Assembly (NCBI GenBank): GCA_945862465.1
Contig: CAMAYO010000017.1
Location: forward strand, 1-38,211
Length of the DNA: 38,211 nt
Direction: 5' to 3'
Origin: Pseudorhodobacter antarcticus
GTDB lineage: Bacteria; Pseudomonadota; Alphaproteobacteria; Rhodobacterales; Rhodobacteraceae
In this document: positions 1 through 38,211 of the stretch, piece after piece
Numbering within the stretch: position 1 is the stretch's first letter
Layout of the letters: the number at the start of each line of letters is the position of its first letter
Made by a program: the position numbers and the translations under genes
Notes under the pieces: model-generated
What the model was told of the DNA's origin: nothing
What the model saw: only the letters and a program-made list of their open reading frames with translations
The model's database searches: none

Positions 1-527
1 CCAATGTGCCTTTGCCCGTGGGCGCTTTTCTGCAAGCCACAGCTGAAGGCGAAGCCGCCCTGCTCGCCAGTGTGAAAGGGGCTGTAGGCCCCGCCCGCCG
101 CATCATTGATCTGTTTGCTGGCATCGGCACCTTTGGCCTGCCCTTGGCCGAAAACGCCGAAATCCACGCCGTAGAGGGCGATGTTGCCATGCTGACCGCG
201 CTGGATAAGGGCTTTCGCATGGCCGAAGGGATCAAGCGCGTCACCAATGACATCCGCGATCTTTATCGCCGCCCGTTGGAGCCTGATGAGTTCAAGGGCT
301 ATGACGCCGTCGTCATTGACCCGCCGCGTGCTGGCGCTGAAGCGCAAAGCCACACCTTGGCCAAGTCGAAAGTGCCGGTGATTGCGGCCGTGTCATGCAA
401 CCCCGCCACCTTTGCCCGCGATGCCAAGATTTTGACCCAAGCCGGTTACAAGCTGAACTGGGTGCAGGTTGTCGACCAATTCCGCTGGTCGCCCCATGTG
501 GAATTGGCGGCGCAGTTCACGCTGTAA
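1..527 (+). CDS. Class I SAM-dependent RNA (uracil-5) methyltransferase, RumA/TrmA family, C-terminal part
   Basis: The 5' end lies outside the window; the frame is open from the first bases and stops at TAA 525-527. What remains is the Rossmann methyltransferase domain: the SAM-binding motif DLFAGIGTFGLPL near the start, DPPRAG as motif IV, and SCNPATFARD with the catalytic cysteine of the 5-methyluridine methyltransferases. The DQFRWSPHVELAAQF ending is typical of the family. Members methylate uridine in 23S rRNA or tRNA. The N-terminal TRAM/iron-sulfur region that would separate RlmC, RlmD and TrmA types is not visible, so no symbol is given. The family call is firm; the target nucleotide is unknown. 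Confidence 0.9.
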   Translation, partial: NVPLPVGAFLQATAEGEAALLASVKGAVGPARRIIDLFAGIGTFGLPLAENAEIHAVEGDVAMLTALDKGFRMAEGIKRVTNDIRDLYRRPLEPDEFKGYDAVVIDPPRAGAEAQSHTLAKSKVPVIAAVSCNPATFARDAKILTQAGYKLNWVQVVDQFRWSPHVELAAQFTL

Positions 528-603
528 CGCATCGCTTTAGAAGCCACTGGCCAGATCGCAGCCTTTGGGCTAGATCGTCAAAAAACCACAAGGCGGGCGG
601 GAT

Positions 604-1113
604 ATGGCAGGGTTTCTTCGGGTCATCTTTGTGACCTTTGCATTGTTCGGGCTGTCAGCCTGCCTTGAACTGCCCAAAAGCGCCAAGCATTATTCCTATA
701 ACGGCGAAAGCGTCACCACGATCGAGGTGCATAAGGCCGACCGCAAGATGTACTTGCTGCATGGGTCAAAGGTGCTGAAGGCCTATCGCATCCAGCTTGG
801 CGGCAATCCCTTGGGCCCCAAGCAGTTTGAAGGTGATGGCAAAACGCCCGAAGGCGCTTACCGCATCAGTCAGCACAATCCAAAGTCAACTTACCACCTG
901 TCGCTGCGCATTTCTTACCCCAACGATGCCCAAAGCGCCTATGCCAAGAGGGCTGGTAAAGAGCCGGGTGGGGATATTTTCATCCACGGTCAACCGGGTT
1001 GGACACGGGTGAAGGGGGATTGGACGGCGGGCTGCATCGCGGTGACCGACAAAGAGATCGAAGAAATCTACGCCATGGTCAACGATGGCACGCAGATCAA
1101 CATCTTCCCATAA
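604..1113 (+). CDS. L,D-transpeptidase (YkuD/ErfK-YafK type), probable lipoprotein
   Basis: A 169-residue protein. The N-terminus is a hydrophobic signal ending in LSAC, which fits a lipobox and suggests anchoring in the envelope. The rest is a YkuD domain: strand-rich TTIEVHKADRKMYLL, then IFIHG with the conserved histidine, then AGCIAV with the catalytic cysteine near residue 144. Enzymes of this fold form or break 3-3 peptidoglycan cross-links or attach proteins to peptidoglycan. The short spacing between His and Cys motifs resembles the YafK branch. The gene converges on the CAP-domain gene, with 8 bp between the stops and a stem-loop over the junction. A second YkuD gene follows at 1830. 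The exact reaction is inferred from the family only. Confidence 0.87.
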   Translation: MAGFLRVIFVTFALFGLSACLELPKSAKHYSYNGESVTTIEVHKADRKMYLLHGSKVLKAYRIQLGGNPLGPKQFEGDGKTPEGAYRISQHNPKSTYHLSLRISYPNDAQSAYAKRAGKEPGGDIFIHGQPGWTRVKGDWTAGCIAVTDKEIEEIYAMVNDGTQINIFP

Positions 1114-1114
1114 A

Positions 1115-1131
1115 GGCCGTTTTAAACGGCC
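1115..1131. terminator. Stem-loop between convergent genes
   Basis: GGCCGT (1115-1120) pairs with ACGGCC (1126-1131) around a 5-nt loop, right after the stop at 1113 and overlapping the last codons of the convergent CAP gene. It is symmetric and could end transcripts from both sides, but neither side has a long U-run. It is therefore a weak or factor-assisted terminator at best. Confidence 0.5.
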
Positions 1132-1640
1132 GCGCCCAGAAGCATGGTCCACCACAACTTGCCCGAGGGTTCTTGGAACCAAGAAAATCCCATCTCGGTC
1201 GCCCGTGCATCCAAAACCATATCGCGGGTGTCGGCTTGGTTCATCCAATCTGACAGGGTGACCAGTTCGGTCTGATAGGTTTCGGAAATCAACTCTCCCA
1301 GCAGTTTGCCGGTGTAACCAACCCGCTCTACCCGCACCAAGGGCGAGGAGCCGTCAGACCCAAAGTGCCACGGGCGGTTTTGCACTGCCATGTCGCGCGA
1401 ATGGGTGGCGCAGGCGGCGATCAGGGCGGCGTTCAACTGCACCTGCGGCGCGCCTTTGCTTTGGCGCAGCACGTTCACGGCATCCAGCATCCGATACAAA
1501 ATCGCTGATTCGTCACCCGGTTTAATGGCATACACCTGCGGCAAAGGCTTGCCGTCTGACCCAACAGGGGCGGGGGCAGGTTTGGCACAAGCTGCCAAAG
1601 CCGCTGCGGCACCTAGAAGCAAAGCTGTGCGTCGATCCAT
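1122..1640 (-). CDS. CAP-domain (SCP/PR1-like) lipoprotein
   Basis: A 172-residue protein. It starts with a twin-Arg-like MDRRTALLLG signal and a lipobox LAAC, so it is probably a lipoprotein in the outer envelope. The mature part is a CAP/SCP domain: LNAALIAACATHSRDMA contains the conserved histidine helix, ELISETYQT the conserved glutamate region, and the end LWWTMLLGA the final strand. Bacterial CAP proteins of the YkwD type are secreted, and their biochemical role is mostly unknown. It sits between two L,D-transpeptidases, which hints at a cell-wall role, but that is inference from position only. Confidence 0.85.
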   Translation of the reverse strand: MDRRTALLLGAAAALAACAKPAPAPVGSDGKPLPQVYAIKPGDESAILYRMLDAVNVLRQSKGAPQVQLNAALIAACATHSRDMAVQNRPWHFGSDGSSPLVRVERVGYTGKLLGELISETYQTELVTLSDWMNQADTRDMVLDARATEMGFSWFQEPSGKLWWTMLLGAAV

Positions 1641-1829
1641 ATTGCGTCACCTGTCTTGGGCCTTAAGCGGGCCTTAGAAATCCCTGCGCCGTCCTTAGCG
1701 CATATCTTTGGCAAGAAAAACCCATGGCAAAGGCACACGACTTAACTTGGCTGTGAATTGCTGCGGCCGCCCTTTCGGTGTAAGAAACCCCCAAATCGGG
1801 CCGAGCCGTGATAAAAAGGAGATCAGCGC

Positions 1830-2438
1830 ATGACTGACGACACCAAAACCCTAGGTCGCCGCCTGTTTATGACAGGGGCTGCCGCAGGCTTAACAGCTGC
1901 CGCACTTCCGGCGCAGGCGCAAAGCTTTGCCAACTCAACCGAATTTGAAACCCCCACGACCGAAGGCAACGAACGCGCGAACGTGTCTAGCTTTCGCTTG
2001 ATGTCGTGGCAGGACTACTTCCCGAACACCGACCATGGTGTGATCTTGGTCGATATCACCTCTCGTGCGCTGCATTTTTGGTCTGAGGATCAGTCGATCT
2101 ATCGGCTATACCCGACCTCGGTGCCGCTGACCGAAGAGCTTACCAAGCGTGGCAGAACCACCGTCATTCAAAAAGTCGTAAACCCGCGCTGGGTCGCCAC
2201 ACAGGGAGAGTTGGAACGCAATCCCGATTGGCCCAAATCGGTTGAAGGTGGATCGCCCGAAAACCCCTTGGGAATTAGGGCGTTGTATCTGGGTTGGCCG
2301 ACGTACCGCATCCACGGAACCCACGACACCCGCAAAATCGGCCGCCGCTCGTCCAATGGCTGCATAGGGCTTTACAACGAACATATCGTCGAATTGTTCG
2401 AGCTGGCCTCGGATGGCACGCAGGTCTTGCTGATCTAG
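1830..2438 (+). CDS. L,D-transpeptidase with probable Tat signal
   Basis: A 202-residue protein preceded by a good Shine-Dalgarno (AAGGAG, ending 9 bases before the ATG). The N-terminus GRRLFMTGAAAG followed by an Ala-rich stretch ending in AQAQ looks like a Tat-type signal cleaved near residue 30. The YkuD domain runs to the C-terminus: YRIHGTHDT carries the conserved histidine and SSNGCIGL the catalytic cysteine near residue 178. The wider YkuD family forms 3-3 cross-links or binds outer-membrane proteins to peptidoglycan. It is more canonical (SNGCI) than its neighbour at 604. Upstream (1641-1829) is 189 bp with no gene, presumably its promoter and that of the divergent CAP gene. Confidence 0.9.
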   Translation: MTDDTKTLGRRLFMTGAAAGLTAAALPAQAQSFANSTEFETPTTEGNERANVSSFRLMSWQDYFPNTDHGVILVDITSRALHFWSEDQSIYRLYPTSVPLTEELTKRGRTTVIQKVVNPRWVATQGELERNPDWPKSVEGGSPENPLGIRALYLGWPTYRIHGTHDTRKIGRRSSNGCIGLYNEHIVELFELASDGTQVLLI

Positions 2439-2664
2439 GGTAGCCCCTGACGCAATGGATTCCATGTGTCAAAATTGTGACGGATGCAAAAGAAGGCTCC
2501 AAAGTGTTGCTTTTTTGACGATTTTTGCGCATTGTGCCTCACAAGATGCGCTGAAAGTGTTGCAATGTTGCCTTTGACCTGCTTGTAAAGTAACAAGAGG
2601 AACTGTCTTGGACGCGCCCGCCGCCTCTGCGAACATCGGTTTGGCGCTTTAAATGGAGAATACT

Positions 2665-2844
2665 ATGAAAAAGATCGCTCTCGCCGCCGTGTTGTCCCTG
2701 GCTGCTTCGTCCGCTTTCGCTGGCGGCGCTGCCACTCCAACCGTAGCTCCTGAAGTCACCGCAACCACCTCGTCGTCGGCTGGTGGCATGGTTGTTCCGC
2801 TGCTGCTGCTGCTGGTTGTCGCTGCTGTCGCTTCGTCGAACTAA
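2665..2844 (+). CDS. Small exported protein with hydrophobic tail, copy 1
   Basis: A 59-residue protein. ATG 2665 is preferred over ATG 2653 because TGGAG sits about 8 bases upstream of it and because the paralogue at 3063 also begins MKK. A cleavable signal (MKKIALAAVLSLAASSAFA) is followed by a short Pro/Thr-rich spacer and a C-terminal hydrophobic segment, GGMVVPLLLLLVVAAVASSN. The last 24 residues are identical to those of the next gene. It is probably anchored in a membrane with a tiny periplasmic part. I do not recognise a named family, though such proteins are familiar near Rhodobacterales housekeeping genes. It has its own terminator. Confidence 0.75.
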   Translation: MKKIALAAVLSLAASSAFAGGAATPTVAPEVTATTSSSAGGMVVPLLLLLVVAAVASSN

Positions 2845-2880
2845 TCTAAGCGCGGTCCGGTTTTCCGGTATCGCTCGAAA

Positions 2881-2906
2881 GGCGGCAGTCAAACTGCCGC
2901 CTTTTT
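2881..2906 (+). terminator. Intrinsic terminator after small protein copy 1
   Basis: A perfect 8-bp stem GGCGGCAG / CTGCCGCC with loop TCAAA is followed directly by five T. It is a textbook rho-independent terminator, 36 bp after the stop of the first small gene, so each copy is a separate transcription unit. Confidence 0.92.
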
Positions 2907-3062
2907 CTTTGTAAGCTATGGTTTATCAGGCAATTCTTGTTCAAATTTCTGCTTGGGCAGTTGCAAAAGCGCTGCCAAAATGCTTTTATGCTGCCACGAG
3001 CAACAATTCTGTCGCGTCCCACGCGGATCAAGCGGCTGAATAAATCATAAACGGAGATCAAA

Positions 3063-3248
3063 ATGAAAAAATTCGCTCTCGCCGCCGCCCTGACTCTGGC
3101 TGCTTCGACCGCTTTCGCTGGCGGTATGGCTGCACCTGTTGTTGAAGCTGCACCGGTTGTCGCTGAAACCACCTCGTCGTCCGCTGGCGGCATGGTTGTT
3201 CCGCTGCTGCTGCTGCTGGTTGTGGCTGCTGTCGCTTCGTCGAACTGA
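3063..3248 (+). CDS. Small exported protein with hydrophobic tail, copy 2
   Basis: A 61-residue paralogue of the gene at 2665, with ACGGAG upstream of ATG. The signal peptide (MKKFALAAALTLAASTAFA) and spacer differ slightly, whereas the tail from TTSSSAGGM to VASSN is the same. The 219-bp space between the copies (2845-3062) holds the first terminator and a promoter region with no further gene. The conserved tail with a diverged spacer suggests selection on the membrane or tail part. The function is unknown. Confidence 0.75.
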   Translation: MKKFALAAALTLAASTAFAGGMAAPVVEAAPVVAETTSSSAGGMVVPLLLLLVVAAVASSN

Positions 3249-3294
3249 GCATTACGAACTGAAGTTCGCTTCAGAACTACAGGCACAAATTTCA

Positions 3295-3322
3295 AAGGAC
3301 GGCGGGCAACTGCCGTCCTTTT
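3295..3322. terminator. Bidirectional terminator between small gene and hemH
   Basis: AAGGACGGC (3295-3303) pairs with GCCGTCCTT (3312-3320) around an 8-nt loop, with T-rich sequence on the plus side. On the minus strand the stem is followed by TTTGAAATTT, so it can also end hemH transcripts (stop at 3332). Confidence 0.85.
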
Positions 3323-3331
3323 CATTTGGCG

Positions 3332-4393
3332 TTACGCCAACCAACCGCCCAGATTTTCGCGGATGATGCCCGAAAGCGCTGCGATATGGGCGGGCTGGTC
3401 GTTCAGGCAGGGAATGTAGGTAAAGCTTTCGCCACCTGCGTGCATAAAGGCTTCGCAAATCTCGCCCTGAATTTCTTCCAGCGTTTCAATGCAATCGGCC
3501 GAAAAGGCAGGGGCCATAACCGCGATGCGCTTTTTGCCAGCCTTGGCCAATTCAGCAACGTGTTCGACGGTATAGGGCTTTAGCCAAACTTCGCGGCCGA
3601 AGACGGATTGGAAGCTGACATCGATCGCCCCCTTTTCCCATCCCAAAGCCTCACGCAAGAGGCGCGTGGTTTTCATGCATTGGCAATGATAGGGGTCGCC
3701 CTCCATTAAATAGCGCAGGGGCATGCCGTGATAGCTGGTCACCAGAACGTCGGGCTTATGCTCTAGCTTGGCATAGGCATCCGTCACCGACTGCGCCAAG
3801 GCATTGATATACAGCGGATGTTCAAAGTATTCCGCCACGGTCCGCACCGCAGGCTGGCGCTTTTCGCTCGCCAAAGCGCGAAAGAAGGCATCGTTGGCCG
3901 TGGCTGACGTGGCGCCCGCGTAATGCGGATAAAGCGGGAAGAACACGATCTTCTCACAGCCAGCCGCAATCATAGCTTTGACCTTGGACGCGGTTGACGG
4001 GTTGCCATAGCGCATACAGAAATCAACCATGATCTCGTCGCCGTAAACCGCCGTCAGGCTGTCTTTGATCGCCGCTGTCTGCTGCTTGGTGATGGTCAGC
4101 AGGGGGCTTTCGTTCAGATCGTGGTTCCAGATCGACTTGTAATTCGCCCCAGATTTTGACGGACGCACCGTCAGGATGATGCCCTGCAGAATAGGTTGCC
4201 ATTTCCAATCGGGCAGATCGACGACGCGCTTATCGGACAAAAACTCGTTCAAATAGCGGCGCATCGGCCAGTAGTCATAGCCATCCGGCGTGCCCAGATT
4301 GGCCAGAAGCACGCCCACCCGTGGGGTTTTCACCACGGGGTGGCTGGCCGGTGCATGGGCCAAGCGTCCGGTTCCTGGGGCGACGTCCGTCAT
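3332..4393 (-). CDS. hemH: Ferrochelatase
   Basis: A 353-residue protein of normal bacterial length; ATG is preceded by AAGGAG. It inserts ferrous iron into protoporphyrin IX, the last step of protoheme synthesis, at the cytoplasmic face of the membrane. Visible motifs are GVLLANLGTPD at the start of the domain, the catalytic histidine in SYHGMP, DVSFQSVFGREVWLKPYT, and the metal-site glutamate in CIETLEEI. The gene reads away from the genomic island: its start codon is only 23 bp from the attL repeat. Any promoter it uses must therefore lie in the last bases of core DNA or inside the island end. Confidence 0.97.
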   Translation of the reverse strand: MTDVAPGTGRLAHAPASHPVVKTPRVGVLLANLGTPDGYDYWPMRRYLNEFLSDKRVVDLPDWKWQPILQGIILTVRPSKSGANYKSIWNHDLNESPLLTITKQQTAAIKDSLTAVYGDEIMVDFCMRYGNPSTASKVKAMIAAGCEKIVFFPLYPHYAGATSATANDAFFRALASEKRQPAVRTVAEYFEHPLYINALAQSVTDAYAKLEHKPDVLVTSYHGMPLRYLMEGDPYHCQCMKTTRLLREALGWEKGAIDVSFQSVFGREVWLKPYTVEHVAELAKAGKKRIAVMAPAFSADCIETLEEIQGEICEAFMHAGGESFTYIPCLNDQPAHIAALSGIIRENLGGWLA

Positions 4394-4416
4394 CTTTTGC
4401 TCCTTGATTCGTCAGC

Positions 4417-4436
4417 GACAGATAGTGGCATTCTGC
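4417..4436 (+). repeat. attL core repeat
   Basis: The 20 bp are identical to 13082-13101, and flanking bases differ on both sides. Within it, ACAGATA and the inverted ATTCTGC flank GTGGC, which resembles two imperfect inverted core-binding sites around a short overlap region, as expected for a tyrosine recombinase crossover. Confidence 0.85.
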
Positions 4437-4480
4437 TTTTCATCACCAAATACCCCTTATTCCCTTAGAAATAAGGCTTT

Positions 4481-4513
4481 CCGCTACTGTTTTGGATACT
4501 ATAATGGATACTA
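4481..4513 (+). repeat. Arm-type repeats, left end
   Basis: TGGATACTA occurs at 4493-4501 and 4505-4513 in the same orientation, preceded by CCGCTACT. The block 4481-4501 matches 13017-13037 at the right end at 19 of 21 positions. Paired repeats inside both ends are typical integrase arm sites. A 7-bp inverted repeat (CCTTATT 4455-4461 / AATAAGG 4470-4476) lies between core and arms and may be an accessory or excisionase site. Confidence 0.7.
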
Positions 4514-4576
4514 TCATGTCTTTTATTTCGTGGCTCACACTGCTACCAAGGCTTCATTACTAGGGGATCACCAGAA

Positions 4577-5902
4577 ATGCCATTCCATCCAGCAACACTT
4601 AGTTTCCTGCTATCAAAGGGCAAATACTACGCCTGTGTGACGATCCCCAAAGACCTACAAGCCCAGTTTGGCAAAACCCAGATCAAGAGGTCTACAGGCA
4701 CGGCTGACCGAAAAGAGGCACAGCGCCGCTTGCACTCGCTCGAACAGGAAATCTACAGGCTGTTCAACCCTATCAAGGACGAGGTGGAGTTCTTCGCTGC
4801 TGCATTGCAAGCGACATGGGATGAAGACTTTGTGACAGACGAAGAACTGAATGATCCCCAAAAGCTAAGGCAAGCCCTCGCCCACTTACTCAAAGTCGCT
4901 CAGACAGAATCGAAGCGTCCAAGATTGCCTTGGGATCAAGAAGACGGCGAAGCAGGGTGGCTTAAAGACTTTGCCACAGACACTGCCGTTCCGGCTCTTA
5001 CCAAGATGCACAATGACACCTTCGCCAACGGTGATCCTGATGCCCTAACCTTCGCTGACCTACGGGCAAGTTACTTTGAAGGCCCCCTGAGCATTGCTGC
5101 AAGCACTGTCACTTCAAGCAAACTTGCCACCAAGGAGTTTTCAGACTTCATTGGCCCCAAGATAGCTAAGGACATCCGAACGCCTGACATCGTGCAATAC
5201 TGCCGCTTCTTGCACTCCAAGGGCATAGCCAATAGCACAATCAAAGGCCGTGTGGCTAAAGCATCCGCAGTATTCACAAGCGCCAAAGCACTTGGTCTAG
5301 TCGGTGATAACCCTTGCTTAGGCATCAAGTTGACTGATTTTGGTGTCGCTCCAGAGAACTATGCGCCTTTGTCAGGAGAAGAAATAACAGCACTCTTCGC
5401 GCTAGAGATGCCACCACAAGAGCGGTTGGTTTTCCAACTTCTTATGACTAGCGGGTGTCGCTTGGATGAGGTCGCAACCCTGATTTGGTCAGACATAACT
5501 GTTGAGACAGACATTCAACTTCTTGATCTGAGTAGAAGGCCAAAACTTAGGAAGAATAAAGGTTCAGCCCGTAAGATACCGATACATCCTAAGGTAACCC
5601 TACCCCCAAGAGGCGAACCAGACGCGCCATTGTTCAACTATCGTCGTCTGAAAAGTGGTAAGTCTCAGAATGCCAGCACCACCTTGATGTCCTACATACG
5701 GCAGGTCACCAATGATAGGTTAAAGGTAGTTCACAGCCTCAGAGGCTCGTTTAAAGACAGTATGCGTGATCTTGGTGTGGCAGAAGACTTGCAGGATTTC
5801 CTCACTGGGCATTCCCTTGGTGATTTACCTCGCAAGTATGGCAGAGGCCCAGCAATGAGCGTGCGCTATGAAGCAATCTGCAAACTGCCCGTTCCTTGGT
5901 AA
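4577..5902 (+). CDS. Tyrosine-type site-specific integrase
   Basis: A 441-residue protein. The N-terminal part (about 1-60) resembles the short domain common in alphaproteobacterial integrases (KGKYYACVTIPKDLQ). A core-binding helical domain sits around residues 160-260. The catalytic domain has Arg in SGCRLDEVATL, the beta-hairpin Lys in KNKGSARKIP, His-x-x-Arg in VHSLRGSFKD, a second His in TGHSLGD, and the nucleophilic Tyr in RKYGRG. All key residues are present, so it should be active. AGGGG lies about 11 bases before the ATG. Its position next to attL and the arm repeats identifies it as the enzyme that inserted the island. No excisionase gene was recognised. Confidence 0.95.
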   Translation: MPFHPATLSFLLSKGKYYACVTIPKDLQAQFGKTQIKRSTGTADRKEAQRRLHSLEQEIYRLFNPIKDEVEFFAAALQATWDEDFVTDEELNDPQKLRQALAHLLKVAQTESKRPRLPWDQEDGEAGWLKDFATDTAVPALTKMHNDTFANGDPDALTFADLRASYFEGPLSIAASTVTSSKLATKEFSDFIGPKIAKDIRTPDIVQYCRFLHSKGIANSTIKGRVAKASAVFTSAKALGLVGDNPCLGIKLTDFGVAPENYAPLSGEEITALFALEMPPQERLVFQLLMTSGCRLDEVATLIWSDITVETDIQLLDLSRRPKLRKNKGSARKIPIHPKVTLPPRGEPDAPLFNYRRLKSGKSQNASTTLMSYIRQVTNDRLKVVHSLRGSFKDSMRDLGVAEDLQDFLTGHSLGDLPRKYGRGPAMSVRYEAICKLPVPW

Positions 5903-6086
5903 ACGCTCATAGGAAGCCCGCCCAGCGCGATGTCGTGTTAGCGCCACCTATGCCTATCTTTTGCACAGATGACGCTGTACGGCCTCTCCTAGCCTAAGAA
6001 GACTATGCTAAGCCATACTATAGGCATCAGCCACAGTAGAGCCAGCATATGCTTCTTCAGAGATGGGTTTTTAGGAAAGTTTTCCA

Positions 6087-6833
6087 TCACAAAGACCCGT
6101 GCTGACCATAACAGCCGTAGCTGGTCTCCTCGCGATTATAGTCGCCACGTGTCAGCAGGGCAAAACGGACAAGGTGGTTACCCCAGAACCTCACACCAGC
6201 AATGTTCAGGGTCTGCAGGAACTGTTGGTGGTTTGTCACAACCAGCCCGCCTTCAGCGATCTCTGCCATAAAGACTTGAGCCAGAGCGCACTCCTCGCGC
6301 AGTTTGATCCTAAACTGCTCTACCCTTTCAGGTGTGGCTGGCACGTGGTCACACTGAAGGAACCTGACAGACGGCGCTGCTTTGGCATCAAATGCCCCAA
6401 TAGTGTTGGCTAGATCGATAATCTGGGCATAGAAGCACTTATACGCACCAAGGCTCTGAACATCCTCGTAACGCAGGGTCAACATAGCTGCGCGAGTTCG
6501 ATAAGCCGTATTACTCTTACTGATCAGTGTGTTCCTCTCATCAGCATCAGCAGCGACAGTCTCCCAACTTGCCTCTTTATCAATGAAATCAGGCTTGACG
6601 TAGAAGTTGGAGCGCATATCGACCCGCCCAAGGACACCACCAGCCACAAGTGCATCTGTTATTTTGGCCTGTCCTAGCAACTTCACGCTAGGCTTGTGAT
6701 GTTGAGCCAGACCGTCACAGATAACACCAAGCACATCTACAACATCCAAACGCAAGCGCTGGTCAACAGCACCTAGTGCCTTAGCCGCAGCCGTATCTGC
6801 TTTGTGGTTCTTAGCTTTAAACTTAATAGTCAT
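6087..6833 (-). CDS. Hypothetical island protein, 248 aa
   Basis: I do not recognise the family. ATG 6833 is chosen because it begins 4 bases after the stop of the zinc-ribbon gene upstream, suggesting translational coupling; an in-frame ATG at 6848 (MKVKKM) is possible. The protein begins with a basic MTIKFKAKNHK stretch, then a helical, Ala/Leu-rich region and a mixed region with VKPDFIDKEASW. The C-terminal half (EQFRIKLREECALAQVFMAE) is probably alpha-helical. It has no signal peptide or membrane segment, so it is probably cytosolic. It converges with the integrase; the 184 bp between them hold only an 8-bp inverted repeat (5950-5957 / 6020-6027) and no gene. It may be an element-specific replication or regulatory protein, but nothing in the sequence proves this. 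Confidence 0.6.
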   Translation of the reverse strand: MTIKFKAKNHKADTAAAKALGAVDQRLRLDVVDVLGVICDGLAQHHKPSVKLLGQAKITDALVAGGVLGRVDMRSNFYVKPDFIDKEASWETVAADADERNTLISKSNTAYRTRAAMLTLRYEDVQSLGAYKCFYAQIIDLANTIGAFDAKAAPSVRFLQCDHVPATPERVEQFRIKLREECALAQVFMAEIAEGGLVVTNHQQFLQTLNIAGVRFWGNHLVRFALLTRGDYNREETSYGCYGQHGSL

Positions 6834-6837
6834 TTTC

Positions 6838-7056
6838 TTAACTTTCATATGTTGAGTATCGAATCCTGAACGGACCGCAGTTGATTTCCTGAAGACAGTT
6901 GATGCAGCAACTCCACCAGATACCCGAACGAGGGTCATGGAAGGTCTTGGCTGACTTGCATCGGATGCACTGATCCGAATACTTGATCTTGCTGTTGGTG
7001 GCTGTGTGCTTGGCTTTATAAGAAGGAACTTTAAAGCCGTGTTGGGGATTGTTCAC
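6838..7056 (-). CDS. Small zinc-ribbon protein
   Basis: A 72-residue protein with a GTG start. AGAGG lies 9 bases upstream, and the nearby ATG at 7058 is out of frame and stops at once. The middle carries CIRC followed about 17 residues later by CCINC, the two knuckles of a zinc ribbon. The N-terminus is basic, as in small nucleic-acid-binding proteins. It forms a two-gene unit with the 248-residue gene downstream. Its 5' side is the unusual array of stem-loops at 7084-7350, whose last hairpin ends 27 bases before the start codon. It could be a DNA/RNA-binding regulator; the function is not established. Confidence 0.6.
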   Translation of the reverse strand: MNNPQHGFKVPSYKAKHTATNSKIKYSDQCIRCKSAKTFHDPRSGIWWSCCINCLQEINCGPFRIRYSTYES

Positions 7057-7083
7057 ATTATTAAACCTCTAAATATATGCGGA

Positions 7084-7321
7084 AAAGACCCCACCAGTCT
7101 TGATGCCACGGGAATGGACATCGCAACTGATGGGGTAAGTCTTTGTGTAGGACTCGATGGAAGACGCTCCATCAATTCAACTACTGCTCGTCTATGCACA
7201 GTAACTTCGATAACTTGGATTTACGAAGCTACACAGACCATTTCTGGACCTCGTAGAGGTTAAGATGCCTGTCGGCATGGCCTGATAATCGGGACGAGTG
7301 TCCGACTATTCTGATTAGAAT
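7084..7321. ncRNA. Dense array of stem-loops, candidate structured RNA or leader
   Basis: Eight non-random pairings lie end to end. (a) A 61-nt imperfect hairpin, 7084-7144: AAAGA/TCTTT, CCCCA/TGGGG, CAGT/ACTG, GATG/CATC, CCA/TGG, about 21 pairs. (b) P1 TGTGTAG 7144-7150 / CTACACA 7229-7235, enclosing three hairpins at 7156-7173 (GATGGA/TCCATC), 7182-7203 (TACTG/CAGTA) and 7205-7228 (CTTCG/CGAAG). (c) Hairpins at 7248-7260, 7265-7278, 7289-7305 and 7308-7321. No credible ORF covers it. Read on the minus strand, the large hairpin ends in GGGGTCTTTT just before the zinc-ribbon gene and could act as an attenuator, with the P1 junction as a sensor. C/A mismatches become G-U pairs on that strand, slightly favouring minus. 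A DNA role such as an origin cannot be excluded. Confidence 0.5.
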
Positions 7322-7328
7322 TGGTGTG

Positions 7329-7350
7329 AAAAAAACGACAAAGAGTGTCG
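7329..7350 (-). terminator. Intrinsic terminator, minus strand
   Basis: On the minus strand the stem CGACA / TGTCG (5 bp, 5-nt loop, 7350 to 7336) is followed by seven T (7335-7329). It would end a leftward transcript coming from 7384-7626 before the stem-loop array. On the plus strand there is no U-run. Confidence 0.7.
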
Positions 7351-7643
7351 CTAAATCAACATCCTGTCATTTTTTAAGCTATGTTATTGATATGATTGGA
7401 TAATGCAATTATAGGCGACATTAAACCTACTCGGGGGGTCAGAAATTCCCACGGGGAGCATGTGCCTCACCTTACATATATGGGTGTTCGCATGTGATAT
7501 GTCAAGGTCTAAAGTGTAAATAAATGCACTTTCGTTAATCTTTTTTGTGGTGATCATTGGGGAAACTGCATTTATAAATCGAATCCAACTATGCAGATTT
7601 ATAAAGTCATGATATAGAGGTTTCATCAGAAGGAATCTCGCTC
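7351..7643. other. AT-rich intergenic region upstream of serine recombinase
   Basis: It lies between the terminator at 7329 and the recombinase start. It holds an 80-codon minus ORF (7626-7384) without a Shine-Dalgarno and with no recognisable motif. Short inverted repeats are ACATAT 7474-7479 / ATATGT 7497-7502, AAAGTG 7511-7516 / CACTTT 7527-7532, and the 10-bp repeat at 7571-7605. A plus-strand promoter-like pair TTGATA-N17-TATAGG sits at 7387-7415. I see no gene that I can support, but the minus terminator implies some leftward transcript starts here. Confidence 0.4.
7571..7605. promoter_or_regulatory. Perfect 10-bp inverted repeat before recombinase gene
   Basis: TTTATAAATC (7571-7580) and GATTTATAAA (7596-7605) are separated by 15 bp, and each arm contains the palindrome TTTATAAA. 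The site ends 38 bp before the recombinase ATG. It may be an operator over the recombinase promoter or a recombinase-binding subsite; the sequence alone cannot separate these. Confidence 0.5.
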
Positions 7644-8300
7644 ATGAAACAGTTCGTTGTCTACTACCGCGTCTCCTCCAAGCGTCAGGGCGACTCTGGT
7701 CTTGGTCTTGCTGCACAGCAACGAGATGTTGAGATTTACCTAGCCACCTACGCTGAGACACCCTTTGAAGTAATAGGTGAGTTTCAGGATATTGAGAGCG
7801 GCGCACATGATGACCGCCCTGCCCTAGCCCAAGCCATCGCCCTTGCAGAGAAGACAGGCGCAACGCTTCTTGTGGCTAAACTCGACAGGCTATCGCGCAA
7901 GGTGTCCTTCATCTCTGCACTGATGGACCGCAAGCGTCTCAACCTCGTGGTGGTCTCTATGCCACAAGCAGATAAGTTCAGCCTTCACATCTACGCTGCA
8001 CTGGCAGAGCAAGAGCGTGAGTTCATCTCCCTTCGCACACAGGCCGCATTAGCGCCTCTGAAGGGCACAGGTAAACTTGGTGGCAATAGAGGCAACATAG
8101 ACGCTGCTAACGCTGGGGCACGTGCTGTGGCTGACGCTCATGCTTCTAAGGTCATGGATACTATCCGCCCCCTACGCCAAGCAGGGCTGACCCTTCAGCA
8201 AATCGCCAACACGCTGAACAGCACCAAGGTGACAACATCCAAGGGTGGTCTGTGGTATCCCACAACTGTCGCAAACATCTTGAAGCGGTTGGAAGTCTGA
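7644..8300 (+). CDS. Small serine recombinase (resolvase/invertase family)
   Basis: A 218-residue protein with AAGGAA about 8 bases before ATG. The N-terminal catalytic domain has YYRVSSKRQGDSGLGLAAQ with the nucleophilic serine (about residue 11), DIESG, and AKLDRLSRK with the conserved arginines. The E helix region follows (AALAEQEREFISLRTQAAL). The C-terminal part, after GKLGGNRGN, has a helix-turn-helix (LTLQQIANTLNS...WYPTTVANIL). This is resolvase-size, not a large serine integrase, so it is more likely to resolve, invert or regulate than to integrate the island. The upstream inverted repeats are candidate sites of action. Catalytic residues look intact. Confidence 0.93.
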   Translation: MKQFVVYYRVSSKRQGDSGLGLAAQQRDVEIYLATYAETPFEVIGEFQDIESGAHDDRPALAQAIALAEKTGATLLVAKLDRLSRKVSFISALMDRKRLNLVVVSMPQADKFSLHIYAALAEQEREFISLRTQAALAPLKGTGKLGGNRGNIDAANAGARAVADAHASKVMDTIRPLRQAGLTLQQIANTLNSTKVTTSKGGLWYPTTVANILKRLEV

Positions 8301-8934
8301 CCACTTAAGGGCGTGGAACCTTCCAGAATGTTGGGTGTGGCAATTATATCACAGGGTATCCAGATTCGTATCCAAGACAAAAAAATATGAAAAAATCGGG
8401 ATTTTCTGCCTTGTGCTACCCATCACCAACAACCCACCTAGTTGTTGGGTTTGCCCCCCCAGTATATCCCCACATCAGAATGTCTGTACTACAGGCATTT
8501 GATCATCATTCAGTTAGAGACTTCTATAGACCTGATGGATAGACTAGGGGGTGGAACCCAAGAAGAACCCAACCTCACCCAAGACTCACCCAAGCAATCG
8601 CCCAACTCCAGATTCAGTATAAGTCTCAGATAACATTTGATAATACACAATCAGACCCACCAGACCCACCATGCCAACATGTTCTTTTAGTCTACAATGG
8701 AGCAAAATATATAGTCCCATCACAAACCATCAAGCCTTTGATTACATACAACAATTACCCTTTCCAAATGCAGAAAAAAACCAAAAAAAGGGGTCAAAAC
8801 ACTCTCACCCTGCGGAGTTTTCCTTCGTTAGGCTTTAACCGCACCTTTTGAAAGACCGCTCCCTATGTGGGCTTGTATAGCTTGGCTTTAAGCGTAACCT
8901 TTCACCCAAAAGTTTTGCTTGAGGGAGCGAAAAC
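8301..8934. other. 634-bp non-coding stretch of the island
   Basis: No supportable gene on either strand. It contains a perfect 8-bp inverted repeat, CCAACAAC 8426-8433 / GTTGTTGG 8441-8448 (7-nt loop), which may end the recombinase transcript although no U-run follows. There are CACCCAAG and GACCCACCA short direct repeats (8575-8670) and an A-rich tract (8772-8788). GGCTTTAA repeats directly at 8831 and 8884, each followed by a similar ACCTTT block, 53 bp apart. The end of the region carries GAGGGAG as ribosome site for the next gene. It may be an origin or promoter region. Confidence 0.4.
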
Positions 8935-9393
8935 GTGGCTAAATGTAGCAAGTGTGACAAGAAGATCGGTTTTCTAAGCAGTTCGGATGGCATGTGTTTA
9001 GATTGTGCCAGTGCTGCATTTAGCGCCGGTAAAGGCGCACGCCTAGAAGCGGAGAGATTGGCCGCCCTCGCACAGACAACCGAAGCCATCCAGCACAGAG
9101 AAGCTGGCATTTCGGCAGTGATAGTGACCACAGAAACTCACACAAATCTGAATATTACGAAACGGATTAAGATCATAGTCGCAACGGTTGAAAGTTCCTT
9201 TGATGCAAAGTTGGTCGAAAAACAAGACGAACTGGTTTTTGGCCTCAAAACTGAGTGTTATGACGCAGGTGGAAACGCGGTGGTGGGAGTAACTTTCAAC
9301 AGCATCGAAACTTACAGTGCATCAATCGGGGCTGGAAACTTCAAGAAGTTCAAGATGGTAGCCTATGGAACTGCGGTTGTGGTTGAGAAGTAG
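8935..9393 (+). CDS. Zinc-ribbon plus YbjQ (UPF0145-like) protein, copy 1
   Basis: A 152-residue protein with a GTG start, supported by GAGGGAG about 8 bases upstream. The N-terminal zinc ribbon has CSKC and, 15 residues on, CLDC. A short Ala-rich helix (about 30-55) follows, then a YbjQ-type domain: VIVTTETHTNLNITKRI at its start, a helix, GGNAVVGVTFNSIE and the closing strand MVAYGTAVVVE. YbjQ/UPF0145 domains form small oligomeric beta-rich proteins, sometimes described as heavy-metal binding; their biochemical role is unclear. A diverged paralogue follows 66 bp downstream. No signal peptide. Probably part of one plus-strand unit with the next gene and the nuclease. Confidence 0.75.
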   Translation: MAKCSKCDKKIGFLSSSDGMCLDCASAAFSAGKGARLEAERLAALAQTTEAIQHREAGISAVIVTTETHTNLNITKRIKIIVATVESSFDAKLVEKQDELVFGLKTECYDAGGNAVVGVTFNSIETYSASIGAGNFKKFKMVAYGTAVVVEK

Positions 9394-9459
9394 AACTGCC
9401 TAGAAATGGCGGTAAAATGTGTGATTTAGTGGCAAAGCAGAACATGGAGTACCAGAAAT

Positions 9460-9945
9460 ATGGCTGATTGCGTGAAATGTGGCAGACGCATCGGGCTTTT
9501 CAACAACGGCACAAGCGGGCGATGCAGTGAATGTACAGCTTCGGACTTGCTGGCAGGGCTCGGTGACAGTTTTTACAAGGAAGAGCGCCTGAAAGAGGAA
9601 GAGCGCAACACTGAGATCGAAGCCATAATGCTAACCACAGAAACAGCCCCCAACCTCAACATCTTAAAGCGGATTGAGATCGTCACCGCTGAATGCGCCT
9701 TTGGCATGAATGTCTTCAAGGATATGTTCATCGCCATCTCGAATGTTGTTGGTGGTAGGTCTGAAACCGTCCAGAAGGCTATGCGTGAATCTAGAAAGAC
9801 GGCGCTCTACGAACTGAAGCGAGAAGCCTATCTGGTTGGTGCAAACGCTGTGGTCGGCGTCGATCTGGATTACGTCGAGATGGGAAGCGCAGGGTCGAGC
9901 ATGGTCATGTTGGTGGCATCTGGCACAGCGGTAGTGATTGAGTAG
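9460..9945 (+). CDS. Zinc-ribbon plus YbjQ (UPF0145-like) protein, copy 2
   Basis: A 161-residue paralogue of the gene at 8935 with the same order: zinc ribbon (CVKC, CSEC), a charged helix rich in Lys/Glu, then YbjQ (IMLTTETAPNLNILKRIEIV ... GANAVVGVDLDYVEM ... VASGTAVVIE). GGAG precedes the ATG by about 10 bases. Compared with copy 1 it has an insertion in the middle of the YbjQ domain (NVVGGRSETVQKAMRESRK). The level of divergence suggests an old duplication and perhaps a hetero-oligomer. The function is unknown; it lies directly before a nuclease gene. Confidence 0.75.
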   Translation: MADCVKCGRRIGLFNNGTSGRCSECTASDLLAGLGDSFYKEERLKEEERNTEIEAIMLTTETAPNLNILKRIEIVTAECAFGMNVFKDMFIAISNVVGGRSETVQKAMRESRKTALYELKREAYLVGANAVVGVDLDYVEMGSAGSSMVMLVASGTAVVIE

Positions 9946-10070
9946 TGAGATTTGCAGGAGCGGGGTTTGAACGCAACGAAGCATAACTTCGATCTACGGA
10001 AGCTAAACAGCATTTGGATCGAAGATGTGTTAACGATGGCCGCTTGGGCCTGAGGGTGAATAAAACTGTG

Positions 10071-11000
10071 ATGCCACTGGATTTGAACAGAGATCACAAG
10101 ATCACTCTGCAACGCCACGGCGCTAAGCTTTGGTCATATAATGACAACAAACCAGATGTGGTTGAGGCTGCAGTTTTAGACTATCTGCGCGACCACGGTT
10201 TTGATGGGTACTTTACCCAAAGGGATTCATATCTTAGCCTTTTCATGACGCTTGCTGGATGGCCCGGAAAAATTAGCAAGAACATGCCACCAGGCTTTGT
10301 TAATCCACACTTTGTCTATTATAATGGGTCTGATAGCTGGCTCAGCCAGCACAAGTTTACCTTTGCACAGGCCATCGTTGAGGTTGATGGAGCGACTATC
10401 ACTGGAATGACCGAAAAGATTAAAGCTTTCTGTACTGGGCGGACCTCAAGCATGAACTCGTTCTCGGGACTCAAACAACAGCCCGAGCACATGGTAGATT
10501 TTCTCCATGCACTAGGGATCGAACGCTTGAAACAGGAAATCAAGGATCAGTTCAGCGAAGAGGGTCTTGCTGCTAGAAAGTTTCTTTACGATTTTGATAC
10601 AGACATGCGTTTTCTTTATCAATCGAGCTCGGCCCTGTCTTTGGATGGATCGCAGCATGCCACGCGACCAGAGTATATTTTTCAATGTGCGTTCCACAGG
10701 GGCGGCGGCTTTGAAACAAATATAGACCGCACTGAAAAGTTTGCACGTCAGGTCAAGGATGACGCATTGAAGGCAAAAATCGTCGAGGCTTGCGCATTCG
10801 CCAGAGTTTGGCGTGAAAGAACTCTAGCAAGCTATGAGACCACGACTTTGGACCTCCAAATTTGGGATGAGACTGGAACAGCGATTGTCGAAGTCAAAGC
10901 CCCAAATGATCGACTTATGCGTTCGCAGACGAACACAATTGAAAGCGCTCGACAGCATGGTGAACGGGCATGTGTGATCTATGTCTCGAGTTTCGAATAG
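10071..11000 (+). CDS. Compact FAN1-like VRR-NUC nuclease
   Basis: 309 residues from ATG 10071; the frame is open up to a TTG at 10014, and GAGGG at 10052 is somewhat far, so the start is uncertain. The C-terminal 60 residues form a VRR-NUC (PD-(D/E)XK) domain: LDLQIWD supplies the Asp, IVEVKAPNDRL the Glu-x-Lys and following motif, then a Gln helix. Upstream, the VVEAAVLDYLRDHGFDG block followed by an LSLFMTLAGW segment resembles the region preceding the nuclease domain of FAN1 proteins. Such enzymes cut branched or flap DNA. FAN1 itself is much longer, so this is a shortened form. Role in the island is open: DNA processing or defence. The catalytic motif looks complete. Confidence 0.7.
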   Translation: MPLDLNRDHKITLQRHGAKLWSYNDNKPDVVEAAVLDYLRDHGFDGYFTQRDSYLSLFMTLAGWPGKISKNMPPGFVNPHFVYYNGSDSWLSQHKFTFAQAIVEVDGATITGMTEKIKAFCTGRTSSMNSFSGLKQQPEHMVDFLHALGIERLKQEIKDQFSEEGLAARKFLYDFDTDMRFLYQSSSALSLDGSQHATRPEYIFQCAFHRGGGFETNIDRTEKFARQVKDDALKAKIVEACAFARVWRERTLASYETTTLDLQIWDETGTAIVEVKAPNDRLMRSQTNTIESARQHGERACVIYVSSFE

Positions 11001-11113
11001 ATATATTCAAGAAATATAGAGGGAAGCCACAGACGCAGTTATTGTCAGCACGGCAGAGGCGAGACCAAGTGCAAATTTCATCAACTGACTCCGTACTTTT
11101 TGGTGGCATGCCA

Positions 11114-11392
11114 TTAGGGTTTGCGCGCAAACACAGACTTTACGCAACGAACGATGTTTCCCGTGTCCCAAAAAATAAAATAGTACAACGAACCACGATG
11201 GGCGACAGAAAGGCCGAACGAGTCTTCATCTGAAAAGGAGCGCGTGGGCAACACTTGTCCAGTCTCAAGCGCCTCAACACACTCTTCCATCGTAACATCG
11301 ACAGGGTCAGGCTTGAGCAAGAAGTCTACGGCACTGGCAGATTGGACCGACGACAACAGCAAAACAATGGGAAGTAATGCGCTAGCCTTCAT
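11114..11392 (-). CDS. Small secreted protein, 92 aa
   Basis: ATG 11392 is chosen because GGAG lies about 8 bases upstream; the ORF also extends to 11407. The N-terminus (MKASALLPIVLLLSSVQSASA) is a clear cleavable Sec signal. The mature protein is about 70 residues with two cysteines (EECVEAL and VRCVKS) that could form a disulfide, and an aromatic YYFIFWD strand. It has no recognised family. It lies on the minus strand downstream of the helicase gene and converges with the nuclease. An exported product in such a small island suggests a host-interaction or immunity role, but this is a guess. Confidence 0.6.
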   Translation of the reverse strand: MKASALLPIVLLLSSVQSASAVDFLLKPDPVDVTMEECVEALETGQVLPTRSFSDEDSFGLSVAHRGSLYYFIFWDTGNIVRCVKSVFARKP

Positions 11393-11596
11393 TCTTGGAA
11401 ACTCCATTGCGATATTTCGTCTGCAAAGTACCCATAGTCGCTACAGCTTGGAAGCGAATTTGCGGAAGATGCTCGAAATGGAACCGTGCCTCTCCAAATC
11501 ATGTCTAGATTTGCCGTCAAAAGTCTCACACCCCCCCTCAGCTTTGCTGCTTTTGGTGTGGCACAGCCACTCAAATGCCTTTTGGCGTGGCAAATC

Positions 11597-12865
11597 TTAC
11601 CTAAATCGACTGTTTTCAGCTTCTTTTGACCAAATCATAGCCTTTTCGTCCTTACTGACCACCAGATCAGTATGTTCCCACAAACGGGCACGCCCATAAC
11701 TCAGTCTACGTTTCTCCACAAAGCCCATGTCCCTAAGAACCGCAGCAATGTCGCGCTCTGCAAGAAACCGAAACCTATCAGCCTGAATCTGAGTAACGCT
11801 GAAGACAAATCCGCCTTTTCGTGGTTCAAGGAAGTCTTGTAGTTCAACCTGATAGTCCGCAGTCTTGTCCCTAGCGGTTATCTCAGTCTTGGCCTCAGTG
11901 TCAGGTGCAGTCCTGAACATACGCTCTTCACAGACGACCAGTTCAAACCAGTCTCGCAACTCTTGTAGACCACCAGCATCAAGCCACACCGAAAAGGTAT
12001 CCAAGAAAGCTGCTGTTTCTTCCTTCGACTTTTTGTGGTCAATGTACTCTGGAACCCAGTAACGTCTATCACCCTGTTCGATATGCAGAGGCTTGTGGCT
12101 ATTGCTCGTGATGATCAGCTTGAAGTGTTTGCGTAGCGTCACAGCCTGAATGTTCTTCTCCTCTGTCCGCATACTCCTGCCAGTCACAATGGACTTCAAT
12201 TTGTCAGCGGATAGTTTGTTGTCAGAATACATCTCATCCAACAGCACAGCCGTAGAACGATACAGATCAGCAGAGTATGTCCCCGTTAACTGTTTCAGGC
12301 TAGTCGTAGGGGCGTTAGTCTTCCCAACCATTGGCGTTACAACTTGATCCCATAGGAAGTTCTTCCCACAGCCTTGAGCCGACCTTAGAACAACCGCCAT
12401 ATCAGCAGATTCCAAAGGCTTTCTGACCATAAAGGCCAAGAACGATTCAAAGAATGCTGCTTCTTCTGGCTTCTTGAACCACCTATCAAGCAGTTCCTGC
12501 CATAGTTCTGGTCGTGGCATAGCTGGGTCAATGACCTTACTGGGCTGCAAGAGTGGCTCCGACCAGGAGTTCAGATAGCTATGATACCCTTCCTCATAAA
12601 TCCTACCCTGTGAAGGCATATACTTTTCTCCAACGATCACTGGAATCGCCGAGTAAATCTGTCGCTCATTAAGCATTTCGCTCTCAATCCTATGTTTGTT
12701 TCTAAACTGCATCAAAATGTCCTTCAGGACGTGTAGGTTGACAGTCTCTTGGCTCTTCTGAAGCCTAAGAACATCCCGCCCCATGATGTCACTCGTCCTG
12801 TAAAAATAACCGCCTAAGAACGTCTTTTGCAGCAGAACCTGTCGCGTCTTTCTTTCCGTAGCCAT
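11597..12865 (-). CDS. SF3-type replicative helicase (DUF5906-like)
   Basis: A 422-residue protein. A P-loop ATPase core has Walker A RSAQGCGKN (about residue 163), Walker B VLLDEMY, sensor-1 LIITSNSHKP and an arginine in GDRRYWVPEY. This arrangement is that of the D5/NrS-1-like superfamily 3 helicases of phages and plasmids. The N-terminal 130 residues would link to a primase domain in longer relatives; no primase/polymerase domain is present here or nearby. The C-terminal part (about 330-400) includes a winged-helix-like DNA-binding region (AERDIAAVLRDMGF). It probably unwinds the element's own origin. Start ATG is directly preceded by the right-end region containing the palindrome CCCTTAAGGG (12885-12894). 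Confidence 0.85.
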   Translation of the reverse strand: MATERKTRQVLLQKTFLGGYFYRTSDIMGRDVLRLQKSQETVNLHVLKDILMQFRNKHRIESEMLNERQIYSAIPVIVGEKYMPSQGRIYEEGYHSYLNSWSEPLLQPSKVIDPAMPRPELWQELLDRWFKKPEEAAFFESFLAFMVRKPLESADMAVVLRSAQGCGKNFLWDQVVTPMVGKTNAPTTSLKQLTGTYSADLYRSTAVLLDEMYSDNKLSADKLKSIVTGRSMRTEEKNIQAVTLRKHFKLIITSNSHKPLHIEQGDRRYWVPEYIDHKKSKEETAAFLDTFSVWLDAGGLQELRDWFELVVCEERMFRTAPDTEAKTEITARDKTADYQVELQDFLEPRKGGFVFSVTQIQADRFRFLAERDIAAVLRDMGFVEKRRLSYGRARLWEHTDLVVSKDEKAMIWSKEAENSRFR

Positions 12866-13081
12866 GAAATATTCCCGTCTTTACCCCTTAAGGGCTGTTG
12901 AGTTTCATTGTGTTTTCCTGAATTTTTGCTGATTCGTATGCGGACGGCCCCACGAGCATGGGCGTCTTAGTTTGCACACTGATGTTGGTGGCTCGCTGAG
13001 CGAATGGATACTACATCCGCTACTACTTTGGATACTACGCCTAGGCCTAAGTATCTGTAATTATTATCTTTTAATTATTAG
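12866..13081. other. Right-end non-coding region of island
   Basis: It carries the helicase promoter region, with the 10-bp palindrome CCCTTAAGGG at 12885-12894 as a possible operator, then the right arm repeats, then an AT-rich stretch up to attR. No gene is supported; the overlapping plus-strand frame has no ribosome site and runs antisense into the methyltransferase gene. Confidence 0.5.
13005..13037 (+). repeat. Arm-type repeats, right end
   Basis: TGGATACTA occurs at 13005-13013 and 13029-13037, same orientation as at the left end, with CCGCTACT at 13017-13024. The spacing of the two copies is 24 bp here against 12 bp at the left end. They are likely integrase arm-binding sites. Confidence 0.7.
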
Positions 13082-13101
13082 GACAGATAGTGGCATTCTG
13101 C
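13082..13101 (+). repeat. attR core repeat
   Basis: Identical to 4417-4436. It ends 6 bp before the stop codon of the methyltransferase gene, so the attachment site is in the short gap between that gene and hemH and not in a tRNA. Confidence 0.85.
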
Positions 13102-13107
13102 GTCAAA

Positions 13108-13920
13108 TCAAATACCTGCATCGGGCGGCAGCTTTACTTCTGGCACCGAAAGCGCATCTGACAAGCGGTTTGTGGCAGAACCCGGCCGCAGCGGTTTGGG
13201 TTGGCTTTCCGCGGGGGCCCAGCCTGTCAGCACCACGATGTCAAAGGTCGCGGGGATTTTGCCATCTGCCCCGCCGTAGGTTTGCTGGTAAAGCTCTGCC
13301 GCACGGGCAAAAACAGCGCGCTGCGTTGGCTTTCGCAGACGGGCAGCCATGGCGTTGCCCTCGCCCATCGCGCGCAGGTCTTGCATCAGGTGAAAGGCGT
13401 CGCGATAGCGCACTTGGGTGCTAAAGCTGTCGGCCACAGGCAGGGCAAAGCCCGCGCGTTGCAACAGCCCACCTAGGTCGCGAATCTCGGCCATGGGCAG
13501 AATGCGCGGCGACAGGCCGCCTGTCACCTCGGCCTCGGCCTGTGCCAAGCAGGCGCGCAACTCGTGCAGCGTTTGGCCCGCAAACAGCAGCGCCATAAAC
13601 CAACCGTCAGGCTTTAGTGCGCGGCGGCATTGCACGAGTTGGCCGACCGGATCATTGGCCCAATGCAGCGCCAGCGCGTGCACCACCAAATCTTGCGCGC
13701 CTAGGGACAGGTTCAGCACCTCGTCATCGGCGATTGTGGGCATTTCTGACCAAAGCTGTGGAAAAGCGGTCACAACCACGGGGGCTGTAAAGGTCCTGTT
13801 AACCTCGATCAGTCTTTCCTGAACTTCAGATACGACCATCTCTTGCAGAAATAGCGCCGTGGCCTTTTGGCGGTTGCGCAAAAGCTGGGGGCGGTCGGTC
13901 AGGATGGGCACGGTCTGCAT
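13108..13920 (-). CDS. BioC/NDUFAF5-like SAM-dependent methyltransferase
   Basis: 270 residues from ATG 13920; the frame also offers ATG 13932, and neither has a clear ribosome site. The start VPILTDRPQLLRNRQKA is typical of this alphaproteobacterial family, which lies near comF. The glycine-rich SAM loop is poorly conserved, as in NDUFAF5-type proteins. Later parts are recognisable: DLVVHALALHWANDPVGQL, LKPDGWFMALLF and the helical C-terminus. Mitochondrial NDUFAF5 modifies an arginine of complex I; BioC methylates malonyl-ACP. Which applies here is not decidable, and it may not be a methyltransferase in the strict sense. It is divergent from comF with little space, and was probably followed by hemH before the island entered. 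Confidence 0.8.
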   Translation of the reverse strand: MQTVPILTDRPQLLRNRQKATALFLQEMVVSEVQERLIEVNRTFTAPVVVTAFPQLWSEMPTIADDEVLNLSLGAQDLVVHALALHWANDPVGQLVQCRRALKPDGWFMALLFAGQTLHELRACLAQAEAEVTGGLSPRILPMAEIRDLGGLLQRAGFALPVADSFSTQVRYRDAFHLMQDLRAMGEGNAMAARLRKPTQRAVFARAAELYQQTYGGADGKIPATFDIVVLTGWAPAESQPKPLRPGSATNRLSDALSVPEVKLPPDAGI

Positions 13921-13943
13921 GGCGCGGACCATAGGAGTGCGTG

Positions 13944-14666
13944 ATGGGATTGCAAGCCTTGCTGCACATGGCCTACCCGCCGCAATGCATCACCTGTGGG
14001 GCGCGGGTGACCAGTGACTTTGGCCTGTGTGGCGATTGCTGGCGCGAGACGCCGTTTATCGCGGGGCTGGTGTGCAACCATTGTGGCATTCCGCTGCCGG
14101 GGGAAGAGGCCGACGCGCCCGTGCTGTGCGACGATTGCCTAACCATCGCCCGCCCGTGGCGCGCAGGGCGCGCGGCGTTGCTGTATCACGAAAACGGCCG
14201 CAAGCTGGTCTTGGCGTTGAAACACGCTGACAGGCTAGATCTTGCCCATCCGGCGGCGGAATGGATGTTCAAAGCCGCCCAACCTTTGCTTTCCCCCGAT
14301 ATGCTGGTGGTCCCCGTGCCGCTGCATTGGTGGCGCTTGGTGCAGCGGCGCTACAATCAAGCGGCGGTTTTGTCAGGCCGCATCGCGAAACTTGCACAGC
14401 TCGCCCATTGCCCCGACCTGTTGCAACGCCCGCACGGCACCGGATCGCAAGAGGGCCGCAATCGCGAGGGGCGCTTTGCCAATATGTCGGGCGCATTAAC
14501 GCTGCATCCCCGCCGTGCGGATCGGGTGAAGGGGCGGCATATTTTGCTGGTGGATGATGTGATGACATCGGGGGCCACCTTGGCCGCGGGGGCAGAGGTG
14601 TGTTTGGCGGCAGGGGCCAGTGCTGTTTCCGTTTTGGTCATGGCGCGCGTTGCGAAACAGGCTTAA
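13944..14666 (+). CDS. comF: ComF-family phosphoribosyltransferase-like protein
   Basis: 240 residues from ATG 13944, chosen over GTG 13941 because AGGAG (13933-13937) is 6 bases from ATG. The N-terminal part has four CxxC pairs (CITC, CGDC, CNHC, CDDC) forming zinc ribbons. The C-terminal phosphoribosyltransferase domain has VPVPLHWWRL, RRYNQAAVLS and the PRPP loop LLVDDVMTSGATL. ComF proteins are linked to DNA uptake and processing of single strands in transformable bacteria. It starts a run of plus-strand genes with grxC, a nitrilase-family enzyme and a MarR regulator, all closely spaced. Confidence 0.93.
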   Translation: MGLQALLHMAYPPQCITCGARVTSDFGLCGDCWRETPFIAGLVCNHCGIPLPGEEADAPVLCDDCLTIARPWRAGRAALLYHENGRKLVLALKHADRLDLAHPAAEWMFKAAQPLLSPDMLVVPVPLHWWRLVQRRYNQAAVLSGRIAKLAQLAHCPDLLQRPHGTGSQEGRNREGRFANMSGALTLHPRRADRVKGRHILLVDDVMTSGATLAAGAEVCLAAGASAVSVLVMARVAKQA

Positions 14667-14714
14667 ATCCTTATGATGGCGCCAATCTCACAGGCTGCCC
14701 CAAGGATGATCTTG

Positions 14715-14969
14715 ATGAAATCTGTTGAAATCTACACCACGCAAACCTGCCCCTATTGCCATGCCGCCAAGCGCCTGTTGACCAAGAAAGGCGTGGTATT
14801 TACCGAGATTGACGTGGGCCGCGACCCATCCTTGCGCGATGCCATGACCCGCCGCGCCAATGGCGGTCGCACCGTGCCGCAGATATTCATTGGCAACCAG
14901 CACGTCGGCGGCTGCGATGATCTGCACGCGCTAGACCATGACGGCAAGCTTGATCCGATGCTGGCCTAG
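14715..14969 (+). CDS. grxC: Glutaredoxin 3
   Basis: 84 residues. ATG 14715 is preferred over ATG 14673 because AAGGA is in range and MKSVEIYTT is the normal start of the family. The dithiol active site CPYC is at residues 11-14; TVPQIFIG supplies the cis-proline and glutathione contact, and GGCDDL the conserved C-terminal helix start. It reduces protein disulfides and glutathione mixed disulfides in the cytosol. It is 48 bp after comF and 3 bp before the next gene, so translationally coupled. Confidence 0.95.
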   Translation: MKSVEIYTTQTCPYCHAAKRLLTKKGVVFTEIDVGRDPSLRDAMTRRANGGRTVPQIFIGNQHVGGCDDLHALDHDGKLDPMLA

Positions 14970-14972
14970 GCG

Positions 14973-15803
14973 ATGCGGATAGCCCTGATCCAACTGACCG
15001 TCACCGACGACCCCGTGGCCAATCTGGCCGCGACCTTGGGCTTTGTGCGCCAAGCCCATGCCGAAGGCGCAGAGTTTATCCTGACGCCCGAATGCACCAA
15101 CGGCCTGTGGTCCAACCGCGCCGCGCAAAAAGCTTTGCTGCGGCTGGAAGAGGATGACGCCACCTTGGCCGCCATGCGGGATGAGGCGGGAAAGTTGGGG
15201 ATTTGGCTGCTGATCGGGTCGCTTGCGCTGCTTACGGGCGATGAAGACGGCCGCTTTGCCAATCGGTCGTTCCTGATCCGCCCCGATGCCACCATCGCCG
15301 CGCGCTATGACAAGATTCATATGTTCGACGTGAACGTGTCCGAAACCGAAGTGTACCGCGAATCAGCCGCCTTTCGCCCCGGCAGCCAAGCCGTTATCGC
15401 GCAAACGCCCTTTGCGCCGATTGGCATGACTGTTTGCTACGATGTTCGCTTTGCCACCCTGTACCGCAAACTGGCGCAAAGCGGGGCGCAGATTATCACC
15501 GTGCCTGCCGCCTTTAACCACATCACGGGTGCGGCCCATTGGGAAACCTTGCTGCGCGCCCGCGCGATTGAAAACGGTGCTTTTGTGCTGGCCCCCGCCC
15601 AAACCGGCTTTCACGCCGAAGCGGGCGGCAAAGGGCGGCGCACTTACGGCCACAGCCTTGCCATCGCCCCTTGGGGAGAGGTGCTGGCCAATGGCGGAAC
15701 TGAACCTGGCGTGACGCTGGTGGATCTTGATCTGACCCAAGTGGCCGATGCGCGGGGCCGTGTGCCCTCGTTGCAGCACGATCGGGGTTTTGAGGGGCCA
15801 TGA
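14973..15803 (+). CDS. Carbon-nitrogen hydrolase (nitrilase superfamily, Nit1/Nit2-like)
   Basis: A 276-residue protein with the Glu-Lys-Cys triad: Glu in TPECTNG, Lys in YDKIHMFDV, Cys in MTVCYDVRF. The EVYRESAAFRPG and ARAIENGAFVLAPAQ blocks are typical of the Nit branch, which includes deaminated-glutathione amidase and omega-amidase. With grxC immediately upstream, repair of deaminated glutathione is an attractive but unproven role. The start codon is 3 bp after the grxC stop, and the stop overlaps the MarR start by 4 bp (ATGA). Confidence 0.9.
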   Translation: MRIALIQLTVTDDPVANLAATLGFVRQAHAEGAEFILTPECTNGLWSNRAAQKALLRLEEDDATLAAMRDEAGKLGIWLLIGSLALLTGDEDGRFANRSFLIRPDATIAARYDKIHMFDVNVSETEVYRESAAFRPGSQAVIAQTPFAPIGMTVCYDVRFATLYRKLAQSGAQIITVPAAFNHITGAAHWETLLRARAIENGAFVLAPAQTGFHAEAGGKGRRTYGHSLAIAPWGEVLANGGTEPGVTLVDLDLTQVADARGRVPSLQHDRGFEGP

Positions 15804-16243
15804 GTGAGCGCCTTGAAGATCTGGCCGTTTCCTTGTTTGGAGAGTTGTTGACCACCGATCAACTGGCGCGCAACCGCATCTCCAAAGCCTTGCCCAAGGG
15901 GATGGAACTTTCGCATTTTTCGGTGCTGAACCACCTTGCCGGTGTGCAGGATGAGCGCACGCCCGCACAATTGGCCAAGGCGTTTCACGTCACGCGTGGG
16001 GCTATGACAAACACCCTGTCCAAGCTGGAATGGGCCGGCCATATCCACATCCGCCCCGATTGGGATGACGCCCGCCGCAAGTTTGTGGCGATTAGCCCCT
16101 CTGGCCGCGCGGCGCGCGATGCGGGGGTGCAGGCTGTGGCGCCGGTGATCGGCGATCTGGTCAAGGCCTTGGGTGCTGACCGCGTGCGCGCCGTTTTGCC
16201 CGTGCTGCGCGAATTGCGCACGCGGTTGGAAGACGGTGAATAG
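15800..16243 (+). CDS. MarR-family transcriptional regulator
   Basis: A 147-residue winged-helix protein. ERTPAQLAKAFHVTRGAMTNTLSKLEWAG is the recognition region (written across helices 3 and 4), followed by the wing IRPDWDDARRKFVAISPSGRAA. N- and C-terminal helices would form the dimer interface. The ATGA overlap with the nitrilase gene shows one operon. Ligand and targets are unknown. Confidence 0.92.
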   Translation: MSERLEDLAVSLFGELLTTDQLARNRISKALPKGMELSHFSVLNHLAGVQDERTPAQLAKAFHVTRGAMTNTLSKLEWAGHIHIRPDWDDARRKFVAISPSGRAARDAGVQAVAPVIGDLVKALGADRVRAVLPVLRELRTRLEDGE

Positions 16244-16245
16244 GC

Positions 16246-17379
16246 TTATTGCACGCTGTTGAAGACGGCCTTTGACCCCGTAAACATGCTGGTAAAGAGC
16301 CGCACCGCATTAGACGTGTTGACCAGCGGGCTTTGCGTCACCAGCACCACATCGCGGTCCTCAATCAGAAACGCCCCGGCGCTAAACAGCCCATTGGCAT
16401 TGGTCAGATCAAAAGCAAAGACCATCTGCGCCTTGGGCGGCCCCTGCTTTGGCGCAGCCCTGACAGCCGCCGACGGATAGGTGCGCAGGATCAAGACGGC
16501 CTTTGGGTTGGCCATGTCTTGATTAACCCCACCGATCATCGACATGGCCTCTAGCGTGGTCACAGTATCCCGCGGAAAGTCGATCACCGCTTCGCGCCCA
16601 GCAGCGCCCAGCGACAGGAAATAGCGCTGGTCGGGTTGCACAAAGATTTTGTCATTACCCATCAGGGTTGTGTCCAATTCAGGCTGCGCCAACAGCCTTT
16701 CGGCGGCTATGGTGTAAAGCTTACCGCCGCGCTGCAGGTTGATCTGCGGGTTGGTCATATTGGGCAGAACGCCACCCGCCTGCGCCAAGACCGTGGTGAT
16801 CGTCACATTTGCGTCGAGCAACGGCAAAGTGCCTGGGTTGGGCACGCCAGAGATCACATGAACCGAGTTCTGCATTCCCGCCACCCTGTTCAGCTGCACT
16901 TGGGCTGAGGGCATGATGCTGTGCAGCTTCTGCTCTACCTTGCTGCGCGCGGCGGTCGCGCTTAGCCCCGCCACCTGCACGTCGCCGACATAGGGCAAAA
17001 AGATCGTGCCCGCGCTGGAGACGCGAATGTCGGGCATTTGGATAACCTTTTGCCCCGCCTGGCCTAGCAAAGAGGTCTCGCCATTGTCCCACACTACAAG
17101 GCTGATCCGATCCTCGGGCTGAATAGCGGTGTCAAAGGCAACGGCTTTGTGGGCGATCCAGTCACCACTTTGGGGGGGATGGCTGCTTGGCCAAGATTGG
17201 ATCGTGGGCAGCGTGGCTTGTGTGACGATCTGCACCGCAAAGGGCGCAGAGGCGTCTTCTGCTCCGGCGGTGATTTGCTGCATATTTGCAAGGTCTTGCG
17301 GTGGGCTGCAGGCAAAGAGCGTGCAAAGCAAGACGAGGGCAGAAAGCTTTTGGCCTAAGGGTCCGAAATTTTTTTTCAT
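16246..17379 (-). CDS. Polysaccharide export lipoprotein, Wza-like
   Basis: A 377-residue protein with AAGGA before ATG. The signal ends in a lipobox (LFACS), placing it in the outer membrane. The Poly_export domain follows (about 90-180: IQPEDRISLVVWD, AGTIFLPYVGDVQVAGLS), then two SLBB-like segments (VHVISGVPNPGTLPLLD and REAVIDFPRDTVTTLEAM). Wza-type proteins form the outer-membrane channel of capsule or exopolysaccharide export. No Wzc kinase, polymerase or glycosyltransferase lies next to it, so this copy is an orphan. It converges with the MarR gene, only 2 bp between stops. Confidence 0.87.
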   Translation of the reverse strand: MKKNFGPLGQKLSALVLLCTLFACSPPQDLANMQQITAGAEDASAPFAVQIVTQATLPTIQSWPSSHPPQSGDWIAHKAVAFDTAIQPEDRISLVVWDNGETSLLGQAGQKVIQMPDIRVSSAGTIFLPYVGDVQVAGLSATAARSKVEQKLHSIMPSAQVQLNRVAGMQNSVHVISGVPNPGTLPLLDANVTITTVLAQAGGVLPNMTNPQINLQRGGKLYTIAAERLLAQPELDTTLMGNDKIFVQPDQRYFLSLGAAGREAVIDFPRDTVTTLEAMSMIGGVNQDMANPKAVLILRTYPSAAVRAAPKQGPPKAQMVFAFDLTNANGLFSAGAFLIEDRDVVLVTQSPLVNTSNAVRLFTSMFTGSKAVFNSVQ

Positions 17380-17533
17380 AATAAATCCTTAAATCCCGTC
17401 AAAATCAAACAGGATCCGTAAAAACCTTAGCATACCCACGCCCCGCAAAGGGTCAACCCCATAGGGTCCGTGCGCAATCCGAACACCACGCTTTCCAGCG
17501 TTTCGCCAAGACTAAGTCGGTTTTGCCGCAATT

Positions 17534-17564
17534 TAACAGGCGCACACTCTTCATGCGCCTGTTA
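17534..17564. promoter_or_regulatory. Perfect 11-bp inverted repeat between divergent genes
   Basis: TAACAGGCGCA (17534-17544) and TGCGCCTGTTA (17554-17564) flank a 9-nt loop, in the 220-bp space between the divergent Wza-like and YihY genes. There is no U-run on either side, so an operator is as likely as a terminator-like stem. It lies 36 bp before the YihY start. Confidence 0.6.
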
Positions 17565-17599
17565 TAGAGCCTTGCGAACCCACCCAAAAGGAAACGGGT

Positions 17600-18445
17600 A
17601 TGCGTCGTTTGTGGCAACAGCCCGACCTATGGGCCTTTCTGATCCGGCTTTATCGGCGGACCGAACAGGCAGAGCTTGACCTGATCTCTGCCGGTGTGGC
17701 GTTTTTTGGCTTTTTGGCGCTGTTTCCTGCGACGGCTGCATTGATTGCGATTTGGGGCACCCTTTTTGACCCTGCGGTTATTCAAACCCAGCTTGAATTG
17801 TTGAAGGGGTTCTTGCCGCCGGATGCGCTGAGCCTTGTGCAAGAGCAGGTGCAATCCTTGCTGCAAATGCGCGGCTCACAATTGGGGTGGACCACGGCGC
17901 TGTCGACGCTGTTTGCCCTGTGGTCGGCGCGCGCGGGGGTGGCGGCGTTGATCCGGGGGCTGAATGCCATTTACCACAGGCCCAACCGCCGCAGCGGGCA
18001 TCATCAATTGCAGGCGATTCTTTTGACCCTTGCGCTCATCGGTCTTGCCATGTCGGCCATGCTGGTCACGGTGGTGGCCCCGCTGGTGATCGGCCTGCTG
18101 CCCTTGCCGGGGGATGACGCCGTGCTGCTGCACCGCGCCAACTTGGCGCTGGGGGTGGCGTTGGTTTTGATCTCGTTGGGTTTGGCCTATCGCTTTGGGC
18201 CAAACCACGGCCCAACCCGCCCGCCGCTGATCAGTTGGGGCCTGTTGGTGGCGGTGGTTTTGTGGGCAATGGCCGCGCGGGGGTTCATGCTGTATCTGGC
18301 GAACTTTCCGTCTTACAACCGGGTTTACGGGTCAATCGGCGCGGTGGCGGTGCTGCTGATTTGGCTTTACGTCAGCGCCTATACGGTGCTGTTGGGCGCG
18401 GCCTTTGATGCCGAGTTGCACCGCAGCCGTAAGCCTGACGCTTAG
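17600..18445 (+). CDS. YihY/UPF0761-family inner-membrane protein
   Basis: A 281-residue protein with AAAAGGAAA before ATG. About six hydrophobic segments are visible, including VAFFGFLALFPATAALIAIW, LTLALIGLAMSAMLVTVVAP and VAVLLIWLYVSAYTVLLGAAF. SARAGVAALIRGLNAIYHR is the characteristic loop of the family, earlier called BrkB or ribonuclease BN in error. Function is poorly understood; a role in lipid or envelope transport has been suggested for related proteins. It ends convergent with tamB, the two stops overlapping on TTAG. Confidence 0.9.
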   Translation: MRRLWQQPDLWAFLIRLYRRTEQAELDLISAGVAFFGFLALFPATAALIAIWGTLFDPAVIQTQLELLKGFLPPDALSLVQEQVQSLLQMRGSQLGWTTALSTLFALWSARAGVAALIRGLNAIYHRPNRRSGHHQLQAILLTLALIGLAMSAMLVTVVAPLVIGLLPLPGDDAVLLHRANLALGVALVLISLGLAYRFGPNHGPTRPPLISWGLLVAVVLWAMAARGFMLYLANFPSYNRVYGSIGAVAVLLIWLYVSAYTVLLGAAFDAELHRSRKPDA

Positions 18446-21400
18446 TAATCGCGCGTCAGGAACAGGCCCAAACCTGTCATGCCTTCCGAATCGGCATGGG
18501 TTTTGGCGGTGATATTGCGGCCAAGGTCATAGTTCAGGCTGATGGCAGATGTGCCGCCTTGGCCCACAGTCACCTCGCTATAGGCCTTGTCGCCCAGATA
18601 TTTGCCTGCCGTCACGGTGGTGTTGCCTGTGCCATCCGCCTGCACATCCAGATTGTCCAGCAGGGTCTTGCGCCGCAGCGCCCCCATCACGCCATCGCCG
18701 CCCCGACCGGCAAGCGAGGCCACAGCCGAGGCAAGTTGTGCCGCCTGAAAGGCGCTGATCTTGTCTATGCCTCTGTCAAACAACAGATGCGCCAGCACCT
18801 GTTCCTGTGGCAAATCTGGAGACGAGGTAAAGGTCACAGCGGGGTTGGTGGCATCGCCTTCAATCAGCACTGAAGACGCAATGCCCCCACTTTCGATCCC
18901 CGCCAAAATATGCACATAGGGCACCAAGGCGCCTTGAAGTTGCACTTGCGCCTCGCTTAGAACCAGCCGCCGGCCCAGAATATCCAATCGTCCACGCAGC
19001 AGGTTAAACGCCCCCGATGGGGATATCTTGGCCGTAGTGCCGCGCAGGATCAACGTGCCGCCCAGTTCAGCATCCAACCCGCGCCCGCGTACAAACACCT
19101 GATTGGGTGCTGATAATGTTACATCCAGCCCATAGCCTGCCCCCCCACGCACAGCCCCGCCCGTTGGGCCCAACCCCGCGCGTTGGCGGGTGGCGGCTGA
19201 GGCGCTGGGCTCGTTAACATGGCGCAGGCCGGGCAAGTCCCCCGCCACAGCGGCATTGGTCGAGGGGATTTGCAGCTCTGTTTTACCAAGAGTGATTGTG
19301 CCCGAAATCATCCCCCCGCCAAAGGCAGGCCCGTTTAGAGCAAGCGTTCCATTGGCCGTTGTCGCATAAAGCTGTGGGTTGCGCAGAACCGTGTTGTTCA
19401 GCGCAAAGGCAAGGTTTGCTGGGTAAGGGGCCGTCAGCCCCATGTTTCCCGTGACGCCCAGCTTGCCCCCTGTCGTTACGGCCGACTGTCCCGTCAAAGC
19501 GGCGCTGCCGTTGCCAAGGGTGGCATCCAAAGACATCTCTTTCAAGCCAAAGGGCAGGGTGGGGTCGGCCAAACGGCCGCCGGAAAGCTTTACCTTGCCG
19601 CTTAAAGAGGACAGGGCGAAAGGCCCCCTGAGCCTGACATCAAAGCGCAAGCCCCCCTCCAGCGACCTTGGCGCGATAAGAACATTGGCAAGGGCCGCCG
19701 CACTTGTGCCCGTGATCTGTAGGTCAGCCGTTTTGTAATTGGGCGAAAGATTGCCCACGACTGCGGCCTTCATCTGCGCGGGCCCTTGCAGCGTCAGATC
19801 AACGGCCATTCCGCCCGTGCCACTGCGCGCTATGCCCGCAAGGGTCACAGGCCCCGGAAACTGCGGCAGGATCAGGCCCAGATTGGTCAGGCGTGCGGAG
19901 AGGGCCAACTCGCCCGCTGCGCCGTTGGGCTTTGCCGCAATGCTGGCCTGAACTTGGTCATTCCCCAAATCAGCCGCCAAAAGCCGCACCCCTTGAGGCC
20001 ACAACGCCAAAGATGCCGTCAGCTTGGACTCGCCCCTCAGGATCGCATCAGCTTGCGCCTGCCCCATTGCCAGATCGGTTCCCATCGCATCCAGCACCAG
20101 AACGCTTTCACCCGCAGCCCCCTGCAAGCTGGCTGTGCCTTGCAGGGCGCCGCTATAGCCCGCCCCCAAGGCTGAGAGATCGCCAAACGCCACCTCCCCC
20201 GTCAGATCGGTGCGGCTGGGCGTCAAGCTGCCCGATAGGTTTGCCGTCAGGCTTGCAGCTTTCAGGGTCAAGGCGCGCAGGATTGTGCCTGTGACATCGC
20301 GCTTGGCTGACAGGTCAAGCTGGCTTTCGCCCGCCATCAGGGCGTCAATCTGCGCCAGTCCCACGCCCAAGCCTTGGCCCAGCACCGACCCCGTTACATC
20401 AAACGCCCCGCTGATTGGATCAAGATGGCCCGCCAGATCAAAGCTGGCCGCCCCCGATAGGCTTTGCCCCATAAGGCCGGACAGGCGCGAAATGTCATCA
20501 TAATGCCCCAGGATATGGCCTTGCACGGCTGCCATCTGGCCAAGATCGCCTTCGGCACTGAGCTGATACCCCGGGGCTGTCAGCGACAGGTGGGTGATCT
20601 GCAAAGCTGATGTGCCAGCCGTCCAGCCAAAATCAGCTGAGCCCTTAATGTCCCGCCCCAGTGCTGCAGCCCATCCAGCGTCGGGCAGCGCCAGCCCTGC
20701 GGTTTCAACCAGCGCCCTGCCGTTAAACAGCCCATCTCGCAAGCGCCCTTGCGCCAAGATTGTGGCGCTGGCGGCTTTGAAAGCGCCGCGCGACACGCCT
20801 TTGACCGCCGCTTCAAAGCGCCAGACATCGCTTTGCGCTTGGTCATAGATCAGCGTCACATCGGCGCTGTCGAGTGTGATGGGCGTGGGAGAGGCGAAGG
20901 GCAGCGTGACGGCTCCAGCCACTTGCGCCATACGCCCTGTCAGGTTCAGTTTTTCGGGCTGTCCTTGCGCGTTCAGCGTCATCGACCCGTCCAACTGCAA
21001 GGCTTGGGATTTGACCGACAGCGCATCTACCCGCACCCCGCCGTCCGCCCCCCGCTGGCCTTTCAGGCTGAGTGCCGTGTCAACGCCAAAGAAGGCCGCA
21101 TAGTCCGGCAAAAACAGCGGCGTCAGATCACCGCCCAGTTCCCCCGCAAATACCCTGTTGCCCTGCGCATCATCGGCAAGGGTTAGCTGCCCCTTTAGCC
21201 TTGGCTGCCCATCGGTGGCCAAAGCCACCTGCGCGTCAAACTGCGTCAGGGGGCCGTGGCCCTCCAGCGTCAGCTGCGTGGCAGGTGTGCTGGGAATATG
21301 CAGCAAGCTGGCCGCGATGCCCCCCGCCCCCTCGGCCGCGTCAAGCGACAGGTCCAAGACCTGCGTGGCGTTGGAATATGCAGCTTGCAGCAGAACATGG

Positions 21401-21942
21401 CCCTGTGGCCCTGCGTCCAGCCGCTGCATATCCAGATGCGCTGTGCCCTCGCCGCCCGACAGGGTAAGATTGGCAGAAAGGCGCGCCTCAACCGCTTGCC
21501 CCAGAACAGACGGGCCAAGCACCACCTTTTGCGCAACGATGGATGTGATGGTGATCGACACGGGCAGATCGGGCAGCGACCACGGCTGTGCGGTGACGGC
21601 GGGCAGGGTGGTGTTGGGCTGCGATTGTGGCAGTCTTTCAAGGTCAACCTCAGCCGCTGACAGATCGGATATTTTGATTTGGCCGGACAAAAGGGCGCTC
21701 TGGCTCCAATCTAGCTTGACGTCTTTCAGGGTCAGCCAGACGCCTTGGTCATCGGCTATGGTCAGTTGCGATAGGCTGGATTGGGTCGACAAGGCACCTT
21801 CAAACCCGTCGATCGTCACCACCCGCCCTGCGCCCGACAGGCTGTCTTGCAGCCATGTGGTCAGAAAATCCTTGTCCACAGCGCTGTCGGCCACAGCCAT
21901 CAAAGGCATCAGTCCAAGCACAAGGGTGATCGCGAACCGCAT
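18442..21942 (-). CDS. tamB: Translocation and assembly module inner-membrane component TamB
   Basis: 1166 residues. ATG 21942 is chosen since it shares its A with the tamA stop (TGATG) and begins a signal-anchor (MRFAITLVLGLMPLMAVA); the longer frame upstream is tamA antisense-frame shadow. The body is a long repetitive beta-rich region with many GLSA/LTL-type strands, as in AsmA-like bridge proteins. The last 300 residues form the conserved DUF490/TamB domain (GGRLDILGRRLVLSEAQV, SVLIEGDATNPAVTF, LPQEQVLAHLLF). TamB spans the periplasm and works with TamA in outer-membrane protein or lipid transport. Slightly shorter than the E. coli protein but complete. Confidence 0.93.
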   Translation of the reverse strand: MRFAITLVLGLMPLMAVADSAVDKDFLTTWLQDSLSGAGRVVTIDGFEGALSTQSSLSQLTIADDQGVWLTLKDVKLDWSQSALLSGQIKISDLSAAEVDLERLPQSQPNTTLPAVTAQPWSLPDLPVSITITSIVAQKVVLGPSVLGQAVEARLSANLTLSGGEGTAHLDMQRLDAGPQGHVLLQAAYSNATQVLDLSLDAAEGAGGIAASLLHIPSTPATQLTLEGHGPLTQFDAQVALATDGQPRLKGQLTLADDAQGNRVFAGELGGDLTPLFLPDYAAFFGVDTALSLKGQRGADGGVRVDALSVKSQALQLDGSMTLNAQGQPEKLNLTGRMAQVAGAVTLPFASPTPITLDSADVTLIYDQAQSDVWRFEAAVKGVSRGAFKAASATILAQGRLRDGLFNGRALVETAGLALPDAGWAAALGRDIKGSADFGWTAGTSALQITHLSLTAPGYQLSAEGDLGQMAAVQGHILGHYDDISRLSGLMGQSLSGAASFDLAGHLDPISGAFDVTGSVLGQGLGVGLAQIDALMAGESQLDLSAKRDVTGTILRALTLKAASLTANLSGSLTPSRTDLTGEVAFGDLSALGAGYSGALQGTASLQGAAGESVLVLDAMGTDLAMGQAQADAILRGESKLTASLALWPQGVRLLAADLGNDQVQASIAAKPNGAAGELALSARLTNLGLILPQFPGPVTLAGIARSGTGGMAVDLTLQGPAQMKAAVVGNLSPNYKTADLQITGTSAAALANVLIAPRSLEGGLRFDVRLRGPFALSSLSGKVKLSGGRLADPTLPFGLKEMSLDATLGNGSAALTGQSAVTTGGKLGVTGNMGLTAPYPANLAFALNNTVLRNPQLYATTANGTLALNGPAFGGGMISGTITLGKTELQIPSTNAAVAGDLPGLRHVNEPSASAATRQRAGLGPTGGAVRGGAGYGLDVTLSAPNQVFVRGRGLDAELGGTLILRGTTAKISPSGAFNLLRGRLDILGRRLVLSEAQVQLQGALVPYVHILAGIESGGIASSVLIEGDATNPAVTFTSSPDLPQEQVLAHLLFDRGIDKISAFQAAQLASAVASLAGRGGDGVMGALRRKTLLDNLDVQADGTGNTTVTAGKYLGDKAYSEVTVGQGGTSAISLNYDLGRNITAKTHADSEGMTGLGLFLTRDY

Positions 21943-23753
21943 CAAAACGCTTGCCCCAAGCCGGCATATATCTGCACTCCGCCGTCCAGCGCGCCCCGCA
22001 CAGGCATCGCCAGATCCAATCGAATCGGCCCAACCGCCGTGCCATAGCGCAGGCCCAATCCTGCGCCCGCTTGCCAATCGCTGTCTGCTCCCGTGACCGT
22101 GCCTTGCCCCACCGCCCCCGCATCCACAAAACCCACCACCCCGATATTGGCGCTGACCTTCATCCGCGCCTCGACCGAGGCGGCCAGAAACGCCGTGCCG
22201 CCCGTGTCGACCCAAGTGGCTCCATCCAGCACCGAAATCCCAAGGCTTTGATAGGCTTGCCCCCGCACCGTGCCCCCGCCGCCGGAATAGAACAAGTCGG
22301 TGCGCGGCGTGCCAAGGGCTGACGCGCCCAAGATGGCCCCGCCTTGCACACGGCCCGCCAGCACAGCACCCCCCTTTGCGCCCAAGGCCTTGTAGGCCCG
22401 CGCGTCCAAGGTTAGGCGCGCGCCATCGTCGGTCGCGCCAAAGCCGAAAAAGGGCTTGGCCCCAAGGTCAAGGTAATAGCCACTCGCAGGCTCGGTCTTG
22501 CTGTCGCGTTTGTCTAACGTCGCGCCCAACGGCAGTTGCAGGCTGCGGTAGGTGAAATTGCCCGCGCTGTCGTGGCCATCGGAAAAGTCATAGGCCACGG
22601 CGGCATGGGCGGTGAGTGTGTCGCTGAAGTAATGCGTCAGGCCCACGCCCAGTGCCACGGTATCGGCGGAGTAATCGGCGTCATTCTTATGGCCCAAACT
22701 GGCCGACAGGTTCAGTGTTGAATCGGCATCGGGTGTGGCGGGGCGGTCTAGCGTGGTGCCCAGCGCATAATCCAGCCCGCTGCCCGAGGCGATGATGTTG
22801 CTTACCGCTCCTGTCACCTCGAACCGCTCGCCGCCGCCCAGAAGGTTACGGTGCAGCCAACTGCCGTTGAGCCGCAGGCCGTCGTTGGTCGCCACTTCGG
22901 CGCCAAAGACATAGCGGCGGGGTAGGGCTTCGGACAGGTCTGCCGTGATGCCCAGCATGTCGGGCGCAGTGATGGTCTCAGCTTCGGTCAAGGTGACCGA
23001 GGAAAACACGCCACTCCGCCGCAGACGCTGCGCTGCGCGCGCCTCTTCCGCCGGATCAAAGCGCTGGCCTGACGGCAAGCCCGCAATCTTGCGCACACGG
23101 TCGGGGCGGATATGGGTGGCCCCGTTCACGGTGAGATCGCCAAAGCGCAGAACGGGGCCGGGGTTTAGCCGCACCATAACCGATAGGGTGGCACTGGCAT
23201 GATCGGCCGTTAGCGCCTGTTCTGCGACAGCGGCTTTTGCATGGCCTTGGCCTCGCCACCCGTCAATGCCCGCTTGAACCGCCGCCTGCACTTGGCCCGC
23301 CCCCGCCAACAGACCCGTGGCAAAGCCGGGCGGCAGGGGTTGGTTGCCCGCCAAAGGGGCGATCGTGGCGTTGGAAAAGACAAAGCTAGGGCCCGGGTCA
23401 ACCATCACCTCGACCGTGCCAATGGCGCTGGGCGCATCCAAAGGGGCGATGCTGTTGGCCTCGCGTCCGTCAATCAACACATGGATGACGGGGCCGTAAT
23501 GGCCAGCGGCATAAAGGGCTGACAGAAGCTTGCCATATTCCGCCCGCGCATCGGCAAACAGGTCAAGTGCCGCCTTGTCTTTACCCGCCCCCACCAAACC
23601 CGAGGCGGCGCGCAGATCGCGCATCAGCGCGGCATCCGAGCCCGCCACGGTAAAGGTCACCCCGTCCAAGGCGCGGCTGGGCAGAGCACAGGCGAGCACC
23701 ACCGCCAGAACGGCAGCGCTGGCCCAAAGCTTAGGAATGACCGAAAGACCCAT
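21942..23753 (-). CDS. tamA: Outer-membrane Omp85 protein TamA
   Basis: A 603-residue protein with an N-terminal signal ending near SRALDG. POTRA domains occupy roughly residues 30-270 (GTVEVMVDPGPSFVFS, GPVLRFGDLTVNGATHI). The C-terminal half is a 16-strand barrel with GGGGTVRGQAYQSLG as the conserved loop and ends in Phe, the usual beta-signal. It is first in a two-gene unit with tamB, overlapping by one base. It inserts or transports outer-membrane proteins with TamB. Confidence 0.93.
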   Translation of the reverse strand: MGLSVIPKLWASAAVLAVVLACALPSRALDGVTFTVAGSDAALMRDLRAASGLVGAGKDKAALDLFADARAEYGKLLSALYAAGHYGPVIHVLIDGREANSIAPLDAPSAIGTVEVMVDPGPSFVFSNATIAPLAGNQPLPPGFATGLLAGAGQVQAAVQAGIDGWRGQGHAKAAVAEQALTADHASATLSVMVRLNPGPVLRFGDLTVNGATHIRPDRVRKIAGLPSGQRFDPAEEARAAQRLRRSGVFSSVTLTEAETITAPDMLGITADLSEALPRRYVFGAEVATNDGLRLNGSWLHRNLLGGGERFEVTGAVSNIIASGSGLDYALGTTLDRPATPDADSTLNLSASLGHKNDADYSADTVALGVGLTHYFSDTLTAHAAVAYDFSDGHDSAGNFTYRSLQLPLGATLDKRDSKTEPASGYYLDLGAKPFFGFGATDDGARLTLDARAYKALGAKGGAVLAGRVQGGAILGASALGTPRTDLFYSGGGGTVRGQAYQSLGISVLDGATWVDTGGTAFLAASVEARMKVSANIGVVGFVDAGAVGQGTVTGADSDWQAGAGLGLRYGTAVGPIRLDLAMPVRGALDGGVQIYAGLGQAF

Positions 23754-23889
23754 GCTGGCTTTATACCCCTTGCCCCAAGTCTAAACCATCCTGCGCCGTG
23801 CCGTATTGATATTCCTCAACCCGCCTCCGGAAAGGGCTGGATTTTTTCCCGCCCCCATTGGAAAAGGTGCCAACCATAGGAGTGCGCGC

Positions 23890-24918
23890 ATGTCATATAT
23901 CCCCGCCGAAACCCGTTACGACAAAATGATTTACAACCGCTGCGGCAAGACCGGCCTGAAACTGCCCGCCATATCCTTGGGCCTGTGGCACAATTTCGGC
24001 GATGACACGCCGCATCAGACCAAGCAGGCCATCTTGCACACCGCCTTTGATCTGGGCATCACGCATTTTGACATCGCCAACAACTATGGTCCCCCCGCCG
24101 GGTCCGCCGAAACCGCCTTTGGCCGCATTATGGCTGAAGATTTCAGGGATCTGCGGGATGAGATGATCATTTCGTCCAAGGCGGGTTATCACATGTGGAA
24201 CGGCCCTTACGGCGAATGGGGCAGCCGCAAGTATCTGGTGGCATCGTGCGACCAAAGCCTAAAGCGCACGGGGCTAGAGTATTTCGACATCTTCTACTCG
24301 CACCGCTTTGATCCTGATACGCCTTTGGAAGAAACCATGGGCGCGCTGGATTACATCGTGCGTTCAGGCCGCGCGCTGTATGCGGGGATTTCCAGCTACA
24401 ATAGCCAGCGCACGCGCGAGGCTGCGGCGATTTTGAAAGACCTTGGCACGCCCTGTATCATTCACCAGCCGTCTTACAACATTCTGAACCGCTGGGTTGA
24501 AACGGATGGGTTGAAAGAGACGATGGCCGATCTGGGCATGGGATCAATCGCCTTTGTGCCCTTGGCGCAGGGGATGCTGACCAACAAGTATCTAAAGGGC
24601 ATTCCCAGCGGCAGCCGCGCGTCCCAAGGCAAAAGCCTTGATCCCGGGGTGCTGACCGATCACGCCGTGGCCAGCCTGAACAAGCTGAACGATCTGGCGG
24701 CTTCGCGCGGCCAAACCTTGGCGCAAATGGCGCTGGCTTGGGTGCTGCGCGATGGGGGCATCACCTCGGCCCTGATCGGGGCCTCTAAGCCCGAACAGGT
24801 CACCGATTGCGTGGGGGCCTTGGCAAACCTGTCATTCACCGCCGCCGAACTGGCCGAGATTGACCGTATCAGCCTAGAGCGTGACATCAACCTTTGGGCA
24901 AAATCCTCGGCCGACTAG
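23890..24918 (+). CDS. Aldo-keto reductase, YghZ / L-glyceraldehyde-3-phosphate reductase type
   Basis: 342 residues. ATG 23890 has AGGAG 8 bases upstream; the longer frame from 23806 is not needed. It is an AKR barrel with the usual tetrad: Asp and Tyr in FDIANNYGP, Lys in ISSKAGY, His in FYSHRFDP. The C-terminal NADPH site is GGITSALIGASKPEQV. MIYNRCGKTGLKLPAISLGLW and the YHMWNGPYGEWGS segment mark the YghZ/Kv-beta-like branch (AKR14), which reduces L-glyceraldehyde 3-phosphate and methylglyoxal. Monocistronic by context. Confidence 0.9.
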   Translation: MSYIPAETRYDKMIYNRCGKTGLKLPAISLGLWHNFGDDTPHQTKQAILHTAFDLGITHFDIANNYGPPAGSAETAFGRIMAEDFRDLRDEMIISSKAGYHMWNGPYGEWGSRKYLVASCDQSLKRTGLEYFDIFYSHRFDPDTPLEETMGALDYIVRSGRALYAGISSYNSQRTREAAAILKDLGTPCIIHQPSYNILNRWVETDGLKETMADLGMGSIAFVPLAQGMLTNKYLKGIPSGSRASQGKSLDPGVLTDHAVASLNKLNDLAASRGQTLAQMALAWVLRDGGITSALIGASKPEQVTDCVGALANLSFTAAELAEIDRISLERDINLWAKSSAD

Positions 24919-24928
24919 GGGCACTTGG

Positions 24929-24950
24929 CCCAAGGGCGCATACCCTTGGG
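24929..24950. terminator. Stem-loop between convergent genes
   Basis: CCCAAGGG (24929-24936) pairs with CCCTTGGG (24943-24950) around CGCATA, exactly filling the gap between the aldo-keto reductase stop and the ubiG stop. It lacks a U-run but is well placed for both convergent genes. Confidence 0.6.
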
Positions 24951-25685
24951 TCAGCCTTTGCGGCTGGTGGTGACGTAATTGACCGACAAGTCACGGGCAG
25001 ACAGGCTCCATCCCCAAGAGACGGGGTTAAAAACCATGCCCTTGCGGTCAACGGGCGTTAGACCTGCGCGGTTGATCAGGGCGTAAAGTTCGTCCGGTGT
25101 GATGAACTTGGCCCAATCATGCGTGCCCTTGGGCAACCAGCGCATCACCCATTCCGCCCCGATGATCGCCATCAAATAGCTTTTTGGGTTCCGATTTAGG
25201 GTAGAGCACAGCATGATCCCGCCGGACTTCAGCAGATCATGGCAGGCGGTCAGATAGGCCAAAGGGTCGCTGACGTGTTCGACCACTTCCATGTTCAAAA
25301 CCACATCAAACTGTTCGCCCGCTGCCGCCAGATCTTCGGCGGTGGTAAAGCGATAGTCGATGGAAAGGCCCGAGGCTTGCGCGTGCACCTGCGCCACCGG
25401 AATGTTGCGCGGTGCGGCATCAGCCCCCACCACTTCAGCGCCCAGTCGCGCCATGGGTTCTGACAAAAGCCCCCCGCCACAGCCAATGTCTAAAATCCGC
25501 AGCCCTGCAAAAGGCAGCGGCTTGGTCAAATCGCGGCCATATTCGGCGGCGATTTGGCCTGTGATATAGTCTAACCGGCAGGGGTTCATCAGGTGCAGCG
25601 GGCGGAATTTGCCGTTGGGGTTCCACCATTCGGCGGCCATCGCTTCAAATTTAGCGACTTCACTGGGGTCGATGGTGGTTTGCAT
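24951..25685 (-). CDS. ubiG: Ubiquinone biosynthesis O-methyltransferase
   Basis: A 244-residue protein with AAGGA upstream. It catalyses both O-methylations of ubiquinone synthesis. Motifs: [19 protein letters not shown] at the start, SAM loop [19 protein letters not shown], acidic [20 protein letters not shown] and [16 protein letters not shown]. Length and motifs are normal. It is divergent from the peptidase gene, with 57 bp between starts. Confidence 0.97.
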
Positions 25686-25742
25686 GGCAAAAATCCTTCA
25701 AAAGTCGTGTCAGCGGCCGATACTCACGTTATATAGGGCGTT

Positions 25743-26723
25743 ATGGATCATAGATCAGGCCCAAAACGCGCGTCAGACTATCTTTACCCGCCGATCGAAC
25801 CCTTCGATCAGCGCGTGATTGATGTTGGGCAGGGGCATAGCATCTATGTTGAACAATGCGGCAACCCCCAAGGCGTGCCGGTTCTGGTGCTGCACGGCGG
25901 GCCGGGGGGCGGGTGCAGCCCTGCGATGCGGCGCTATTTTGACCCGCTGCATTACCGGATTGTGCTGTTTGACCAGCGCGGTTGTGGGCGCTCGCGCCCC
26001 CATGCGCGGGTTGAATTCAACACGACATGGGATTTGGTCGCCGACATTGAACGCATCCGCACCGATCTGGGGGTGGAAAAGTTCATTCTGTTCGGCGGCA
26101 GTTGGGGGGCAGCACTTGCGCTGATCTACGCCATCACCCACCCCGCCCATGTCGCCCATCTGGTGCTGCGCGGCATTTTCTTGATGACGCGGGGCGAGCT
26201 TGATTGGTTCTATGGCGGCGGGGCGGGGGCGTTTTTTCCGGATCTTTGGGCGCGTTTCTTGGCCCCAATTCCGCTTGAAGAGCAATCTGACCTGATCGCA
26301 GCCTATCACCGCCGTTTGTTTTCCGGCGATTTGGCGGAAGAGATTCAGCTGGGGCGCGTCTGGTCGAATTGGGAAAACGCGCTGGCCTCGATCTCTGCCA
26401 ACGGGCCGTTTGGTGAAGGCCCGGCTGATTATGCCCGCGCCTTTGCACGGCTGGAAAACCACTATTTCCAGAACGCTGGCTTTTTGGAAACCGACGGCTG
26501 GATTATGCAAAACCGCGCGGGGATCGAGCATATTGGGGCGACCCTTGTGCAGGGACGGCTAGACATGATCTGCCCCCCCAAGGCCGCTTGGGCATTGGCC
26601 AAGGGCTGGGAAAAGTGCGATTTGCGTCTGATCCCCTTGGCGGGACACGCCCTGTCAGAGCCCGGAATATCCGAAGCATTGGTGGCCACCATGAACAGCC
26701 TGCGCAGCGTTTTTCTGCGTTAG
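25743..26723 (+). CDS. pip: Proline iminopeptidase
   Basis: A 326-residue alpha/beta-hydrolase (peptidase S33). Oxyanion region HGGPGGGC, nucleophilic Ser in GGSWGAAL, Asp in QGRLDMICP and His in LAGHALSE. It removes N-terminal proline from peptides in the cytosol. The ribosome site is weak. The end overlaps the convergent amidohydrolase stop by 4 bases (TTAG). Confidence 0.94.
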   Translation: MDHRSGPKRASDYLYPPIEPFDQRVIDVGQGHSIYVEQCGNPQGVPVLVLHGGPGGGCSPAMRRYFDPLHYRIVLFDQRGCGRSRPHARVEFNTTWDLVADIERIRTDLGVEKFILFGGSWGAALALIYAITHPAHVAHLVLRGIFLMTRGELDWFYGGGAGAFFPDLWARFLAPIPLEEQSDLIAAYHRRLFSGDLAEEIQLGRVWSNWENALASISANGPFGEGPADYARAFARLENHYFQNAGFLETDGWIMQNRAGIEHIGATLVQGRLDMICPPKAAWALAKGWEKCDLRLIPLAGHALSEPGISEALVATMNSLRSVFLR

Positions 26724-28300
26724 GCCTGTTCGCCATCCACATAAACGCCCACAATTTCAACCGCATCAGGGCGCTGGGCCAACCCCTGCACATCCCCACG
26801 CAGCAGCACCACATCGGCGTGCATCCCCACGGCAATCTGCCCGCGCAAGTTTTCGGTAAACAGCGCATAGCTGCCGGCATGGGTATAGGCGGCCAAAGCT
26901 TCGGCCAAGGTCAGTCGCTGGTCGGGTTGCCCTTCGCCCCAAGGCTGGCGCGACAGGGCGCAGTGCAAGGCGTGCAGGGGCGATAGCGGAGATACTGGCC
27001 AATCTGTGCCATAGGCCAGCACAACGCCTTGGTCTTTGATCGCCCGCCAAGGAAAGGTGTCTTTCCACCGCGCTTGCCCCATGATCGACACTGTGGGTTC
27101 CAAGGGCAAACCCGCCAGCCCCGGCGGATGCACGGGCTGCATGGATGCTACAACCCCCAACGCTGCCAATCTTGGCAGGTCATCGGGGTGGATCATGTCG
27201 ATGTGTTCAATCCGATGCCGCGCATCGCGGGGGCCGTTCTTGGCGCGGGCGGCGGCGTAGCCATCCAGAGTGGCACGCACAGCGCCATCGCCCACAGCGT
27301 GAACGGCGATTTGCAAGCCAAGCGCATCGGCTTCGATGCAGATTTGCGCAAACTCTTTGGCGTCAAACAGCGGAGCGGATCTAAAGCCCGCCTTTCGCGG
27401 GTAATCATCGGTGCGAAAGGCGGTCCAAGTATCAAACACGCCGTCCATGAACATTTTGACACGGCCAAAGCTTAGGCGACCAACGGGCGCTTGTGCGGCG
27501 GCGCGCAGCAGTTCTGCACGTCGGGTGGGGGATTCGCCGGGAACCAGCGTCATCGGCAGGCTGACATTCAGGGGCAGGCCGTCTTGGGCCAACTCCTTTA
27601 GCAGGTCCGCCTGATACAGGTTGCCGTCCATGTTAACAACCGTGGTGATCCCGTGGCGCAGGCATTCCTGCATGGCGCGCAGCAAAGCCGCCTTGTCGCT
27701 GGCGCGCTGGGCTAGTGTGATGCCCTCTGGCTCTTGCGCTGTCAGGCCCAAGCCTTCGCGCCCGCCTGACGGGGCCAAGTGGCGCACAAGGGCCATCGCG
27801 GCGAATTCGCGCAACTCTCCGGCCGCCAGCCCGTCGGGGCCCATCACCACCTCGGCCCCCGCCCCCGCATCGGCGCCGTGCAGAATGCCCGCCGCTTGCA
27901 AAGCCGCCGTATTGGCCCAAGCGCAGTGAAAGTCGGTCGAGGTGATACACAGCGGGCGGTCAGCCAGCGCCGCATCCAAAGCGTGGCGGTCGGGGCGGCT
28001 TTCGCCCAGCAGATCGTAATTCGCGCCGTAAGCGCAGACCATATCGCCCTCAGGTGTCGCGGCTGCATGGCGCAGCAGGGCCACCCGCAGCGCCGCCGCG
28101 TCATGCACCTGCGATAGGTTCAACTGCGCCAGTGTCACCCCGCCACCAAACAAATGCGCGTGGCTTTCGCAGAAACCGGGTAGGGCAAGCAAGCCTTCGC
28201 CTTGGGTGATTGCTGGAACAATCCGCGCAATCCGCCCGTCTTGCAGGTGCAGGTCGAACAGGCCGTCTTTCCCAAACAGGCGCACAGAGTCCAGCACCAT
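26720..28300 (-). CDS. Amidohydrolase, YtcJ-like (amidohydrolase family 3)
   Basis: A 526-residue metal-dependent hydrolase. Metal ligands are in SHAHLFGG, HAVGDGAV and RIEHIDMIHPDDL; GTDWPVSPLSPLHALH holds the late Asp. N- and C-terminal beta-strands form the usual composite domain (IAVGMHADVVLLRGD). Substrates of YtcJ-type enzymes are mostly unknown. It is the last gene of a six-gene minus-strand operon, with 3 bp between the previous stop and its start, so it probably hydrolyses an intermediate of that pathway. The residue set looks complete. Confidence 0.88.
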   Translation of the reverse strand: MVLDSVRLFGKDGLFDLHLQDGRIARIVPAITQGEGLLALPGFCESHAHLFGGGVTLAQLNLSQVHDAAALRVALLRHAAATPEGDMVCAYGANYDLLGESRPDRHALDAALADRPLCITSTDFHCAWANTAALQAAGILHGADAGAGAEVVMGPDGLAAGELREFAAMALVRHLAPSGGREGLGLTAQEPEGITLAQRASDKAALLRAMQECLRHGITTVVNMDGNLYQADLLKELAQDGLPLNVSLPMTLVPGESPTRRAELLRAAAQAPVGRLSFGRVKMFMDGVFDTWTAFRTDDYPRKAGFRSAPLFDAKEFAQICIEADALGLQIAVHAVGDGAVRATLDGYAAARAKNGPRDARHRIEHIDMIHPDDLPRLAALGVVASMQPVHPPGLAGLPLEPTVSIMGQARWKDTFPWRAIKDQGVVLAYGTDWPVSPLSPLHALHCALSRQPWGEGQPDQRLTLAEALAAYTHAGSYALFTENLRGQIAVGMHADVVLLRGDVQGLAQRPDAVEIVGVYVDGEQA

Positions 28301-28303
28301 GGC

Positions 28304-30370
28304 CTAATCCTCGATCTGCGTGACTTCGCGGCGGAAGGGCAGCGCGTCGCCCAGATCGGGCGCGTCCAGATCGCGGGCATAGCGGTGGCCCGCATGGGTG
28401 GCCCAAGCGATGGGCGCGGGGGCCGCCGCATCGCCGATCACCTTGACCGAGCGTATCCCCGCATCGGCCCAATCGCCCTGCCGCGCCATAAGGTCTAGAA
28501 ACACGCTGTCATCCGAGGTGCGCGAGGTGACAAGGACCACCGCATCGCATTCAATCAGGCCGCGCGCGTCAGTATAGGTGCAACTGGTTTCCACCCCGCC
28601 CGCCTGTACCGCCGCAATGCCTGTGTTCAACCTAATCGCCACGCCCAAGCCCGCCAAACGGCGATGGATTTGCGATTGCTCAAGGGTGTTCGCTGTCCAA
28701 TCCGACACAAAGGCCGATGGCGTCACCAAGGTGACATCGCAGCCCTTTTGCGCGCAAAGTTCGGCCAGAACGCCGCCCATGTAGTAGTGATCGTCGTCAA
28801 ACACCACGACACGGCCCGAAGGGATGCGGCCTGCCATCAGATCGTCGGGCGTAAAGACGGGCATTTGCGGGTGGATGGCCATGGGCACAACGTGCTGACG
28901 CGCCACACCATCCGCCCGCCATGTTGAGCCTGTGGCGACACAAATGTGCTCAAAGCCAAAGGCCAAAACCTCCTCCGCCGAAAGGCGTGATCCGGGATAC
29001 ATCTGCACATTGGACCGCTGGCCCAACTGATACAGCCGATAATCCGCCACCCGTCCCCAAGCCGATAGGCCGGGCAGCTGGCGTTCGCGGGCGACACGGC
29101 CGCCATAGGTTTCCAGCGCCTCGGCCACGGCCACGTCATAGCCGCGCAGGGCGGCTGCGCGTGCCGCCTCTAGCCCCGCAGGGCCAGACCCGATGATCAG
29201 CACCGACTGGCTTTCGCCTTTCGCTGCGATCTTTTCCGGATGCCAACCGCGCCGCCATTCTTCCATCCACGTCGGGTTTTGGGTGCAGCGGCCCATGCCT
29301 TGGGTCATATCGCCCGTCACACAGATGTTGCAGCCGATGCATTCGCGGATATCGTCAATCCGGCCTTCGTCAATCTTGCGCGGCAGGAAGGGGTCGGCAA
29401 TTGACGGGCGCGCACAGCCGATAAAATCCAACCGCCCCTGCTTGATCATCCGCGCCATCACGTCGGGCGAGGTAAAGCGCCCAACCCCCACCACGGGGCG
29501 GGGGCTAAGATCACGAATGCCTGTTACCCAAGCCTCTTGGGCGGCTTCTTCCTTGAACCGCGAGGGGCCAGAGCAATCTTCCCACGTGCCCATGGCCAAA
29601 TCCCACAGGTCGGGAAGCTCGGCGTTCATCGCGATGAAATCGCGCACTTCGGCGTTGGAAAAGCCAAGTTGGCCAATGGTTTCATCCAAAGACACCCGCA
29701 GCGTCAGCGCCATCGTATCGCCCACGGCATCGCGCAGATCGGCCAACACCTCGCGCGCAAAGCGCGAGCGGTTTTCCAGACTGCCGCCGTATTCATCGCT
29801 GCGCTGGTTGGTGGCGCGGGATAGGAAATGCTGAAAGATGCCAAAGCCATGCGCGCCGTATAGGCAGATCAGATCAAACCCCGCCAATTTGCTGCGCTTG
29901 GCGGCATTCACAAACCAGCGGCGCAGGTTCTTGATATCGGTCTTGTCCATCGCGCGGGCCTGCACCGGATCGTTGGTAAAGGTGCGGATGGGCAGGGCCG
30001 ATGGGGCAAGGGGCACTTCTTTGGTGTACATATTGGGGCCGTTGATGCCCGAATAGGCCAGTTGTATCCCCGCCAAAGCCCCATGCGTTTTCATCGCTGC
30101 GGCCATCTTGGCGATCGAGGGGATGTCTTTATCCTCCCACAGGCGCAGCTCGATAAAGGGCGTGATTTCAGACGAATGGTGCATTTCGGTCTGTTCGGTG
30201 AAGATGACACCCCAGCCGCCTTCAGCCTTGGTGGCGCGCATCGCGGCGGCAGCAGAGGGGTCGCGGTAGCCGCCACCATTGCAGTGGGGCACCTGATAAA
30301 AGCGGTTCTTCGCCGTTAGCGGGCCAATCGCCATGGGTTCAAACAGAATATCATAGCGGGGGTCGCGCAT
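28304..30370 (-). CDS. Trimethylamine-dehydrogenase-family flavoprotein (Old Yellow Enzyme + 4Fe-4S + FAD/ADP domains)
   Basis: A 688-residue protein. Residues 1-340 form the flavin barrel, with Cys30 in FYQVPHC, the site of covalent 6-S-cysteinyl FMN in TMADH. The Tyr/His pair in YGAHG and the Asp in ED-x-GPSRF style region are kept. CIGCNICV and RCTQNPT supply the four cluster cysteines. The C-terminal part has the nucleotide motif VLIIGSGPAGLEAARAAALRG. By my alignment from memory, Tyr60 of TMADH is Gln, Trp105 is Ala, and the aromatic residues of the substrate bowl near the cluster are lost, so the substrate is probably not trimethylamine. It lies 4 bp after the LysR gene, within the operon. 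Activity is inferred as an amine or related N-substrate dehydrogenase. Confidence 0.85.
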   Translation of the reverse strand: MRDPRYDILFEPMAIGPLTAKNRFYQVPHCNGGGYRDPSAAAAMRATKAEGGWGVIFTEQTEMHHSSEITPFIELRLWEDKDIPSIAKMAAAMKTHGALAGIQLAYSGINGPNMYTKEVPLAPSALPIRTFTNDPVQARAMDKTDIKNLRRWFVNAAKRSKLAGFDLICLYGAHGFGIFQHFLSRATNQRSDEYGGSLENRSRFAREVLADLRDAVGDTMALTLRVSLDETIGQLGFSNAEVRDFIAMNAELPDLWDLAMGTWEDCSGPSRFKEEAAQEAWVTGIRDLSPRPVVGVGRFTSPDVMARMIKQGRLDFIGCARPSIADPFLPRKIDEGRIDDIRECIGCNICVTGDMTQGMGRCTQNPTWMEEWRRGWHPEKIAAKGESQSVLIIGSGPAGLEAARAAALRGYDVAVAEALETYGGRVARERQLPGLSAWGRVADYRLYQLGQRSNVQMYPGSRLSAEEVLAFGFEHICVATGSTWRADGVARQHVVPMAIHPQMPVFTPDDLMAGRIPSGRVVVFDDDHYYMGGVLAELCAQKGCDVTLVTPSAFVSDWTANTLEQSQIHRRLAGLGVAIRLNTGIAAVQAGGVETSCTYTDARGLIECDAVVLVTSRTSDDSVFLDLMARQGDWADAGIRSVKVIGDAAAPAPIAWATHAGHRYARDLDAPDLGDALPFRREVTQIED

Positions 30371-30374
30371 CAGA

Positions 30375-31304
30375 TCACGCTCGCAAAATCAGGCTGGGCA
30401 ACACGGCTTGCAGGTGGGTTTTGGCGTGGTCGATAAAGGCTTGGATGGTCAGCGAGGTTCCCGCCCCCTTGCGATACAAAAGCCCGATCTGCATGGGCTG
30501 CACGGGGCCAGATATGGGCAGGAAAACCAGCTTTCTGCCATCGGCCGCCACGTTTGAAATGGGCCGGAAATTCGAGATGGAAAAGCCAAAGCCATTGGCC
30601 ACAAGCGACCGCACCACTTCCATATCGCTGCTGCGTTCGACAATCTGCGGCTTAACACCTGCCTTTTCGAACAAAGATAGGAAGTAATCAGTCGAATAGG
30701 GCAGATCCAACAGGACCATCGGATATCCCGCCAGATCGGCCATCGACACGCTGTCGCGCTGCGCGAGGGGGTGGTCTGCAGGCAGGTTCACAAAGGGCGG
30801 CAGGGCGCCAAGATTGATAAACATCAGGTCCGTCGGCAAGGCCAGATCATAGGTCAGCGCCACATCCAGCGTGCCCTCATGCAGGCCCTTGATCAGGGCG
30901 GCTTGGTGGGTTTCTGTTTGGTGAAAGATGAGATCTTTGTGCACCTCCACAAAGCCGCGACGCAATTGTGGCACAAGGATTTGCGCAAAGGTCAAAAGGC
31001 AGCCCAGATTCAAAGTGCCGGTCACTGTGCCGCGCAATTGGCCAGACAGTTCTGCCAGGGTGCGGGCGGCGGCGAGGGTAGAGATCGCCTCGCGGATAAT
31101 CTCGCGGCCGGAAGGCGTGACAATCATGCCTTGGGTGTGTTTTCGGATGAAGAGCGGCAGGCCCAGTTCCGCCTCTAGCTGGGCTAGGGCGGTTGAAATC
31201 GAGGGCGCAGCGACATTCATCCGCTCTGCGGCCAAGGTGACCGATCCGGCATGGCCCACGGCCACCAGATATTCCAATTGGCGAAGGGTAAAGCGTAGGG
31301 CCAT
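30375..31304 (-). CDS. LysR-family transcriptional regulator
   Basis: 309 residues from ATG 31304, which overlaps the DUF1028 stop (TAATG); the longer frame is spurious. The helix-turn-helix is at 1-60 (RQLEYLVAVGHAGSVTLAAE), followed by the linker helix and a periplasmic-binding-like effector domain (about 90-300). Unusually for the family, it sits in the middle of the operon and in the same direction, so it would be co-transcribed with the genes it probably controls. Confidence 0.93.
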   Translation of the reverse strand: MALRFTLRQLEYLVAVGHAGSVTLAAERMNVAAPSISTALAQLEAELGLPLFIRKHTQGMIVTPSGREIIREAISTLAAARTLAELSGQLRGTVTGTLNLGCLLTFAQILVPQLRRGFVEVHKDLIFHQTETHQAALIKGLHEGTLDVALTYDLALPTDLMFINLGALPPFVNLPADHPLAQRDSVSMADLAGYPMVLLDLPYSTDYFLSLFEKAGVKPQIVERSSDMEVVRSLVANGFGFSISNFRPISNVAADGRKLVFLPISGPVQPMQIGLLYRKGAGTSLTIQAFIDHAKTHLQAVLPSLILRA

Positions 31305-31978
31305 TATTTTTCTCCTGCCACGCCATAGGCGGGGGCGGCGCGCGGGTCTAAAGCGCGGGTTTGATAAGCGTCCATCTGAGGTTTGTAGATGCCCCAAGCG
31401 CGGGTGATATGGGCGATGGGATCGCCCTCTTCCCAATCGCAGCGCAGTTCAGCCAAGGGCCACGGGTGTTGCCCCACGATCAGTAGGCCCGCCGAATGCA
31501 CGGGGCCTGCTTCGCCGCCCAAGGCAAGGGCCGCTTGCATCGCAGTGAGCAAACGGTCGCCCAGATGGCCTTTGGCGGCTGTAAAGGCGGTGACCATGGC
31601 GGTGGGAATGGCTTTGTCGGCCAGCAAATTGCCGCCAGCGGCCACGCCGTCCCCTTCGGCAGCGCCCCAAATGCCCAGCGCATTTTGCCCTGACCAAGTG
31701 GCCGTGCGCCCCTGCGCATCCACGCACAAAAGCTGGCGGTATTCGGGGAACTTTTCCTGCGCCACGGCTTGTTTCACTGCATCCGGCGCAGAATGTCCTG
31801 CGGCCATCAGATCAAGCATGGCATCGCCCAAAGCGGGGTTGGTGATGTTCTGGCTGGCCGCCGCCCCCACCCCCGCCCGCGCATAGGCGCAGCGTGCGGC
31901 AACAGCTGGAGAGGAGGACGATATAGCCATGCCGAATTGACCGGTTTGTGCGCAGTGGGCGACGATGGAGAATGTCAT
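31304..31978 (-). CDS. DUF1028 family protein (Ntn-hydrolase-like)
   Basis: A 224-residue protein beginning MTFSIVAHCAQTGQFGMAI, then SSSPAVAARCAYARAGVGAA, the signature of DUF1028. The middle has GRTATWSGQNALG and AAGGNLLAD. The family is related to Ntn hydrolases and is often found with amidases, transporters and RidA proteins in catabolic clusters; the true reaction is unknown. The start is 1 base after the RidA stop, and the end overlaps the LysR start by one base. Confidence 0.88.
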   Translation of the reverse strand: MTFSIVAHCAQTGQFGMAISSSSPAVAARCAYARAGVGAAASQNITNPALGDAMLDLMAAGHSAPDAVKQAVAQEKFPEYRQLLCVDAQGRTATWSGQNALGIWGAAEGDGVAAGGNLLADKAIPTAMVTAFTAAKGHLGDRLLTAMQAALALGGEAGPVHSAGLLIVGQHPWPLAELRCDWEEGDPIAHITRAWGIYKPQMDAYQTRALDPRAAPAYGVAGEK

Positions 31979-31979
31979 G

Positions 31980-32396
31980 TCAGTCTGGGATCACAGCGGT
32001 GGCGTCAATTTCCACCAGCCAATCGGGGCGCGCCAAGGCCACCACCGTCAGGCCAGTGCAGACCGGATGCACGCCGCGAATATATTCGCCCATGGTGCGA
32101 TACACCGCCTCGCGGTGGCGTACGTCGGTCAGGTAAACCACCAGTTTCACCAGATGCTCCATCGAACCGCCGGCTTCTTCGATGATCTGCTTGATGTTTT
32201 GCATGACCTTGTGGGTCTGCTCGACCGGATCATGGCTGCCAAGGTTCACCGCTGTGTCCAAGTCTTGCGGGCAAGCGCCGCGAAACCACACGGTGCGCCC
32301 GCCGCGCGTGACAACGGCATGGGCCAGATCATTGTCGAGCTTTTGTTCAGGATAAGTGACTTTGGTGTTAAACGGGCGAATGCGTTGGTGGGCCAT
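31980..32396 (-). CDS. RidA/YjgF-family enamine or imine deaminase
   Basis: 138 residues from ATG 32396 (GGAG 6 bases upstream); the TTG at 32408 is not needed. Typical blocks: TVWFRGACPQD, QTHKVMQNIKQIIEEAG, MEHLVKLVVYLTDVRHREAV, and the C-terminal ALARPDWLVEIDATAV containing the conserved Arg and Glu region. RidA proteins hydrolyse reactive enamines/imines released by flavin or PLP enzymes. With a flavin monooxygenase and an amine-dehydrogenase-like enzyme in the operon, removing an imine product is the natural hypothesis. Confidence 0.9.
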   Translation of the reverse strand: MAHQRIRPFNTKVTYPEQKLDNDLAHAVVTRGGRTVWFRGACPQDLDTAVNLGSHDPVEQTHKVMQNIKQIIEEAGGSMEHLVKLVVYLTDVRHREAVYRTMGEYIRGVHPVCTGLTVVALARPDWLVEIDATAVIPD

Positions 32397-32423
32397 GGGG
32401 CGCTCCAAGGTTAGGGGGTTGGG

Positions 32424-33707
32424 TCAAACGGGCGGGTGGCCCGTGCCTTGATAGGCAAGATAGGCGCGCTGCTTGGCGATGTGGTCGGCGACGTGTTTGG
32501 CATCATGCCAGACGCCCCAGATGAAAGAAGACCCGCGCCGCGATTGATAGGGTAGGCCAAGAAAGTAGATGCCGGGTTCGGTGGAAACACCGCGCTGATG
32601 TTTGGGGCGGCCATTGCCGTCAAAGGCATTGACGTTCAGCCAAGTATAGTCGCGTTCAAACCCCGTGGCCCAGATGATCGTGGTGATGCCTGCCTGTGCC
32701 AAATTGAGCTGCAAGATCGGGCTTGTCAGGCAATCAGGATCAGGCCCGATGATATGGGCTTGCGGTTCGGGCGGCAGGGTCAGGCCGGTGCGGGCGACAA
32801 AGGCATCCGCCTCGGCCAGAACTGAGAGGTAATCAGCATCGCCCTTGGCGATGTTGGTGGCAAGGTCCGGCGCAAAGCGCATCGTGCCGTGGTCGAACCC
32901 GCTGGTCTTGCCCAATAGCACCATGCCCTTGGCGGCCAGCTTGCGAAAATCCACCGTCTGCCCGCCATGCGCGCCGCTGACGGCGATGGTGACATGGGCC
33001 GATCCGGGGGTGTATTCGGTATCCCATTTGTTCAAAACGCCCAGCCACCAGACAAAATCGCGCCCCCGATAGCTGCGCGGCGGGCGGCCATGCGGGCCGA
33101 CCGACAGGTAAACCTTGCGCCCCGCTTCCAGCAATTCAGCAGAGATTTGCGCGCCAGACGACCCCGCGCCCACCACCAGCACCGCGCCTTGCGGCAGTTG
33201 CGCGGGGTTGCGATAGGCGCTGGAGTGCATCTGCGTGATTGCGCTGCCTTGTGGCACGGTATCCGGCACAATCGGCCGCTGAAACGCGCCTGTGGCGGCG
33301 ATGACATACTCGGCCTCGAAAGCCCCAGCCGAGGTTTCCACCGCAAACCCCGCCCGCCCTTCCAGACGGCTGGCCTTGGTTACGGCGACACCGCAGCGGA
33401 TGGGGGCTGCGATCTTTTGGGCGTAGATTTCAAAGTATTCAGCCACGGCTTCCTTGCCGACAAAGGCATCGGGATGCGCGTTGGGAAATTCCATCCCCGG
33501 AAAGCGATCATGCCATGCGGGGCCATTGGCCACCAGTGAATCCCAGCGTTCCGACCGCCAGCGTTCGGCGATCCGTCCGCGTTCCAGCACAAGATGAGAT
33601 ATGCCACAGCGGGTCAAATGCTCGCTCATCGCCACGCCAGCCTGACCGCCGCCCACGACCAAGGCCTCGACCTTTTCGACCGGTCTGGAATGGGCATTCT
33701 GTGTCAT
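32424..33707 (-). CDS. Flavin-containing monooxygenase-like oxidoreductase
   Basis: A 427-residue protein. FAD motif VVGGGQAGVAMSE at about 18-30, NADPH motif VVGAGSSGAQI near the middle, and the ATGFERDY C-terminal motif. PGMEFPNAHPDAF resembles the FMO identifying loop region. Such enzymes oxygenate nitrogen or sulfur atoms or act as Baeyer-Villiger oxidases. It is the first gene of the operon, 27 bp ahead of ridA. The 81 bp upstream (33708-33788) hold the likely operon promoter and a small GAGA/TCTC hairpin. Confidence 0.88.
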   Translation of the reverse strand: MTQNAHSRPVEKVEALVVGGGQAGVAMSEHLTRCGISHLVLERGRIAERWRSERWDSLVANGPAWHDRFPGMEFPNAHPDAFVGKEAVAEYFEIYAQKIAAPIRCGVAVTKASRLEGRAGFAVETSAGAFEAEYVIAATGAFQRPIVPDTVPQGSAITQMHSSAYRNPAQLPQGAVLVVGAGSSGAQISAELLEAGRKVYLSVGPHGRPPRSYRGRDFVWWLGVLNKWDTEYTPGSAHVTIAVSGAHGGQTVDFRKLAAKGMVLLGKTSGFDHGTMRFAPDLATNIAKGDADYLSVLAEADAFVARTGLTLPPEPQAHIIGPDPDCLTSPILQLNLAQAGITTIIWATGFERDYTWLNVNAFDGNGRPKHQRGVSTEPGIYFLGLPYQSRRGSSFIWGVWHDAKHVADHIAKQRAYLAYQGTGHPPV

Positions 33708-33788
33708 GGCTGTTCGTTCCGATCTATTTGTGGCGGCACTTTGACCGCGCCTATCCTTAATGCCAAGAGAAAAATCTCAGGGCTTGGA

Positions 33789-34277
33789 TTAGGCGCAAGC
33801 TAAGGCCCAAGCGGCAATCGCGGCGGGGTCTTCGGGCAAGGGTTCGGCCAGATGGTCGGTAAAGGCCAGCAGGTCAGGCAGGTTCAAGGCGCTGACGCCC
33901 ACCAGCACCGGAAGTCCAAGGTCCAGCGCCTGCACGATCAGGGGAACATAGCCGCGCCCTGCGGCCTCCAGCTTGCCGAACTTGTTGACCACCAAGACCT
34001 GCGCCCCGTTGCCGCGCGCTGCCACCTGCATCACCGCTTGTTCCAGCGCGTCGCCGTCCAACCGACAGCCTTTGGCTTGCTGACCAAGGTTTTGATTGAT
34101 GCGGATCACCGGCCCGTCAGGCAAGACTTGCAACAGCATATCGCAAGCGGGATCGTCGGTTTCCAAGGCAAACGTCCCCCACAACCGCAACCCCGCCGCC
34201 TGCATTTGCCGCACGGCAGCGGTCACACAAGCATCTGTGCGCCCCCGACCCGATAGACTGACATAGCATATATTCAA
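33789..34277 (-). CDS. DUF2478 family protein
   Basis: A 162-residue protein. SLSGRGRTDACV near the N-terminus looks like a degenerate P-loop, and VLVVNKFGKLEAAGRG is the signature of DUF2478, a predicted nucleotide-binding family sometimes associated with molybdenum-related genes. No molybdenum gene is visible here. Function unknown. It may be co-transcribed with the Abi-like gene 54 bp upstream. Confidence 0.82.
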   Translation of the reverse strand: MNICYVSLSGRGRTDACVTAAVRQMQAAGLRLWGTFALETDDPACDMLLQVLPDGPVIRINQNLGQQAKGCRLDGDALEQAVMQVAARGNGAQVLVVNKFGKLEAAGRGYVPLIVQALDLGLPVLVGVSALNLPDLLAFTDHLAEPLPEDPAAIAAWALACA

Positions 34278-34331
34278 AGCGTCCCCCGATTTGGGCGCAG
34301 AATGCGCTGAAAGGGGGGTGGGGGGAAGGGC

Positions 34332-34958
34332 TTATGGCTTGGCGCGCAACAGGGTGGCGACCGCGCAATGTGGCCTGATCCACGTCACTTTTGCAGGGCT
34401 TAGCCACCGGATCAGCTCTAGGCAATGGGCATAGTCTTGCGAGAGGTTGCGGTGAAAGATCGGCTCGTGATGCGCGATCCTGTTGCGCAACTCTCTGATC
34501 TTTTGACATTTTGCTTTGAAGATTTGTTGGTCAACCGTGCTTGGCAGGTGGGGAAAGCTGTCGTGTAAGTTCACCCATAGGTCGCGCGTGTATTTTTCCA
34601 AGAACATGTTTTCCCAAAACCCGAACCCAAGTTCTGCTGTCATGCGCCCGCTGTCTGGGTCTTGTCCCTTTTCTTTGATCCGGCCTTCTGCCTGCTTGAC
34701 GACCCCTTTCCCCTTCTTTTCCAACAGGTTGAGCAACCTTTGATCTTGCCACCAAGGGTCGGCGTATACCTCTGTCAGGCGCTTGACCGTCAGGTTTCGC
34801 AGGCTTACTTCAGTGGCACTGAACAGGGGTAGGAAAGCAGCCCCGATCTTCATGTTCCAAGCGTAAAGCTCTAAGGCTCGTTCTATGTCTTGGCCGGCCC
34901 CTTTCTTGTACGGAGCAAGCCTTTGTGCTGAAATGATTTCTTCTAGAGTTGACAACAT
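34332..34958 (-). CDS. Abi-like (HEPN-type) protein
   Basis: 208 residues from ATG 34958; an in-frame GTG at 34970 is possible, and neither has a Shine-Dalgarno. ALELYAWNMKIGAAFLPLF and TEVSLRNLTVKRL match the start of Abi-like proteins. The C-terminal RELRNRIAHHEPIFHR contains the Arg-x4-His arrangement of HEPN ribonucleases. Such proteins can act as abortive-infection RNases. No antitoxin or partner gene is recognised next to it. Sequence looks less GC-rich than its neighbours, suggesting transfer. Antiphage function is inference from the family. Confidence 0.75.
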   Translation of the reverse strand: MLSTLEEIISAQRLAPYKKGAGQDIERALELYAWNMKIGAAFLPLFSATEVSLRNLTVKRLTEVYADPWWQDQRLLNLLEKKGKGVVKQAEGRIKEKGQDPDSGRMTAELGFGFWENMFLEKYTRDLWVNLHDSFPHLPSTVDQQIFKAKCQKIRELRNRIAHHEPIFHRNLSQDYAHCLELIRWLSPAKVTWIRPHCAVATLLRAKP

Positions 34959-35018
34959 TCTGAAAAACACATAAAAAATTTATCTAAAGTGCGTTCTGAA
35001 GATCACAAGTGAATTTCG

Positions 35019-35048
35019 TTGACAAGTGCGAAGTGTTGTGCTTTGAAT
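35019..35048 (+). promoter_or_regulatory. Sigma70-like promoter for candidate small RNA
   Basis: Consensus -35 TTGACA at 35019-35024 and a TTGAAT -10 at 35043-35048 (18-bp spacing), directed to the right, while all genes here run left. It fits a start near 35055. Confidence 0.45.
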
Positions 35049-35054
35049 AGTTCT

Positions 35055-35131
35055 GTCGAGGGCAGCTTAAAGCTCTCAAATTAGATAGATCCCCGCGACA
35101 GCCGAAAGGTCCTCGCGGGGTTTCGCTTTTT
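35055..35131 (+). ncRNA. Candidate small RNA between Abi-like gene and dxs
   Basis: A plus-strand unit of about 77 nt with its own promoter-like sequence and a strong terminator but no ORF. It includes a first hairpin around AGCT/AGCT (GAG...CTC, 35059-35079) and a terminal CCCCGCGA/TCGCGGGG hairpin. It lies in a 171-bp gap between two minus-strand genes, so it is not a leader of a coding gene. I do not recognise it as 6S, SRP or another known RNA. Confidence 0.45.
35091..35131 (+). terminator. Intrinsic terminator, plus strand
   Basis: CCCCGCGA (35091-35098) / TCGCGGGG (35113-35120), 8 bp perfect, followed by TTTCGC and five T that overlap the dxs stop codon. The U-run is on the plus strand; on the minus strand the same stem could still help end dxs. 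Confidence 0.75.
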
Positions 35132-37043
35132 AGGCCCTTTTCCCAACCACCGCCACGCCCAGCGTCTGTAGCACCTTTGCCTCGATCTGGGCGGCGTCCA
35201 TGCCGGCGGAGCGGTACATCGCCTCGGGCGAGGCGTGGTCGATGAAGGTGTCGGGCAAGACCATGCTGCGGAATTTTAGGCCGGTGTCGAACACGCCTTC
35301 CTCGGCCAAAAGGTGCGCGACGTGGGAACCAAAACCGCCGATCGACCCCTCTTCAATCGTGATCAGCGCTTCGTGGGTGCGGGCCAGTTCCAAGATTAGG
35401 TCGCGGTCAAGCGGCTTGGCAAAGCGGGCGTCTGCAATCGTGGGGGACAGGCCACGCAGGGCCAAAAGTTCGGCGGCTTGCACCACCTCGGCCAAGTGGG
35501 TGCCAAAGGACAAGATCGCCACGCGCGCGCCTTGGCGGATCATGCGGCCTTTGCCGATTTCCAGCGGCACGCCACGGCTTGGCATTTCAACACCCACACC
35601 ATCGCCGCGCGGGTAGCGAAAGGCGATGGGGCCGTCGTTATGGGCAGCGGCGGTGGCGACCATGTGGACCAGTTCGGCCTCATCCGCAGCGGCCATCACG
35701 ACCATGCCGGGCAGGTTGGCCATAAAGGCCACGTCAAAGGCCCCCGCATGGGTTGCGCCATCGGCCCCCACCAGCCCCGCACGGTCAATCGCAAAGCGCA
35801 CGGGCAGGCGTTGGATCGCCACATCATGCACAACCTGATCATAGCCCCGCTGCAAGAAGGTGGAATAGATCGCGCAGAAAGGTTTCATCCCCCCTGCCGC
35901 CAACCCTGCGGCAAAGGTCACGGCGTGTTGTTCGGCGATGCCCACATCAAACACCCGTTTGGGGAAGTGCTTGGCCATCAGATCAAGCCCCGTGCCATCT
36001 GGCATGGCGGCGGTGACGGCCACGATCTTGCTGTCTTCCTGCGCGGTGCGCAGCAAAGCTTCGGCAAAGACTTTGGTGTAAGATGGCGCGTTAGAGGCTG
36101 CCTTTTTCTGCTCGCCCGTCAACACATCAAACTTGGCGCGGGCATGGCCCTTATCAGCGGCCATTTCGGCGGGGGCATAGCCTTTGCCCTTTTTGGTGAT
36201 CACATGGATCAACGTTGGCCCTGTGGCCCGCGCCTTTACCGTGCGCAGAACGGGCAAAAGCTGGTCTAGATCGTGGCCGTCAATCGGGCCGATGTAGGAA
36301 AAGCCCAGTTCTTCAAACAGCGTGCCGCCGACTGTGATGCCCTTAAGCAACTCTTTCGCCCGCCGCGCGCCCTCTTGAAAGGGTTCGGGCAGCAGGCTGA
36401 CCATGCCCTTGGCGGCCTGTTTGATCTCTTGAAACGGCGCACCCGCATAAAGCCGCGACAGATAGGTTGATAGCGCACCCACCGGTGGAGCGATCGACAT
36501 TTCGTTGTCGTTCAAGATCACAAACAGGCGCTTTTTCAAATGGCCTGCGTTGTTCATCGCCTCAAACGCCATGCCGGCTGACATAGACCCGTCACCGATC
36601 ACCGCAATTGCATCGCCCGGATCGCCGCCCAATTCCGCCGCCATGGCAAAGCCCAAAGCCGCCGAGATCGAGGTAGAGGAATGCGCCGCGCCAAACGGGT
36701 CAAAGGGCGATTCGCTGCGTTTGGTAAAGCCTGACAGCCCGCCTTCGCTGCGCAGCGTGCGGATGCGGTCGCGGCGCCCTGTCAGGATTTTGTGGGGGTA
36801 ACATTGGTGGCCCACATCCCAGATCAACTTGTCGCGGGGCGCATCAAAAACGGCGTGCAGCGCCACGGTCAGTTCCACCACGCCCAAGCCCGCGCCCAAG
36901 TGCCCGCCTGTGACTGACACGGCCGAAATCGTCTCGGCCCGCAGCTCATCGGCCAAAGGCTTTAGCTCGCGGTCAGACAGGGCTTTCATGTCAGCGGGCA
37001 GATGCACCCGATCAAGGGTGGGGGTGGCGGGGCGGTTTGTCAT
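35130..37043 (-). CDS. dxs: 1-deoxy-D-xylulose-5-phosphate synthase
   Basis: A 637-residue protein of normal length. It condenses pyruvate and glyceraldehyde 3-phosphate, the first step of the MEP isoprenoid pathway, using thiamine diphosphate. Motifs: [38 protein letters not shown] motif [18 protein letters not shown], and the transketolase pyrimidine domain with [14 protein letters not shown] and [15 protein letters not shown]. It starts 6 bp after ispA, in the classic xseB-ispA-dxs operon. Confidence 0.98.
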
Positions 37044-37049
37044 GGGTGC

Positions 37050-37919
37050 TTAACTTTCCCGGGCAATCACAAAACGAGCCGCTTCCTTAAGGGTCGCGGC
37101 TTTGGCCCCATAGGGGGCAAGGCTGGCTTCGGCTTGGGCGATAAGTTCGGCGGCACGGACCTTTGCGCCGTCTAGGCCCAGCAGCGACACAAATGTGGCC
37201 TTGCCTGCCGCTTCATCCTTGCCAAGCCGCTTGCCCGCTTTGGCAGGGTCGCCCTGCACATCCAAGATGTCATCGGCAATCTGAAAGGCCAAGCCCAACG
37301 CTTGCGCGTAGCCATCAAGGGCAGTCGTATCGGCCTGCGCCATGATCGCCCCCGCTTGGGCGGCAAAGCGGATCAGCGCGCCGGTTTTGCCGGCTTGCAG
37401 GGCGATGATTTGGTCAAGGGTTAGCGGGGTTGAGGCCGTTTCCGCCGCCATATCCAACGCTTGACCTAGCACCATGCCCTCTGCGCCCGAGGCTTTGGCC
37501 AAGCCCAGCACCAAGCCCATGCGCACCTTTTCAGGCCCCAAAGCCGGATCGCACAGCAGTTCAAAGGCCAAGGATTGCAGCGCATCACCCGCCAGCACGG
37601 CCACGGCCTCGTCCCATTTGCGGTGCACGGTGGGTTGGCCACGGCGCAGGTCGTCGTCATCCATGCAGGGCAGATCGTCGTGGATCAGGGAATAGGCGTG
37701 CAATGCCTCTATCGCGGCGGCGGCACTTAGGGCGTTTTGTGGCGCAATGTCGTGCAGACGGGCACTTTCCAGCACCAAAAACCCGCGCAGACCTTTGCCG
37801 CCCGTAAGGGCATAGCGCATGGCATCATGCACGGGTTGATTGCCCTTCGTTGCCAGAGCGGTGGTCAGATGGGCTTGAACGGCGGCAGCGTCAGCAGCAA
37901 GGCGGGCCGGAAAGGTCAC
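37050..37919 (-). CDS. ispA: Polyprenyl (farnesyl/geranylgeranyl) diphosphate synthase
   Basis: 289 residues from GTG 37919, which overlaps the xseB stop (GTGA); GGAGG is 4 bases before it. The longer frame upstream is antisense-frame shadow of xseB. First Asp-rich motif LIHDDLPCMDDDDLRRG, second motif FQIADDILD, and GGKGLRG for substrate binding. It builds farnesyl diphosphate from IPP and DMAPP, supplying quinones, hopanoids or carotenoids. Confidence 0.96.
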   Translation of the reverse strand: MTFPARLAADAAAVQAHLTTALATKGNQPVHDAMRYALTGGKGLRGFLVLESARLHDIAPQNALSAAAAIEALHAYSLIHDDLPCMDDDDLRRGQPTVHRKWDEAVAVLAGDALQSLAFELLCDPALGPEKVRMGLVLGLAKASGAEGMVLGQALDMAAETASTPLTLDQIIALQAGKTGALIRFAAQAGAIMAQADTTALDGYAQALGLAFQIADDILDVQGDPAKAGKRLGKDEAAGKATFVSLLGLDGAKVRAAELIAQAEASLAPYGAKAATLKEAARFVIARES

Positions 37920-38155
37920 ATCCCCTCCACCGGGGTTGCGCCCACGGCTTTGCCTTCGCTGGCGCGGATCAGTTCCACCTTTTCCTCGGCCTCTTTCAGT
38001 TTGCCCGCGCACAGCGCCTTAAGCGCTGCGCCACGTTCATAAAGGCTGATGGATTGCTCCAACGCCACATCGCCCCGCTCTAGCTGGGTGACGACTTTTT
38101 CAAGCTCTGCCATGGCCTCTTCAAAGGACAGGTCGGTGACGGGTTTTTCACTCAA
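37916..38155 (-). CDS. xseB: Exodeoxyribonuclease VII small subunit
   Basis: 79 residues from TTG 38155, supported by GGAG 8 bases upstream and by the family-typical SEKPVTDLSFEEAMAELEKV start; no ATG is available in frame. FEEAMAELEKVVTQLERGD and SISLYERGAAL are the conserved helices. It binds the XseA subunit for single-strand DNA degradation. It overlaps both neighbours by a few bases, consistent with a tight operon. Confidence 0.94.
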   Translation of the reverse strand: MSEKPVTDLSFEEAMAELEKVVTQLERGDVALEQSISLYERGAALKALCAGKLKEAEEKVELIRASEGKAVGATPVEGM

Positions 38156-38211
38156 AGGCTGCGCTCCATCAAGACAGACACGTGCGCTGCGACCGAGGTC
38201 TGCAGCGCCCC
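38152..38211 (-). CDS. C-terminal fragment of upstream gene, possibly histone-deacetylase family
   Basis: The frame ends in ...HVSVLMERSL then TGA at 38154-38152, overlapping the xseB TTG start. Only 19 codons are visible. In many Rhodobacterales a histone-deacetylase-family gene precedes xseB, and the Ala/Val-rich ending is compatible, but this is context-based. Confidence 0.4.
   Translation of the reverse strand, partial: GALQTSVAAHVSVLMERSL

Follow-up and report, generated by a model that had tools for sequence, protein, structure and literature searches.

Riboswitch and attenuator leaders are characterized by their position before a gene and by alternative folds, and the CI immunity RNA of P4 lies in the leader of one of that element's operons. 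For the PLE satellites, transcription has been measured, and the excerpted report describes an IIR transcript, with antisense homology to leaders, together with untranslated regions that precede gene clusters (PMC7567579). The PICMI search model, in the excerpt of its source, combines an integrase, AlpA, a primase (DUF3987 or DUF5906 models) and Fis (PMC10803314).

We analyzed a window of 38,211 nucleotides from Pseudorhodobacter antarcticus (contig CAMAYO010000017.1), in which a first-pass annotation had marked a dense run of hairpins as a possible riboswitch-type leader. Like riboswitch and attenuator leaders, this island precedes a gene and has alternative folds; unlike them, it matches no known class, has no homologues in our searches to reveal a conserved core and is followed by a weak T run. 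It differs from the P4 CI immunity RNA in that its complementarity to its own leader is not above control and that it has no Rfam match. Like the PLEs, as far as the excerpt describes them, the small integrated element has a candidate noncoding RNA ahead of one of its operons; antisense homology to leaders, as in the IIR transcript, did not rise above the shuffled range, and the RNA is known here from sequence alone (PMC7567579). An RNA in this element is plausible because PLE satellites have noncoding transcripts and leaders, a parallel that carries no evidence of kinship (PMC7567579, excerpt).

The integrated element and its genes

The island sits within an integrated element of ~8.7 kb that is bounded by repeats at 4417-4445 and 13082-13110, and it is flanked by a serine recombinase on the plus strand and a 72-aa ORF on the minus strand.

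4417-4445, unstranded: left att-like repeat, from a direct-repeat search
4577-5902, plus strand: element integrase (phrog_1, DUF6538)
5989-6087, minus strand: 32-aa hydrophobic peptide, its start overlapping the stop of the 253-aa ORF
6087-6848, minus strand: 253-aa orphan protein, start at 6848, overlapping the end of the 72-aa ORF
6838-7056, minus strand: 72-aa ORF with CxxC pairs, zinc-ribbon-like by eye, no family assigned, GTG start, first gene of the operon
7079-7320, minus strand: structured island, candidate RNA (RNAfold and shuffles)
7644-8300, plus strand: serine recombinase, divergent from the island
13082-13110, unstranded: right att-like repeat, 86% identical over 29 nt, first 20 bases the same as in the left repeat

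The other element genes encode two YbjQ-type proteins, a VRR-nuclease and a DUF5906/VapE-type primase/helicase-like protein. In size and gene kinds the element resembles phage satellites (PICI, PICMI, PLE, P4-like), which combine an integrase, a primase and att repeats and have no virion genes; an integrase, a DUF5906/VapE-type gene and att repeats were seen here. A Pfam scan of 12 element ORFs matched neither virion genes nor AlpA, which the PICMI model as excerpted includes (PMC10803314).

The left flank is present in 14 of 15 other genomes of the genus, and in 13 of these 14 the site is empty, with the right-flank methyltransferase gene aligning within ~140 nt. In the fourteenth genome, G005, a shorter remnant of the element without the island occupies the same att site (L111 ~1139-4300, contig G005:C49). 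There, the first part of the integrase is fused in frame to the last part of the primase-like gene, and the middle of the element, including the island, has been lost.

Relatives of the primase-like protein, at 25-30% identity, were found in 16 of 393 other family genomes and in 23 phage records, and a relative of the VRR-nuclease on one plasmid; searches of viral contigs with these two proteins and the integrase gave no matches. Relatives of the serine recombinase occur at 72 genome loci and 6 viral loci, the nearest of them in Marivita, Thalassobium, Paradonghicola and Rhodobacter records, from which the host is probably one of the Rhodobacteraceae. The 36-73 nt directly upstream of the recombinase (window 7566-7637) are shared with L023-L026, and this stretch is likely to be an operator or recombination site. 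In the window it carries TTTATAAATC/GATTTATAAA arms. Fold scans upstream of the recombinase, covering 23 of the 78 loci in 293 windows, gave at least one window below z -2.8 at 8 of the 23 loci; among the five nearest relatives (L022-L026), L022 alone had one. The strongest windows were at L029 (z -4.9) and L022 (104-304, plus strand, z -5.9 from 25 shuffles), the latter 1.3 kb upstream of the closest recombinase relative and without resemblance to the island by covariance model.

Within the minus-strand operon, the 72-aa ORF matched its own genome only in viral contigs, genome contigs, phages and 61 genomes, and the same was true of the 283-codon frame of the 253-aa protein in viral contigs, 394 family genomes including its own, phages and plasmids. 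AlphaFold gave the 253-aa protein a mean pLDDT of 31. By eye, the 32-aa peptide is probably a small membrane protein. It shares 81% identity over 27 aa with a peptide adjoining the second integrase of the genome (L138 1613-1708, minus strand), and its frame is convergent with the integrase in both places; elsewhere, 3 of 214 other genomes gave weak matches to it (E 0.007-0.046).

Fold stability and hairpin anatomy

Folded with RNAfold as minus-strand RNA, 7079-7320 reaches -89.0 kcal/mol (z -6.1), and 0 of 400 dinucleotide shuffles were equally stable, against z -3.0 for the plus strand with the same number of shuffles. A smaller run of 100 shuffles gave z -5.8 and -2.9, respectively, and this asymmetry bears out the earlier preference for the minus strand. 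In a scan of the 38 kb with 160-nt windows (step 80 nt, both strands, 40 shuffles each), the minus-strand window starting at 7201 ranked first (z -5.3) and that starting at 7041 ranked fifth. Our control set comprised 320 noncoding-like windows from 72 other loci, which at 15 shuffles each is noisy; the island's stability is unusual at about the 1% level among noncoding windows because four of the 320 reach z <= -6 and nine reach z <= -5. Strand differences of at least 3 z units occur in four of these windows. The structured island is real, and it is apparently non-coding: the first-pass annotation had held that no protein explains it, and a Pfam search with the two ORFs that cross it, 85 aa on the plus strand and 48 aa on the minus strand, gave no match (best E 0.06 and 0.09).

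A replication origin had also been raised for the island. We regard a DNA-level element, that is, an origin or a recombination site acting through DNA hairpins, as distinctly unlikely; the element does have a primase/helicase-like gene and two recombinases, and DNA parameters give the island z -4.1 and -3.2, but the strongest signal comes from RNA parameters on one strand, with G-U pairs (9 of 82 in the minus-strand fold), no iteron-like direct repeats occur in 7040-7660 (one 9-nt two-copy family only), and the primase-like gene lies 4 kb away.

Read 5' to 3' on the minus strand, the region contains the following features.

7475-7505, minus strand: promoter-like TTGACA N19 TATATG (or N17 CATATA), a consensus match from a loose scan
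7334-7352, minus strand: terminator-like hairpin with T run, upstream of the island (terminator scan)
7285-7309, minus strand: hairpin near the presumed 5' end of the island (predicted fold)
7234-7284, minus strand: helix 7277-7284/7234-7241 around hairpins 7267-7276 and 7248-7260 (predicted fold)
7232-7201, minus strand: hairpin, with helix 7224-7232/7201-7209 of the competing fold (predicted fold)
7197-7186, minus strand: weak hairpin (predicted fold)
7184-7147, minus strand: hairpin (predicted fold)
7137-7240, minus strand: multi-hairpin domain, its closing stem 7144-7150/7229-7235 rivaling helix 7277-7284/7234-7241
7084-7144, minus strand: terminal hairpin, 20 pairs at 7088-7136 plus five possible outer pairs (fold)

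The first-pass annotation had counted nine stem-loops, and their stems lie where it placed them, but we count eight, seven within 7079-7320 and one at 7334-7352. Its 61-nt hairpin with about 21 pairs has 20 pairs at 7088-7136, -30.3 kcal/mol when folded alone, and spans 61 nt if the five outer pairs are added, which form in one fold between AAAGA (7140-7144) and UCUUU (7084-7088). In the proposed cloverleaf, all 7 bp of the closing stem 7144-7150/7229-7235 match, and three hairpins lie inside it if the stem is imposed on the fold; yet 7050-7330 folds to -96.0 kcal/mol unforced versus -91.7 kcal/mol with the stem, and the unforced fold pairs 7277-7284/7234-7241 and 7224-7232/7201-7209. The closing stem excludes parts of two stronger helices, and forcing it costs 4.3 kcal/mol. 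In the predicted folds, then, the cloverleaf is an alternative and the main fold uses the competing helix.

The terminal hairpin lies shortly before the ribosome site of the zinc-ribbon-like ORF, as first described, with 18 nt from the end of its stem to AGAGG (7070-7066) and 32 nt to the GTG (7056). The U-rich run ascribed to it amounts to four T: CTTTTCC follows the strong hairpin directly, and this run falls short of the terminator-scan threshold. The hairpin itself is absent from the terminator-scan list, which reports only an overlapping 6-pair hairpin at 7094-7079. In one predicted fold AAAGA, which is partly inside the competing stem, pairs with the UCUUU after the terminal hairpin and covers the short T run, an arrangement compatible with a termination switch rather than proof of one. 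The promoter-like match at 7475-7505 is missing from a stricter scan, and neither scan gave a confident promoter. Inverted 15-nt arms at 7060-7074/7612-7626 were considered as PLE-like flanking repeats and rejected; their identity, 87% over 15 nt, may be chance.

Searches for relatives and a partial recurrence

Rfam gave 0 matches in the window at the curated gathering threshold, in keeping with the novelty first suggested, and the two matches at E 1.7 in 6950-7650 both lie outside the island. ARAGORN found 0 tRNA or tmRNA genes in the window, and blastn of the island against 50,697 phage and 72,556 plasmid records found no homologue. A DNA search returned island matches of 18-29 nt in 13 of 194 other related genomes at E 0.02-0.1, which is chance level.

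The covariance model was built on the single island sequence and so detects close relatives only, and the large searches with it ran under stricter filters. It found one island copy in its own genome and a match in one of 393 other family genomes (G100, 56 nt, a lone hairpin, E 0.0028 per genome); we rejected the latter as a homologue because one match in 393 is about the number expected by chance. It matched 0 of 291 other genomes of the order, a set overlapping the 393, 0 of 78 serine-recombinase loci, and none of L113-L115, three of the loci with relatives of the primase-like protein or VRR-nuclease. A pattern-search match at L132 proved to be the queried hairpin alone, and a second pattern search for island-like sequence found no match. 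A description of this element was not found in the literature on phage satellites with noncoding or structured RNA, which does not imply its absence from print.

One piece of the island recurs in its own genome. Positions 7246-7288 align with 1595-1636 of L138, the locus adjoining the second integrase, over 43 columns at 74% identity. Against a 231-nt target, chosen after the match was seen, 0 of 1000 island shuffles matched the L138 score; over the collected loci its E is 0.23-0.26. Read from the alignment, the L138 hairpin has ACCGC/GCGGU in place of ACCUC/GAGGU, one compensatory pair, and we consider this 43-nt recurrence suggestive. Folding of the longer L138 flank is unremarkable (z -0.8 and -0.5), and the copy partly overlaps the end of the 32-aa peptide frame. 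The recurrence was also tried as a repeat family and rejected; a motif scan of the collected loci finds two copies only, and L095, a locus collected on account of its match, scores better (E 0.005). Two further observations concern the second integrase region: ~30 nt with a palindrome at L138 ~1590-1625 are missing at the matching place in the window, ~5987, and look like a small insertion, and the contig of this integrase (L141, G000:C30) stops at 29435 inside a transposase-like reading frame.

These searches bear on the view that the island has no function and is a series of palindromes, accidental or decayed, in a noncoding stretch of a mobile element. No relatives were found among phages, plasmids and related genomes, four of the 320 control windows are as low in z, and a piece of the island present in one element is missing from the matching place in the other, like a small mobile palindrome. 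Set against these are the island's first rank in the 160-nt scan, its strand asymmetry and its orderly position ahead of the operon start, and on balance we hold the absence of function to be somewhat unlikely.

The island as a possible operon leader

The reading that we favor, at a little below an even chance, is that the island is a minus-strand structured RNA that serves the leftward operon of the element as its 5' leader. A transcript would start in the divergent control region, at ~7330-7500, and fold into the 7079-7320 hairpin array; transcription would then pause or stop at the terminal hairpin, and readthrough, aided by alternative pairing, would allow expression of the 72-aa ORF, the 253-aa protein and the 32-aa peptide. 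The observed fold stability, strand bias, place before the operon and element boundaries form the basis from which we infer transcription, termination, regulation and any switching of the island. The strand-asymmetric stability (z -6.1 versus -3.0), with its G-U pairs, argues for such a leader, as do the short distance to AGAGG and the GTG, the two mutually exclusive folds 4.3 kcal/mol apart, the AAAGA/UCUUU pairing and the 43-nt recurrence with its compensatory pair. Against it stand the four-T run, the terminal hairpin unlisted by the terminator scan, the lack of a confident promoter in either scan or of a whole-island homologue in our searches, the four equally low control windows, and the fact that any long RNA commonly has alternative folds. 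Moreover, a transcript begun at 7475-7505 would be stopped before the island, because the stronger terminator-like hairpin at 7352-7334 lies upstream.

A stand-alone, trans-acting small RNA ending near 7080, such as a P4 CI-like immunity RNA or an RNA that targets a helper phage, we judge unlikely. In PLE satellites noncoding transcripts are the most abundant, and P4 is named as a user of regulatory RNA, according to the excerpted report (PMC7567579). Among seven gene starts, that of the VRR-nuclease gave a duplex energy with the island of -80.5 against a shuffle mean of -66.4 (sd 5.2; 2.7 sd), and a 10-nt stretch at 7202-7211 is complementary to it; both values nevertheless fall within the shuffled range (best shuffle -82.3; control maximum 12 nt), and the six other gene starts and the island's own 5' leader pair no better than shuffles.

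Returning to the leader, a bolder version of it seems improbable to us: that the island represents a new RNA class carried by integrative elements, probably those of Rhodobacteraceae, and that its two exclusive folds decide transcription of the orphan operon. The form that we envisage for this switch is equally doubtful, with the multi-hairpin domain either closed or open with helix 7277-7284/7234-7241. At present the island is a well-folded, leader-like single-copy candidate. If real, it would be a regulatory RNA unknown to Rfam in a small integrated element, and would offer a handle on the control of an orphan operon.
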